NCBI RefSeq assembly: GCF_003319185.1
Contig: NZ_QOHJ01000005.1
Location: 124,001-188,000, forward strand
Length of the DNA stretch: 64,000 nt
Reading direction: 5' to 3'
Source: Blastococcus sp. TF02A-30
Lineage (GTDB): Bacteria; Actinomycetota; Actinomycetes; Mycobacteriales; Geodermatophilaceae
Position numbers and translations under genes: made by a program. Numbering within the stretch: the first letter of the stretch is position 1; each line of letters starts with the position of its first letter. A model generated the notes under the pieces. That model did not search any database. It was given only the letters and a program-made list of their open reading frames with translations, and had not been told where the DNA came from. Below are positions 1 to 64,000 of this stretch, one piece after another.

Positions 1-158
1 GCTCCTCGCAGCGGCGGTTCGAGCACCCCGTCGTCGGCACGCTGCTGCTCGAGCACCACCAGCTGACGCCCGCGGACGCCCCGGGGCTGCAGCTGGTCGT
101 CTACACCGCCGCCGAGGGCAGCGACGCCGCGGGCAAGCTGGCCCGCATGACGGCCTGA
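1..158 (+). CDS. C-terminal end of a probable MmyB-type HTH transcriptional regulator (partial)
   Basis: Only the last 51 codons are in the window; the frame enters from the left edge and ends at a TGA at 156-158. The visible residues include FEHPVVGTLLLEHHQL and LQLVVYTAAEGS. These resemble the end of the MmyB-like ligand-binding domain found downstream of an Xre-type helix-turn-helix in actinobacterial regulators, where a HPxVG...YxAxxGS pattern is usual. The DNA-binding part lies outside, so the regulated target is unknown. The assignment rests on a short tail. Confidence 0.6.
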   Translation, partial: SSQRRFEHPVVGTLLLEHHQLTPADAPGLQLVVYTAAEGSDAAGKLARMTA

Positions 159-196
159 GGCGGTCGACCGCCCGGCCGGTGGGAGGATGGCGTCCC

Positions 197-577
197 GTGG
201 AGACCCCCGTCCGGTTCCGGTTGAGTCGCGGCGCGCTGGTCGCCGTCGCCCTGCTCGTCCTGTGCGTGGCCCCGGCCGCCGCCGCCTCGCCGTGGGGGCT
301 GCCGCTGTTCCTGCTGCCGCTGGCCGCGGCGGTGTGGGTGCTGCGGGTGGGGGTGGACGTCGACGCCGACGCGGTGACCGCGCTCGGCGCCGTCGGCCGG
401 CGCCGGGTCCCGTGGGGCGAGCTGGCGGGCATCCGCGTCGGCGAGCGGGGCGACCTGTGGCTGGTCACCACCGCCGGCACCGAGGTGCGGCTGCCGGTGG
501 TCCGGGCGCGCGACCTGCTGCGGCTGGCCGAGGCCTCCGGCGGGCGGATCGCGCTGCCCGCCCCGCCGGCTCAGTAG
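197..577 (+). CDS. PH-domain membrane protein
   Basis: 126-residue protein. The GTG at 197 is chosen because a GGGAGGA ribosome-binding site lies at 181-187; an in-frame GTG at 179 would sit on top of that site. Two hydrophobic segments follow a short basic N-terminus (roughly residues 12-31 and 33-48). A small beta-rich cytoplasmic domain follows, with VPWGELAGIRVGERGDLWLVT and a C-terminal helix. This is the layout of the actinobacterial bPH_6 / low-molecular-weight antigen CFP-6 family, whose function is not established. It ends four bases beyond the stop of the convergent 2-hydroxyacid dehydrogenase. Confidence 0.75.
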   Translation: METPVRFRLSRGALVAVALLVLCVAPAAAASPWGLPLFLLPLAAAVWVLRVGVDVDADAVTALGAVGRRRVPWGELAGIRVGERGDLWLVTTAGTEVRLPVVRARDLLRLAEASGGRIALPAPPAQ

Positions 578-1515
578 TCGGCGACGACGTTCGCCAGCTC
601 CTCGCCCGCGAGCACCCGGGCCAACTGGTCGGTGACCGCCCGCGCGGCGCGGGCGTTGGTCTGCGGCACGGCGCCGCCGACGTGCGGGGTGAGCAGCAGA
701 CCGGGGGCCGACCACAGCGGGTGGCCCTCGGGCAGCGGCTCGGGGTCGGTGACGTCGAGCGCGGCGCGCAGCCGGCCCGCGGCCAGCTCGGCGAGCAGGG
801 CGTCGGTGTCGACGACGACGCCGCGCGCCGCGTTCACCAGGAGGGCGCCGTCGGCCATCGCGGCGAGGAAACGGGCGTCGACCAGTCCGGTGGTCTCCGG
901 CGTGACCGGCACCAGGAGCACGACGACGTCGGCGTGCGGCAGCAGGTCGGGCAGCTGGTCGGTGCCGTGCACCCCCTCCCGGGCGGTGCGCGCGACGAAG
1001 GTGACCTCGACGTCGAAGGGCGCCATCATCCGGGCCACGGTGCGCCCGATGTCGCCGGCGCCGACGACCAGCACCCGGGCGCCGACCAGCGACCGGTGCG
1101 TGGCCGGCGCCCAGCGGCCCTGCTCCTGGGCGCGGACGAAGTCGGGCAGCCCGCGCTGGGCGGCGAGCACGGCCGAGAGGACCCACTCGGCGGTCGACGG
1201 CGTGTGCGCGCCGCGGGCGTTGCAGAGGACCACGCCCTCGGGCAGCCGGCCGGCGAACTTCTCGGCGCCGGCGCTGAGCAGCTGCACGAGGCGCAGCTCC
1301 GGCAGCGCCTCGACGAAGCCGGGCGGCAGGTCGGCGCCACCGCTGCGCGGCACCCACACCTGCGCCTGCGCGGCCTCGCCCGACGGCGGCCCGTCCGCGG
1401 CGTCGACCCGGAACGCGCGCACCCGCGGCGACACCGCCTCGACGGCGTCGGCGAGCGCCCGGGAGGGCACGAGGACGCGCAGCGGCTGGTCGGGGTGCAG
1501 GCTCAGTCGGGGCAC
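571..1515 (-). CDS. D-isomer-specific 2-hydroxyacid dehydrogenase
   Basis: 314-residue cytosolic NAD(P)-dependent oxidoreductase of the D-2-hydroxyacid dehydrogenase family, predicted to interconvert a 2-oxoacid and a D-2-hydroxyacid. The Rossmann glycine motif VGAGDIG lies near residue 150. The family's catalytic Arg (NAARGVVVD), Glu (DPEPLPEGHPLW) and His (LTPHVGG) are all visible. Length is normal. Start GTG 1515: no ribosome-binding site, but TAGAGT on the minus strand ends 6 bases upstream, suggesting a leaderless message. It is divergent from the lipoprotein gene at 1564. The substrate cannot be told; relatives are often annotated phosphoglycerate dehydrogenase-like. Confidence 0.88.
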   Translation of the reverse strand: MPRLSLHPDQPLRVLVPSRALADAVEAVSPRVRAFRVDAADGPPSGEAAQAQVWVPRSGGADLPPGFVEALPELRLVQLLSAGAEKFAGRLPEGVVLCNARGAHTPSTAEWVLSAVLAAQRGLPDFVRAQEQGRWAPATHRSLVGARVLVVGAGDIGRTVARMMAPFDVEVTFVARTAREGVHGTDQLPDLLPHADVVVLLVPVTPETTGLVDARFLAAMADGALLVNAARGVVVDTDALLAELAAGRLRAALDVTDPEPLPEGHPLWSAPGLLLTPHVGGAVPQTNARAARAVTDQLARVLAGEELANVVADY

Positions 1516-1521
1516 GGCCCG

Positions 1522-1527
1522 ACTCTA
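1522..1527 (-). promoter_or_regulatory. -10 element of a leaderless promoter (2-hydroxyacid dehydrogenase)
   Basis: Minus-strand TAGAGT followed by a 6-base gap to the GTG at 1515. The TANNNT pattern at this distance places transcription start at or near the start codon. No Shine-Dalgarno sequence is present. Confidence 0.5.
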
Positions 1528-1550
1528 GGCAGACGTCCAGGAACCGCACG

Positions 1551-1556
1551 TACTGT
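1551..1556 (+). promoter_or_regulatory. -10 element of a leaderless promoter (lipoprotein), overlapping the divergent promoter
   Basis: TACTGT with a 7-base gap to the GTG at 1564, which selects that codon over the GTG at 1555 lying inside the element. The divergent -10 is only 23 bases away, so each promoter's -35 region falls beside the other's -10. Confidence 0.5.
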
Positions 1557-1563
1557 GATCGGG

Positions 1564-2709
1564 GTGGGGCGGTCGACGGCGGTGCGCACGCGGCGGCTGC
1601 TCGCCGTCGCCGCCGCCGGGCTGCTGCTGGCCGGCTGCGGCGACGACGGCTACGAGCCCGCCGGCCCCTTCCGCCCGCTGCCCGAGGGCCAGCCGCCCCA
1701 GGTGGGGCCGCCGTCGTCGCAGGCGCCGGTCCCCGGCGAACCGGCCGAGCCCGGTGCCGAGGAGGAGGGCGGGGACCCCAACGTCGTCGCCACCGGCCTG
1801 TCGGTGCCCACGGGGCTGGCGCTGCTGCCCGACGGCAGCGCCGTGGTCGGCGAGCGCGACACCGGCCGGTTGCTGCAGGTCTTCCCCGACCGCTCCCCCG
1901 CCCGCGAGCTGATGACCCTGCCGGGCGTCGACACCGCCGGTGACGGCGGGCTGCTCGGGCTGGCGATCTCGCCGACCTATCCCGAGGACGGGCTGCTGTA
2001 CGCCTACGTCTCGACGGCCACCGACAACCGCGTGGTGCGCTTCCCGATCGGCGGCACCCCCAACCCGGTGCTCACCGGGATCCCCCGCGGCGAGGTGCAC
2101 AACGGCGGCGGGCTGGTGTTCGACGCCGAGGGCCACCTGCTCGTGGGGACCGGGGACACCGGGAACCCGGCGCTGTCGACCGACCCCGCGTCGCTGGCCG
2201 GCAAGGTGCTCCGGGTCGACGTGTTCGGCCGGGCGGTGGGGGCGGGCGGTCCGGTGTTCAGCAGCGGCCACCGCGACGTCACCGCGGTGTGCACGGCCGG
2301 CGACCAGGGCACCTACGCGGCCGACGCCTCGCGGGAGGGCCCGGACGAGCTCGACCGGCTCACCGAGGGCGGGGACCACGGCCCGGGCGGCATCCCCCCG
2401 CTCGTCGAGATCCCGGTCGGCGAGGACGGGCTCGGCGGCTGCGCCGCGGCCGGCAGCGGCGTCTTCCTGGGCGCGCTCGACGGCCGGCGCGTGCACGCCG
2501 TCGCGCTGGACGAGAACGGCGCCGTCACCGGTGAGCCCGAGGAGTTCCTGGGCGACGAGTACGGCCGGCTGCGCACCGTCGTCCTCGACCCGCAGGGCGC
2601 GCTGTGGATCACCACGTCCAACCGCGACGGGATCGGGACGCCCGCTGCGGACGACGACAAGGTGCTGCGCATCCAGCCGCCGTCCGCCGCGGGAGGCAGT
2701 CCGCTCTAG
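1564..2709 (+). CDS. Glucose/sorbosone dehydrogenase-like (PQQ-type beta-propeller) lipoprotein
   Basis: 381-residue secreted lipoprotein. The N-terminus has a basic stretch, a hydrophobic run and the lipobox LLAGC near residue 24, so it should be anchored to the outer face of the membrane. A Pro/Gly/Glu-rich linker follows, then a beta-propeller with [44 protein letters not shown] and [12 protein letters not shown]. These are typical of the glucose/sorbosone dehydrogenase family (PF07995-like), whose members oxidise sugars using PQQ in some cases. The sugar substrate and PQQ dependence cannot be read here. Its stop shares the bases CTAG with the convergent gatB stop. Confidence 0.8.
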
Positions 2710-4208
2710 GAGCTGACCAGCCGCTCCTCGAGCATGCGCTTCACGGTGGCGGCGTCGGCCTTGCCCCGGGTGGTCTTCATGACCGCGCCGACGAGCGCAC
2801 CGATGGCCTGCACCTTCCCGCCGCGCACCTTGTCGGCGACGTCGGGGTTGCCCTCGATGGCGGCCTCGACCGCGGCGACCAGCTCGTCGGAGTCGCCCAT
2901 GACGGCCAGGCCGCGCGACTTGACGACCGCTGCCGGGTCGCCCTCGCCCGCGAGCACGCCGTCCAGCGCCTGGCGGGCGAGCTGGTCGTTGACCGTGCCG
3001 GCCTGGACCAGCCCGGCCAGCTCCGCGACCTGCGCCGGGGTCACCGGCAGCTGCGCGAGCTCGACGCCGGCGTCGTTGGCGCGGCGGGCCAGCTCGCCCA
3101 GCCACCACTTGCGGGCGTCGGCCGGGGTGGCCCCGGCGGCGACGGTCCCGGCGACCAGCTCGACGGCACCGGCGTTCGCGATCCACGCCATCTCGGTGGC
3201 CGACAGGCCCCACTCCTCCTGCAGCCGCACGCGGCGGGCGGCGGGGAGCTCCGGCAGCGCGGCCCGCAGCTTCTCGATCCACTCCTCGTCGGGGGCGATC
3301 GGCACGAGGTCGGGCTCCGGGAAGTACCGGTAGTCGGTCGCCTCCTCCTTGCTGCGCCCCTCCGAGGTGCTGCCGGAGTCCTCGTGGAAGTGCCGGGTCT
3401 CCTGCACCACGCGCCGGCCGGCGTCCAGGACGGCGGCCTGGCGGCGCATCTCGAAGCGCACCGAGCGCTCGACCGAGCGCAGCGAGTTCACGTTCTTGGT
3501 CTCGGTGCGGGTGCCCCACTCGAGGCTGCCGATCGGGGCCAGCGAGGTGTTGACGTCCGAGCGCAGGTTGCCCTGCTCCATGCGGACCTCGGAGACGCCC
3601 AGGGCGAGCAGGATCTCGCGCAGCTCGGTGACGTAGGCCTTGGCCACCTCGGGGGCCTTGGCGCCGGTGCCCGGGATCGGCCGGGTCACGATCTCCACGA
3701 GCGGGATGCCGGCGCGGTTGTAGTCGACCAGCGAGTGGTCGGCACCGTGGATCCGGCCGGTGGCGCCACCGACGTGCAGGTTCTTGCCGGTGTCCTCCTC
3801 GATGTGCACCCGCTCGATCTCGACGCGGTAGGTCTCGCCGTCCACCTCGACGTCCAGGTGGCCGGCGGTGCACAGCGGCTCGTCGTACTGGCTGGTCTGG
3901 AAGCCCTTGGGGATGTCCGGGTAGAAGTAGTTCTTCCGGGCGAAGCGGGACCAGCTCGCGATGCGGCAGCCGAGGGCCAGGCCGATGCGGATGGTCGACT
4001 CGATGGCCGCCTCGTTGACCACCGGCAGCGCGCCGGGCAGGCCCAGGCAGACGGGGCAGGTCTGGGTGTTCGGCTCGGCCCCGAAGGTGGTGGAGCAGCC
4101 GCAGAACATCTTCGAGGCGGTGCCCAGCTCGACGTGGGTCTCCAGCCCGATGACCGGCTCGTAGCGGGTCAGCACCTCGTCGAAGTCGACCAGGGTGTCG
4201 GTGCTCAC
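2706..4208 (-). CDS. gatB: Asp-tRNA(Asn)/Glu-tRNA(Gln) amidotransferase subunit B
   Basis: 500 residues, full length for GatB. With GatA and GatC it converts Glu-tRNA(Gln) (and Asp-tRNA(Asn) where needed) into the amidated tRNA; GatB is the tRNA-binding kinase-like subunit. Visible signatures are [11 protein letters not shown] near the N-terminus, zinc-type cysteines in MFCGCSTTF and [23 protein letters not shown], and a C-terminal YqeY-like helical tail ending in [16 protein letters not shown]. The start overlaps the stop of the small membrane gene by 4 bases, so translation is probably coupled within the gatC-gatA-x-gatB operon. Confidence 0.97.
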
Positions 4209-4393
4209 GGGGTGGGGTCCTCCTTCGAGGCGGTGCGCTCGGCGCGACCGGTCAGCACGGCGCCGACCGCGGTCAGCACGCCGAGGACGAGAAAGACGGC
4301 GAAGACGGGGCGGCCGGTGGCGATCCAGCCGACGACCCCCGCGACGATGACGAACGCGGTGAGGCCCCAGGCGGCCTTGAGCGCCCCGTTCAC
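4205..4393 (-). CDS. Small two-helix membrane protein inside the gatCAB operon
   Basis: 62-residue protein with two hydrophobic segments (about residues 9-26 and 29-47) and a charged C-terminus. The start is the GTG at 4393, overlapping the gatA stop by 4 bases; its stop overlaps the gatB start by 4 bases. It therefore sits translationally coupled between gatA and gatB, where M. tuberculosis has pfkA instead (from family knowledge). No motif identifies a function. The tight coupling and sensible hydrophobic pattern argue that it is a real gene rather than a chance frame. Confidence 0.75.
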
Positions 4394-5928
4394 GCGGCGC
4401 CCCCCGCGGGGGTGGCGAGCCCGTCGAGGAACCGGTGCCCGCGGGCGGAGTCCTGGGCGGCCTCCAGCGCGGCGGCGACCGTGTAGCAGCGGTCGTCGGC
4501 CAGGGCCGGTGCCATCACCTGGAAGCCGACGGGCAGGCCGTCGGAGAGCCCGCACGGCACGGAGATCGCCGGGAGGCCGGCGAGGCTCGCCGGCAGCGTG
4601 CACAGGTCGGCGGCGTACATGGCGATCGGGTCGTCCACTCGCGCGCCCACCGGCCAGGCGACGGTCGGGCTGGTCGGGCTGACCAGCACGTCGACGTCGT
4701 CCCAGGCGGAGGTGAAGTCGCGGGTGATCAGCGTGCGGACCTTCTGCGCCTGCCCGTAGTAGGCCTCGTAGTAGCCGCTGGACAGCGCGTAGGTGCCGAG
4801 GATGATCCGGCGCTTCACCTCGGGGCCGAAGCCCTGCTCGCGGGTGAGCGCCATGACCTCGTCGAGGTCGCGGCTGCCGTCGTCGCCGACGCGCAGCCCG
4901 TACCGGACGCCGTCGAAGCGGGCCAGGTTGGACGACGCCTCGCTCGGCGCGATCAGGTAGTAGGCCGGCAGGGCGAGGTCGAAGGCCGGGCAGGAGACCT
5001 GCCGGACCTCGGCACCCATGCCCTCGAGCAGCGCGACCGCCTCGGCGAAGCGGGCGAGCACCCCGGGCTCGTAGCCGTCGGTGTGCCCGTCGCCGCCCAG
5101 CTCGGTGACGACGCCGACGCGCAGCCCCGTGAGGTCGCCCTCGGCGCCGCGGCGGGCCGCCTCGGCGAGGACGCCCACCGGCGCGTCGATGCTGGTGGAG
5201 TCGAGCGGGTCGTGCCCGCCGATGGCCTCGTGCAGCAGCGCGGCGTCGAGGACGGTCCGCGTCATCGGCCCGGCCTGGTCGAGGCTCGACGAGAACGCGA
5301 TGAGGCCGAAGCGGGACACCGAGCCGTAGGTGGGCTTGTGCCCGACCAGGCCGGTGACGGCGGCCGGCTGGCGGATCGAGCCGCCGGTGTCGGTGCCGAT
5401 GGCCCAGGGCGCCAGGCTGCCCGCGACCGCGGCCGACGAGCCGCCGGAGGAGCCGCCGGGGATGCGGTCGTGGTCCCACGGGTTGCGGGTGACCTTGTAG
5501 GCGGAGTTCTCGGTGGAGGAGCCCATCGCGAACTCGTCCATGTTGGTCTTGCCGAGCAGCACGGTGCCGGCGGCCTTGAGCCGCGCCGCGACGGTGGCGT
5601 CGTACGGCGGTCGCCAGCCCTCGAGGATCTTCGAGCCGCTGGTGGTGGGCACGCCCTCGGTGACGACGACGTCCTTGAGCGCGAGCGGGATGCCGGCCAG
5701 CGGGCCGAGCTCCTCGCCCTTGGCGCGGGCGGCGTCGATCTCGCCGGCCGCGGCGAGCGCGGCGTCGGCGTCGACGTGGAGGTAGGCGCCCAGGTCGCCG
5801 TCGGTGGCCTGGATCCGGTCCAGGTAGGCCTGGGTCACCTCGGCGGAGCTGACCTCGCCGGCGGCGAGCAGCCGACCGAGCTCGGCGGCGTCGGTGCTGG
5901 TCAGGGGCGCGCTCACGGGGGTGCTCAC
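4390..5928 (-). CDS. gatA: Asp-tRNA(Asn)/Glu-tRNA(Gln) amidotransferase subunit A
   Basis: 512-residue amidase-signature enzyme that releases ammonia from glutamine for the GatCAB complex. The catalytic Ser-cisSer-Lys set is visible: Lys85 in [10 protein letters not shown] and the Gly/Ser-rich stretch [14 protein letters not shown] followed by [15 protein letters not shown] 5928 is chosen because it overlaps the gatC stop by 4 bases and gives the usual length. The downstream small membrane gene begins inside its stop. Confidence 0.97.
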
Positions 5929-6242
5929 GCCTCCTCCCCCAGGATGCGCGGCACGCGGAAGCGGTCGTCCTCGGCGGCCGGCGCACCGGCCAGGACCACC
6001 TCGCGCGGCAGGCTCGGACGGGCGACGTCCGGCCGCATGACGTTGGTCATGGGCACCGCGTGCGTGGTCGGCGGGACGTCGGCGACGTCGGCCTTGCCGA
6101 CCTGCGCGACCGCGTCCAGCACGGCGGCCAGCTGCCCGGCGAAGAGGTCGAGCTCCTCGTCGGTCACCGCCAGCCGGGCCAGGTGCGCCAGGTGGGCCAC
6201 CTCGTCTCGGGACAGCTGACCCTTCGGGGACGGCGTGCTCAT
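5925..6242 (-). CDS. gatC: Asp-tRNA(Asn)/Glu-tRNA(Gln) amidotransferase subunit C
   Basis: 105-residue GatC, first gene of the operon. It stabilises GatA and mediates assembly with GatB. The conserved N-terminal pattern [28 protein letters not shown] and the later [18 protein letters not shown] are typical of the family. It is divergent from the ACT-domain gene, with 178 bases between the two starts, in which the operon promoter must lie. No obvious -10 sits immediately upstream. Confidence 0.96.
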
Positions 6243-6420
6243 TCGGGGCGGAACTCCACTTCAGCGGTGCGCGACGGTCTCGCCGGCGGCCCTTCCCTGG
6301 ACCGGGGCCTGACCTTGCCACTGTACGTGGGGGGTCCCGGCGCCCCGTCAGCGTGAGAAGCTGCCCGTGCCCACGATCGACGCGGATCGGCGCTCACGCG
6401 AGGACGAGTCCGGAGGAACC

Positions 6421-7089
6421 GTGTCCTATCTCCTGCGCCTGGTCGTGCCCGACCGGCCCGGCATCCTGGGTGCCGTCGCGACCGCGCTCGGCACCGCGGG
6501 CATCGACATCGTGTCCCTCGACGTGCTCGAGCGCGGCAACGGCGTCGCCGTGGACGACGTCGTGGTCGACCTGCCCCCGGACCGGCTGCCCGACAGCCTG
6601 ATCACCGTGGCCCAGGGCATCCCCGGCGTGCAGGTGGAGTCGCTGCGGCCGTTCGCCGGCCCGCTGGACACCCACCGCGAGCTGGAGCTGCTGGAGTCGC
6701 TGTCCCGCGCGGGTGCGGGGACGGCGGAGAAGCTCCTCGCCGCCGAGCTGCCGCGGGTCTTCCACGCCGGGTGGGCGGTGGTCCTCGACTGCGGGCCGAC
6801 CGTCGGCTGGCAGGTCATCGCGGCCTCCGACGCGGCCCCCGCGTTCGACGACGTCGAGCTGCCCTGGATGCCGCTGACCACGCCCCGGCTCCTGCCGAGC
6901 GAGGACGACTGGGTGCCCGAGCGGTGGCGCGAGATGATGATCGAGATGATGGCGACGCCGTACGGCGGGGACGGCTGCGCCGTGGTGCTGGGCCGCTCCG
7001 GCGGGCCGGCGTTCCGCCGCTCGGAGCTGCTGCGGCTGGTGCACCTGACCGGCATCGCCGCGACCGTGACGTACCTGCCACCGGCCTGA
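6421..7089 (+). CDS. ACT-domain protein divergent from gatC
   Basis: 222 residues from the GTG at 6421, which has GGAGGA about 5 bases upstream; an in-frame ATG at 6367 has no such site. The N-terminus YLLRLVVPDRPGILGAVATALG...GIDIVSLDV is a clear ACT fold, the small ligand-binding domain that usually binds amino acids. The rest resembles a single weakly conserved C-terminal domain of unknown role. A gene of this type sits next to gatC in mycobacteria (Rv3013-like). It could sense an amino acid relevant to tRNA amidation, but that is inference. Confidence 0.8.
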   Translation: MSYLLRLVVPDRPGILGAVATALGTAGIDIVSLDVLERGNGVAVDDVVVDLPPDRLPDSLITVAQGIPGVQVESLRPFAGPLDTHRELELLESLSRAGAGTAEKLLAAELPRVFHAGWAVVLDCGPTVGWQVIAASDAAPAFDDVELPWMPLTTPRLLPSEDDWVPERWREMMIEMMATPYGGDGCAVVLGRSGGPAFRRSELLRLVHLTGIAATVTYLPPA

Positions 7090-7206
7090 CCCAGGAGCAG
7101 TCGGCCGACTCCCGGTCCGCCATCCCGGGCCGCCCGTCGGAGGCCCGGCTCCTTGACGCCGCGCTTCGCCGCAGACCTGCGTGCGCCGCCCGAGAACTGT
7201 CAGTGG

Positions 7207-7222
7207 TCGAACATACGATCGA
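7207..7222 (+). promoter_or_regulatory. SOS-box-like site (LexA) upstream of the HNH gene
   Basis: TCGAACATACGATCGA matches the actinobacterial/mycobacterial LexA consensus TCGAAC-N4-GTTCGA at 11 of 12 fixed bases. It encloses a TACGAT -10-like element at 7214-7219, which lies 7 bases before the ATG at 7227. LexA binding would therefore cover the promoter of a leaderless message. Confidence 0.65.
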
Positions 7223-7226
7223 TCAC

Positions 7227-9065
7227 ATGACAGCGGCTCCCGCTCCGCCCGCCCCCGCGGTGGGGTGGGCGGTGGGTGCGCTGGGTGCGATGCAGGCCGC
7301 GGACCGGGAGATCGCCCGGCAGACGGCGGTGCGTGCTCGCGCGGTGGCGGAGTTCGCCGCGTCGCGGCCGGCATCGGCCGACCGGCAGCCGGGTGAGCCG
7401 GGGGCGATGAGCGCGGGGCGCCGCGCGGCGCGGGACGAGGTGCTGGCGGACGTGAGCGAGTGGGCCGCGCCGGAGCTGGTCATCGCGCTGTCGATCAGCC
7501 AGCCGGCGGCCGAGGACCTGCTGGAGCGCTCGCTGGCCCTGGTCCACCGGCTGCCGGGCGTGCTGGCCGCGCTGGAGGCCGGGCGGCTGCACGTCGGGCA
7601 CCTGCGGCCGCTGCTCGACCACGTCGCCCCGATCGCCGACGCGACCGTGCGGGGGTGGGTGGAGCGGGAGGCTCTGGACTGGGTAGCCGGCCGGTCGGTG
7701 ACCACCCCGCCACAGCTCGGGGCGAAGCTGCGCCGGCTGGTGCTGGCCCACGACGCGGAGGCCGCCGCCCGGCGGCTGGTGAAGGCGCTGCGCGAGCGCG
7801 GCATCTCCGCCCGTCCCGACCACCGCGAGGGCATGTCGGTGGTCACCGCCCTGCTCACCACACCGGAGGCGGCGGCGCTGATGGACGCCCTGGGCCGCTA
7901 CGCCGACGCCCTCGACGAGCCCGGGGACCGCCGGACCCGCGGCCAGAAGATGACCGACGTGCTGCTGGACCTCGTGCTGCGCCCGGGCGAGCACGACCAC
8001 GGCCCGGTGCGGGCGCAGCTGACCGTGGTCGCCGGGGTGCCGGCGCTGCTGGGCGGGAACCAGCCGGGAGAGATCGGCGGGCAGGCCGTGCCCGCGGAGA
8101 TGGTCCGCGCCCTGGCCCGGGCCCTCGGCCTGCTCCCCGCTGCCGACGGCGCGCCGGCCGCCGAGCGCGCCGACATCGACGCCGAGCGGTGGACCGCGGC
8201 CGACGAGCGCTGGTGGGCCGATGTCGAAGCACGGGCGCTGCGCGGCGAGTGGGGCGGCGAGGACGAGCCACCGCCGGAGGTGATGGAGCAGATCTGGGCA
8301 CGTGAAGCCGCCTGGTACCCACCCGACGATGGCCTCGACGAGCCGGCACGGGCCCAGCAGCCCGACGACGACACCGCCACCCCTGCCGCGACCGGTACCG
8401 GTGGGTGGGCGACCGCCGACACGGCCGTGGACGCCGCCGGCGCTGCGCTGCTCGACCTCGACTCCGCGCTGGGCCGTGCCCGCCGGGCAGTGGCCGACGC
8501 CGAGCGCGCGGACGCGCTCGACGAGCACGCCTGGCAGCTCAGCCCTGCCGGCCGGATCAGCGCAGCCGGCAACGCCCTCGACGCCCTGGCCGCAGCCACC
8601 GACGCGTCGCGGGCCGCCCTCGCCGACCTGCTGGAGGCCACCGCCGGCGGCGGGTTGGCCGACCGGCCCCGCATCGCGCTCGTCGACGAGCTCACCGGCG
8701 CGCTGCTCGCCCTGACCGACGCCCCCGAGCTGCGCCGGGCCGCCCAGCACGGCACCGGTCTCGGCCCACCACCACCCACCGACGGCTACCGGCCCGCCAC
8801 CCGCCTCGACCGCTACGTGCGCGCCCGCGACCGGCGCTGCCGCCAGCCAGGCTGCCGCCGCCTCGTCGCCCGCGGCGAACTCGACCACGACCGGCCGTAT
8901 CCCGACGGCCCCACCGCCGCGCACAACCTCACCGGCTTCTGCACCGGCCACCACCGCGGCAAGCACCAGGCCCCCGGCTGGACCTACGACCTCCGGCCCG
9001 ACGGCACCCTCACCGTCACCACACCCAGCGGCCTGACCGCCACGACGACACCGCCGCCCTACTGA
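7227..9065 (+). CDS. DUF222 / HNH endonuclease-domain protein (13E12 repeat family type)
   Basis: 612 residues. A DUF222-type helical region fills most of the N-terminal two thirds. A variable acidic, Pro-rich insert lies around residues 330-400. A C-terminal HNH nuclease carries RRCRQPGC, GELDHDRPYP, AAHNLTGFC and HHRGKH: zinc cysteines plus the DH...N...H catalytic pattern. The family is multicopy in actinobacteria and some mycobacterial 13E12 genes are LexA-controlled. Start ATG 7227 is supported by the -10 exactly 7 bases upstream. DNA cleavage is predicted from the motif; target and biological role are unknown. Confidence 0.85.
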   Translation: MTAAPAPPAPAVGWAVGALGAMQAADREIARQTAVRARAVAEFAASRPASADRQPGEPGAMSAGRRAARDEVLADVSEWAAPELVIALSISQPAAEDLLERSLALVHRLPGVLAALEAGRLHVGHLRPLLDHVAPIADATVRGWVEREALDWVAGRSVTTPPQLGAKLRRLVLAHDAEAAARRLVKALRERGISARPDHREGMSVVTALLTTPEAAALMDALGRYADALDEPGDRRTRGQKMTDVLLDLVLRPGEHDHGPVRAQLTVVAGVPALLGGNQPGEIGGQAVPAEMVRALARALGLLPAADGAPAAERADIDAERWTAADERWWADVEARALRGEWGGEDEPPPEVMEQIWAREAAWYPPDDGLDEPARAQQPDDDTATPAATGTGGWATADTAVDAAGAALLDLDSALGRARRAVADAERADALDEHAWQLSPAGRISAAGNALDALAAATDASRAALADLLEATAGGGLADRPRIALVDELTGALLALTDAPELRRAAQHGTGLGPPPPTDGYRPATRLDRYVRARDRRCRQPGCRRLVARGELDHDRPYPDGPTAAHNLTGFCTGHHRGKHQAPGWTYDLRPDGTLTVTTPSGLTATTTPPPY

Positions 9066-9075
9066 CCGATGGGGG

Positions 9076-12249
<3,174 letters not shown>

Positions 12250-12253
<4 letters not shown>

Positions 12254-13323
12254 CGGGCGCCCGCCACGGCGGCCTGCCCCAGGACGAGGTCACCCCGCAC
12301 CGGGTCCGGCTCGTACAGCACCGCCGACTGCCCCGGCGCCACCCCGCGCTGCGGCTGGGCGAGCTCGATGACCAGACCGCCGCCGTCGTCCGCGGACACC
12401 TCGCACGCCACCGGGGTGCCGTGCGCGCGCAGCTGCACCTCGCAGCGGAACGGCAGCGACGGCGCCGTCCCGGTCCACGTCGGGACGCCGGTGCGCACCT
12501 CGTCGACCGACGCCTGGTCGGCGGTCCCGATGGTCACCGTGCGCGACACCGGCTCGATGCCCAGCACGTAGCGCGGCCGCGAGTCACCGGCGCTCACGCC
12601 CAGCCCGCGGCGCTGGCCCACGGTGAAGCCGTAGGTGCCGTCGTGCTCGCCGACCGTCGTCCCGGTGGCGGCGTCCACCACCGGCCCCGGGCGGCTGCCC
12701 AGCTTCCGCGAGAGGAAGCCACGGGTGTCGCCGTCCGGGATGAAGCAGATGTCGTGCGAGTCGGGCTTGGCCGCCACCGCGAAGCCGCGCTCGGCGGCGA
12801 TCTCGCGGACCCGGTCCTTGGTCATCCCGCCCAGCGGGAACGCCGCGGCCGCCAGCTGCGCAGGCGTGAGCACGCCCAGCACGTAGGACTGGTCCTTGGC
12901 GGCGTCGACCGAACGGCGCAGCTGCCCGTCTGCCAGCCGCGCGTGGTGGCCGGTGACGACGGCGTCGAAGCCCAGCGCGCGGGCGCGGTCGAGCACCGCG
13001 GAGAACTTGATCTTCTCGTTGCAGCGCAGGCACGGGTTCGGGGTGCGCCCCGCGGCGTACTCGGCCACGAAGTCGTCGACGACGTCCTCGGTGAACCGGT
13101 CGGCCATGTCCCAGACGTAGAACGGGATGCCCAGCTCGTCGGCGACCCGGCGCGCGTCGTGCGAGTCCTCGACGCTGCAGCACCCGCGGGCACCGCTACG
13201 CAGCGTCTGCCGGTCCTGCGACAGCGCCAGGTGCACACCGGTGACGTCGTGGCCGGCGTCGACCGCCAGTGCGGCGGCGACGGCGGAGTCCACTCCCCCG
13301 CTCATCGCGGCGAGGACCCTCAC
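12250..13323 (-). CDS. mnmA: tRNA-specific 2-thiouridylase
   Basis: 357 residues. It thiolates U34 of Lys, Glu and Gln tRNAs using sulfur passed from IscS. The PP-loop SGGVDSAV is at the N-terminus, and the two catalytic cysteines appear in [14 protein letters not shown] and [19 protein letters not shown] 13323 is chosen because it overlaps the iscS stop by 4 bases and places the PP-loop a few residues in, as in the family. Coupling to iscS matches the biochemistry: sulfur donor followed by acceptor. Confidence 0.96.
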
Positions 13324-14510
13324 CGCCGGCCCATCCCGGCGTTGCGCGCGCGCTCCACCACCGGCGCGATCACCTCGAGGACGGCGTCGACGTCGGCGTC
13401 GGTCGACGTGTGCCCGAGGCTGAACCGCAGCGAGCTGCGCGCGCGGTCGGCGTCGGCACCCACGGCGAGCAGCACGTGGCTGGGCCGGGCCACCCCGGCG
13501 CTGCAGGCCGATCCGGTCGAGCACTCGATGCCCTTGGCGTCGAGCAGCATGAGCAGGGCGTCGCCCTCCGCACCGGGGAAGGACAGGTGCGCGTTGCCGG
13601 GCAGCCGCCCGGGCCCGCCGGCGACGACGTCGTCCAGCGGCGCGCCGTTCAGCTGGGCGTCCGGCACCTGGGCGACGATCCCGGCCACGAGCCGGTCGCG
13701 CAGCGCGGCCAGCCGGGCCGCGCGGTCATCGCGGGACGCGACGGCGCTGACCGCGGCGGTCGCCAGGCCGACGATCGCCGCGACGTCGAGGGTGCCGGAG
13801 CGGACGTCGCGCTCCTGGCCCCCGCCGTGCAGCAGCGGGGTGCACTCGGCCTCGCGGCGCAGCAGCAGCACGCCGGCGCCCATCGGACCACCGAGCTTGT
13901 GGCCGGCCATGGTGAGCGCGTCGACCCCGCTCGCCGCGAAGTCGACCGGCACCTGCCCGACCGCCTGGACGGCGTCGGTGTGCAGCGGGACGTCGACTGC
14001 GTGCGCGACCGCGGCCAGCGCCGCGACGTCGCTCACCGTGCCGATCTCGTTGTTGGCCCACATGGCGCTGGCGACGGCGACGTCGCGCCCGTCGCCCAGC
14101 GCGTCGGCGAGGGCCTCGGGGTGCACCCGGCCGGCCGGGTCGACCGGCAGCCAGGTGACCTCGGCGCCGTCGTGCTTGACCAGCCACTCGACGCTGTCCA
14201 GGACGGCGTGGTGCTCGGCCGGGCTGACCACCAGCCGGCGCCGCTGGGCGTCCGCGGCCCGGCGGGCCCAGAACAGCCCCTTGACGGCGAGGTTGTCGCT
14301 CTCCGTGCCGCCGCCGGTGAACAGCACCTCCGACGGGCGGGCGCCCAGCGCCTCGGCCAGCCGCTCGCGGGACTGCTCGGCCACCCGGCGCGCGGCCCGG
14401 CCGCTGGCGTGCAGCGAGGACGCGTTGCCGACGCGGCCCAGCTGCTCGCTCATCGCGGCCAGCACCTCGGGCAGCACAGGGGTCGTCGCCGCGTGGTCCA
14501 GGTACGTCAT
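13320..14510 (-). CDS. iscS: Cysteine desulfurase
   Basis: 396-residue PLP enzyme that takes sulfur from cysteine for tRNA thiolation and Fe-S assembly. [11 protein letters not shown] starts the protein. The PLP lysine is in [13 protein letters not shown] and the active-site cysteine in [22 protein letters not shown] 14510 overlaps the MFS gene stop by 4 bases. The product is the likely sulfur donor for the adjacent MnmA. It resembles the mycobacterial IscS encoded beside trmU/mnmA. Confidence 0.95.
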
Positions 14511-15898
14511 GTCGCCGCCAGGGTAGTCGCGGTATCCCGGGCCTCCGGCGCGGGACGGGAGCCGGCCCGGGGCGCGGCCGCCGCGCCCAGGGCGGCCAGC
14601 AGGGTGAGGACGGCGACGGCGGTGAGCACCGCGGCCTCGAAGGAGAGCACCCCGGCCACGCCCGCCGCGACCAGGACGCCGGTGGTACCGATGGCCAGGG
14701 CCGAGGCGGTGACGTCGGCGATCTGGAACGCCGCGGAGTCCGCGCCCCGGCGCTCCTCGGGCGACTGGTCGAGCAGCAGCACGCTGAGGCTGGGCATGCC
14801 CAGGCCCATCCCGAGCCCGGCGACCGCCCAGGTGAGGTAGACCGGCCAGCCGTGCAGCGCCGGGACGGTGACCAGCGCGCTGGTGGCCAGGCCGACGGCG
14901 AGCAGGGCGAAGCCGGCGCGCAGGATGCGCACCCGCGGCACGTCCGGCCGCCGGCTCTGCAGCTGCGAGGCCAGCGCCCACCCGAGGGCGCCGGCGGTGA
15001 GCGGCACCCCGGCCGCGGTCGGTGTGTACCCGTGCAGCTCGGTGAGGGTCAGCGGGAGCAGCACGTCCATGCCGAAGAAGGCGCCGGCCAGCAGCCCGCG
15101 GCCGCCCACGACGGCGGGCAGCCCCGGGCGCAGCCGCACCGTGCCGGCCGGCACCAGCGGCCGCAGCCCGGCGACCAGGGCGGCCAGCCCGCCCGCCGCG
15201 ACGGCGACGGCGAGCAGGTCCAGCCGCTGCCCGGCGTACTGCAGCGCGGCGATCCCGAGCCCGGCCAGCAGCGCCCACCAGTGCCGGTGCCGCGCGCCCT
15301 CCGGCGCAGCCGTGGGGGCGCCGAAGCGGCGCAGCGCCGGCAGGATCAGCCCGAGGCCGACGGCGATCAGCGGCAGCAGCCCGAGGAACACCCAGCGCCA
15401 CCCGGCGTGGGTGGTGATCAGCCCGGCCAGCAGCGGCCCGACCAGCGCCGGCAGCACCCAGGCGGCGGAGAAGGCGGCGAACAGCTTCGGCCGCAGCGCC
15501 GGCTCGTAGGCCTGCCCGGCGACGACGTACAGGGCGACGCTGATGATCCCGGCGCCGACGCCCTGCACCGCCCGGGCCGCGACGAACCAGGCCATCGACC
15601 CGGCCAGCCCGCCGAGGAGGAGGCCCGCGGCGAAGAGCGCGACGCCCACCAGCAGCGCCACCCGGGAGCCGCGGCGGTCGCCGACGTCGCCGCCGGCGAC
15701 CATCCCGACGACGGAGGCGACCAGGTAGGCGCTGAACGGCCAGCCGTACCAGGCCAGCCCGTCGAGCTCGGCGACCGCGGTGGGCATGGCCGTCGCCACC
15801 GCCATCGACTCGAACGCCACGAACGTGACCAGCATGAGCAGGCCGGCGGTGGTCAGCCGGTGAGCGCGGCCGAACACCGTCGTCGTCCCGTCACCCAC
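14507..15898 (-). CDS. Major facilitator superfamily transporter
   Basis: About 463 residues with 12-14 hydrophobic segments, so an inner-membrane secondary transporter. MFS signatures are the loop [14 protein letters not shown] after helix 2 and the motif [17 protein letters not shown], which resembles the drug:H+ antiporter pattern. The start is uncertain: GTG 15898 lies 13 bases after a GGAGGG site, while TTG 15910 is almost on top of it. It is the first gene of the operon, coupled to iscS by a 4-base overlap, although a transport role in sulfur metabolism is not implied by any motif. Substrate unknown. Confidence 0.85.
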
Positions 15899-15945
15899 GT
15901 CCTGGCCCAACCCCTCCGTCGTCCCGACACTTCCCGGACACGCGT

Positions 15946-15976
15946 CGAGCGCCGCCCCCGGAGGGGACGGCGCTCG
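15946..15976 (-). terminator. Hairpin terminator downstream of etfA
   Basis: Perfect 9-bp arms CGAGCGCCG (15946-15954) and CGGCGCTCG (15968-15976), extended inside by CCCC/GGGG with one mismatch and a 3-base loop. No U-tract follows, as is common at this GC content. It lies 22 bases past the etfA stop. Confidence 0.65.
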
Positions 15977-15997
15977 GCTGCGTGGTGGCGCTGACCG

Positions 15998-16960
<963 letters not shown>

Positions 16961-16996
16961 GAGTGGTTTCTCCTCTTCCTTCGATCCGGGCCGGGC

Positions 16997-17776
16997 TCAG
17001 ACGATCTTCTGGCTGGCGAGGAAGTCGACGAACTTCTGCGCGCCGTCGCCCTCGTCGTTGACCTTGACGCCCTCGCCCTTCGGCGGGCGGCCGGCGAAGT
17101 CGAGCACCTGCGTGGTGGCGTTGGCCAGGCCCACGGTGGAGGCGTCGATGCCGAGGTCGGCCAGCGACTTGGTCTCGACCGGCTTCTTCTTGGCGGCCAT
17201 GATCCCCTTGAACGAGGGGTAGCGCGGCTCGTTGATGGTGTCCCAGGTGGACACGATGGCGGGCAGCGGCGCCTCGACGGCCCAGTAGCCGCCGTCGGTC
17301 TGCCGCTCGATGCGGGCGACGCCGCCGTCGACGGTGAGCTTGCGCGCCCCGGACAGCTGCGGCAGGCCCAGGCGCTCGGCGAGCAGCGCCGGCATGACGC
17401 TCATCTGCGAGTCGGTCGCCTCGGCGCCGCACAGGACGAGGTCGTACTCGAGCTGCTGCAGCGCGGCGGCGAGCACCGCGCTGGTCTGGACGGCGTCCGA
17501 GCCGTGCATCGCCTCGTCGGAGACGTGCACCGCCTTGTCGGCGCCCATGGACAGCGCCTTGCGGATCGCGTCGGTGGCGCCGTCGGGACCGACGGTCAGG
17601 ACGGTGACCTCACCGCCCTGCGCCTCCTTGATCGTGAGCGCCTCTTCGATGGCGTACTCGTCGATCTCGTTGAGGACGTTGTCCGCGGACGCGCGGGCGA
17701 CGGTGTTGTCCGACGCGTCCAGCTTGCGCTCGCTGCCGGAGTCGGGGACCTGCTTGACCAGAACGACGATGTTCAT
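16997..17776 (-). CDS. etfB: Electron transfer flavoprotein beta subunit
   Basis: 259 residues, standard EtfB length. It begins MNIVVLVKQVPDSG; the nucleotide-binding stretch KALSMGADKAVHVSDEAM and the recognition region with LCGAEATDSQM are visible. A GGAGG site lies about 11 bases before the ATG. It is the first gene of etfBA; 137 bases separate it from the next gene upstream. It should serve the several acyl-CoA enzymes in this window. Confidence 0.96.
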   Translation of the reverse strand: MNIVVLVKQVPDSGSERKLDASDNTVARASADNVLNEIDEYAIEEALTIKEAQGGEVTVLTVGPDGATDAIRKALSMGADKAVHVSDEAMHGSDAVQTSAVLAAALQQLEYDLVLCGAEATDSQMSVMPALLAERLGLPQLSGARKLTVDGGVARIERQTDGGYWAVEAPLPAIVSTWDTINEPRYPSFKGIMAAKKKPVETKSLADLGIDASTVGLANATTQVLDFAGRPPKGEGVKVNDEGDGAQKFVDFLASQKIV

Positions 17777-17913
17777 CGCCAGACCTACCTCCGCGATGGG
17801 GTCATGGGGTGTGCGGGCGCGACGGCCCGCCTGCGCTCAGAAAGAGATCAGCACCGATCATGGAGGTTACTGGCCCGTAAAGCGGCCGGGATCCCGGGGA
17901 TGGGTGAGGCCGG

Positions 17914-19020
17914 TCACGCGGGCGCCCGCCACTCCCCCGTCTCAGCGAAGACCCGCAGCGTGGCGGCGTACGGGGCGAGGTCGAGGCCCTGCTCGGCCAC
18001 CCACCCGTCCGAGTAGTACGTGTGCGCGTACCGCTCGCCGCCGTCGCACAGCAGGGTGACGACGCTCCCCTGCCGCCCGGCCGCCACCATCTCGGCGACG
18101 AGGGACAGCGCACCCCAGAGGTTGGTGCCGGTGGAGCCGCCGGCCCGGCGGCCGGTCACCCGCTCGAGGTGGCGCATCGCGGCCAGCGAGGCGGCGTCCG
18201 GGACGCCGATCATCCGGTCGACGATCGTGGGCACGAACGACGGCTCGACCCGGGGCCGGCCGATGCCCTCGATCCGCGACGGCACGCCGGTCGTCCACCC
18301 CGGCTCCCCCGCGGCCCAGCCGGGCAGGAAAGCCGAGTTCTCCGGGTCGACGACGGCCAGCCGGGTGGGGTGCCGCCGGTAGCGCAGGTACCGGCCGATC
18401 GTGGCGCTGGTGCCCCCGGTGCCGGCGCCGACGACGACCCACTCGGGCACCGGGTGCCGCTCGGCGGAGAGCTGCTCGAAGATCGACTCGGCGATGTTGT
18501 TGTTGCCGCGCCAGTCGGTCGCCCGCTCGGCGAAGGAGAACTGGTCGAGGTAGTGCCCGCCGCACTCGGCGGCCAGCCGCCGGGCCGCCTCGTACATGTC
18601 CGGCGGGTTGTCCACGAAGGAGCACCGGCCGCCGTGGAACTCGATGAGCGCCACCTTCTCGGGGCTGGTCGAGCGCGGCATGACCGCGACGAACGGCAGG
18701 CCGAGCATCCGTGCGAAGTACGCCTCGCTCACCGCCGTCGAGCCGCTGGACGCCTCGACGACCGTGCTGCCCTCGGTGATCTGCCCCGAGCACAGGCCGT
18801 AGAGGAACAGCGAGCGGGCCAGCCGGTGCTTGAGGCTGCCGGTGGGGTGGGTCGACTCGTCCTTGAGGTAGAGGTCGACCCCCCACTCGGGCGGCAGCGG
18901 GTAGACCAGCAGGTGCGTGTCCGCGCTGCGCCGCGCGTCCGCCTCGACGACGGCGACCGCGCGGTCCACCCAGGCCCGTCCCGCGGGGTCGGAGCGGTCG
19001 ACGTCGACGACCGGGCTCAC
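17914..19020 (-). CDS. PLP-dependent cysteine synthase-fold enzyme, Cds1 (cysteine desulfhydrase)-like
   Basis: 368 residues, fold type II PLP enzyme. Lys64 in [13 protein letters not shown] is the expected Schiff-base lysine. The phosphate/substrate loops are [20 protein letters not shown] and [20 protein letters not shown]. The pattern fits the actinobacterial family containing M. tuberculosis Cds1 (Rv3684), which degrades cysteine to sulfide, pyruvate and ammonia, more than CysK/CysM. GTG 19020 overlaps the upstream ABC ATPase stop by 4 bases, so it is the last gene of a five-gene transporter operon. A role in degrading the imported solute is attractive but unproven. Confidence 0.78.
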
Positions 19021-20090
19021 GCCGGTTCCGCCGGGACCACGAGCACCGGGCGCTCGGCGGGGGTCACGGTCACGGGCGATCCGGGGCCCAGGTCCCGGCT
19101 GTCGGCGCTGGGCAGGTCGACCCGCACCTCGACGCCGCCGGGCAGGGCCACGAGCAGCCGGGTGACCGCCCCGGAGAACGTGCGGGTCACCACCCGTGCC
19201 GCGCCGTCCGGGGTGACGGTGAACGCCTCGGGGCGGACCAGGGCCTCGACCGGCCCGGCCGGCGCGGACCCGGCGACCGGCCGGCGCACCCCCAGCACCT
19301 CGACCTCGCCGCCGGACAGCGTGGCCGGCAACCGGTTCATCGTGCCGACGAACTCCGCCACGAACGCCGTCGCCGGCCGCTCGTACAGGTCGTCGGGGCT
19401 CGCCACCTGCTCGAGCCGGCCCGCGCGCATGACGCCCACCCGGTCGGCCACCGAGAGCGCCTCGGCCTGGTCGTGGGTGACGAACACGGTGGTGATGCCG
19501 AGGTCGAGCTGGATCCGCCGGATCTCCTCGCGCAGCTGCACCCGCACCTGGGCGTCGAGCGCCGACAGCGGCTCGTCGAGCAGCAGCACCTGCGGCGCGA
19601 CGGCCAGGGCGCGGGCCAGCGCCACGCGCTGCTGCTGGCCGCCGGAGAGCTGGTGCGGGTAGCGGTCGCCGCGGTCGGCCAGGCCGACGAGCTCCAGGAG
19701 CTCCGCGGCGCGGCCGATCTGCTCGGCCTTGCCGCGCCGGCGCACCCGCAGCCCGAAGGCGACGTTCTCGGCGACGGTCAGGTTCGGGAACAGGCTGTAG
19801 GCCTGGAAGACCATGCCCATGTCCCGCTTGTTCGGCGGCACGTCGGTGACGTCTCGCCCGTCGACCAGCACCCGACCGGCGTCCGGCTGGTCGAAGCCGG
19901 CGATCGCCCGCAGGGCCGTCGTCTTGCCGCAACCCGACGGACCGAGCAGGGCCAGGAACTCGCCGCCGGCGACGTCGAGGTCCAGCCCGTCGAGGGCGAC
20001 GACGGAGCCGTAGCGGCGGGTCAGCCCCTCGAGATGCACGGCGACGCCGGGCCGCGCCGGGGCGTCCACGCGAGCGGGGGCGGTGGTCAT
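19017..20090 (-). CDS. ABC transporter ATP-binding protein (PotA/FbpC type)
   Basis: 357 residues. Walker [11 protein letters not shown]-loop [11 protein letters not shown], signature [15 protein letters not shown], Walker [12 protein letters not shown] and the switch His in [11 protein letters not shown] are all intact. A TOBE-like C-terminal region follows, typical of importers for polyamines, iron(III), thiamine or phosphonates. The start overlaps the stop of the permease at 20087 by 4 bases. Confidence 0.92.
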
Positions 20091-20974
20091 GAGCTCTCCT
20101 TCGTGCCCCGGCGCCGGTCGAGCGCCGAGATGAGCAGCAGCAGCAGCCAGGTGACGACGAGCGACAGCACCGACACCGCGACCGACAGCTGCGCCTGGGA
20201 CCCCGAGATCCGCACGATCCAGGTGGGGAAGGTCTCGAAGCCGAGGATGGAGGCGACGGTGAACTCGCCGAGCACGAGGGCCACGGTGAGGAACGCCGCG
20301 TTGAGCACCGAGGTGCGCAGGACCGGCAGGACGACCGACCCGAGCACCCGCGGCCACGAGGCGCCGAGGTTGCGGGCGGCCTCGGTGAGGGTGCGCAGGT
20401 CCGAGCCGCGCACGCCGGCGTCCAGGGCGCGGTAGACGAACGGCAGCGCCAGGACGACGTAGACCAGCACGAGGATCCACGGCAGGGACGGGCGCTGGAG
20501 CGCGAACATCGCCTCGGCGACCGGGGTGCCGTAGAAGTAGTCCGGCGCCCAGGCCAGCACGCTGCGGACACCCACGACCAGCGCGATCGGGGGCAGCACC
20601 AGCGGCGCGAGCGTCAGCAGCTCCACCGCCGTGCGCAGCTTCGGGAGCCGGAGCTCCACGAGCACCACGGTCGGCACCATGAGCAGCAGCGCCAGGACGA
20701 CGGTCAGGCCGGCCAGCAGCAGCGAGCGGCCGAACGCCTCGGCGAAGCCCTCGGCGCCGGGGATCGCGCCGTACACGCGGCCGGTGACCCCGCCGTCGAC
20801 CCGGTCGCGGACCGTGTACCAGACCGAGGCCCCGATCGGGACGAGGAAGTAGACGCCGAGGACCAGCAGGACGGCGAACCGCCAGGCCCCGGAGCCACGC
20901 CGGCGCGAGGGCCGCGCGGGGGTCCCGGGAGCCACGCCGCCGGCACCGGCGACGCTCTCCGCGAGCGCGGTCAC
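20087..20974 (-). CDS. ABC transporter permease (second)
   Basis: 295 residues with six predicted membrane helices. The EAA coupling loop is [25 protein letters not shown], characteristic of MalG/PotC-type inner-membrane importers. GTG 20974 overlaps the preceding permease stop by 4 bases. It pairs with the permease encoded at 20971-21879 to form the channel. Confidence 0.9.
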
Positions 20975-21879
20975 GACAGCCACCGCTGGGTGCGCTTCTG
21001 CACCCAGGCGTAGAAGGCCATGACCAGGCCGACCAGCAGCACCATGCCCAGCGCCAGCGCCTTGCCCAGGTTCTCGGCGCCCACGACGACGTTGCTCGAC
21101 AGCGCGTCGGCGATCTGCAGGGTGACCAGCGGGACGCTGCTGCCCACCAGCGCCTTCGCGGTGGCGTAGGCGGCGAAGGCGGAGGCGAAGAGCAGCATCG
21201 TCGCGCCGAGGACCGGGGGCAGGAGCACCGGCCCGCCGACGTGCCGCCAGTACTGCCAGCCGGTGGCGCCCAGGTTGTCGGCGGCCTCCCGCCACTGCGG
21301 GCGCAGCGCCTCGAGCGCCGGGACGATGGTGAGCACCATCAGCGGGATCAGGAAGTAGAGGTAGACCACCGCCAGGCCGGTCATGGACTGGAGCGTGAAC
21401 CCGCCCAGCCCGATCCCGAGGGTGTCGGACAGGAAGGCGGTGACCACGCCCTGCCCGCCGATCGTCGCGAGGAAGGCGAAGGCCAGCGGGACGCCGCCGA
21501 AGTTGGCCAGCACGCCCGAGGCGGTGAGCACCAGGCGGCGCAGCAACCGGCCGCGCCGGGCGCGCAGGATCGCGACGGCCAGCGCCAGCCCCAGGACGGC
21601 GCCGAGCACCGCGGTGATCGCCGACAGCTGCAGGCTGCCCAGGTAGGCGCGGCGGTAGGGCCCCTCGGTGATCGCGGTGATCGAACCGGTCGACCAGGTC
21701 TCCTCGAAGGTGACCGGGTCGGTGGCCCGGAAGGCCTCGACGGCCAGCACCCCGATGGGCAGCAGCAGGAAGACGCCGACGTAGAGGAAGAACGGCAGCG
21801 CCCCCAGGACGGTGAGCAGCCGCCCGCGCCGACCCCTGCGTCGAGGGGCCGGCGCGACCGGTGCTGCGGTGGTGCTCAG
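20971..21879 (-). CDS. ABC transporter permease (first), probable CTG start
   Basis: 302 residues with six membrane helices and the EAA-like loop WREAADNLGATGWQYWRHVGGPVLL. No ATG, GTG or TTG is available in frame before the first helix; the next GTG lies inside that helix. A CTG at 21879 overlaps the binding-protein stop as CTGA, the same 4-base overlap geometry used by the rest of the operon, so CTG is the most economical start. The substrate is unknown. Confidence 0.88.
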   Translation of the reverse strand: MSTTAAPVAPAPRRRGRRGRLLTVLGALPFFLYVGVFLLLPIGVLAVEAFRATDPVTFEETWSTGSITAITEGPYRRAYLGSLQLSAITAVLGAVLGLALAVAILRARRGRLLRRLVLTASGVLANFGGVPLAFAFLATIGGQGVVTAFLSDTLGIGLGGFTLQSMTGLAVVYLYFLIPLMVLTIVPALEALRPQWREAADNLGATGWQYWRHVGGPVLLPPVLGATMLLFASAFAAYATAKALVGSSVPLVTLQIADALSSNVVVGAENLGKALALGMVLLVGLVMAFYAWVQKRTQRWLS

Positions 21880-23021
21880 CCCGAGATCTCCGCGTTCCAG
21901 CGCTCGTTGACGACCTGCTTGGCGGCCGTCTCCTGCTCCTCGGTCGGGAACTCCGCGGAGCCCTCGACGGTGGGGAGCTTGGCCAGCGCGTCGGCGTCGG
22001 CGGTCCCGGCGTCCTCCATGGCGGGCAGGCGGACGGGGCGGGCGCCGCCCTTCAGCCAGATGTTCTGGCCCTCGTCGCTGTACAGGAACTCCTGCCAGAG
22101 ACGGGCGGCCGCCGGGTGCGGGGCGAACTTGCTGATGGCCTGGCTGTAGTAGCTGCCGAACAGCCCGTCCGAGGGGACGGCGACCTCCCACGTCGTGCCG
22201 GCGGACGCGAGGTCCTCGGTGTAGGACGCGTTGAGGTAGTCCCAGTCGAGGACGATCGGGGTCTCGCCGCTGTCGATGGTCGCGGGGGTGCTCTCGACCG
22301 GGTTGAAGTTGCCGGCGTCCTTCAGCTCGGCGAAGAAGTCGATGCCCGGGCCGATGTCGTCCAGGCTGCCGCCGTTGGACAGCGCGGCCGCCCAGACGCC
22401 GCCGAAGGCCGCGGCGGCCTGGGTCGGGTTGCCGTTGAGCGCGACCTGGCCGGCGTAGCGCGGGTCGAGCAGCTCCTCGAAGCTCGTCGGGCACTTCCCG
22501 ACGATGGTGGCGTTGCAGCCGATCGACAGGTAGCCGCCGTAGTCGTTGAACCAGTGGCCGTCGGCGTCCTTCTGGCCTTCGGGGATGTCGTCCCACGTCT
22601 CGACCTTGTACGGCGCGAGCAGGTCCTGGCCCTGCGCCTGGCGGGCGAACGCCGTCCCGAGGTCGAGGACGTCGGGCGCCCGGTCCTGGCCGCGCTGGCT
22701 CTCGACGGCGTTCAGCTCGTCCTGGCTCGATCCGTCGGGGCTGGCCGAGTTGATCTCGATGTCGTACTTCTCGCTGAAGGTCTCGAGCATCTCGCCGTAG
22801 TTCGCCCAGTCCGGGGGCAGCGCGATGACGTTGAGCTCGCCCTCGGCCTTCGCCGCCTCGACGAGCGCGTCCATGCCGCCGCCGTCCTCCGCCGAGGTCG
22901 CGGTGGCCCAGTCCGAACCGCTGCCGCCGGAGCCGCTGCCGCCGTCGTCGGAGCCGCAGGCGGTCAGCGTCATTCCGGCCGTCACGACCGCGACCGCGGC
23001 CCGCAGGGTGGTGCGTCGCAC
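21876..23021 (-). CDS. ABC transporter extracellular solute-binding lipoprotein
   Basis: 381 residues from GTG 23021, with AGGAGG 4 bases upstream. The signal peptide ends in lipobox MTLTAC, then a Gly/Ser linker. The mature part is a family 1-type binding protein (PotD/AfuA-like) with GYLSIGCNATIVG, SFEELLDPRYAGQVALNGNPTQAAAAFGG and EFLYSDEGQNIWLKGGARPVRLP. The fold class covers iron(III), thiamine, spermidine and phosphonate binders. I see no decisive ligand residue. It is the first gene of the operon with two permeases, an ATPase and a Cds1-like enzyme. Confidence 0.88.
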   Translation of the reverse strand: MRRTTLRAAVAVVTAGMTLTACGSDDGGSGSGGSGSDWATATSAEDGGGMDALVEAAKAEGELNVIALPPDWANYGEMLETFSEKYDIEINSASPDGSSQDELNAVESQRGQDRAPDVLDLGTAFARQAQGQDLLAPYKVETWDDIPEGQKDADGHWFNDYGGYLSIGCNATIVGKCPTSFEELLDPRYAGQVALNGNPTQAAAAFGGVWAAALSNGGSLDDIGPGIDFFAELKDAGNFNPVESTPATIDSGETPIVLDWDYLNASYTEDLASAGTTWEVAVPSDGLFGSYYSQAISKFAPHPAAARLWQEFLYSDEGQNIWLKGGARPVRLPAMEDAGTADADALAKLPTVEGSAEFPTEEQETAAKQVVNERWNAEISG

Positions 23022-23166
23022 TAGTCCTCCTGGTGTGGTGCCGCCCTCGCCCGTGGACCGGATGGCCCCGGGCGGGCGGCCTCGCGCATTGTGGCGGACC
23101 CGAGCGGTCCGCGCCGGGTACTCCTGCATGACGGTCGGATGACCGTTCGGCGACGGACCGCCCGGT

Positions 23167-23955
23167 TCAGCGACCGGCGAACCGGGCCTTGCCGGGACCG
23201 TTCTCCAGGAAGGAGCTCATCCCGGTCTTCTGGTCCTCGGTGTCGAACAGCTCGGCGAACAGCCGGCTCTCCAGGTCCAGGCCCTGGTCCAGCGGCAGGT
23301 CCAGCCCCTCGTCGATGGCCCGCTTGGCGGCGGCGAGGGCCAGCGGCGGGCCGGCGGCGAACTTCTTCGCCATGGCGACGGCGGTCGAGTACACCTCGTC
23401 GTCGGGGACGACGGCGTCGGCCAGACCGATCTCCAGCGCCTCCTCGGCGGCGACGTGCCGGCCGGTGAAGACGAGGTCCTTGGCCTTGGCCGGCCCCACC
23501 AGGCGGGCCAGCCGCTGGGTGCCACCGGCGCCCGGGATGACGCCGAGCAGGATCTCCGGCTGGCCGATCTTGGCGCTGGCGCCGAGCACCCGGAAGTCGG
23601 CGCACAGCGCGAGCTCGTAGCCGCCACCGAGCGCGTAGCCGGTGACCGCGGCGATGACCGGCTTCGGGACCCGGGCCACCGCGCGGAAGGAGTCCTGCAG
23701 CTCGCGGCCCCAGGCGACCATGCTCGAGCCGGTCAGCTGCGACATGGCCTTGATGTCGGCGCCGGCGGCGAACACCCGCTCCCCGCCGTAGAGGACGACG
23801 GCACGCACGTCGGCGCGTTCCGCCGCCTCCAGGGCCGCGGCACGCACCTCGCGGTGCAGCTGCTCGTCGATCGCGTTCATCTTCGGGCGGTCGAGGCGGA
23901 CGGTGCCCACCCCGTCCTCGACCTGCAGGGTCACGAACTCGGGCGTCGATGCCAT
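23167..23955 (-). CDS. Enoyl-CoA hydratase/isomerase family protein
   Basis: 262-residue crotonase-fold enzyme predicted to hydrate enoyl-CoA. The oxyanion-hole stretches FAAGADIKAM and GYALGGGYELAL are present, and the catalytic-Glu region is GQPEILLGVIPGAGGTQRL, with the two acidic positions expected for a hydratase. ATG 23955 has AAGGTG about 7 bases upstream; a GTG 9 bases earlier is possible. It lies 10 bases after the ABC ATPase gene at 23966 on the same strand. M. tuberculosis echA17 has a comparable neighbourhood. Confidence 0.92.
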   Translation of the reverse strand: MASTPEFVTLQVEDGVGTVRLDRPKMNAIDEQLHREVRAAALEAAERADVRAVVLYGGERVFAAGADIKAMSQLTGSSMVAWGRELQDSFRAVARVPKPVIAAVTGYALGGGYELALCADFRVLGASAKIGQPEILLGVIPGAGGTQRLARLVGPAKAKDLVFTGRHVAAEEALEIGLADAVVPDDEVYSTAVAMAKKFAAGPPLALAAAKRAIDEGLDLPLDQGLDLESRLFAELFDTEDQKTGMSSFLENGPGKARFAGR

Positions 23956-23965
23956 GCCCGGCACC

Positions 23966-24772
23966 TTAACGAGCGCGGCGGGCGGTGAACCGGCCGTCGG
24001 TGCGGGTCAGGTCCAGGGCCAGCCCGAAGGTGTCCGACAGCGTGCCGGCGGTGAGGACGTCGTCGAACGCGCCGGAGGCCACCACCTCGCCGCCGCGCAG
24101 CAGCAGCGCGTGCGTGTAGCCCGGCGGGATCTCCTCGACGTGGTGCGTGACCAGCACCTGCGCCGGGGCGTAGTGGTACCGGGCGAGGTCGGACAGCCGG
24201 GAGACGAGGTCCTCGCGCCCGCCCAGGTCCAGGCCCGCGCCGGGCTCGTCGAGCAGCAGCAGCTCGGGGTCCGGCATGAGCGCGCGGGCGATCTGGGCCC
24301 GCTTGCGCTCGCCCTCGCTGAGGGTGCCGAAGGGCCGGTGCGCGTACTGCGCCACGCCCCACTGCTCCATGAGCATCCCGGCGCGGGTCAGGTCGTGGAC
24401 GTCGTAGCGCTCCCGCCAGCGGCCGACGACGGCGTACCCGGCCGAGACGACGATGTCGCCGGTCGTCTCCGCCGGCGGGATGCGCTGCGCCAGCGACGCG
24501 CTGGTGATCCCGATGCGGGGCCGCAGCTCGAAGACGTCGACCGCGCCGAGCGTCTCGCCCAGCAGCCGCACCTCCCCGCGGGTCGGGTGCAGCTGCGCGC
24601 CGGCCAGCTGCATCAGCGTGGTCTTCCCGGCGCCGTTGGGCCCGAGCACCACCCAGCGGTGGTCGGCCTCGACCCGCCAGTCGATCCCGCGCAGCAGGTG
24701 GTTGTCACCCCGCACGACATCGACACCGGTCATCCGGACGACCGCCCCCTGGGCGGGCTCTGGGCTCGACAC
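23966..24772 (-). CDS. Stand-alone ABC ATPase (YlmA/ModF-like)
   Basis: 268 residues from GTG 24772 (ATG 24733 possible). Walker A LGPNGAGKTTL, signature LSEGERKRAQIARAL, Walker B LLLLDEPGAGLD and VLVTHHVEEIPPGYTHALLL are intact. No permease or binding protein is adjacent, so it is either half of a dispersed transporter or a soluble ATPase. It is divergent from glgX, with 70 bases between starts. A homologue accompanies an enoyl-CoA hydratase gene in mycobacteria (Rv3041c-like). Confidence 0.85.
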   Translation of the reverse strand: MSSPEPAQGAVVRMTGVDVVRGDNHLLRGIDWRVEADHRWVVLGPNGAGKTTLMQLAGAQLHPTRGEVRLLGETLGAVDVFELRPRIGITSASLAQRIPPAETTGDIVVSAGYAVVGRWRERYDVHDLTRAGMLMEQWGVAQYAHRPFGTLSEGERKRAQIARALMPDPELLLLDEPGAGLDLGGREDLVSRLSDLARYHYAPAQVLVTHHVEEIPPGYTHALLLRGGEVVASGAFDDVLTAGTLSDTFGLALDLTRTDGRFTARRAR

Positions 24773-24842
24773 GGGCCCATCCAACCAACCCGCCGCGGCG
24801 CACCTGCACGCCCATCCGCGATCCGCTTGGCACGATCGGGCG

Positions 24843-26975
<2,133 letters not shown>

Positions 26976-27358
26976 GATCAGCTGCCGGGAATGCGGAGGC
27001 GGCGGTCGTGCCCCGGCCCGCCCTCGGTCACTTGCTCACGACGAGTCTGTCCATCCTGGCGGGCTCGCCCCGCAGTTGCGCGGGCGGTCACCGGGCCGAA
27101 CACCGTCGTCCTGCAGGTGCGGGAGGGGGCCAGTGAGGCGCGACGGCACCGTTGCGCTGGTAGTGGCGACTCTGACGGACGTCCCGTCGCTCCCCAGCGC
27201 ACTGTGCGGCGATCAGGCACCCCGATTCGACCGGAGCGCACTCGACAGCGAGCGGGCCGACCACGGCGAGCGACTGCGAGCGCGGCGGGTGTGCAGTTGA
27301 TGCTTGGCGGTCGACCAGTGCCCGCAGCGCGTGTGACGGGCGCCTCGGATCGGTGACG
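26976..27358. other. Gene-free left part of the decayed island
   Basis: No frame here has convincing protein-like composition, a start with a ribosome-binding site, or family motifs on either strand. It follows the glgX stop directly and is taken as degraded insertion sequence. It contains a 10-mer (26982-26991) that recurs at the other end of the island. Confidence 0.5.
26982..26991. repeat. Candidate left attachment-site core (10-mer)
   Basis: CTGCCGGGAA, 6 bases past the glgX stop, is repeated in direct orientation at 30853-30862, 12 bases before the FHA gene. The two copies bracket the whole serine-recombinase relic. Ten bases at this GC could still be chance. Confidence 0.3.
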
Positions 27359-27392
27359 GACGGCGGGCGAGGTCATACCTCGCCCCGCCGTC
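27359..27392 (-). terminator. Strong hairpin terminator after the 65-residue gene
   Basis: A 15-bp stem with a single bulged base (left arm 27359-27373, right arm 27377-27392) and a CAT loop. It lies 3 bases beyond the stop of the small minus-strand gene. Confidence 0.7.
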
Positions 27393-27395
27393 GGT

Positions 27396-27593
27396 TCACT
27401 TCGCGGCGGACTGCTCCGTGGTCGCGTCGATCCACTTCTCGGGGGCGTACGCGGCGATGGTGTCGTAGCCCCCGCCGTTCCACTTCAGCACCAGCAGGTG
27501 CCCGTTCGCGATGTCGATGTGGTTCGCCTCGGCGTGCGTGACCTTGATGTGATTCCCTGCGCTGGTGCGGGTCGTCCGAACCGTGACTGCCAT
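27396..27593 (-). CDS. Small protein of unknown function (65 residues) in the island
   Basis: Starts at ATG 27593 with AAGGAAA upstream and ends just before a strong hairpin. The sequence begins MAVTVRTTRTSAGNHIKV and contains a YDTIAAYAPEKWID stretch; it looks like a compact mixed alpha/beta fold with no signal peptide or membrane segment. I do not recognise the family. Correct ribosome-binding site, protein-like composition and its own terminator support a real gene that survives among degraded sequence. Confidence 0.7.
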   Translation of the reverse strand: MAVTVRTTRTSAGNHIKVTHAEANHIDIANGHLLVLKWNGGGYDTIAAYAPEKWIDATTEQSAAK

Positions 27594-28579
27594 GCGCTTT
27601 CCTTCGTCCGCCCTGCGCCTCGGGCGGCACAGGTTCCGCGCGACACTGTCTCGCACGGGTCCGACAAGTCGCGGCCGCGTCCGAGCGCGTCCCTGGCGCG
27701 CGCTCGCGCGTAGGGCACGACCGCCCGCCCACCGCGAGCGGGTGGCCACTGCCTCGACCTGCACGCCCGGGCCCGGTCGGTCCGTGACGTGGCCGCCGAA
27801 CGGGGGGGGCACCCCCCAACCGGGCGGCGAAGCTGCTCGGTTGGGGGCAGCGCCGCCACGCCTGCCCAGCAACTCGATGAGCTACGCGCGAGTCCGAACT
27901 GCGGCTCAATCAGGTCGCGCGGGTGTACGGCGACCCACTCGGCGACGACGACTCGAAAGTGCGCCTCGCCGGGGCGAACGGCCTGCTGACCGTCGAACGC
28001 GACCGGGCACGACTGCTGGGCACCCGGCAGATGCCACCACAAGAGGCCTGGCCATGCGCACCGTCCTGACCGACCACATCGCGCCGCAGCGACGGCCGAA
28101 CAGGCCCGCGAGGACGCGGACGAGGCGTACCGCGATGTCCGGCCCGAGCGCCGTCGGCCGCGTCGCGAGGGCGCGTCCGCTGACCGGCTCGCCGCCGCGT
28201 CGCAGGCGGTCGAGGTCGTCCGCGCCCAACTGCGCGCGGCGGCGGGTCGTCCTACCTGTCCGAGCCCTGGCGCGCGCTTCCCGGCGGACGGAGTGGGGCG
28301 CGCCCCGGCGACCGTCGACCAGCCCGGCCCCGAGTTAGTCGAGCTGCTGACCAAGCGCCGCCCGGCGGCGACCGGCGGTCCCGCTCGGCGAGACCGCCGA
28401 CGCGCTCGCGGACGAGTGGACGGCCGGGGCGAAGGCATGGGCGAAGCTCAACCGGTCACCCGCGCGCGATCAGAGGCGCAGCGGTCTAATCGACGAGACG
28501 CGGGTCACCCTCCCGTCAGCCTGCTTGCATACGACACCTAGTCTCACGGGTCGTTGTAGTGCTGTAACGAGGAGCGTGC
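27594..28579. other. Degenerate sequence, probable frameshifted coding relic
   Basis: No intact gene. On the plus strand, protein-like stretches occur in different frames one after another: ELRLNQVARVYGDPL and GLLTVERDRARLLGTRQM around 27900-28040, then a coiled-coil-like AEQAREDADEAYRDV and DRLAAASQAVEVVRAQLRAA around 28085-28240. Stops and frame changes separate them. This looks like a decayed mobile-element gene on the plus strand. I cannot name the family. Confidence 0.35.
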
Positions 28580-29386
28580 GTGGTCCGGGTCTCAACGATC
28601 ATGAAGATCTTGGGCTACTTGATCGGTGCCTTCGCCGCAGTCGCGGCCGGGTTGCAGGCGGCGAACGTCTGGAAGCTGACCGGCAAGACGCTCGTCGTCC
28701 TGGTGGTGGGGGCCGCGGTGGTCACCCTGATCTCGCAGCTAGCAGGGCTGTGGGGCACGCGCCGCAAGGCCCGCCGGGAACGATTGCAGCAGGACGTCCG
28801 CGACAGCCTCTTCACCATGTTCTTGAACGTGTTGGAGGACTCCAAGGCGCGCCCGGAAACGCTCGGCTTCGCCGCGTACGAGGTCCGACGGCGCTGGATC
28901 TGGCAGTGGCCCTCGTACAGCAAGGCGGACGGTTGGTCATGGCGCCTTCCCCTCCCCTGGCGGGAAGTGCTGTGGCGGCTCGACCGACATCAGGCTCACG
29001 ACCGACACGACGCCTCCGAGACCGTGTGGCGTCCCGGGATGGGCATCATCGGTCTCTGCGTCGCGCGGGGCGATCTGGTCAGAGCTGACGTGGCCGACAC
29101 GTGGGCAGACTGGGCCGACTGCTCCCCGGAAGAGTGGGCTCAAGCCCCGGAGGACGTTCGACAGGGCTTCACGTTCGCAGAGTTCCAGGCCCGTCGCTCG
29201 AAGGCCCGCGTCGTCTGGGCGCTGCCAATCATCCGGGAGGGAAGTAACGGAAGATCGAAGGTTCTCGGCTGCGTTGCACTCGATGGTGCGGCCGGAGATC
29301 TTCCGCGGTTCGACAAGAACTCCGCCCACACGCGCCGACACTTAAAGGACGCAAGCTCTGCGATCGGTAACTGCCTGGCTCGCTAG
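28580..29386 (+). CDS. Membrane-anchored protein with GAF-like cytoplasmic domain
   Basis: 268 residues from GTG 28580, with GAGGAG about 6 bases upstream. Two membrane helices come first (about residues 9-28 and 36-55), then a basic stretch RRKARRERLQQ. The soluble domain carries a FTMFLNVLED helix, GMGIIGLCVARGDLVRADVADTW and KVLGCVALDGA; this pattern resembles a GAF sensor domain. Base composition is unlike the neighbours: two rows I counted are about 58% G+C against about 73% in glgX. It lies in the island and may be horizontally acquired. Function unknown; a sensor or defence role is only speculation. Confidence 0.8.
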   Translation: MVRVSTIMKILGYLIGAFAAVAAGLQAANVWKLTGKTLVVLVVGAAVVTLISQLAGLWGTRRKARRERLQQDVRDSLFTMFLNVLEDSKARPETLGFAAYEVRRRWIWQWPSYSKADGWSWRLPLPWREVLWRLDRHQAHDRHDASETVWRPGMGIIGLCVARGDLVRADVADTWADWADCSPEEWAQAPEDVRQGFTFAEFQARRSKARVVWALPIIREGSNGRSKVLGCVALDGAAGDLPRFDKNSAHTRRHLKDASSAIGNCLAR

Positions 29387-29477
29387 CGGCATGACACCCC
29401 CACCGGGGGCGAGATCCACTGGTGGGCCACAGCCGAGCAGGTTAAGTTCGGCCCACGGAGAGCCAAGGGAGCCCCAT

Positions 29478-29666
29478 ATGGCCATGACCCACAACAGCAC
29501 CCACAAGCGACAGACCACCAGCACCGGGCGAGTCCGTTCCACCGGCAAGTACGGCGTTCTCTCCGAGCACGTGAAGATCCCGAAGCAGCCTTCGACATCT
29601 TTCGTCACGAAGCTTCGCAAGGTCGGCGCTGGCGAGGGAACGATCCGCCGGGTAACCGGCAAGTAG
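29478..29666 (+). CDS. Small basic protein of unknown function (62 residues)
   Basis: ATG 29478 has AAGGGAG 8 bases upstream. The product is rich in Lys, Arg, Ser and Thr (for example SFVTKLRKVGAGEGTIRRV), has few hydrophobic residues and no membrane segment, so nucleic-acid binding or disorder is plausible. It follows the GAF-like membrane gene by 91 bases on the same strand and ends immediately before a 16-bp perfect hairpin. I do not recognise the family. Lower GC, as in its neighbour. Confidence 0.72.
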   Translation: MAMTHNSTHKRQTTSTGRVRSTGKYGVLSEHVKIPKQPSTSFVTKLRKVGAGEGTIRRVTGK

Positions 29667-29672
29667 ACGAGA

Positions 29673-29706
29673 CGAAGGGCCCCTACCGCTCGGTAGGGGC
29701 CCTTCG
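29673..29706 (+). terminator. Perfect 16-bp hairpin terminator
   Basis: Arms CGAAGGGCCCCTACCG (29673-29688) and its exact reverse complement (29691-29706) with a 2-base spacer. It lies 6 bases after the small basic gene. No U-tract follows. Confidence 0.85.
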
Positions 29707-29717
29707 CGCACCCCGGG

Positions 29718-30838
29718 TCAGCGAGAGCAACGCCGACCGTGTCGGGCGCAGTGGCGCCGCTCCCGTCCCGGCGAGTGCAGCGAGACGGTCAGCAGAGCGT
29801 GGACGACGGCGCACTGACGGTCGGGGTCGAGCACCGACCACACCGCCCGCACATCCCCGGCAGACTGAGCACGTCGGCCCGGCCGCTGTCGGCCATGCAC
29901 GCCTCGACGTCGGCCAGGTCGGCAGGCAACCGCGCGGATGCCGTGCGAACCGCCTCGCGGGTCAGCGTGCCGTCAGCCAGCAGGTCGGCGAGCTGGCCGA
30001 GCCGCGCCCGCTTCGCTGCCGCCTCGGACCGCTGCGCGGCGACGTCGGGGCGGACGGTGTCGATCAGCACTTCAGCGGCGTCGGGGCGGGACAGTCGCGA
30101 CACCACCAGCTCACCGCCTCATGCCTCGATCGGCTCGGCGGACCGGGCCAGGTGGCGGGACACCGAGTACTTCAGCGTGCGGACGCCATGCTGCGTGGCT
30201 CCCGGTGCTGCAGGGTGCCCCCCAAGCCACGCACCGGGAAAGCCCGAAAAGGAAGTGGGAACGCCGGGTGTCTTGGGTGGTGCGCGAGGCGCCGCCCAAC
30301 TCGATGACAGCGCGGAACGTCTCTTCCCCGACGACGCCCGCTCTGCTCCCCGAGCCGACCACCTGTCACGCCCGCCCGCTCCCCGAGCGGGTCGCTCGCC
30401 GCCCGGCGTACCGAGGGCTGGTCAGGACGTACCGCACCCGTCGGGCTGTCAGGGGCGCCGGGGGTGTGGTCAGCCAGGCGCTTTCCAGTCCCGGGCTACG
30501 GTCCGCAGGGGGCACCGGCGAGCACCGCGTCGAAGGCGCAGTCGCCGCCGAGCCTCGTCCGGGTGCGGCGCGACCTTGTCGGCCTGCCAGCCGAGCGGCC
30601 GGGGACCGGTGGGCGGTCGCCCCAGCACGGCCCGCTGCGCGCTGGCGAGGAGCTGGCGCTCGGTGCGTCGCGCGATTGTCGGCGCGGGGGACGGCGCCGA
30701 GGACGCGGCCGACGAGACGTCCCGAGTCGGTCGAGAGGTCGACGTCCCTCGAGGCGGTGGCGCACCGAACGCCGATTCGCTCCTCCAGACGAGCGAGCAA
30801 GTGCGCTGATGCCCTGTTCCAGGACTCGGAACGGGGCA
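29718..30838 (-). pseudogene. Heavily decayed large serine recombinase (integrase), N-terminus missing
   Basis: Reading leftwards from about 30838, recombinase motifs appear in shifting frames: GVRCATASRDVDLSTDSGR, then RRTERQLLASAQRAVLG, then RRVRYVLTSPRYAGRR, then VVGEETFRAVIELGG with a broken zinc-ribbon FLFGLSRC, then LKYSVSRHLARSAEPIEA. An in-frame TGA (30119-30121) follows, then VVSRLSRPDAAEVLIDTVRPD and, after another shift, VWSVLDPDRQCAVVHALLTV. At least four frameshifts or stops separate these. The catalytic serine domain (about 90-100 residues) is absent: the relic stops against the FHA gene. It marks an old integration of an actinobacterial mobile element. Confidence 0.85.
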
Positions 30839-30840
30839 TC
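30808..30840 (-). terminator. Hairpin downstream of the FHA gene
   Basis: 13-bp stem with one G.T wobble: arms 30808-30820 and 30828-30840, 7-base loop. It lies 34 bases past the FHA stop and is the likely terminator of that gene. Confidence 0.55.
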
Positions 30841-30852
30841 GGCGCACAGCGT

Positions 30853-30862
30853 CTGCCGGGAA
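30853..30862. repeat. Candidate right attachment-site core (10-mer)
   Basis: Second copy of CTGCCGGGAA (first at 26982-26991), between the FHA stop and the recombinase relic. See the left copy for caveats. Confidence 0.3.
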
Positions 30863-30874
30863 CGGCGGGCGGAG

Positions 30875-31843
30875 CTACTCCGGGGACTGCTCGAAGGTGA
30901 TGACGGTCCAGCCGAGCAGCAGGCGGTCGCCGTCGGAGAGCACGTGCGGCACGCCGGGCTCCAGCTGGGTCCACTCGGTGGCCTCCGGGCCGGCGACGTG
31001 CGTGCCGTTGAGCGAGCCCAGGTCGACGAGGGACACCTCGCTGCCCGAGCGGGTCAGCGCGGCGTGCGCCGAGGAGAGGACGTTCTGGGTGTCGGCGATC
31101 GGCACCGGGCGGGCGCCGCCGTTGGTCACCATCTCGTGGTTGTCGGGACGCCGACCCAGCACGAGGTCCTCGTCGACGGTGACCACCAGGCCGTCGTCGA
31201 AGCGGAGCACCGGAGCGGGTGCCGCGTCGGGCCGCCAGAACGCGGTCTGCTCGCCGGAGTCCGGCGCCGCGGCGACCGAGGCCCGGCTCGAGCCGAAGCC
31301 GGCGTCCGAGGACGCGCTGAACGGCGACGAGGACGAGGAAGAGGAGGACGACGGCGCGGAGACCGGCGTGGCGCCGGCCGGCGCGGGCGCGGCGACCTGC
31401 AGCAGCGCGCCCGACCCGGGCACGGTGCCCTCGACCAGGTCGAAGGAGACACCGGCCGCCGACGACGACGGGGCCGCGCCGGGGCCCACGTAGAGCGTGC
31501 GCCCCAGCGAGAACCCGGTGGCGAGGGTGCCGCCGTCGACCGACGAACCGGAGACCGGCACCCCGTCGACGGCGGGCTGGCCCTTGCCGGACCAGAGGGC
31601 GACACCGGTGCCCGCGCCGGTGTCGGCGAGGACGAGGGCGTAGGAGGCCGAACCCGAGGCGAGCGAGCTCACCTGGGCGGCCACGGCCGACAGCACCCGG
31701 TCGGCACCGGGGCCGGAGACGCCCAGGCAGGCGTGCAGGGCCGCGACGAGTGCGGGCGAACCGGGAGCGTCGACCCACAGCAGGCCACCGTCGCGGCGGG
31801 CGACGACGGCATCTCCAGGGAGGACTTCACAGCGGTCGGGCAT
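30875..31843 (-). CDS. FHA-domain protein with serine-rich linker
   Basis: 322 residues from ATG 31843. The N-terminal about 180 residues have PP2C-unlike, moderately conserved sequence (GDAVVARRDGGLLWVD...). A nine-residue Ser run lies in the linker, and the C-terminal forkhead-associated domain shows the phosphothreonine-binding pattern LGRRPDN, VLSSAHAAL and LGSLNGTHV. It should bind Thr-phosphorylated partners of Ser/Thr kinases. Start support: minus-strand TAGGCT 7 bases upstream, no ribosome-binding site. It ends at the edge of the decayed island, downstream (same strand) of glgP. Confidence 0.85.
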   Translation of the reverse strand: MPDRCEVLPGDAVVARRDGGLLWVDAPGSPALVAALHACLGVSGPGADRVLSAVAAQVSSLASGSASYALVLADTGAGTGVALWSGKGQPAVDGVPVSGSSVDGGTLATGFSLGRTLYVGPGAAPSSSAAGVSFDLVEGTVPGSGALLQVAAPAPAGATPVSAPSSSSSSSSSPFSASSDAGFGSSRASVAAAPDSGEQTAFWRPDAAPAPVLRFDDGLVVTVDEDLVLGRRPDNHEMVTNGGARPVPIADTQNVLSSAHAALTRSGSEVSLVDLGSLNGTHVAGPEATEWTQLEPGVPHVLSDGDRLLLGWTVITFEQSPE

Positions 31844-31850
31844 GACGGCC

Positions 31851-31856
31851 AGCCTA
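31851..31856 (-). promoter_or_regulatory. -10 element of a leaderless promoter (FHA gene)
   Basis: Minus-strand TAGGCT with a 7-base gap to the ATG at 31843; no Shine-Dalgarno sequence between. Confidence 0.5.
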
Positions 31857-31941
31857 GTGACCCGAAGCCGGGTTCGGCGCCCGCGTGCCACCGCCACGCC
31901 GTGCCCGCACGAGGTCACACACGATCACTGGGGCGCGCGTG

Positions 31942-31958
31942 GCTTGAGAGTCTCAAGC
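31942..31958 (-). terminator. Short palindrome after glgP
   Basis: GCTTGAGA and TCTCAAGC around one central base, 9 bases past the glgP stop. Could be a weak terminator for glgP or an operator for the FHA gene downstream. Confidence 0.35.
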
Positions 31959-31966
31959 GATCCGGA

Positions 31967-34516
31967 TCAGGCCGTCGTCACCACGCCCAGCTCGGCCGGA
32001 TCGGCCAGGTACGCCGAGTGCGGGAGCACGCGCACGGTGTAGCCGAACGCGCCCGTCCGCTCCAGCGGGACGGTCGCCGTGAACCAGTGCCGGGAGCCGT
32101 CGGTCTGCTCGTGGGTCATCGGCACCGTGGTCACGTCGTGCAGCCCGTCGGCGTCGTCCACCCGGCCGTAGGCGGCCTGCACCTGGACGTCGTCCGGCGC
32201 GAGCCCCGGGAGCTCGACCTCGGCGCGCAGCGCCAGCGTCGACCCGATCTCCGGGGTGTCGCCGGCGCCGGTGGCCTCGACGTGGGCCACGCGGACGGTC
32301 GACCAGTGCTGCAGCAGGTGCGCCCGCCAGGTGGCCTCCGAGCGGGCCGGTGCGTAGCCGTCGGCCGCCATGGCCCGGGCGGAGCCGGCGGCGGGCACGT
32401 AGAGCGCCTGCACGTAGTCGCGCACCATGCGGGTGGCCAGCACCTTGGGGCCGGTCTCGCGCAGCGTGTGCCGCACCATCTCCACCCAGCGGCCGGGCAC
32501 GCCGTCGCGGTCGCGCTCGTAGAACCGCGGCAGCACCTGGTTGTCGAGCAGGTCGTAGATGGCCCGCGCCTCGACCTCGTCGCGCCGGTCGGCGTCGCTG
32601 ACGCCGTCGGCGGTGGGGATGGCCCAGCCGTTCTGGCCGTCGAACCACTCGTCCCACCACCCGTCGCGGATGGAGAGGTTCAGCCCACCGTTCAGCGCGG
32701 CCTTCATGCCCGAGGTGCCACAGGCCTCCAGCGGGCGCAGCGGGTTGTTCAGCCAGACGTCGCAGCCCCAGTAGAGGTACCGGGCCATGCCGATGTCGTA
32801 GCCCGGCAGGAACGCGATCCGGTGGCGGATCTCCGGGTCGTCGGCGAAGGCGACCATCTGCTGGATGAGCTTCTTGCCGCCGTCGTCGGCCGGGTGGCTC
32901 TTGCCGGCGATGACCAGCTGGATCGGCCGCTCGGGGTCCAGCAGCAGCGCCTTGAGCCGGGCGGGGTCGCGCAGCATCAGGGTCAGCCGCTTGTAGGACG
33001 GCACCCGGCGGGCGAACCCGATGGTGAGGACGTCGGGGTCGAACGCGCTGTCGGTCCAGCCGACCTCGGCCTCGGTGGCGCCGCGGGACAGCGCGGTCTC
33101 CCGCAGCCGCCGCCGCACCTCGTCCACCAGCCGGCCGCGCAGCAGCCGGCGGGTGGTCCACAGGTCACCGGCCGGGATCCGGTCGACGCCGTCGAAGTGC
33201 ACCGGGCCGGCGACGTCGACCGGGTCGCCCTGGCTGGTCGTCTGGGTGCCCATCTCGACCAGCTCGCGGGCGGTCCAGGTGGGGGCGTGCACGCCGTTGG
33301 TGATGGAGCCGATCGGCACGTCGGCCTCGTCGAACCCGGGCCACAGGTCGCGGAACATGCCGCGGCTGACGTGCCCGTGCAGCTGGCTCACGCCGTTGGC
33401 CCGCTGGCCGAGCCGCAGCCCCATGTGCGCCATGTTGTACTTCGCCGGGTCCTCCTCGGCACCCAGCGCGAGCATCTCCTGCAGCGGCACGCCGAAGCCG
33501 GCGAAGTAGCGCTCGATGAGCGACCTCGGGAACCGGTCGATGCCGGCCGGCACCGGGGTGTGGGTGGTGAAGACGGTGCCGGCGCGGACGGCCTGCAGCG
33601 CCTCGGCGAAGGCCAGCCCGTGCGACTCCATGAGCTCCCGGATCCGCTCCAGCCCGAGGAACCCGGCGTGGCCCTCGTTGGCGTGGAAGACCTCGGGGGC
33701 CGGCGTGCCGGTCAGCGCGCAGTAGGCGCGCAGGGCCCGGACGCCGCCGATGCCGAGCAGCATCTCCTGGCGCAGGCGGTGGTCCTCGTCGCCGCCGTAG
33801 AGCCGGTCGGTGACCCCGCGCTCGGCCGGCGCGTTCTCCTCGATGTCGCTGTCGAGCAGCAGCAGCGACACCCGGCCGACCTGCACCCTCCACACGTGCG
33901 CGTGCAGGGTGCGCCCCTCGGGGAGCGGCACGGTGATGACGACGGCGGAGCCGTCGGGCTGGCGCAGCAGCTTGACCGGCAGGCCGTGCGGGTCCAGCGA
34001 CGGGTAGTGCTCCAGCTGCCAGCCGTCGGCCGAGAGCCCCTGCGCGAAGTAGCCGGCGCGGTAGAGGAGGCCCACGCCCACCAGCGGGACGCCGAGGTCG
34101 GAGGCGGCCTTGAGGTGGTCGCCGGCGAGGATGCCGAGGCCGCCGGAGTACTGCGGCAGCACCTCGGTGATGCCGAACTCGGCGGAGAAGTAGGCGATCG
34201 TCCGCGGCGCCTCGTCGCCCAGCGACTGGTACCAGCGCGGCGTGCCGAGGTACTCCTCGAGGTCGTCGACGGCGTCCTGCAGCCGCCGGACGAAGCGGCG
34301 GTCGCCGGCCAGCTGCGCCAGCCGCTCGGCCGACACCTCGCCCAGCGCGCGCACCGGGTCACCGCCGCAGGTGCGCCACAGCTCCGGGTCCAGCGCCTCG
34401 AACAGGTCGCGGGTCTCCGGGTGCCACGACCAGCGCAGGTTGGTCACCAGCTGCGACAGCGGCAGGAGCGGGTCGGGCAGGGCGGCGCGGACGGTGAACC
34501 GGCGGAGTGCTCGCAC
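31967..34516 (-). CDS. glgP: Alpha-glucan phosphorylase
   Basis: 849-residue GT35 enzyme that releases glucose-1-phosphate from alpha-glucan chain ends. It belongs to the shorter bacterial branch, with an extra N-terminal domain starting [25 protein letters not shown]. Visible motifs are [53 protein letters not shown] and the PLP-lysine region [27 protein letters not shown]. It is divergent from glgE, with 137 bases between starts, as in mycobacteria (Rv1327c/Rv1328). It degrades the glucan that GlgE and GlgB build. Confidence 0.95.
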
Positions 34517-34640
34517 CGGACGAGACTAACCAGCCTCGCCCGTTCCACCAGGGGTTCCGCGGAGGGGGCCGCGCACCACCGTCCCCACCCGTCCCACCCG
34601 GACGGGTGCTCGCCGAAGTGCCCGTGGCCCGCGACCTCGA

Positions 34641-34646
34641 TAGCGT
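34641..34646 (+). promoter_or_regulatory. -10 element of a leaderless promoter (glgE operon)
   Basis: TAGCGT with a 7-base gap to the ATG at 34654 and no ribosome-binding site. It would drive glgE-treS-mak-glgB. Confidence 0.5.
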
Positions 34647-34653
34647 TGCGGCG

Positions 34654-36684
34654 ATGACTGGCCGCGCTGACCTCCGCCTCGGCATCTCCGATGTCGCCCC
34701 CGTCGTGTCCTGCGGGTCCTTCTCGGCCCGTGCGGTCGTCGGCGAGCACCTGCCGATCACCGCCACGGTGTTCCGCGAGGGCCACGACGCCGTCGCCGCC
34801 GACGTGGTCTGGACCGACCCCGACGGCAAGCCGGGCCCGCTGAACCGCATGTCGCGGTTCGGCGAGGAGCCCGACCGCTGGATCACCACCGTGGTCCCCG
34901 ACCGCGAGGGCCGCTGGACCTTCCGCGTCGAGGCGTGGAGCGATCCGCTGGAGACCTGGAAGCACGCCGTCGAGGTGAAGGTCGAGGCCGGGCAGGGCCC
35001 CGACGAGCTGGCCAACGACCTGGAGGAGGGCGCCCGCCTGCTCGACCGGGTCGCCGCCGAGGCCGGCGACGACTGGCGCGGCCGGGTCGAGGCCGCGGCC
35101 GCGGCCCTGCGCGACACCTCGCAGGAGCTGACCGTCCGCATCGCACCGGCCCTAGCTGCCGGGCTGCAGCGCTACCTGCACGAGCACCCGGTGCGCGAGC
35201 TGGTCACCCCCTCCCCCGACTACGAGGTGTGGGTCGACCGGCCGCGGGCCCTCTACGGCTCCTGGTACGAGTTCTTCCCGCGCTCGGAGGGGGCCGTCGT
35301 CGGCGGCGCGCCCACGCACGGCACCTTCCAGACCGCGGCCGACCGGCTGCCTGCGATCGCCGACATGGGCTTCGACGTCGTCTACCTGCCGCCGATCCAC
35401 CCGATCGGCAAGGTCAACCGCAAGGGCCCGAACTCGCCGCAGTTCCCCGGCGGCAACCCCTCCGACGTCGGCCCCGACGACGTCGGCTCCCCGTGGGCCA
35501 TCGGCAGCGACGAGGGCGGCCACGACGCCGTCCACCCGCAGCTCGGCACGCTCGAGGACTTCGAGGCGTTCGTCGCCCGCACCCGCGAGCTGGGCATGGA
35601 GGTCGCGCTCGACCTCGCCCTGCAGGCTGCGCCGGACCACCCGTGGGTCGAGGCGCACCCGGAGTGGTTCACCACCAAGCCCGACGGCACGATCGCCTAC
35701 GCGGAGAACCCGCCGAAGAAGTACCAGGACATCTACCCGGTCAACTTCGACAACGACCCCGAGGGCATCTACGCCGAGGTGCTGCGCGTGGTGCGGCACT
35801 GGATGGCCGCGGGCGTGCGGATCTTCCGCGTGGACAACCCGCACACCAAGCCGCTGAACTTCTGGCACTGGCTGATCTGGGAGGTCAAGAGGACCGACCC
35901 CGACGTGCTGTTCCTGGCCGAGGCGTTCACCCGGCCGGCGATGATGCACCAGCTGGCGCGGATCGGGTTCACCCAGTCCTACACGTACTTCACGTGGCGG
36001 ACCGAGCGGGGCGAGCTCGAGGAGTACGGCCGCGAGCTGGCCTCCAACGCGCACTACATGCGGCCCAACTTCTTCGTGAACACCCCGGACATCCTCCACG
36101 AGTCGCTGCAGTTCGGCGGCCCGCCGATGTTCAAGATCCGGGCCGTGCTGGCGGCGATGATGAGCCCCACGTGGGGCGTCTACTCCGGCTTCGAGCTGTT
36201 CGAGCACGTGGCGGTCAAGCCGGGCAGCGAGGAGTACTACGACAGCGAGAAGTACCGGTTGCGGCCGCGCGACTGGGCCGGCGCGGAGGCCTCCGGCCGG
36301 AGCCTGGCGCCGTACCTGCGCCGGCTCAACGAGATCCGCCGGGCGCACCCCGCGCTGCAGCAGCTGCGCACGCTGCGCTTCCACCCGGTCGACAACCCGA
36401 ACCTGCTGTGCTTCACGAAGACCGATCCGGGCTCGGACGACGCCGTCCTCGTCGTCGTCAACCTGTCCAGCCGCGACCGGCAGATCGGGACGACGTCGCT
36501 GGACCTGCCGTCGCTGGGGCTGGACTGGCACGAGCGGTTCGCGGTGACCGACGAGATCACCGGCGACCGCTACGACTGGGGCCAGTTCAACTACGTCGAG
36601 CTCGACCCGTTCCGCGAGCCGGCGCACGTCTTCGCGATCTCCTTCCCGCGGCCGGTGCAGTTCCCGCCGTCGGTCGGCGAGTGA
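34654..36684 (+). CDS. glgE: Maltose-1-phosphate maltosyltransferase
   Basis: 676-residue GH13_3 enzyme that extends alpha-1,4-glucan using maltose-1-phosphate. GlgE hallmarks are [28 protein letters not shown], the nucleophile in [16 protein letters not shown], the Glu in [14 protein letters not shown] and the C-terminal [18 protein letters not shown] 34654 is supported by the -10 element 7 bases upstream and yields the usual N-terminal beta domain. It is the first gene of glgE-treS-mak-glgB. Confidence 0.97.
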
Positions 36685-36736
36685 CCGCCCCTTCCCCCTG
36701 CACACACGCGATCCCGAGCGAGGGCAGTCCCCACCC

Positions 36737-38565
<1,829 letters not shown>

Positions 38566-38569
<4 letters not shown>

Positions 38570-39936
38570 CGGCGCTGGCCGACCTGCTGCGCGAGTGGAT
38601 GCCCGGCCAGCGGTGGTTCGGGAGCAAGGGCCGGGAGTGGGCCGGGATCTCCGAGGAGGGCTTCTTCCTCGACCGCGGCGAGCCGGTCCTCTCCGTGCAC
38701 CGGGTGACGGTCAGCTACGCCGACGGCGGGTCGGAGACCTACCTGGTGCCGCTGTCGTGGCGCGACCACGCCGTCGAGGACCTGTCCGCGGCGTTCGTGG
38801 GCTCGGTGACCAACGACGGGCGGGAGTCCTTCGCCTACGACGCGATGCGCGACCGCGACGCCACCACCCCGTGGCTCATCCACCTGGTCAACGCCTCGAC
38901 CGTCGGCCCGATGCACTTCCACCCCGCCGGCGTCGCCTACATCCCGGAGGGGCTGCCTGGCGACATCGTGTCCACCGAGCAGAGCAACACCTCCCTGGTC
39001 TACGGCCAGGAGGCGATCTTCAAGCTGTTCCGCCGGCTGGAGCCGGGTCTCAACCCCGACGTCGAGATCCACGACGCGCTCCGCCGCACCGAGAACGAGC
39101 ACATCGCGCCGCTCCTGGGGCACATCGAGATCGACGACCCCGACCCGGCCGAGCCGCCGGCGACGGTCGCGATGCTGCAGACCTTCGTGCCCAACGCCAG
39201 CGACGGCTGGCGGCTGGCCACCGCCAGCGTGCGGGACCTGTACGCCGAGGGCGATCTGCACGCCGACGAGGTCGGTGGCGACTTCGCCGCGGACAGCGAG
39301 CGGCTGGGCGCGGCGACCGCCTCGGTGCACAACGACATGGCCAAGGTGCTGCCGACCGAGCCCGCCGACCGCGACTGGTACGCGACGGTCGCCCGGCAGA
39401 TGGGCGAACGGCTGGACGCCGCGATCGAGATCGTCCCGCAGCTGGCCGAGCACGCCGACGGGATCCGCCGGATCTACGCCGCCGTCGCCGGGAGCACCGA
39501 GCCGGTCGTCCGGCAGCGGGTCCACGGCGACCTGCACCTCGGTCAGGTCCTGCGCACGGCGACCGGCTGGATCGTGCTCGACTTCGAGGGCGAGCCGGCC
39601 CGCCCGCTGGCCGCCCGGCGCGAGCTGGACAGCCCACTGCGCGACGTGGCCGGCATGCTGCGCAGCTTCGACTACGCCGCCCGCCACATGCTGGTCGAGC
39701 AGCCCGACGACCCGCAGCGCGCCTACCGGGCGCAGGAGTGGGCGGAGCGCAACCGCGCGGCGTACTGCACCGGCTACTCGAACGCCAGCGGCATCGACCC
39801 GTGCGGTGGATCACCACTCCTTCGGGCGTTCGAGGCCGACAAGGCGGTTTACGAGTGCGTCTACGAGGCACGCAACCGTCCGCACTGGCTGATGATCCCG
39901 CTGAACTCGTTGTCCCGGCTGACCGGCCAGGACTGA
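38566..39936 (+). CDS. mak: Maltokinase
   Basis: 456 residues. Phosphorylates maltose to maltose-1-phosphate, the GlgE substrate. The N-terminal cap has [18 protein letters not shown]; the kinase-like fold shows the catalytic loop [14 protein letters not shown] and the metal-binding [14 protein letters not shown], typical of Pep2-type maltokinases. Translation is coupled to treS by ATGA. Product flow TreS to Mak to GlgE to GlgB is encoded in order. Confidence 0.95.
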
Positions 39937-39987
39937 CGCGCGGACCAGGCAGACCCGAGCACACGGCACCCAGAGGACGGCGAGACG

Positions 39988-42843
39988 ATGACGAGCGAAG
40001 ACCGGAACGGACCGGTGGCCGGCAAGGACGAGCTGCAGCGCGCCGTGGAGCAGCGAGTGGCCGAGGCCGAGGCGGCGGCGGGCACGGAGCCGGTCGTCAA
40101 CGCGCCGGCGAAGAAGACCGCGCGCAAGGCGGCGGCCAAGAAGGCGCCCGCCAAGAAGGCCGCCCCGGCCAAGGCGGCCGCCCCCGCGGCGAAGCGCACG
40201 AGCAAGCGCGCGACCGCGAAGAAGGCCGCCTCCGGCGGCAACGTCGCCGACCCGGCCGAGACCACGACCACCGCGGAGCAGGACAGCACCGCCTCCACCG
40301 CGCCCGAGGGTGGCCCCACGACCGTGCCGCCGGTCATCGCGCCGGCCCCCATCGCCGAGCCCGGCGACGGGACCGGCACGCCCGCCGGGCCGCCGGAGGC
40401 GCCGGACCCCGACCCGGCGAAGCCCAGCGCACCCCAGGCACCCGAGGACGCCGTCGCCACGGAGAACCCGACCGTGGCCCCCGCCCCCATCGCGGAGCCG
40501 GGCGACGGGACGGGCGCACCGGCCGGCCCCCCGGAGCCGCCGGACCCCGACCCCGCCGCGCCCAGCACCCCGCAGGCGCCAGAGGACCGCCCCGCCGAGG
40601 ATGGTGCGTCCGCCGGCCAGGGCACGCGCAAGGTCACCGACGACGAGCTGCGGGCCATCGTCGAGGGCTGGTCGCACGACCCGCACGGCATCCTGGGCGC
40701 GCACGAGTCCGGCGAGGGCTGGGTGGTGCGCACCCTGCGCCCCGACGCCGTCTCCGTCGCCGTCGTCGACCAGGACGGCACCCGGTACGAGGCCACCCGG
40801 CTGCACGAGGGCGGCATCTACGAGGCGTCTCTCCCCCGGCAGCCCGGCGACTACCGCATCGACGTCGCCTACCCCGACGGGCAGGGCGGTTCGACCAGCT
40901 ACACCGTCGACGACCCCTACCGCTGGCTGCCCACCCTCGGCCCGCTCGACGAGCACCTCATCCGCGAGGGCCGGCACGAGCGGCTGTGGGAGGTGCTCGG
41001 CGCGCACGTGCGCCGGTACGACACCCCCGGTGGGCCGGTCGAGGGCGTCTCGTTCGCCGTGTGGGCGCCGGCCGCCCGCGGCGTGAAGGTCACCGGCGAC
41101 TTCGACTACTGGGAGGCCCGCGCCTACCCGATGCGCTCGCTGGGCTCCTCCGGCGTCTGGGAGATCTTCATCCCCGGCGTGCAGGTGGGCAGCCGGTACC
41201 GGTACCACGTGCTGGGCGCCGACGGCACCTGGCGGGAGAAGTCCGACCCGCTGGCCTTCGCCACCGAGGTGCCGCCGCTGAACGCCTCCGTGGTCACCGA
41301 GTCCACCCACGAGTGGAGCGACGACGCCTGGCTGGCCGAGCGGACCCGCGGCGGTTGGCACGAGCGGCCGATGAGCGTGTACGAGGTGCACGCCGGTTCG
41401 TGGCGGCAGGGTCTGTCCTACCGCGAGATGGCCGACGAGCTGGTCGACTACGTCTCGGCCGCCGGCTTCACGCACATCGAGTTCATGCCGCTGGCCGAGC
41501 ACCCGTTCGGCGGCTCCTGGGGCTACCAGGTCACCTCGTACTACGCGCCGACCTCGCGCTTCGGCAGCCCCGACGACCTGCGCTACCTGATCGACCGCGC
41601 CCACCAGGCCGGCATCGGCGTCATCGTCGACTGGGTCCCCGCGCACTTCCCCAAGGACGAGTGGGCGCTGGCCCGCTTCGACGGCACCCCGCTGTACGAG
41701 CACGGCGACCCGCGCCGCGGCGAGCAGCTCGACTGGGGGACCTACGTCTTCGACTTCGGCCGCTCCGAGGTGCGCAACTTCCTCGTCGCGAACGCGCTGT
41801 ACTGGGCCAAGGAGTTCCACGTCGACGGCATCCGCGTGGACGCCGTCGCCTCGATGCTCTACCTGGACTACTCGCGTTCCGAGTGGCTGCCCAACAAGTA
41901 CGGCGGCCGGGAGAACCTCGAGGCGGTCGCGTTCCTGCAGGAGTTCAACGCGACGATCTACCGCGAGGTCCCGGGCGTGGTCACCATCGCCGAGGAGTCC
42001 ACGGCCTGGCCCGGCGTCACCCGCCCCACCCACCTGGGCGGCCTGGGCTTCGGGTTCAAGTGGAACATGGGCTGGATGCACGACTCGCTCGCCTACGTCG
42101 AGCGCGAGCCGGTGTACCGCAGCTACCACCACGGCCAGCTGACGTTCTCGATGCACTACGCCTACTCCGAGAACTACGTGCTGCCGATCAGCCACGACGA
42201 GGTCGTCTACGGCAAGGGCTCGCTGCTGCGGAAGATGCCGGGCGACCGGTGGCAGCAGCTGGCCAACCTGCGCGCCTACCTGGCCTACATGTGGGCCCAC
42301 CCCGGCAAGCAGCTGCTGTTCATGGGCTCGGAGTTCGCGCAGGACTCCGAGTGGGCCGAGAGCCGCTCGCTGGACTGGTGGCACCTCGACGACCCCGCGC
42401 ACCGCGGCGTCCTGCAGCTGGTCACCGACCTCAACGCCCGCTACAAGGAGCTGGACGCTCTCTGGTCGCTGGACGTCGAGCCCTCGGGCTTCCAGTGGAT
42501 CGACGCCAACGACGCCTCGGGCAACGTGCTGTCGTTCCTCCGGTACGGGGCGGCCCCGGCGACCACGGGTGACGACGACGGCGAGGCCGCTCCCGCGGAG
42601 GGCTCGGCGCTGGCCTGCGTCGTCAACTTCTCCGGCTCCCCGCACCACGAGTACCGGATCGGCCTGCCGCGGCCGGGGCACTGGCGCGAGGTGCTCAACA
42701 CCGACGCCGAGGGCTACGGCGGCTCCGGTGTGGGCAACTACGGCGGCATCGAGGCGGTCGCGGAACCGTGGCACGGCCAGCCGTACTCGGCCACGGTCTC
42801 GGCGCCTCCGCTGGGTACCGTCTGGTTCCAGCACGAGGGCTGA
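39988..42843 (+). CDS. glgB: 1,4-alpha-glucan branching enzyme with histone-like N-terminal tail
   Basis: 951 residues; the recognisable GlgB begins near residue 215 ([24 protein letters not shown]) and is complete: nucleophile in [18 protein letters not shown], Glu in [12 protein letters not shown], Asp in [15 protein letters not shown]. The extra about 210 residues are unusual. Residues 39-83 are a Lys/Ala/Pro tract ([20 protein letters not shown]) like actinobacterial HU/histone-H1 tails. Residues 118-154 and 164-200 are two 37-residue Pro/Asp-rich repeats. Start ATG 39988 has a GGACGGCGAGACG context; an internal start at the core would be possible, but the long tail stays in frame with consistent codon use. 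It follows mak by 51 bases. Confidence 0.93.
40339..40587 (+). repeat. Two-copy in-frame repeat within glgB (138-bp period)
   Basis: Copies at 40339-40449 and 40477-40587 encode 37-residue units identical at 33 positions, beginning [13 protein letters not shown] and ending PQAPED. The nucleotide copies differ at many third positions, so the repeat is old or selected at protein level. Confidence 0.85.
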
Positions 42844-42872
42844 ACCGGGCGGGTGCACGGGCCGGGGGGACG

Positions 42873-44255
42873 ATGAACGGACAGCGGCGCCGACGGTGGG
42901 CGGTCCTGCCGGCGTTGCTGGCGATGCTCACCCTGCCCGCGTGCTCGATCGTGGTCGTGGGCCAGGCCAGCCCGGCGCAGCCGCCGGTCACCGACGTCGG
43001 CGGCGGTGAGCTCACCGTCGTCGGCGCCACCGACGACGCGGTGGACATCCTGGCCCGCAACGCCCTGGCCGACCTCGAGGACTTCTGGACCGAGCAGCTG
43101 CCCGAGGTCTTCGGGCAGCAGTGGTCACCGCTGGAGGGCGGCTACTTCAGCGTCGACCCGGGCAACGCCGACCCGGCGGTCTACCCGGACGGCATCGGCT
43201 GCGGCAGCGACCCCTCGGAGGTGGAGGACAACGCGTTCTACTGCCTCGACCCGTCGGCGCCGCACTCGGACTCGATCAGCTACGACCGCACCTTCCTGGC
43301 CGAGCTGGGCGAGGAGTTCGGCCGGTTCATCCCGGCCCTGGTGATGTCCCACGAGTTCGGCCACGCCGTGCAGGCGCGGGTCGGTTCGCCGGGGGCGTCG
43401 ATCCTCGCCGAGACCCAGGCCGACTGCCTGGCCGGCACCTGGACGCGGTGGGTGGCCGACGGGCAGGCCGAGCACTCGACGCTGCGCACCCCCGAGCTCG
43501 ACGAGCTGCTGCGCGGGTACCTCCTGCTGCGCGACCCGGTGGGCACCGACATCAACGCGCAGGAGGCGCACGGCTCCTACTTCGACCGGGTGTCGGCGTT
43601 CCAGGAGGGCTTCGACAGCGGCGCCGAGGCGTGCCGCGACAACTTCGGCGTGGACCGGGTGCTCACCCAGAACGAGTTCTCGCCCGGCGAGCAGTTCACC
43701 GGCGGCAACGCCAGCTACCCCGACCTGCTGGACATCGTCGACCGCTCGCTCCCGGAGGCGTTCGAGCCGGCGTTCGACCAGGTCTTCGGCGCACCCTTCG
43801 ACGCCCCCGCGATCGAGCCCTTCGACGGGGAGGCGCCCGGGTGCGCCACCGATCCGGGCCAGGACCTGGTCTACTGCGCCGACGACCGGGTCGTCGGGTT
43901 CGACGAGACCGACCTCGCGCCGGATGCCTACGAGCTCGGTGACTTCGCCCTGGCCACGGCCATCGCGCTGCCGTACGGCCTGGCGGTGCGCGACCAGCTG
44001 GGCCTGTCCACCGACGACCAGGACGCCGTCCGCTCGGCCGTCTGCCTGAGCGGCTGGTACGCCTTCCAGGTCTACGACCAGCAGACCAGCGTCGGCATCT
44101 CCCCCGGGGACGTGGACGAGAGCGTGCAGTTCCTGCTCACCTTCGGCGACGACCCGTCGGTCGTGCCGGCGGTCGGCCTCACCGGCTTCCAGCTCGTCGA
44201 CCTGTTCCGCAACGGGTTCGTCGAGGGGCTGCCTGCCTGCGACGTCGGGGCCTGA
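42873..44255 (+). CDS. Neutral zinc metallopeptidase, lipoprotein
   Basis: 460 residues from ATG 42873, with GGGGGGA 4-8 bases upstream. Signal peptide with lipobox LTLPAC near residue 24. The zinc motif HEFGH sits in ALVMSHEFGHAVQARVG, followed by ILAETQADCLAGTW, giving the third ligand pattern of the YpfJ-type neutral zinc metallopeptidase family (PF04228-like). Cys pairs in the secreted domain may form disulfides. Only 29 bases separate it from glgB, so it may be cotranscribed, but no functional link is evident. Confidence 0.85.
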   Translation: MNGQRRRRWAVLPALLAMLTLPACSIVVVGQASPAQPPVTDVGGGELTVVGATDDAVDILARNALADLEDFWTEQLPEVFGQQWSPLEGGYFSVDPGNADPAVYPDGIGCGSDPSEVEDNAFYCLDPSAPHSDSISYDRTFLAELGEEFGRFIPALVMSHEFGHAVQARVGSPGASILAETQADCLAGTWTRWVADGQAEHSTLRTPELDELLRGYLLLRDPVGTDINAQEAHGSYFDRVSAFQEGFDSGAEACRDNFGVDRVLTQNEFSPGEQFTGGNASYPDLLDIVDRSLPEAFEPAFDQVFGAPFDAPAIEPFDGEAPGCATDPGQDLVYCADDRVVGFDETDLAPDAYELGDFALATAIALPYGLAVRDQLGLSTDDQDAVRSAVCLSGWYAFQVYDQQTSVGISPGDVDESVQFLLTFGDDPSVVPAVGLTGFQLVDLFRNGFVEGLPACDVGA

Positions 44256-44262
44256 GGACCGC

Positions 44263-45225
44263 TCAGAAGAGGGCCATCATGAGGGCCCGGCGGGCGGCAC
44301 CGACCCGGGGGTCCTCGTCGCCGACGACGGCGAAGAGCTCGACCAGGTGCTGGCGCGCCCGGTCGCGGTCCTCCCCCGCGGTGCGACGGACCACGTCGAG
44401 CAGCCGCTCGAACGCCGCCTCGATGTTGCCGGTGCCCAGCAGGAAGTCGGCCGCGCGGGTCTGCGCGGCGACGTCGTCCGGGTTCGCGTCGGCCACGGCC
44501 AGCGCGTCGGGGCCGGCCTCCTCGGCCCGGCGGAACAGCTGCACCTGGCGCAGGGCGATGCCGGCGTCGGGGTGGTCGGGCTCCTCGGCCAGGATCGCCT
44601 GGTAGGCGGCCTCGGCGGCGGCCAGGTCCCCGCGCTCCAGCGCCGCCTCCGCGGCGTCCAGCCGGGGGTCCTCGGCCGGCTCGGGCTCGCCTTCGCCGGG
44701 CACCGCTCCTCCGGTGGTGGCGCGGACCAGCTCGGTGACGAACTGCCGGGCCTGGTCCTCGGGGATCGCACCGGTGAACTCCGCGACCAGCTGCCCCTGC
44801 CACACGGCCTTCACCGCGGGGATGCCCTGGACCCGCAGGCCCTGGGCGAGCGCCGGGTTCGCGTCCACGTCGACCTTGGCGAGCACCCAGGAGCCACCGC
44901 CCTCGGCGGCCAGCCGCTCGAGCACCGGCGACAGCTGCTTGCAGGGCCCGCACCACTCCGCCCACAGGTCGAGGACGACCGGGACCTGGAAGGACCGGTC
45001 GAGCACCTCGGTCTGGAAGGTGGCCTCGGTGACGTCGACGACGGCGCTCCCGGGGGCGCCGGCCGGGGCCGCGGGGCTCGGCGGCGGTGCCGCCTGCGCC
45101 CGCGCGGCGGCCTCCGAGCGGGCCTTCACGGCGGCGAGGTCGACGGCGCCGGCCATCGCGGCGGCCATCTGCGCCTGCTGGGCCTGCGCCCGCGGGTCGG
45201 GGCGTCCGGGACGGGTGGGCTGCAT
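44263..45225 (-). CDS. YbbN/CnoX-like thioredoxin with TPR tail
   Basis: 320 residues from ATG 45225. An Ala/Gln-rich N-terminus precedes a thioredoxin domain with the active-site motif [18 protein letters not shown] near residue 90, followed by [13 protein letters not shown]. The C-terminal half is helical repeats ([18 protein letters not shown] and similar), matching the CnoX/YbbN holdase-chaperone layout; unlike some CnoX proteins both cysteines are kept. A homologue (Rv1324-type) lies near glgB in mycobacteria. It converges on the zinc peptidase gene. Confidence 0.87.
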
Positions 45226-45271
45226 GCCCCCGATCATCCCACCGCGGGTCCGGGCGTGTCGGGGGCGGCCC

Positions 45272-45631
45272 TCAGGCCTCCGCCCAGACCCCGAGCTCGT
45301 TGCCGCCCGGGTCGGTGAAGTGGAACCGGCGCCCGCCCGGGAACTCGTACGGCCCGGCGGTGACCCGCCCGCCGGCCGCCTCGACCGCGGCCACCGTGGC
45401 GTCGAGGTCGTCGGAGAACAGCAGCACGAGCGGGCCGCCGGGCTTCGGCGGCTCGGCGTCCAGCCGCAGGCCGCCGACCTCGCCGTCCCCGCTCCGGATG
45501 CCGGCGTAGCCCGGCCCGTAGTCGGTGAACTCCCACCCGAACGCCTCGGCGTAGAAGCGCTCGGCCTCGGCCAGGTCGGGGACGGTCAGCTCGACGTAGT
45601 CGATCGCGTGGTGCCGGTGGGTATCAGCCAT
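45272..45631 (-). CDS. VOC (glyoxalase/bleomycin-resistance fold) protein
   Basis: 119 residues with two beta-alpha-beta-beta-beta halves: [24 protein letters not shown] and [18 protein letters not shown]. The second half ends in the usual metal-ligand Glu position; the first has no obvious His ligand. Substrate unknown. It lies 25 bases after the mutase gene on the same strand. Confidence 0.82.
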
Positions 45632-45656
45632 GCGGGCATGCTGCCCGGTGGGTACG

Positions 45657-47336
45657 TCAGAAACGGGCGGGCTCGGTGTAGGTGCCCCACTCGGCGCGCA
45701 GCGCGTCGCAGATCTCGCCGAGGCTCGCCTCGGCGCGGACGGCGTCGAGCATCGCGGGAACCATGTTGGCCTCGGTCCGGCCGACCTCGACCATCCGCGC
45801 CACGGCGGCGCGGGCGGCGTCGTCGTCCCGCTGCTGCCGGCGCTGGGCGAGCTCGGCCTTCTGGTCGATCTCGACCTGGTGGCTGACGCGCAGGATCTCC
45901 AGGGTGTCGGCGGCGTCGCCGGAGCCGGTGAGCGTGTTGACGCCGACGACCTTCTTGTCCCCCTTCTCCAGAGCGCGCTGGTAGACGAAGGCGGCCTCGG
46001 CGATCTCGCCGGTGAACCAGCCCTCCTCGATGCCGCGCAGGATGCCGCTGGTCATCGTGCCGTCGGTGCCCATGTCGCGGATGCGGGCGAAGATCGCCTC
46101 GGCCTGCCGCTCGAGCTCGTCGGTGAGCGCCTCGACGTACCAGGAGCCGCCGAGCGGGTCGGCGACGTTGGCCACCCCGGTCTCCTCGGCGATGACCTGC
46201 TGGGTGCGCAGCGCGATCTGCGCGGCCTTGGCGCTGGGCAGCGCGAGCACCTCGTCGAGGGCGTTGGTGTGCAGGCTCTGGGTGCCGCCGAGCACCGCGG
46301 CGAGGGCCTCCACCGCCGTCCGGACGATGTTGTTGTCCGGCTGCTGGGCGGTCAGCGAGACACCGGCGGTCTGGGTGTGGAAGCGCAGCTGCTGCGCCTT
46401 CTCGGTCGTCGCGCCGTAGACGTCGCGCAGCCAGCGGGCCCAGATGCGGCGCGCGGCGCGGAACTTGGCGATCTCCTCGAAGAAGTCGATGTGCGCGTCG
46501 AAGAAGAACGACAGACCGGGCGCGAACTGCTCGATGTCCAGGCCGCGAGACAGGCCGAGCTCCACGTAGGCGAAGCCGTCGGCGAGGGTGAAGGCGAGCT
46601 CCTGCGCGGCGGTCGAACCGGCCTCGCGGATGTGGTAGCCGGAGACGCTGATCGGCTTGTACGCCGGGATGTTCTCGGCGCAGTACTCCATGAGGTCGCC
46701 GATCAGGCGCAGGTGCGGCTCGGGGGCGAACAGCCACTCCTTCTGCGCGATGTACTCCTTGAAGATGTCGGTCTGCAGCGTGCCGTTGAGCTTCCCGACG
46801 TCGGCGCCCTGGCGCTCGGCGGCCACCAGGTACATGCAGAAGACCGGGACGGCGGGCCCGCTGATCGTCATCGACGTCGTCGTCGCCTCGAGGTCGATGC
46901 CGTCGAACAGCACGTCCATGTCGGCGGCGGTGTCGACGGCGACGCCGCAGTGGCCGACCTCGCCGAGCGCCCGCGGGTCGTCGGAGTCGCGGCCCATGAG
47001 GGTGGGCATGTCGAAGGCGACCGACAGCCCGCCGCCGCCCTCGGCCAGGATCATCTTGTAGCGCTCGTTGGTCTGCCGGGCGTTGCCGAAGCCGGCGAAC
47101 TGCCGGATGGTCCACGCCCGTCCGCGGTAGCCGGTGGCGTGCAGGCCACGGGTGAACGGGAACTCGCCGGGATAGCCGATCCGGTCGAACCCGGGGACCG
47201 CCGACTCGTCAGCCGGTCCGTAGACCGGCGCCACCTCGACGCCCGACAGCGTCGTGAAGTCCGCGTCGCGGACCTTCCCGCCCGCGAGCGCCGCGTCGTA
47301 CCGCTGCTGCCACCGCTGCCCGGCGTCCTGTCCCAT
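45657..47336 (-). CDS. Acyl-CoA mutase large subunit, isobutyryl-CoA mutase-like
   Basis: 559 residues; the substrate-binding barrel of a B12-dependent acyl-CoA mutase, without the C-terminal cobalamin domain, so a separate small subunit must exist outside the window. TIRQFAGFGNARQTN puts Phe at position 80 and EYIAQKEWLF puts Gln at 198. In isobutyryl-CoA mutase these two residues replace the Tyr89 and Arg207 of methylmalonyl-CoA mutase, so isobutyryl/n-butyryl-CoA is the better predicted substrate. ATG 47336 is 6 bases after a TACTAT -10. The MarR gene is immediately upstream; meaB is 5 kb away. Confidence 0.88.
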   Translation of the reverse strand: MGQDAGQRWQQRYDAALAGGKVRDADFTTLSGVEVAPVYGPADESAVPGFDRIGYPGEFPFTRGLHATGYRGRAWTIRQFAGFGNARQTNERYKMILAEGGGGLSVAFDMPTLMGRDSDDPRALGEVGHCGVAVDTAADMDVLFDGIDLEATTTSMTISGPAVPVFCMYLVAAERQGADVGKLNGTLQTDIFKEYIAQKEWLFAPEPHLRLIGDLMEYCAENIPAYKPISVSGYHIREAGSTAAQELAFTLADGFAYVELGLSRGLDIEQFAPGLSFFFDAHIDFFEEIAKFRAARRIWARWLRDVYGATTEKAQQLRFHTQTAGVSLTAQQPDNNIVRTAVEALAAVLGGTQSLHTNALDEVLALPSAKAAQIALRTQQVIAEETGVANVADPLGGSWYVEALTDELERQAEAIFARIRDMGTDGTMTSGILRGIEEGWFTGEIAEAAFVYQRALEKGDKKVVGVNTLTGSGDAADTLEILRVSHQVEIDQKAELAQRRQQRDDDAARAAVARMVEVGRTEANMVPAMLDAVRAEASLGEICDALRAEWGTYTEPARF

Positions 47337-47339
47337 GAC

Positions 47340-47366
47340 GGGATAGTAGGACGTCCAACTATCCCC
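47340..47366 (-). promoter_or_regulatory. Palindromic operator overlapping the mutase -10
   Basis: Inverted repeat centred between 47351 and 47352: GGGATAGT-A-GGAC on one side and GTCC-A-ACTATCCCC on the other, with one mismatched pair. Minus-strand TACTAT (47343-47348) inside it lies 6 bases from the mutase ATG, so a bound repressor would occlude the promoter. The MarR-type protein encoded next door is the obvious candidate. Confidence 0.6.
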
Positions 47367-47895
47367 GGTCGAGCGTTCCGGCCGGATCCGCGTCGGCCAC
47401 GTCCCCCGCCCCCAGCCGCACCCGCTTGAGGACGTCGAAGAGCAGGTGCTGGTCGGCCTCGGGCAGGTCGCCCAGGCCGAACTCCAGCTCGGTGAGCGCC
47501 GCCGTCGCCGTCGTGACCACCTGCCGGCCGGCGTCGGTGATTGAGGCCAGCACGCCACGGCCATCGGCCGGGTTCGGGCGCCGGTCGACGTAGCCGGCGG
47601 CGACCAGCCGGTCGATGGCGTTGGTGACGCTGGTCGGGTGCACCATCAGCCGGCTGCCGATCACCTTCAGCGGGAGCTCACCGGTGCGGCTGAAGGTGAG
47701 CAGCACCAGCACCTCGTACCGGGCGAAGGTGAGCCGGTGCGGCTTGAGCACCTCGTCGAAGCGGGCCAGCAGGATCTGCTGGACGCGGAAGACGCTGGTC
47801 GCGGCACGCATCGCCGCGGCCGGGCCGAAGCGCTGCTCCCACGTCTCCCCCGCGCGCTCGATCGGGTCGAACGGCAGCCCCAGCGGTCGGACCAT
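47359..47895 (-). CDS. MarR-family transcriptional regulator
   Basis: 178 residues from ATG 47895. A winged helix is visible: FDEVLKPHRLTFARYEVLVLLTFS, then LPLKVIGSRLMVHPTSVTNAIDRLVAAGYVDRRPNPADGRGVLASIT, the usual MarR recognition helix and wing. The stop lies 22 bases before the mutase start, inside a palindrome. It probably controls the mutase, possibly in response to an acyl-CoA or related ligand (inference). Start support: minus-strand TAGCGT 7 bases upstream. Confidence 0.88.
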   Translation of the reverse strand: MVRPLGLPFDPIERAGETWEQRFGPAAAMRAATSVFRVQQILLARFDEVLKPHRLTFARYEVLVLLTFSRTGELPLKVIGSRLMVHPTSVTNAIDRLVAAGYVDRRPNPADGRGVLASITDAGRQVVTTATAALTELEFGLGDLPEADQHLLFDVLKRVRLGAGDVADADPAGTLDRG

Positions 47896-47902
47896 GCGCC
47901 CG

Positions 47903-47908
47903 ACGCTA
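47903..47908 (-). promoter_or_regulatory. -10 element of a leaderless promoter (marR)
   Basis: Minus-strand TAGCGT with a 7-base gap to the ATG at 47895 and no ribosome-binding site. Confidence 0.5.
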
Positions 47909-48044
47909 CCGGCGCCGCCCTCCGCCACCGAGACATGCGCGGGGCCGGTGTCCCGCACGAGTGATGGCGGCCTCGCGCGCATCTCGCCCCCGCGCCTGTG
48001 GACGCCGCCGGCGCCACCGCCGCGGGGTGGGCCACAGTGCCCCG

Positions 48045-48938
48045 GTGCCGCCGGCCCCACACCGCCCCCACCAGCTGTCCGGCGCCCTCTTCCGGGGTTC
48101 GGCGGTCATCGAGGACGGCCTGCTCACCCGGCACCAGCTGCAGAGCAGCGCATGGCGCCGGCTGTTCCCGGACGTCTACGCGGACGCCCGGCTCCCGGTC
48201 ACGCACGCGCTCCGAGCCCGGGCCGCCCTGCGGCACCTCCACCCAGGAGCGGTCGCTGCGGGGCGTACGGCCGCCGTGCTCTGGGGCATCGACCTCGCCG
48301 GCCCGCAGGACGACGTCGAGGTGGTGCTGCCCGCCGGGTCACGCGCTCGCCCCGTGCCAGGGCTGCGGATCACCCGCCGCCACCTCCACCGGGACGACGT
48401 CGTCAGCCGGCAGGGCCTGCGCACGACGAGCGCCGTCCGCACCGCCGTGGACCTCGCGCGCACCCGACCGCTGCAGGAGGCTGTGATCGCGGTCGACCGG
48501 TTCCTCCTCCCGGGGACCGCACTCATCACGGACGTCCGCTCGGCCGCCGCCGCTCTGACGGGACGAGACTGCCGGTACGTGCGGGAGGTCGTGGGGCGGG
48601 CGGACGGACTCGCCGGGTCCCCGCAGGAAACCCGGCTCCGCCTGCTGGTGCACAGCTCGGGACTCCCTGCACCCGTGGCGCAGCACCCGATCCGCCGGAA
48701 CGGCCGCTTCGTGGCTCGGGTGGACTTCGCATGGCCAGAGCTGCGCGTGGCCCTGGAGTACGACGGCGCGTGGCACGGGGAACCCGGTCAGTTCGCCCGG
48801 GACCGAGAACGCCTGAACCGGCTGACGGCCGCCGGGTGGGTTGTGGTCTTCGTGACGGCACGGGATCTCCGGGATCCCGAGCGGCTCATCACGCGTCTGG
48901 CCGAGGTGCTCGCCTCGAGATCTGCACTGCACCGGTGA
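48045..48938 (+). CDS. DUF559/AbiEi-like protein with PD-(D/E)XK-type C-terminus
   Basis: 297 residues from GTG 48045, which has CACAGT 6 bases upstream. The N-terminus resembles the winged-helix AbiEi-type antitoxin region (IEDGLLTRHQLQSSAWRRLFPDVYAD). The C-terminal domain FVARVDFAWPELRVALEYDGAWHG followed by RDRERLNRLTAAGWVVVFVTARDL matches the Vsr-like DUF559 nuclease fold (Asp...Glu-x-Asp). Such genes are common single genes in actinobacteria and usually lack a toxin partner; none is seen here. Biological role unknown. Confidence 0.78.
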   Translation: MPPAPHRPHQLSGALFRGSAVIEDGLLTRHQLQSSAWRRLFPDVYADARLPVTHALRARAALRHLHPGAVAAGRTAAVLWGIDLAGPQDDVEVVLPAGSRARPVPGLRITRRHLHRDDVVSRQGLRTTSAVRTAVDLARTRPLQEAVIAVDRFLLPGTALITDVRSAAAALTGRDCRYVREVVGRADGLAGSPQETRLRLLVHSSGLPAPVAQHPIRRNGRFVARVDFAWPELRVALEYDGAWHGEPGQFARDRERLNRLTAAGWVVVFVTARDLRDPERLITRLAEVLASRSALHR

Positions 48939-48973
48939 CCGGCCCGTCGGTCAGCGGCGCAGTGCACATCTCG
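48916..48973 (+). terminator. Long hairpin spanning the 3' end of the DUF559 gene
   Basis: 15-base arms at 48916-48930 and 48959-48973 match at 14 positions; an inner TGACC/GGTCA pair strengthens the fold. The stop codon lies inside the loop, so terminator and coding sequence overlap. Confidence 0.55.
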
Positions 48974-49296
48974 GCGTCGGGCGACGAGAGTGACGCGGCT
49001 CACATCGCTGCCGGTATTCCCAGTGCCGGCGCGACATGTCGCCTCGTCGACTCCTCGACCTGTCGACTCTCCTGTTGAGGGCGCCCCGGGGCCTTCCTAG
49101 CCTGGAACGGCCGACCGGGTGGTCGTCGCCCGACGAGGGTGGCCCCGGATCGGTACCGCCGCAGCCGCCGGAGCGGTGCGCCCCCGAGAGGGCCCGCCCG
49201 GCTCGCGAGCCGCCCGCACGCACACCCAGCCCCCGCGCCGAGGTGTGCCGCGCCGTGCCCGCGCCGCGGCGGGCGAACGGAAGGAGAGCCGCCTCC
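48974..49296. other. Non-coding stretch upstream of the NlpC/P60 gene
   Basis: No convincing gene. The last 150 bases are very G+C-rich with several short inverted repeats and may be a structured 5' leader. I looked for the conserved cores of the c-di-AMP (ydaO) riboswitch, often found before such genes in actinobacteria, and did not find them. Confidence 0.4.
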
Positions 49297-49803
49297 ATGG
49301 CGACCACTCGCCCGCACAGCCTCCACCGCCGCACGGCCGCCGGCCTGCTCACCGGCGCCGCGGCCACCCTGGCCTTCACCCTCACCCCCGGCGCCGTCGG
49401 CACCGCCGCGGCCGCGGAGCCCACGCCCGCCGCCACCACGCAGGCCGCCCCCACCCCGGCGTCGCAGGCCGCCGTCGACGCCGCCCGTTCGCAGGTCGGC
49501 AAGGCCTACGCCTACGGGGGCAACGGCCCCGACGCCTACGACTGCTCGGGGCTGACCAGCTACGCCTACCGCTCCGCCGGCATCGAGCTGCCGCGGCGCA
49601 GCGCCGACCAGGCGACGGTCGGCACCCCCGTGGCTCGGGCCGACCTGCAGCCCGGGGACCTGGTCTTCTACTACGAGCCGATCAGCCACGTGGGCATCTA
49701 CGTCGGCGACGGCCAGATCGTGCACGCCGGCACCGAGTCCACCGGCGTCGAGTACACGACCGTGGACATGGCCGGTTACAACACCGCCCGCCGCATCGCC
49801 TAG
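49297..49803 (+). CDS. Secreted NlpC/P60 cell-wall hydrolase
   Basis: 168 residues from ATG 49297, with AAGGAGAG about 8 bases upstream. An arginine-rich signal peptide and Ala-rich cleavage region (GTAAAAEP) lead to a short Pro/Ala linker. The catalytic domain has Cys in DAYDCSGLTSYAYRSAG, His in ISHVGIYVGDG and the third polar residue in IVHAGTES. It should cut peptidoglycan peptide stems. Small single-domain form without SH3 or coiled coil. Convergent with the FAD oxidoreductase gene. Confidence 0.93.
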   Translation: MATTRPHSLHRRTAAGLLTGAAATLAFTLTPGAVGTAAAAEPTPAATTQAAPTPASQAAVDAARSQVGKAYAYGGNGPDAYDCSGLTSYAYRSAGIELPRRSADQATVGTPVARADLQPGDLVFYYEPISHVGIYVGDGQIVHAGTESTGVEYTTVDMAGYNTARRIA

Positions 49804-49810
49804 GACGGCG

Positions 49811-49846
49811 CGCTGCGCCCGGCTCAGCCCAGGGCCGGGCGCAGCG
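49811..49846. terminator. Bidirectional hairpin between convergent genes
   Basis: Perfect 13-bp arms CGCTGCGCCCGGC (49811-49823) and 49834-49846, 10-base loop. It starts 7 bases after the NlpC/P60 stop and overlaps the last codons of the opposing FAD gene, so it can serve both. Confidence 0.7.
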
Positions 49847-51302
49847 GCGGGATCTCCCGCACGCCGAAGACGTCGCGCAGCGCGGTCCGCGCGGCCAGGT
49901 CACCGCACATGCCGTGGACGGCCGGACCGGGCGGGGTCGCGGCCGACGCCATGTACACGCCCTCCACCGGCGTCCGGTAGGTGTTCCACCGCGGGACCGG
50001 GCGGGCCAGCATCTGGCGCAGCGTCGCCTGGCCGTTGGAGATGTCGCCGCCGAGGTAGCTCGGGTTCCACTGCTCCATCTGGACGGCGGTCTTCGTGGCC
50101 CGCGCGACGATCGTGTCCTTGAAGCCGGGCGCGAACCGCTCGATCTGGTCCTCGATGGGCCCGGTCATGTCGACGTCGGCACCGTGCGGCACGTGCACGT
50201 AGGCCCAGAAGATGTGCCCGCCCTCGGGTGCCCGCGTCGGGTCGGGCACGGTCGGCTGGACGGCGAGCACGTACGGCCGGTCGGTGATCCGGCCCTCGTT
50301 GGGCGCCCGCTCCCCGGCGATCGTCTCATCGAGGTCACCGGCGACGTGGATGGTCCCGGCGCGGCGCACGTCCGGGTTGGCCCACGGCACCGGCTCCGAG
50401 AGGATCCAGTCGATCTTGAAGACGCCGGCGCCGTGTTCGTAGCGCCGCACCCACCGGCGGTAGCCCTCGTTGAGCCGGTCCCCCGCCATCGCGACGAAGT
50501 CCTCGGGCGCGGTGTCGAGCAGCACGGCCGGCACGCCCTCGAACTCGCGCAGGTCGGTCACCCGGTGGCCGGTGACCACCTCGCCACCCTGCTCCTCGAG
50601 GGCGGTCACCATGGCGTCGGCGAGCTTCTGCGACCCGCCCTCGATCAGCGGCCACCCGACGTGGTGGGACAGCATCGCCAGCAGCATCCCGAGCGCGGAG
50701 GTCAGCGGCTGGGTGAGGTCGAGCATCCCGTGCGCGGCCGCGCCGCCTATGAGCGCCCGGCCCTCCTCGGTGTCGAAGTACCGGTGCGACAGCCAGCGCA
50801 CGTTGGGCAAGCCGGTCAGGGCGAACTTCGTCACCTGGGCGACGCTCTTCGTCGGCAGCGAGCGCAGCCGGCTCGACAGGAAGAAGTCGACGACGTCGGT
50901 GCCGTGCTCGACCAGCGGCCCGAACAGCCGGCGGTAGGCGTCCGCGTCCGCGCCGAGCCCGGCCGCCGTCGCGTCCAGCGAGCGGTGCGACAGGGCGGCC
51001 CGGCCCCCGTCCAGCGGGTGGGCGAAGTTGATGTCGGGGTGGACGAACCGGACACCGCGGCTCTCCGGGTCGAACTCCCGGAAGAACGGCGCCGCGACGG
51101 CCATCGGCTGGACGGTGGAGCAGACGTCGTGGTGGAACCCGGGGCGGATCAGCTCCTCGGTGCGCATGCCGCCACCCGGGCGCTCCCCGGCGTCCACCAC
51201 CTGCACCCGGAGGCCGGCGGCGGACAGCCGCAGCGCCGCGGCGAGGCCGTTGGGACCCGCACCGACGACGACGGCATCCGGTCGACCGGCGGGTGCGCTC
51301 AC
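49824..51302 (-). CDS. FAD-dependent oxidoreductase, phytoene-desaturase-like
   Basis: 492 residues from GTG 51302, with GAGGA 9-10 bases upstream. The dinucleotide-binding motif VVVGAGPNGLAAALRLSAAG is followed by ERPGGGMRTEELIRPGFHHD, as in the CrtI/PDS family. The C-terminal GVYMASAATPPGPAVHGMCGDLAARTAL is the usual FAD-binding end. Relatives are often annotated NAD(P)/FAD oxidoreductase or carotenoid desaturase; no other carotenoid gene is nearby, so the substrate is open. Confidence 0.87.
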   Translation of the reverse strand: MSAPAGRPDAVVVGAGPNGLAAALRLSAAGLRVQVVDAGERPGGGMRTEELIRPGFHHDVCSTVQPMAVAAPFFREFDPESRGVRFVHPDINFAHPLDGGRAALSHRSLDATAAGLGADADAYRRLFGPLVEHGTDVVDFFLSSRLRSLPTKSVAQVTKFALTGLPNVRWLSHRYFDTEEGRALIGGAAAHGMLDLTQPLTSALGMLLAMLSHHVGWPLIEGGSQKLADAMVTALEEQGGEVVTGHRVTDLREFEGVPAVLLDTAPEDFVAMAGDRLNEGYRRWVRRYEHGAGVFKIDWILSEPVPWANPDVRRAGTIHVAGDLDETIAGERAPNEGRITDRPYVLAVQPTVPDPTRAPEGGHIFWAYVHVPHGADVDMTGPIEDQIERFAPGFKDTIVARATKTAVQMEQWNPSYLGGDISNGQATLRQMLARPVPRWNTYRTPVEGVYMASAATPPGPAVHGMCGDLAARTALRDVFGVREIPPLRPALG

Positions 51303-51417
51303 CTGGCGATCCTCACGAGGGCCCGGAGGATCCGCAAGTTCCGGGGCCGGTGAGTCGACGTGGGGCACCTGGGGCGGGTCGTGCGCGCGCCCCTGTCGGA
51401 CCGTGCCGGGCCGGATC

Positions 51418-51423
51418 TAGCCT
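51418..51423 (+). promoter_or_regulatory. -10 element of a leaderless promoter (HTTM gene pair)
   Basis: TAGCCT with a 6-base gap to the GTG at 51430; no ribosome-binding site. Confidence 0.5.
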
Positions 51424-51429
51424 GCGCCC

Positions 51430-51912
51430 GTGCACCAGCTCTCACCTGCGGCCGCGGCGGACGTCGTCCGGCTGACGCCGGCGGCACGCCGCCGGCGGCT
51501 GGCCGGTGTCGCCGTCGTCCTGGCCCTGCTGCTCGCCGGAACGCTCTGGGGCGACGACGACGAGTTCCCGTTCGGCCCGTTCCGCATGTACTCGACGCGC
51601 AACGACCCCAACACCCCCGTGATCTCCACCCGCGCCGTGGGGCTGACCGCCGCGGGTGAGGAGATCAAGCTCTCCGGGGGCCAGGTCGGGCTGCGCCGCG
51701 CGGAGTTCGAGGGGCAGATCCACCGCATACGGGAGCACCCCGAGCTCCTGGGCCTGCTGGCCGACGCCTTCGAGGAGGCGCACCCCTCGGCCCCGGAGCT
51801 GGTGTCGGTGCGCGTGGTGCACCGCCGCCTGGAGCTGGCCGACGGACGGCCGACCGGCGGCTACACCGACCGCGTCGTCGTCCAGCACGACCTGGAGGAC
51901 GGGGACCGATGA
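51430..51912 (+). CDS. Single-pass membrane protein coupled to an HTTM protein
   Basis: 160 residues with one membrane helix (about residues 23-39) and an outward soluble domain that starts EFPFGPFRMYSTRNDPNT, a motif I associate with partners of HTTM-domain membrane proteins. No enzymatic motif is visible. The stop overlaps the next start by ATGA, so the pair is made together. Function unknown. Confidence 0.75.
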   Translation: MHQLSPAAAADVVRLTPAARRRRLAGVAVVLALLLAGTLWGDDDEFPFGPFRMYSTRNDPNTPVISTRAVGLTAAGEEIKLSGGQVGLRRAEFEGQIHRIREHPELLGLLADAFEEAHPSAPELVSVRVVHRRLELADGRPTGGYTDRVVVQHDLEDGDR

Positions 51913-52796
51913 GCACCGCCGCACCGACCGCACCGCCGGGCAGCCGCCGCTGGTGGTTCCAGCCCGTGCCGCTGGCGCGGGTCGCGGTCTTCCGGGTGAT
52001 CGCCTACCTGTTCATCCTGGTCGACGTCTTCCTCACCACGGCCTGGGTCCGCGCGCACGCCGACGTGCCGACCGAGTGGTACCAACCGTTGCTGATCGGC
52101 CGGCTGCTGCACCTCCCGACGCCGACGCACGCAGTGGTGACCGTCGTGATGTGGGCGCTGGTCGTCACCTCGGTCGCCGCGGCCACGGGCCGGGCTCCGC
52201 GGCTGCTGGGCGCGGCCGTGTTCGTGCTCTACGCGGAGTGGATGGTCATCGCGATGAGCTACGGCAAGGTCGACCACGACCGGATCGCCTTCCTCGTCGC
52301 GCTCGCCGTGCTGCCGACCGTGGGCCGGGCCCGCTTCCGCGACCGCCGGTCGTCGGAGGCCGCCGGTTGGGCGATGGCGGCGATCTTCGTCGCCGTCATG
52401 CTCACCTACTTCCTCGCCGCCTGGGCCAAGGTGCGCTTCGGCGGGTGGGACTGGCCGACCGGGTCGACGTTGACCCGCGCGGTGCTGCGCCGCGGCACCG
52501 ACCTGGCCGACTGGACGGTCGACGTCCCGGGCCTGCTGCCGACCGCGCAGTGGGCCATCCTGGTCCTGGAGTTCGCCGCCCCGCTCATGCTGTTCGTGCG
52601 CAGCGACCGGGCGCGGATCGCCCTGGTCGTCTTCCTGCTGGGTTTCCACGTGATGACCTACGCCGGGGTGCAGATCATCTTCCTGCCGCACTGCGTCGCG
52701 GTCCTGTCGATCGCGCCCTGGGAGCGGCTGGTCGAGCGGGTCCGGCGCCGGCCGGTGGTTCAGAGCTGGGCGACGAGCTCGTCGGCAGCCACGTAG
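51909..52796 (+). CDS. HTTM-domain (gamma-carboxylase-like) multi-pass membrane protein
   Basis: 295 residues with 7-8 hydrophobic segments. Features include PVPLARVAVFRVIAYLFILVDVF, a conserved SYGKVDHDRIAFLVALAVLP stretch and LTYFLAAWAKVRFGGWDW, consistent with the HTTM domain of vitamin K-dependent gamma-carboxylase relatives. Bacterial roles are mostly unknown. Its last 37 bases overlap the tail of the convergent meaB gene. Confidence 0.8.
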   Translation: MSTAAPTAPPGSRRWWFQPVPLARVAVFRVIAYLFILVDVFLTTAWVRAHADVPTEWYQPLLIGRLLHLPTPTHAVVTVVMWALVVTSVAAATGRAPRLLGAAVFVLYAEWMVIAMSYGKVDHDRIAFLVALAVLPTVGRARFRDRRSSEAAGWAMAAIFVAVMLTYFLAAWAKVRFGGWDWPTGSTLTRAVLRRGTDLADWTVDVPGLLPTAQWAILVLEFAAPLMLFVRSDRARIALVVFLLGFHVMTYAGVQIIFLPHCVAVLSIAPWERLVERVRRRPVVQSWATSSSAAT

Positions 52797-53785
52797 GGGT
52801 CGGTCTCGCCCGCCACCACCCGCTCGGCCAGGGTCGCGAGCGCGGCGGAGCCGTGCACGTCACCCAGCCGGGCGCGCAGCGCAGCCAGGGCGATCGCCTC
52901 GATCTCGCGGGCCGCCCGCTCGGTGCGACGGCGGTGCCCCTCGCCCGAGGACTCCAGCCACTGCCGGTGCTCCTCGACCTTCGCCAGCACCTCGTCGATC
53001 CCGTTGTCGGTGTCGCGCGCCGCCACGGTGCGGCAGATCGGCGGCCGCCAGGAGCCGGCCTCGGAGTGCCGGCCGCCGAGCGACTGCATGTACCGCAGGT
53101 CGCGGACGGTCTGGTCGGCGCCGTCGCGGTCGGCCTTGTTGACGACGAAGACGTCGGCCACCTCGAGGATCCCGGCCTTGGCCGCCTGGATGCCGTCACC
53201 CATGCCCGGGGCGACGAGCACCAGCGTGGTGTCGGCCAGCGAGGCGATCTCCAGCTCGGACTGCCCGACGCCCACGGTCTCGATGAGCACGACGTCGCAG
53301 CCGGCGGCGTCGAGCACGCGCAGCGCCTGGGGCGTGGCCCAGGACAGCCCGCCCAGGTGCCCGCGCGAGGCCATCGACCGGATGTAGACCCCGCCGTCGC
53401 CGGCGTGGTCCTGCATCCGCACCCGGTCGCCGAGCAGCGCGCCGCCGGAGAACGGCGACGACGGGTCGACCGCGAGGACGCCGACGCGCTTGCCGGCCGC
53501 CCGCAGCGCCCGCACGAGCGCCGTCGTCGTCGTCGACTTGCCGACGCCCGGGGACCCGGTGAGCCCGAGCACCTGCGCGTTGCCGGTGTGCGGCGCCAGA
53601 GCGGCCGCCACCTCGCGCAGGGCGGGGCTGGCGTCCTCCACGAGCGAGATCAGCCGGGCCACCGAGCGGGCGTCGCCCTCCCGGGCGCCGGCGACCAGCG
53701 CGGGGACGTCGACAGCGCGCCGGCCCCGGCGCCCGCGGGGGGCTTCCGGGGCCGGCGCCTGGACGGCGGTGCCGTCCGACGTCAC
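52760..53785 (-). CDS. meaB: MeaB-type GTPase, acyl-CoA mutase chaperone
   Basis: 341-residue G3E-type GTPase that protects and reloads B12-dependent acyl-CoA mutases. Walker [12 protein letters not shown], the switch region [29 protein letters not shown] and the specificity motif NKADRDGAD are intact. GTG 53785 overlaps the thiolase stop by 4 bases. It should serve the mutase encoded at 45657-47336. Its 3' end overlaps the HTTM gene. Confidence 0.95.
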
Positions 53786-54972
53786 GCCTGGGCGGGGACG
53801 TGCAGGATCAGCGCGTCGCCCTGGCCACCGCCACCGCACAGCGCGGCGGCGCCGACACCGCCACCGCGGCGGCGCAGCTCCAGCGCCACGTCGAGCACGA
53901 CGCGGGCACCGCTCATGCCGACCGGGTGGCCCAGGGCGATGGCGCCGCCGTTCGGGTTCACCTTCTCCGGGTCGATGCCGAGCTCGCGGGTGGAGACGAT
54001 GGCCACCGCGGCGAAGGCCTCGTTCAGCTCGACCAGGTCGAGGTCCTTCGGGTCGATGCCCTCGCGCTCGCAGGCCTTCTGGATGGCCCGGGACGGCTGG
54101 GACTGCAGGGTCGCGTCCGGGCCGGCGACGACGCCGTGCGCGCCGATCTCGGCGATCGGGGTGATGCCCAGCTCAGCGGCCTTCTCCGCGCTCATGACGA
54201 CGACCGCGCAGGCGCCGTCCGAGATCTGCGAGGCGGTGCCGGCGGTGATCGTGCCGTCCTTGGCGAAGGCCGGCTTCAGCTTGGCCAGGCTCTCGGCCGT
54301 GGTGTCGGGCCGGATCCCCTCGTCCTCGGTGAACTCGATCGGGTCGCCCTTGCGCTGCGGGATGAGGACCGGCGCGATGGCCTCGGCGAAGATGCCGTCC
54401 TTGTGCGCCCGCGCCGCCTTCTGGTGGCTGCCCGCGGCGAACTCGTCCTGCTCCTCGCGGGTCAGGTCGTAGCGGCTGTTGGCCTGCTCGGTCAGCACGC
54501 CCATCGCGACCTGGTCGAAGGTGTCGGAGAGCCCGTCGTGGGCCATCGCGTCGACGAGCTTGGTGTCGCCGTACTTGGTGCCGGTGCGCGAGTTCGCCAG
54601 CAGGTGCGGCGCCTGGGTCATCGACTCCATGCCCCCGGCGACGACGACGTCGTACTCGCCGGCGCGGATGAGCTGGTCGGCCAGGGCGATCGCGTTGAGG
54701 CCGGAGAGGCACACCTTGTTGATGGTCAGCGAGGGCACGGACATGGGGATGCCCGCGGCGACCGCGGCCGGGCGAGCCGGGTTCTGGCCGGCTCCGGCCT
54801 GGATGACCTGACCCATGATCACGTAGTCGACCTGGTCACCGGAGATGCCGGCCCGCTCGAGCGCGGCCTTGATGGCGACGCCGCCGAGGTCGGCCGCCGA
54901 GAAGTCCTTGAGGGAGCCGAGGAGCCGGCCCATCGGGGTGCGGGCGCCGCTGACGATGACGGAGCGGGACAT
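53782..54972 (-). CDS. Acetyl-CoA C-acetyltransferase (thiolase)
   Basis: 396 residues from ATG 54972, with GGAGG 5 bases upstream. The nucleophilic Cys is in [16 protein letters not shown]; the acid/base residues are in NEAFAAVA and [11 protein letters not shown]. The active-site loop at the end has [14 protein letters not shown], completing the second Cys. Predicted to make or cleave acetoacetyl-CoA. It is the first gene of the thiolase-meaB pair and is divergent from mce; the order matches the mycobacterial fadA4-mce neighbourhood. Confidence 0.95.
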
Positions 54973-55182
54973 GCTGCCTCCAGTGCCGGGCCGCCGTCGT
55001 TGGCGGGCCCCGTTGTCGGGTCGCACCGCGGCGGGGAACCGGCGCGGCGTCGGGCCTTCCCGGAAGGATAAATCCGCGCCCCGACGTGCGGCAGGGCCAG
55101 ATCTGTGGTCGCGGTCACGCCCGACGGGTGAAGACCGCCACTCCGGCTGTCGTCATGGACGTCTGTTCGGCACCATGCCCTC

Positions 55183-55647
55183 GTGACCACCACCGACGCC
55201 GATCACACCGCCGCCGGCCTGCCCGCGGGCCTGTTCACCACCATCGACCACGTCGGCATCGCCGTCCCGGACCTGGACGAGGCGATCGCCTTCTACGCCG
55301 AGAAGTACGGCGTGCGCTCCGTGCACGAGGAGACCAACGAGGAGCAGGGCGTCCGCGAGGCGATGCTCGCCGTCGGCGACGGCGACACCCGCATCCAGCT
55401 GCTCGCCCCGCTGACGCCGGAGTCGACGATCGCGAAGTTCATCGGCCGCTCCGGTCCGGGCCTGCAGCAGCTGGCCTTCCGCGTCGACGACGTCGAGGCG
55501 GTCAGCGCGACCCTGCGCGAGCGCGGCCTCCGGCTGCTCTACGACACCCCCAAGCGCGGGACGTCGGACAGCCGGGTCAACTTCATCCACCCGAAGGACG
55601 CCGGCGGGGTCCTCGTGGAGCTGGTCCAGCCGGCCGCTGGGCACTGA
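55183..55647 (+). CDS. mce: Methylmalonyl-CoA (ethylmalonyl-CoA) epimerase
   Basis: 154 residues, two VOC halves. Metal-ligand positions: His in TTIDHVGIAVPDL, Gln in DTRIQLLAPL and Glu in GGVLVELVQP; the usual second-half His is replaced by a Gln pair (GLQQLAFRV), a form I associate with actinobacteria. GTG 55183 has only CACCAT 6 bases upstream. It probably epimerises methylmalonyl- and ethylmalonyl-CoA for the mutase, and is followed 76 bases later by ccrA. Confidence 0.92.
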   Translation: MTTTDADHTAAGLPAGLFTTIDHVGIAVPDLDEAIAFYAEKYGVRSVHEETNEEQGVREAMLAVGDGDTRIQLLAPLTPESTIAKFIGRSGPGLQQLAFRVDDVEAVSATLRERGLRLLYDTPKRGTSDSRVNFIHPKDAGGVLVELVQPAAGH

Positions 55648-55723
55648 TCGCTACCCACCAGTAACATCCGGCCGACGCACCGCCGTACCGCCCTACCGAG
55701 CCAAAGAAGACCCGGGAGCACGC

Positions 55724-57055
55724 GTGAACGAGATCAGGGACGCCATCCTCGCCGACCAGCTGGACGCCATCGGCGGTCTGGCCGTGCCGGAGTCCTACCG
55801 CGCCGTGGTGGTGCGCAAGGACGAGCAGGACATGTTCCAGGGGATGCCCACCAAGGAGAAGGACCCCCGCAAGTCGCTGCACGTCCAGGAGGTCGCCACC
55901 CCGGAGCTCGGCCCGGGCGAGGCGATCGTCGCCGTCATGGCCTCGTCGGTGAACTACAACACCGTCTGGACGTCGATCTTCGAGCCGGTGTCCACGTTCG
56001 GCTTCCTCGAGCGCTACGGCAAGGTCTCCGAGCTGACCAAGCGGCACGACCTGCCGTACCACATCGTGGGCTCCGACCTGGCCGGCGTCGTGCTGCGCGT
56101 GGGCCCCGGCGTGAACAAGTGGAAGCCCGGTGACGAGGTCGTCGCGCACTGCCTCTCGGTGGAGCTCGAGGACCCCGCGGGCCACGACGACACGATGATG
56201 GACCCGCAGCAGCGGATCTGGGGTTTCGAGACCAACTTCGGCGGCCTCGCCGAGATGGCCCTGGTCAAGAGCAACCAGCTCATGCCCAAGCCGGCCCACC
56301 TCTCCTGGGAGGAGGCTGCCGCACCCGGCCTGGTGAACTCCACCGCCTACCGGCAGCTGGTCAGCAAGAACGGCGCGGCGATGAAGCAGGGCGACACCGT
56401 GCTCATCTGGGGCGCGTCCGGCGGCCTGGGCTCCTACGCCACCCAGATGGCGCTCAACGGCGGCGCCATCCCGGTGTGCGTGGTCAGCAGCCCGGAGAAG
56501 GCCGAGATCGTCCGCAAGATGGGCGCCGAGCTGGTCATCGACCGTTCCGCCGAGCAGTACAGGTTCTGGAAGGACGAGAACACCCAGGACCCCAAGGAGT
56601 GGCAGCGCCTCGGCAAGAAGATCCGCGAGCTGACCGGCGGTGAGGACGTCGACATCGTCTTCGAGCACCCGGGCCGCGAGACCTTCGGCGCCAGCGTCTA
56701 CGTCGCCAAGAAGGGCGGCACCGTGGTCACCTGCGCGTCGACCACCGGCTACATGCACCAGTACGACAACCGGTACCTCTGGATGAACCTCAAGAAGATC
56801 CTGAGCTCCCACTTCGCCAACTACAAGGAGGCGTGGGAGGCCAACCGGCTCATCGACAAGGGGCTCATCCACCCGACCCTGTCGAAGGTCTACCCCATGG
56901 ACGAGGTCGGCCAGGCCGCCCTCGACGTCCACCGCAACGCCCACCAGGGCAAGGTCGGCGTGCTGACCCTCTCCCCCGAGGAGGGGCTGGGCGTCAAGGA
57001 CGCCGAGAAGCGCGCGAAGCACGTCGACGCCATCAACCGCTTCCGCGGCGTCTGA
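55724..57055 (+). CDS. ccrA: Crotonyl-CoA carboxylase/reductase
   Basis: 443-residue MDR-family NADPH enzyme that reductively carboxylates crotonyl-CoA to ethylmalonyl-CoA. The cofactor motif is IWGASGGLGSYATQMAL. The four CO2-binding residues described for the Kitasatospora setae enzyme (N81, F170, E171, H365) appear with a constant offset of two: Asn79 in SVNYNTVW, Phe168-Glu169 in WGFETNFGG and His363 in LSSHFANYKEA. So it should be a true carboxylase. GTG 55724 has GGGAG 7 bases upstream. It ends in a very strong hairpin. Confidence 0.97.
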   Translation: MNEIRDAILADQLDAIGGLAVPESYRAVVVRKDEQDMFQGMPTKEKDPRKSLHVQEVATPELGPGEAIVAVMASSVNYNTVWTSIFEPVSTFGFLERYGKVSELTKRHDLPYHIVGSDLAGVVLRVGPGVNKWKPGDEVVAHCLSVELEDPAGHDDTMMDPQQRIWGFETNFGGLAEMALVKSNQLMPKPAHLSWEEAAAPGLVNSTAYRQLVSKNGAAMKQGDTVLIWGASGGLGSYATQMALNGGAIPVCVVSSPEKAEIVRKMGAELVIDRSAEQYRFWKDENTQDPKEWQRLGKKIRELTGGEDVDIVFEHPGRETFGASVYVAKKGGTVVTCASTTGYMHQYDNRYLWMNLKKILSSHFANYKEAWEANRLIDKGLIHPTLSKVYPMDEVGQAALDVHRNAHQGKVGVLTLSPEEGLGVKDAEKRAKHVDAINRFRGV

Positions 57056-57072
57056 ACCGCGGCACCCGGTCG

Positions 57073-57108
57073 CGAGGGCCCGGCTCCCCCAGGGGAGCCG
57101 GGCCCTCG
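57073..57108 (+). terminator. Perfect 17-bp hairpin terminator after ccrA
   Basis: CGAGGGCCCGGCTCCCC (57073-57089) pairs exactly with 57092-57108 across a 2-base spacer. It lies 17 bases past the ccrA stop; no U-tract. Confidence 0.88.
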
Positions 57109-57215
57109 TGCGTCCGGCAGCGCCGCGTCGTGGCCCACGGGACGTCCGGGACGCTTGGGATCCGGGTCCTCCCGACACGCTGACGCACGGTTCCCGCGTC
57201 TGCGAGGATGGCGGC

Positions 57216-58391
57216 ATGAGCGACCCCCGCCACGAACTGCCGATGCACGAGGCGCAGCACTCGTTCGACGTCGTCCTCCGGGGATACGACCGCAACCAGG
57301 TGGCCGAGACGATCGAGCGGCTCGAGGCCGACTTCCGCATCGCCCTCGCCGACCGCGACGCCGCCGTCTCCCGCACCGCCGACCTCGCCTCGCAGCTGTC
57401 GGCCATGCACGGCGAGATCGAGGCGCTGCGCCGCAAGGCCGCGACCGCCTCCGCCCCCACCTTCGAGAACATCAGCGAGCGCATCCAGCACATGCTGCAG
57501 CTCGCCGAGGAGGAGGCGGCCGAGATCCGCCGCGCCGCCGAGGTGGACGCCCAGGCGGTGCGCGAGCAGACCGCCGCCGAGGAGCGCGCGCTGCTGGAGC
57601 GGCACGCCGCCGCGCAGGCCGAGGTGGAGCGCATGATCGCCGAGGCCCGGCAGAACGCCGAGCAGATCATGCAGAAGGCCCAGCAGCGCGCCGACGAGCT
57701 CGTGGCCAAGGCCCAGGAGCGGGTCGCCCGCCTCGACGCCGAGTCGCAGGCCCGCCGGGCGAAGGTCGAGGAGGACTTCGACATCGCCCAGCGCGCCCGC
57801 CGTGCCGAGGCCGCCCGCGTCGAGGAGGAGCGCGAGCGCGTCTCCACGCAGGCCGCCCGCCAGCGGATCGCCGCCGCCGAGCAGCAGGCCGCCCAGCTCA
57901 TCGCCGAGGGCGAGGCGAAGGCCGAGGCCATCCGCGACGTCCGGGACGAGCTGACCGGCCGGCTCATCCAGGCCCGCCGTCTGCTCGACAACCTGCCCGA
58001 CCTCGGCGACCGCCCGCAGCAGGCACCGGCCGCCCGCGAGCCGGAGCAGCGGGAGCCCGAGCGCCGCCCGCAGCCGACGCCGCGCACCGGCACCTCCGCC
58101 GCGGCGGAGACCACCGCCCCGACCGCCGCGGCTCCGGAGGCCACGCCGGCGCCCGCCGCCCCGGCGGCCGAGGACAGCGGCACCACGGCCCCCTCCGCCC
58201 CGGCCGTGGAGACCACCGCCCCGGCGCAGCAGCCCACCCGCGCTGCCGGCGAGCAGGCCGCGGCGCAGCAGCCCACCCGCACGGAGACCAACCCGCCGAC
58301 CCGCCAGCTGCCGATGCCCCCGCGCACCGGCGCCACCACCGGGCCGAGCACGCAGGCGATCGACGCTCCCGTCGGGCAGGGTCGTTCCTGA
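57216..58391 (+). CDS. DivIVA-like coiled-coil protein (Scy/FilP-position homologue)
   Basis: 391 residues from ATG 57216. The N-terminus HSFDVVLRGYDRNQVAETIE is DivIVA-like. Residues about 25-260 are nearly continuous Ala/Glu/Gln/Arg-rich coiled coil with hendecad-like AEQ/AAE spacing. The last 130 residues are Pro/Thr/Ala-rich and probably disordered. In Streptomyces the coiled-coil cytoskeletal genes scy and filP lie beside mce-thiolase-meaB, as here, so a polar growth or cell-shape role is a reasonable inference. The stop overlaps the sortase gene as CTGA. Confidence 0.83.
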   Translation: MSDPRHELPMHEAQHSFDVVLRGYDRNQVAETIERLEADFRIALADRDAAVSRTADLASQLSAMHGEIEALRRKAATASAPTFENISERIQHMLQLAEEEAAEIRRAAEVDAQAVREQTAAEERALLERHAAAQAEVERMIAEARQNAEQIMQKAQQRADELVAKAQERVARLDAESQARRAKVEEDFDIAQRARRAEAARVEEERERVSTQAARQRIAAAEQQAAQLIAEGEAKAEAIRDVRDELTGRLIQARRLLDNLPDLGDRPQQAPAAREPEQREPERRPQPTPRTGTSAAAETTAPTAAAPEATPAPAAPAAEDSGTTAPSAPAVETTAPAQQPTRAAGEQAAAQQPTRTETNPPTRQLPMPPRTGATTGPSTQAIDAPVGQGRS

Positions 58392-59794
58392 ACCCAGCGC
58401 ACGCTCGGCCGGCAGCCCGCACGTGCCGCGACCGCACGGTCCGGACGACGTGCGGGCTGCTGGCCGTCGCGCTGGTCGTGCTCACCCTCGGCTGGGCCGC
58501 GCCCGCCGGGGCGGCGGAGACCGGGCGGCTGCGGGTGGTCCACCTCTCCCCCGACACCCCGGCCGTCGACGTCGCGCTCACCCCGGCACCGGCGACCGGC
58601 CCCGCGGTGGACGCCGGGCCCGACCTCGCCACCGGTCTGGCCTACGGGGACGCCGGCGGGTACCGCGACCTGGCACCGGGCGCCTACGCGCTCAGCGTGC
58701 GCGCGGCCGGCGCCCCGTCCAGTAGCCCTCCCGTGCTGTCCACCCGCGTCGAGGTCCCGGCCGGCACTGCCCGCACCGTCGCGCTGAGCGGCCGGTTCGA
58801 GTCGATCGCGCTCACCGCCCTCGCCGACGACCTGAGCGCCCCCGGACCGGGAGCGGCCCGGGTGCGCGTCCTCGCGGCCGCGGGCTCGGCAGCGCAGCTG
58901 GACGCCGAGCTCTCCGGCGGCCCTCCGCTGGCCGCGGACCTGCCCTTCGCCACCGCGGGAGCCTGGATCGAGGTGCCGGCCGGCACCTCGACCGTGCGGG
59001 TCACCGCGGGCACGGCGGTGGCCGAGCTGGCACTGGACCTCCGGCCCGGCAGCGTGGTCACGGTGCTCGCGCTGGACGCGCCGGAGGGCGCCGGCCTGGC
59101 GCTCCGTGCCCTTCCCGACGCCGTCGCGCCCGCCGTCGTGCCGGTGGGTGGCGTGGAGGCGGGCGGAGGGAGCGGGCAGCCCGCCGTCCTGCTGACCGGC
59201 GCGCTGGTCGTCGCCGGCCTGGCCCTCGGCCGGCGGCACCCCGCCCGGCTGGCCGCCGCCGTCGTCCTCGCGGCCGCGCTGCTCCCCGGCACCTCTCCCG
59301 CCCTCCCCCGGCCCGCGGACGTCGCGGCCGCGGCCAGCAGCCCGGCGGTGGCCGTGGCGGCGCCCGTGCGGCTACGGGTCCCCGCCGCCGGGGTGGATGC
59401 CGCCGTCCCCGCCACCGGCGTCGACGGCGCGGGCGCGCTCGTGGTGCCCGCCGACCCGGCGGTCGCCGGCTGGCACGCCGGTGGTCCGGCGCCGGGTGGT
59501 CAGGGGCCGGCCGTGCTGGCCGGGCACGTCGACTGGGCCGGCCGGCCGACGGTGTTCGCGCGGCTGGACCGGCTCGTGCCAGGTGACGAGGTGCTGGTCG
59601 ATCGCGCCGACGGGACGACCGTGCGCTTCGTCGTCACCGCCGTCGACCGGTACGCCAAGGACGCCTTCCCCACGACCGCTGTCTACGGCGCCACCCCCGG
59701 GCCCGAGCTGCGGCTGATCACCTGCGGCGGCGCCTTCGACCGGGTGGCCGGCAGCTACGAGGACAACCTGGTCGTCTCCGCCCGAGCCGGCTAG
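58388..59794 (+). CDS. DUF4397 domain fused to a class E/F-type sortase, probable CTG start
   Basis: 468 residues if started at CTG 58388, which overlaps the upstream stop as CTGA; no ATG, GTG or TTG precedes the signal peptide in frame. A signal peptide (GLLAVALVVLTLGWAAPAGAAE) is followed by a DUF4397-like domain (LRVVHLSPDTPAVDVAL...), a membrane helix near the middle, an Ala-rich linker, and a sortase: His in VLAGHVDWAG, Cys446 in LRLITCGGAFDRVAGSYEDN. Anchored outside the cell, it may attach or release surface proteins. The domain combination is uncommon in my experience. Confidence 0.85.
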   Translation: MNPAHARPAARTCRDRTVRTTCGLLAVALVVLTLGWAAPAGAAETGRLRVVHLSPDTPAVDVALTPAPATGPAVDAGPDLATGLAYGDAGGYRDLAPGAYALSVRAAGAPSSSPPVLSTRVEVPAGTARTVALSGRFESIALTALADDLSAPGPGAARVRVLAAAGSAAQLDAELSGGPPLAADLPFATAGAWIEVPAGTSTVRVTAGTAVAELALDLRPGSVVTVLALDAPEGAGLALRALPDAVAPAVVPVGGVEAGGGSGQPAVLLTGALVVAGLALGRRHPARLAAAVVLAAALLPGTSPALPRPADVAAAASSPAVAVAAPVRLRVPAAGVDAAVPATGVDGAGALVVPADPAVAGWHAGGPAPGGQGPAVLAGHVDWAGRPTVFARLDRLVPGDEVLVDRADGTTVRFVVTAVDRYAKDAFPTTAVYGATPGPELRLITCGGAFDRVAGSYEDNLVVSARAG

Positions 59795-60096
59795 CGACGG
59801 CGGTCGCGGGCCCGCCAGCAGGTGGTGTGCCAGTGCCGGCGCCGGTCGGCGGCGCTGTCGGTGTCCCAGGGGTCGAGGTCGGAGTCCCGGGCGTAGGCCG
59901 GCCAGCTCACCACGTGCGGTGTCCCCGGCCGGATCTCCTGGTCGCAGCCGGGGCACCGGTAGGTCTTACCGGTGGCCGAGCCGGTGAGGGGGCGCACCAC
60001 CCAGTCGCCGTCGGCGGCCTCCTCGACCGTCTCCGCGCGACGCGCCGGCTCCCGGCCCTGCGGGCGGGAGCCGGCGCGCGGACGGCGACGGGGCAC
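59791..60096 (-). CDS. Small zinc-ribbon-like protein
   Basis: 101 residues from GTG 60096. A basic N-terminus is followed by a probable zinc site: CPGCDQEI, then RRHWHTTCWRARDR, giving Cys-x2-Cys and His-x3-Cys ligands. The stop shares CTAG with the convergent sortase gene. Homologues in actinobacteria are sometimes called ATP/GTP-binding protein, without any motif visible here to support that. It starts 3 bases downstream of the hydroxyacyl-CoA dehydrogenase stop, so is likely cotranscribed. Confidence 0.75.
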   Translation of the reverse strand: MPRRRPRAGSRPQGREPARRAETVEEAADGDWVVRPLTGSATGKTYRCPGCDQEIRPGTPHVVSWPAYARDSDLDPWDTDSAADRRRHWHTTCWRARDRRR

Positions 60097-60098
60097 GC

Positions 60099-61880
60099 TC
60101 AGCGGCCGGCGTAGTCCCGGAAGCCGCGGCCGGTCTTGCGGCCGAGGTAGCCCGCGGTGACCAGGTGCTCCAGGAGCGGGGCGGGCGCGAACCCGGGCTC
60201 GCGGAACTCCGTGTACAGCTCCCGCTCGATGGCCAGCGACACGTCGAGGCCCACCACGTCCAGCAGCTCGAAGGGACCCATCGGGTACCCGCAGCCCACC
60301 TTCATCGCGGCGTCGATGTCGTCGGCCGTGGCGTAGTGCGCCTCCAGCATCTTCACCGCGTCGTTCAGGTACGGGAAGAGCAGCGCGTTGACGATGAAGC
60401 CCGCGCGGTCGGTGCAGGACACCGCGTGCTTGCCCAGCTGCGCCGAGACCGCGTGGATGGTGGCCGCCACGTCCGGAGCGGTGGAGATGGTGGAGACGAC
60501 CTCGACCAGCTTCATGACCTGGGCCGGGTTGAAGAAGTGCATGCCGACGACGTCGGCGGGGCGGCCGCTGGCCTTGGCGCACTCGATGACCGGCAGGCTC
60601 GACGTGGTGGTCGCCAGCACGGCGCCCGGCTTGGCGATCTCGCCGAGGTTGGCGAACAGCGCCTCCTTCACCGGCAGCGACTCGACGACGGCCTCGATGA
60701 CCAGGTCGCGGTCGGCGAGGTCGTCCAGCGAGGTCGTGCCGGTGATCCGGCCGAGGATCTCGTCGCGGGCGGACTCCTCCAGGCGGCCGCGCTGCACCTG
60801 CTTCTCCAGCGACTTGGCCAGCGCCTTGTGCACCGCCTCGACCTTCTCCGCCGCACGGGCCACGAAGACGACGTCGTAACCGCCCTTGGCCACGACCTCG
60901 ATGATGCCGGTGGCCATCGTGCCCGAGCCGACGACGCCGACCGTCCGCACCTCGCGGGCACCCTCGGCGGCGCCGCCGGGGGTCGGGGTCTGCGCATCGG
61001 CGACGACCTCGGCCGAGCCCTCCTCGGCGTAGGTGTAGAAGCCGCGGCCGACCTTCCGGCCCAGCAGACCGGCGGTCATCATCTGCTTGATGATCGGGCT
61101 GGGCGCGTGCAGCCGGTTGCGCGACTGCTTGTACATCGTGTCGAGGATCTCGTAGGCGGTGTCGATGCCGATGAGGTCCATCAGCGCGAGCGGGCCCATG
61201 GGCAGGCCGCAGCCCAGGCGCATGGCGGCGTCGATGTCCTCGCGCGAGGCGTAGCGGTTCTCGTACATGGAGACCGCGTGGTTGAGGTAGCCGAACAGCA
61301 GCGCGTTGGCGATGAACCCGGCCTTGTCGCCGATGGTCACGTCGACCTTGCCGAGCCGGGCGGCCAGCGCCTCGACGTCCTCGACGACCGACGGCTCGGT
61401 GACGACGGTGCGCACGACCTCGACCAGCTTCATGACCGGCGCGGGGTTGAAGAAGTGCATGCCGATGACCTTGCTCGGCCGGCCGGTGACGACCGAGAGC
61501 TCGGTGACCGAGAGGCTCGAGGTGTTCGTCGCCAGGATGGTGTCCGGCGGGCAGATCTTGTCCAGCTTCGCGAAGATGTCCGCCTTGAGCTCCATGCGCT
61601 CGGGCACGGCCTCGATGACCAGCTCGGCGTTCGCCAGGTCCTCCATCGAGGAGCTGAACCGGATCCGCTCGAAGATGGCGTCGCGGTCGGCGGGGTCCAG
61701 CTTGCCGCGGCTCACCGCGCGGTCGGTGGACTGCTCCACGTGCGCGCGCCCGCGGGCGACGGCCTCGTCGCTGACCTCGACGGCGGTGACCGACAGGCCC
61801 GCCCGCGCGAGCACCTCCGCGATGCCGGCACCCATGGTGCCCAGCCCCACGACGCCGACCTCGTTCAGTTCCCTGGCCAC
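60099..61880 (-). CDS. Double 3-hydroxyacyl-CoA dehydrogenase (tandem duplication)
   Basis: 593 residues, about twice the normal 280-290. Two complete copies are visible. The first has VGVVGLGTMGAGIAEVLARAG, IGMHFFNPAPVMKLVEV, DKAGFIANALLFGYLN and GLPMGPLALMDLIG. The second has VGVVGSGTMATGIIEVV, VGMHFFNPAQVMKLVEV, DRAGFIVNALLFPYLN and GYPMGPFELLDVVG. Each keeps the catalytic His-Glu pair region. It likely oxidises 3-hydroxybutyryl-CoA and relatives. GTG 61880 has GGAGGAG 8 bases upstream. Confidence 0.93.
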   Translation of the reverse strand: MARELNEVGVVGLGTMGAGIAEVLARAGLSVTAVEVSDEAVARGRAHVEQSTDRAVSRGKLDPADRDAIFERIRFSSSMEDLANAELVIEAVPERMELKADIFAKLDKICPPDTILATNTSSLSVTELSVVTGRPSKVIGMHFFNPAPVMKLVEVVRTVVTEPSVVEDVEALAARLGKVDVTIGDKAGFIANALLFGYLNHAVSMYENRYASREDIDAAMRLGCGLPMGPLALMDLIGIDTAYEILDTMYKQSRNRLHAPSPIIKQMMTAGLLGRKVGRGFYTYAEEGSAEVVADAQTPTPGGAAEGAREVRTVGVVGSGTMATGIIEVVAKGGYDVVFVARAAEKVEAVHKALAKSLEKQVQRGRLEESARDEILGRITGTTSLDDLADRDLVIEAVVESLPVKEALFANLGEIAKPGAVLATTTSSLPVIECAKASGRPADVVGMHFFNPAQVMKLVEVVSTISTAPDVAATIHAVSAQLGKHAVSCTDRAGFIVNALLFPYLNDAVKMLEAHYATADDIDAAMKVGCGYPMGPFELLDVVGLDVSLAIERELYTEFREPGFAPAPLLEHLVTAGYLGRKTGRGFRDYAGR

Positions 61881-61966
61881 GTTGCCATCTCCTCCCACCG
61901 TCGGTGATCGCGGGCAGTCTCTCACCCGCCGGTTCCCCGTTCGCGGGTGCTACCGGGGAGCCGGGC

Positions 61967-62638
61967 CTAGAAGAGGCGCTGGGACGGGTCGTCGGTGCCC
62001 TTGAGGACGGCGTAGTCGACGGTCACGCAGTCGATGCCGCGGTCCTGGGCGAGCACCTTGGCCTGCGGCTTGATCTCCTGGGCGGCGAACACGCCCTTGA
62101 CCGGGGCCAGCAGCGGGTCGCGGTTGAGCAGCTCGAGGTAGCGGGTGAGCTGCTCGACGCCGTCGATCTCGCCCCGGCGCTTGATCTCGACGGCCACGGT
62201 GCGCCCGTCGGCGTCGCGGCACAGCAGGTCGACCGGGCCGATGGCGGTCGGGTACTCGCGGCGCACCAGCGACCAGCCGGCCCCGAAGGTCTCCACGTGC
62301 AGGGCGAGCAGCCGCTGCAGCTCCGCCTCGACGCCGTCCTTCTGCAGGCCGGGGTCGACGCCGAGCTCGTGCGAGTGGTCGTGCAGGACGGCGTCGATCG
62401 TGATGACCAGCTGCTCGCCGGCCTTGTTGGTGACCGTCCAGGTGCCGCTGCCGTCGGCCAGCTCGTCCCTGAGCGTGCAGGGCGGGGTCATCCAGTTCAG
62501 CGGCTTGTAGGCGCGGTCGTCGGCGTGGATGGAGACCGAGCCGTCGGCCTTGACCAGCAGCAGGCGGGTCGCCATCGGCAGGTGGGCGGTGAGCCGCCCG
62601 ATGTAGTCCACGGAGCAGCGGGCGATGACCAGGCGCAC
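61967..62638 (-). CDS. nucS: Mismatch-specific endonuclease NucS (EndoMS)
   Basis: 223 residues, full length. It cuts both strands at certain mismatches in the non-canonical mismatch repair of actinobacteria and archaea. N-terminal [20 protein letters not shown] and the nuclease core [31 protein letters not shown] (Asp...Glu-x-Lys) are clear. The C-terminus ends QRLF, the beta-clamp-binding tail expected for actinobacterial NucS. GTG 62638 has minus-strand TACCGT 8 bases upstream. Confidence 0.96.
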
Positions 62639-62646
62639 GGGCGCCG

Positions 62647-62652
62647 ACGGTA
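62647..62652 (-). promoter_or_regulatory. -10 element of a leaderless promoter (nucS)
   Basis: Minus-strand TACCGT, 8-base gap to the GTG at 62638, no ribosome-binding site. The gap is one base longer than in the other cases. Confidence 0.42.
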
Positions 62653-62694
62653 CCTGCTCGGGAACCGCCGGCCGCACCCCGACGTCGAGCAGGC

Positions 62695-63555
62695 ATGGCG
62701 GTCCTGCGTGCGGCGGCGGTGCTCGTGCTGGTCGGTGCCCTCGGGGCGTGCGGGCAGCAGCCGGCCGGGGCGCCGGACCCGGCACCGTCACCGGACCTGC
62801 CCGGGGATCCCGGGGCGCTGGTGCTGCAGGTCGACCGCGTGGGCGGGTTCACCCAGCCGGGCGCCGACGCCGGCCGGCTGCCCCTGGTCAGCGTGCACGC
62901 CGACGGCCGCGTCTTCGGGCAGGGACCGGTGGCCGCCATCTACCGGGGGTTCGCCTGGCCCAACGTGCAGGTGCGCCAGGTGCCCGTCGGGCAGGTCCAG
63001 GAACTGGTCGAGCTGGCGCTGGACGCCGGCGTGGCGGACACCGCCGACCTCGGCTCCCCTCCCGTGGCCGATGCGCCGTCCACGAGGTTCACGGTCGTCA
63101 CCGCCGAGGAGCGCTTCGTCCGCGAGGCCTACGCGCTCTCGGAGGGGATGGGCGCGGGCGGTCTGTCGGCGGAGCAGGAGGCGGCCCGCGCGGAGCTGCA
63201 GGAGCTCCTGGACCGCCTGCTCGGCGTGGCGCAGCCCGGTGACGGCTCGCCGCAGGTCTACGAGCCGGCCGCCGTCGCCGCCGTCGTCCGGCCGTGGACC
63301 GCCCCGGAGGACGACGGCTCCGGCGTCGACTTCGCCGGGCCCCCGCAGCCGTGGCCCGGGCCGGCGCTGCCCGGGGAGCCGATCGGTCCCGACGTCTCCT
63401 GCGTCGTGGCCACCGGCGAGCAGGCCGTCGCGGTGCGGGAGGCGGCGGGTGCCGCGACCGTGCTCACGCCGTGGTCGTCGGCGGGCGGCACCTGGTCGGT
63501 GACGTTCCGGCCCCTGCTCCCGCACGAGTCCACCTGCGCGGACCTGACCGGGTGA
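62695..63555 (+). CDS. Lipoprotein of unknown function
   Basis: 286 residues, ATG 62695. Signal peptide with lipobox LGAC near residue 18, then Pro/Ala linker. The mature part has [27 protein letters not shown] and [12 protein letters not shown]-like helices that resemble a recurrent actinobacterial lipoprotein type of unknown role. A single Cys pair near the C-terminus (SCVV, STCADL) may form a disulfide. Divergent from nucS by 56 bases. Confidence 0.8.
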
Positions 63556-63561
63556 ACGACG

Positions 63562-63595
63562 ACGGGCCCGGCCCTCCGAGGAGGACCGGGCCCGT
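63562..63595. terminator. Bidirectional hairpin between convergent genes
   Basis: 15-position stem with one C/A mismatch (arms 63562-63576 and 63581-63595) and a 4-base loop. It lies 6 bases after the lipoprotein stop and 11 bases from the end of the symporter gene. Confidence 0.75.
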
Positions 63596-63606
63596 GCGCG
63601 CGGGGA

Positions 63607-64000
63607 TCAGACCGAGGCGGGCCGGCGCAGGTCGGCGTCCACGCCGTCCTGCTCCTCCACCGTCGCCAGCGGCTCGACCGGCGAGGTCGAGTTGTACCGC
63701 TCGACGTCGAGGATGCCCTCGCGCTTGGCCACGATGGTCGGCACCAGCGCCTGGCCGGCGACGTTCACCGCGGTGCGGCCCATGTCGAGGATGGGGTCGA
63801 TCGCCAGCAGCAGGCCGACGCCGGCCAGCGGCAGGCCCAGGGTCGACAGCGTCAGGGTCAGCATGACGACGGCGCCGGTGACGCCGGCGGTGGCCGCCGA
63901 GCCGATGACCGAGACCAGCGCGATGAGCAGGTAGTCGGTGATCGACAGGTCCACGCCGAAGAACTGGGCGACGAAGATCGCGGCCAGCGCCGGGTAGATC
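63607..64000 (-). CDS. Dicarboxylate/amino-acid:cation symporter, C-terminal part (partial)
   Basis: About 130 C-terminal residues; the frame continues past the right edge. SVIGSAATAGVTGAVVMLTLTLSTLGLP and LLLAIDPILDMGRTAVNVAGQ are the late helices of the DAACS family (DctA/GltP type), containing the MxxTxxNxxG-like DMGRTAVNVAG substrate/cation motif. A short charged tail follows. Substrate (C4-dicarboxylate or glutamate) cannot be decided from this part. Confidence 0.9.
   Translation of the reverse strand, partial: IYPALAAIFVAQFFGVDLSITDYLLIALVSVIGSAATAGVTGAVVMLTLTLSTLGLPLAGVGLLLAIDPILDMGRTAVNVAGQALVPTIVAKREGILDVERYNSTSPVEPLATVEEQDGVDADLRRPASV

Follow-up and report, generated by a model that had tools for sequence, protein, structure and literature searches.

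In the window (the whole stretch of 64,000 nucleotides that was analysed), genes for a MarR-family regulator, the large subunit of an acyl-CoA mutase, a glyoxalase/VOC-fold protein and a thioredoxin-TPR protein were found on the minus strand (Table 1). The regulator matched the MarR winged-helix domain (PF01047) with 45.5 bits at a cut-off of 24.6, and scored far under the cut-offs of named MarR equivalogs. The mutase showed the motifs IRQF and AQKE. The methylmalonyl-CoA mutases 8gju, 2xij and 6oxc read IRQY and VRNT; the methylmalonyl-CoA mutase 5req, which we take to be a Tyr-to-Phe mutant, likewise shows IRQF (with VRNT). In 2-hydroxyisobutyryl-CoA mutase 4r3u, the nearest solved protein, the corresponding motifs are RQI and AQKE. 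Phenylalanine and glutamine at those positions mark isobutyryl-CoA mutase, and methylmalonyl-CoA mutases have tyrosine and arginine. The window mutase combined these F and Q residues with the lack of a fused B12 domain, as does IcmA. On the strength of the two residues, the protein described as an acyl-CoA mutase in an earlier note on this DNA can be assigned more specifically as a likely large subunit of isobutyryl-CoA mutase (IcmA). B12-binding matches, candidates for the small partner subunit of IcmA, numbered five in the organism's own genome, and none adjoined the mutase. Near the mutase, window positions 52760-57055 encode MeaB (domain search) followed, by eye, by a thiolase, a methylmalonyl-CoA epimerase-like VOC protein and a crotonyl-CoA carboxylase/reductase, which together make up what is, mostly by eye, an ethylmalonyl/butyryl-CoA neighbourhood.

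Table 1. Coordinates of genes, putative promoter elements and the palindrome at the mutase locus.
Feature	Position	Strand	Description	Basis
MarR-family regulator	47359..47895	-	178 aa, Sco5413-like; stop codon inside palindrome	Pfam MarR domain, phmmer
-35-like element	47367..47372	-	TCGACC, 18 nt upstream of -10; putative role	
Palindrome	47340..47365	.	13-bp arms, 12/13 pairs, no spacer	inverted-repeat search
Conserved operator core	47344..47361	-	TAGTTGGACGTCCTACTA (consensus TANTNGGACGTCCNANTA, 18 bp)	conservation across relatives and named loci
-10-like element	47343..47348	-	TACTAT (TANNNT), first T 12 bp before mutase ATG (47336-47334)	
Mutase large subunit	45657..47336	-	559 aa, MM_CoA_mutase domain, without B12-binding domain	domain search; F and Q residues
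Glyoxalase/VOC-fold protein	45272..45631	-	25 nt after mutase, likely same operon	
Thioredoxin-TPR protein	44263..45237	-	next gene on same strand, possibly same operon	

The palindrome and the putative mutase promoter

The near-perfect inverted repeat reported in the earlier note was confirmed as GGGATAGTAGGAC/GTCCAACTATCCC, with 13-nt arms, 12 of 13 positions paired (92% complementary) and zero spacer. The interval originally given, 47337-47366, was a few bases too wide, the actual repeat covering 47340-47365. The note had placed it between the MarR stop and the mutase start, but it does not lie wholly beyond the regulator gene: the MarR stop codon TAG (47361-47359) sits within its upstream arm. 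On the minus strand, the palindrome and the mutase start read GGGATAGTTGGACGTCCTACTATCCC-GTC-ATG. In an alignment of the window sequence with 11 others, the conserved part of the palindrome was GATAGTNGGACGTCCTANNATC (47342-47363), the outer GG...CC being absent from the 11 other sequences.

Four zero-spacer palindromes of equal strength were found in the window, versus 0.53 per shuffled window (60 shuffles), so symmetry alone is weak evidence. Palindromes with as many A/T (12) as the one at 47340-47365 occurred 0.03 times per shuffled window at spacers of 0-8. Three further long zero-spacer palindromes, at window positions 29677, 57078 and 58967, were GC-rich. Taken alone, the palindrome is mildly unusual; its conservation is the decisive evidence. 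A pattern with 22 fixed positions detected no second copy in the organism's 4.13 Mb genome at up to three mismatches.

The -10-like hexamer TACTAT (47348-47343) lies within the palindrome, in agreement with the earlier note, and in the window and 11 aligned relatives the palindrome spanned both spacer and -10. Between this hexamer and the ATG, 6-7 nt were present in 12 of 12 aligned sequences; the -35-like position held TCGACA in all but one of the 11 other sequences (TCGACC in the window). The last T of the -10 was only modestly commoner before mutases than its mirror base (0.51 versus 0.28, n = 114). A TANNNT hexamer approximately 12 bp before the start codon corresponds to the spacing described for leaderless genes in PMC3160421, and this pattern of a leaderless actinobacterial promoter was found before the mutase ATG. 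The mutase promoter is probably leaderless, with an mRNA start at or beside the A of the ATG. A consensus scan based on rules for E. coli sigma-70 indicated no promoter at the palindrome.

Before mutases, the distance from site to start codon varied among genomes, with 7-8 nt and 22-23 nt the commonest values. Since the site elsewhere often lies at least 20 nt from the start codon, the leaderless layout would be a local one. This variation, together with tandem sites at some targets (L114, L188, L198 and L207), would also be compatible with a MarR operator at which binding activates transcription instead of repressing it, or does both depending on position. We consider activation unlikely: in the window and 11 relatives the site lies over the spacer and the -10, a position at which a bound dimer would normally keep RNA polymerase out, and most MarR proteins repress.

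Conservation and co-inheritance with the regulator

Among 60 genomes (the organism's own and 59 relatives), 54 contained a MarR orthologue, with best E-values of at most 8e-34 versus 2e-7 to 4e-10 in the other six. All 32 genomes in which the MarR gene is followed by the mutase (own genome included; L001, a duplicate of L002, excluded) carried the core TANTNGGACGTCCNANTA between or overlapping the two genes, either exactly (21), with one mismatch (10) or with two mismatches (1). Downstream of the other 22 MarR genes, the best 18-mer had 5-7 mismatches; shuffled sequence mostly gave 6-7. One of the 32 pairs (genome G012, locus L022) showed, from position 2068, an exact operator and a broken mutase frame whose first stretch comprised 117 codons; a full-length mutase orthologue was not found in that genome.

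A scan of named genomes, restricted to the best 80 of 582 hits as chosen by similarity, yielded 59 loci with both genes. In each of these 59, the site lay no more than 250 bp from the mutase start (core exact in 55, one mismatch in 4), and the loci ranged from Blastococcus and Modestobacter to Acrocarpospora, Jiangella and Streptomyces. In the remaining 21 of the best 80, the fetched stretch contained no mutase, and 20 of them had no site at one mismatch; the other, L245, had a site near a contig edge. L245 and L227 are titled Mucilaginibacter and Bacillus, respectively, with MarR matches of 64% and 84% and, in L227, a 92% mutase; both are probably mislabelled or misbinned. Tandem palindromes approximately 21-28 bp apart were observed before the mutase or icmF in L114, L188, L198, L207 and L279.

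Of the outcomes that the earlier note named as refuting its reading, lack of conservation of the palindrome at orthologous loci was looked for and not observed. Although GC-rich sequence like this window contains zero-spacer palindromes of such strength now and then, conservation in all 32 relatives and all 59 named loci that have both genes led us to reject chance symmetry, the probability of which we regard as negligible.

Presence of the site followed presence of the regulator. A first search pattern matched in 46 of the 54 genomes with the MarR orthologue and in one of the six without, the lone match being lopsided and located on a different contig from the mutase. In four MarR-less genomes with a mutase 74-82% identical to that of the window (G045, G050, G057 and G058), the palindrome was absent before the mutase (4/4). 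G039 has its MarR gene 94 kb from the mutase, yet an exact core precedes the latter. No site was found by the mutase in G036 and G038, which have both genes, with MarR proteins 44% and 52-54% identical.

In a class-wide set of 394 genomes, the core was found with at most one mismatch in 195 of 267 genomes with MarR versus 5 of 127 without, MarR presence being scored at E <= 1e-22 and thus including relatives that are possibly paralogous. A reversed-pattern control matched in 45/267 and 21/127 genomes, respectively; this frequency (66/394 overall) means that single one-mismatch sites can be due to chance. The five MarR-less genomes with a site all belonged to one family (f40), and because the reversed-pattern control matched in 12 of 40 genomes there, these sites were treated as background. 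Within the 13 families that hold both states, the site occurred in 104 of 168 genomes with MarR and 0 of 40 without (P = 3.4e-10, stratified by family, which falls short of full phylogenetic correction). One genome counted as site-bearing in both the 195/267 and the 104/168 (G295, L163) carries three sites resembling a transposon repeat; when it was left out, the within-family result was 103/168 versus 0/40, with 11.15 expected (P = 9e-10).

In a genome of the same genus that has no MarR orthologue and no close mutase (G010), the acyl-CoA dehydrogenase promoter retained the promoter half of the site, GTCCTACGAT, and its spacing, and the distal half differed. This single case corresponds to what loss of a repressor would predict. 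Seven loci (L003, L004, L005, L008, L013, L021 and L026; approximately 1501-2100) encode a MarR 81-90% identical to that of the window and no mutase orthologue. By eye, the gene after MarR is a VOC gene (L003, L008, L013 and L021) or a thioredoxin gene (L005 and L026), both of which follow the mutase in the window; since these genes now follow MarR directly, mutase and operator appear to have gone together. A half-conserved site, TAGTAGGACGTCCACGTAT, was observed in mutase-less relatives L061, L070 and L100 (at approximately 1501, 1501 and 2981); in L100 it lies approximately 200 bp before a gene that, by eye, is FAD-monooxygenase-like.

Further predicted targets

Order-level relatives showed extra copies of the palindrome before acyl-CoA dehydrogenase, icmF, mmsA, 3-hydroxyacyl-CoA dehydrogenase, ilvE-type and fabH-type genes, as named by eye from translations. 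Class-wide, 52 of 54 listed sites were examined, in 29 hand-picked genomes out of 200 with a site. Of these, 38 of 52, and 17 of the 18 exact ones, stood directly before (at -15 to 170 bp) a member of one of seven families: mutase, icmF, mmsA, acyl-CoA dehydrogenase, ilvE, bkdA and 3-hydroxyacyl-CoA dehydrogenase. Acyl-CoA dehydrogenases were accepted from 36% identity, four sites being assigned at 38-45%. As the target list was drawn on order-level relatives and then applied class-wide, the two tests are only partly independent. None of the seven families was directly downstream of the other 14 of 52 sites, some of which, by eye, preceded leuB-like, E1-alpha-like or CitE-like genes. In L193 (minus strand, approximately 1500), a one-mismatch site was observed before a gene that by eye encodes a membrane Fe-S oxidoreductase-like protein of the electron-transfer-flavoprotein kind. 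The predicted targets would form one pathway, in which valine and other branched-chain amino acids are degraded and the acyl-CoAs that arise from them are processed.

The expectation that the same palindrome precedes other acyl-CoA genes was borne out mainly in other genomes; the organism's own genome offered one good site, that of the mutase, and one weak candidate. Within the genus, an acyl-CoA dehydrogenase site with at most two mismatches was found in 17 of 23 genomes, own genome among the 23. The organism's own acyl-CoA dehydrogenase has no such site and was rejected as a target, and no second site precedes its MarR gene. The weak candidate, in an lrp-bkdA gap (G000:C11:438753, two mismatches), resembles sites before Lrp genes in L094 and L101. 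It was not counted, because at three mismatches the 500 bp ahead of bkdA contained no counterpart in any of 21 congeners and because, at two mismatches, the control gave as many matches in the own genome as the pattern. With only the mutase site good, the regulon in this organism may be one operon.

At five loci (L159, L162, L167, L190 and L191), MarR and icmF point away from each other and the palindrome lies between them, which suggests autoregulation there. These loci also bear on the notion that the palindrome acts as RNA, either as a MarR terminator or as a hairpin in the mutase mRNA. Self-complementarity and overlap with the MarR stop codon would suit such an element. However, the palindrome recurs between divergent genes and before genes that are not preceded by MarR, it has no T run, the terminator scan was negative at its position, and a leaderless start would place it upstream of the transcript. 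With no terminator-like site found, an RNA element is unsupported and, in our judgement, highly improbable.

That a different regulator, co-inherited with MarR, binds the palindrome would be easier to reconcile with the 72 of 267 MarR-containing genomes without a site at one mismatch and with the many icmF sites that had no MarR gene in the fetched stretch; co-occurrence and neighbourhood are, moreover, indirect evidence. Against a second regulator stand the adjacency of MarR and the site in 32 of 54 relatives and at the five icmF loci, the absence of the site from all 40 MarR-less genomes of the mixed families, and the MarR proteins themselves, in which VHPTSVT, the presumed recognition-helix stretch, was invariant in nine of nine aligned sequences. 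We therefore regard this explanation as improbable, even more so than activation. In more distant MarR proteins the helix stretch varied (VHQTSVT, LHPTSIT, VHPASVT); the variants MVHPTSVTN, QVHPTSVTN and QLHPTSITN were observed, and operator variants among the listed sites included GGATGTCC and GGAAGTCC.

Proposed mechanism and relation to known regulators

The interpretation of the earlier note, a MarR operator before the mutase, is supported as far as sequence goes, and the neighbouring regulator very probably docks at the palindrome. In the proposed mechanism, a dimer of the adjacent Sco5413-like MarR protein would occupy the palindrome as its operator and thereby lie over the -10 and spacer of a leaderless promoter of sigma-70 type. 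Such occlusion would keep the isobutyryl-CoA mutase gene, and probably the VOC gene that follows, from being transcribed until the dimer is displaced by a metabolite from the degradation of branched-chain amino acids, probably an acyl-CoA. We consider this reading as a whole highly likely. Points against it are the 72 MarR-containing genomes without a site, the lack of a site by the mutase in G036 and G038, the matches of the control pattern, the variable helix stretch of more distant MarR proteins and the single good site in the own genome. If it is correct, binding of the regulator to the 26-bp site should depend on GGACGTCC. It is, with lower confidence, reasonably probable that Sco5413-type MarR proteins control the catabolism of branched-chain amino acids and acyl-CoAs throughout the Actinomycetes via TACTAGGACGTCCTAGTA, with targets swapped among IcmA, IcmF, MmsA, acyl-CoA dehydrogenase and IlvE by lineage.

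The target genes steer isobutyryl-, butyryl-, methylmalonyl- and propionyl-CoA, from which actinobacteria build many polyketides and branched fatty acids; the regulator could for this reason be a handle on antibiotic precursor supply. Among the matches listed in a literature search, no paper was found on this palindrome or on a MarR protein acting on isobutyryl-CoA mutase. The mechanism looks like that of an ordinary MarR repressor with its operator, and the apparent novelty lies in the operator and regulon proposed for a regulator that is widespread but an orphan. For a regulator family of solved structure and unassigned role, this would supply a defined operator sequence, a set of predicted target genes and a few candidate ligands.

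Among solved MarR structures, Sco5413 (4b8x) was clearly the best match of the window regulator (phmmer, 1.4e-47 over residues 27-166; next best 8.4e-14), and the two have the stretch VHPTSVTN in common. We take 4b8x to be Sco5413 of Streptomyces coelicolor, which the PDB table calls a "possible MarR-transcriptional regulator"; the title of a 2013 paper by Holley et al. in Proteins reportedly describes it as a widespread actinomycete MarR regulator of "unknown function". At the Streptomyces loci compared, all from species other than S. coelicolor, a Sco5413-like MarR gene lies approximately 0.5 kb before the mutase, with the site mostly 22-23 nt before the mutase start. In an NdgR ChIP-seq table (PMC4340878), SCO5413 appears next to leucine and valine genes, which hints at a connection on the regulator's input side.

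Placement of the palindrome in the putative promoter of the gene next to the regulator agrees with the layout of MarR pairs. The classical repressors MarR, OhrR and PcaV, which have the MarR Pfam domain in common with the window regulator, bind a palindrome that overlaps promoter elements of a neighbouring catabolic gene. They differ from the window pair in operator sequence and target pathway. BkdR, which controls the branched-chain keto-acid dehydrogenase, acts in the same pathway as the window system but belongs to another protein family (Lrp/AsnC instead of MarR); Lrp-type genes would here be at most possible targets of the Sco5413-like protein, and not its counterpart as regulator.
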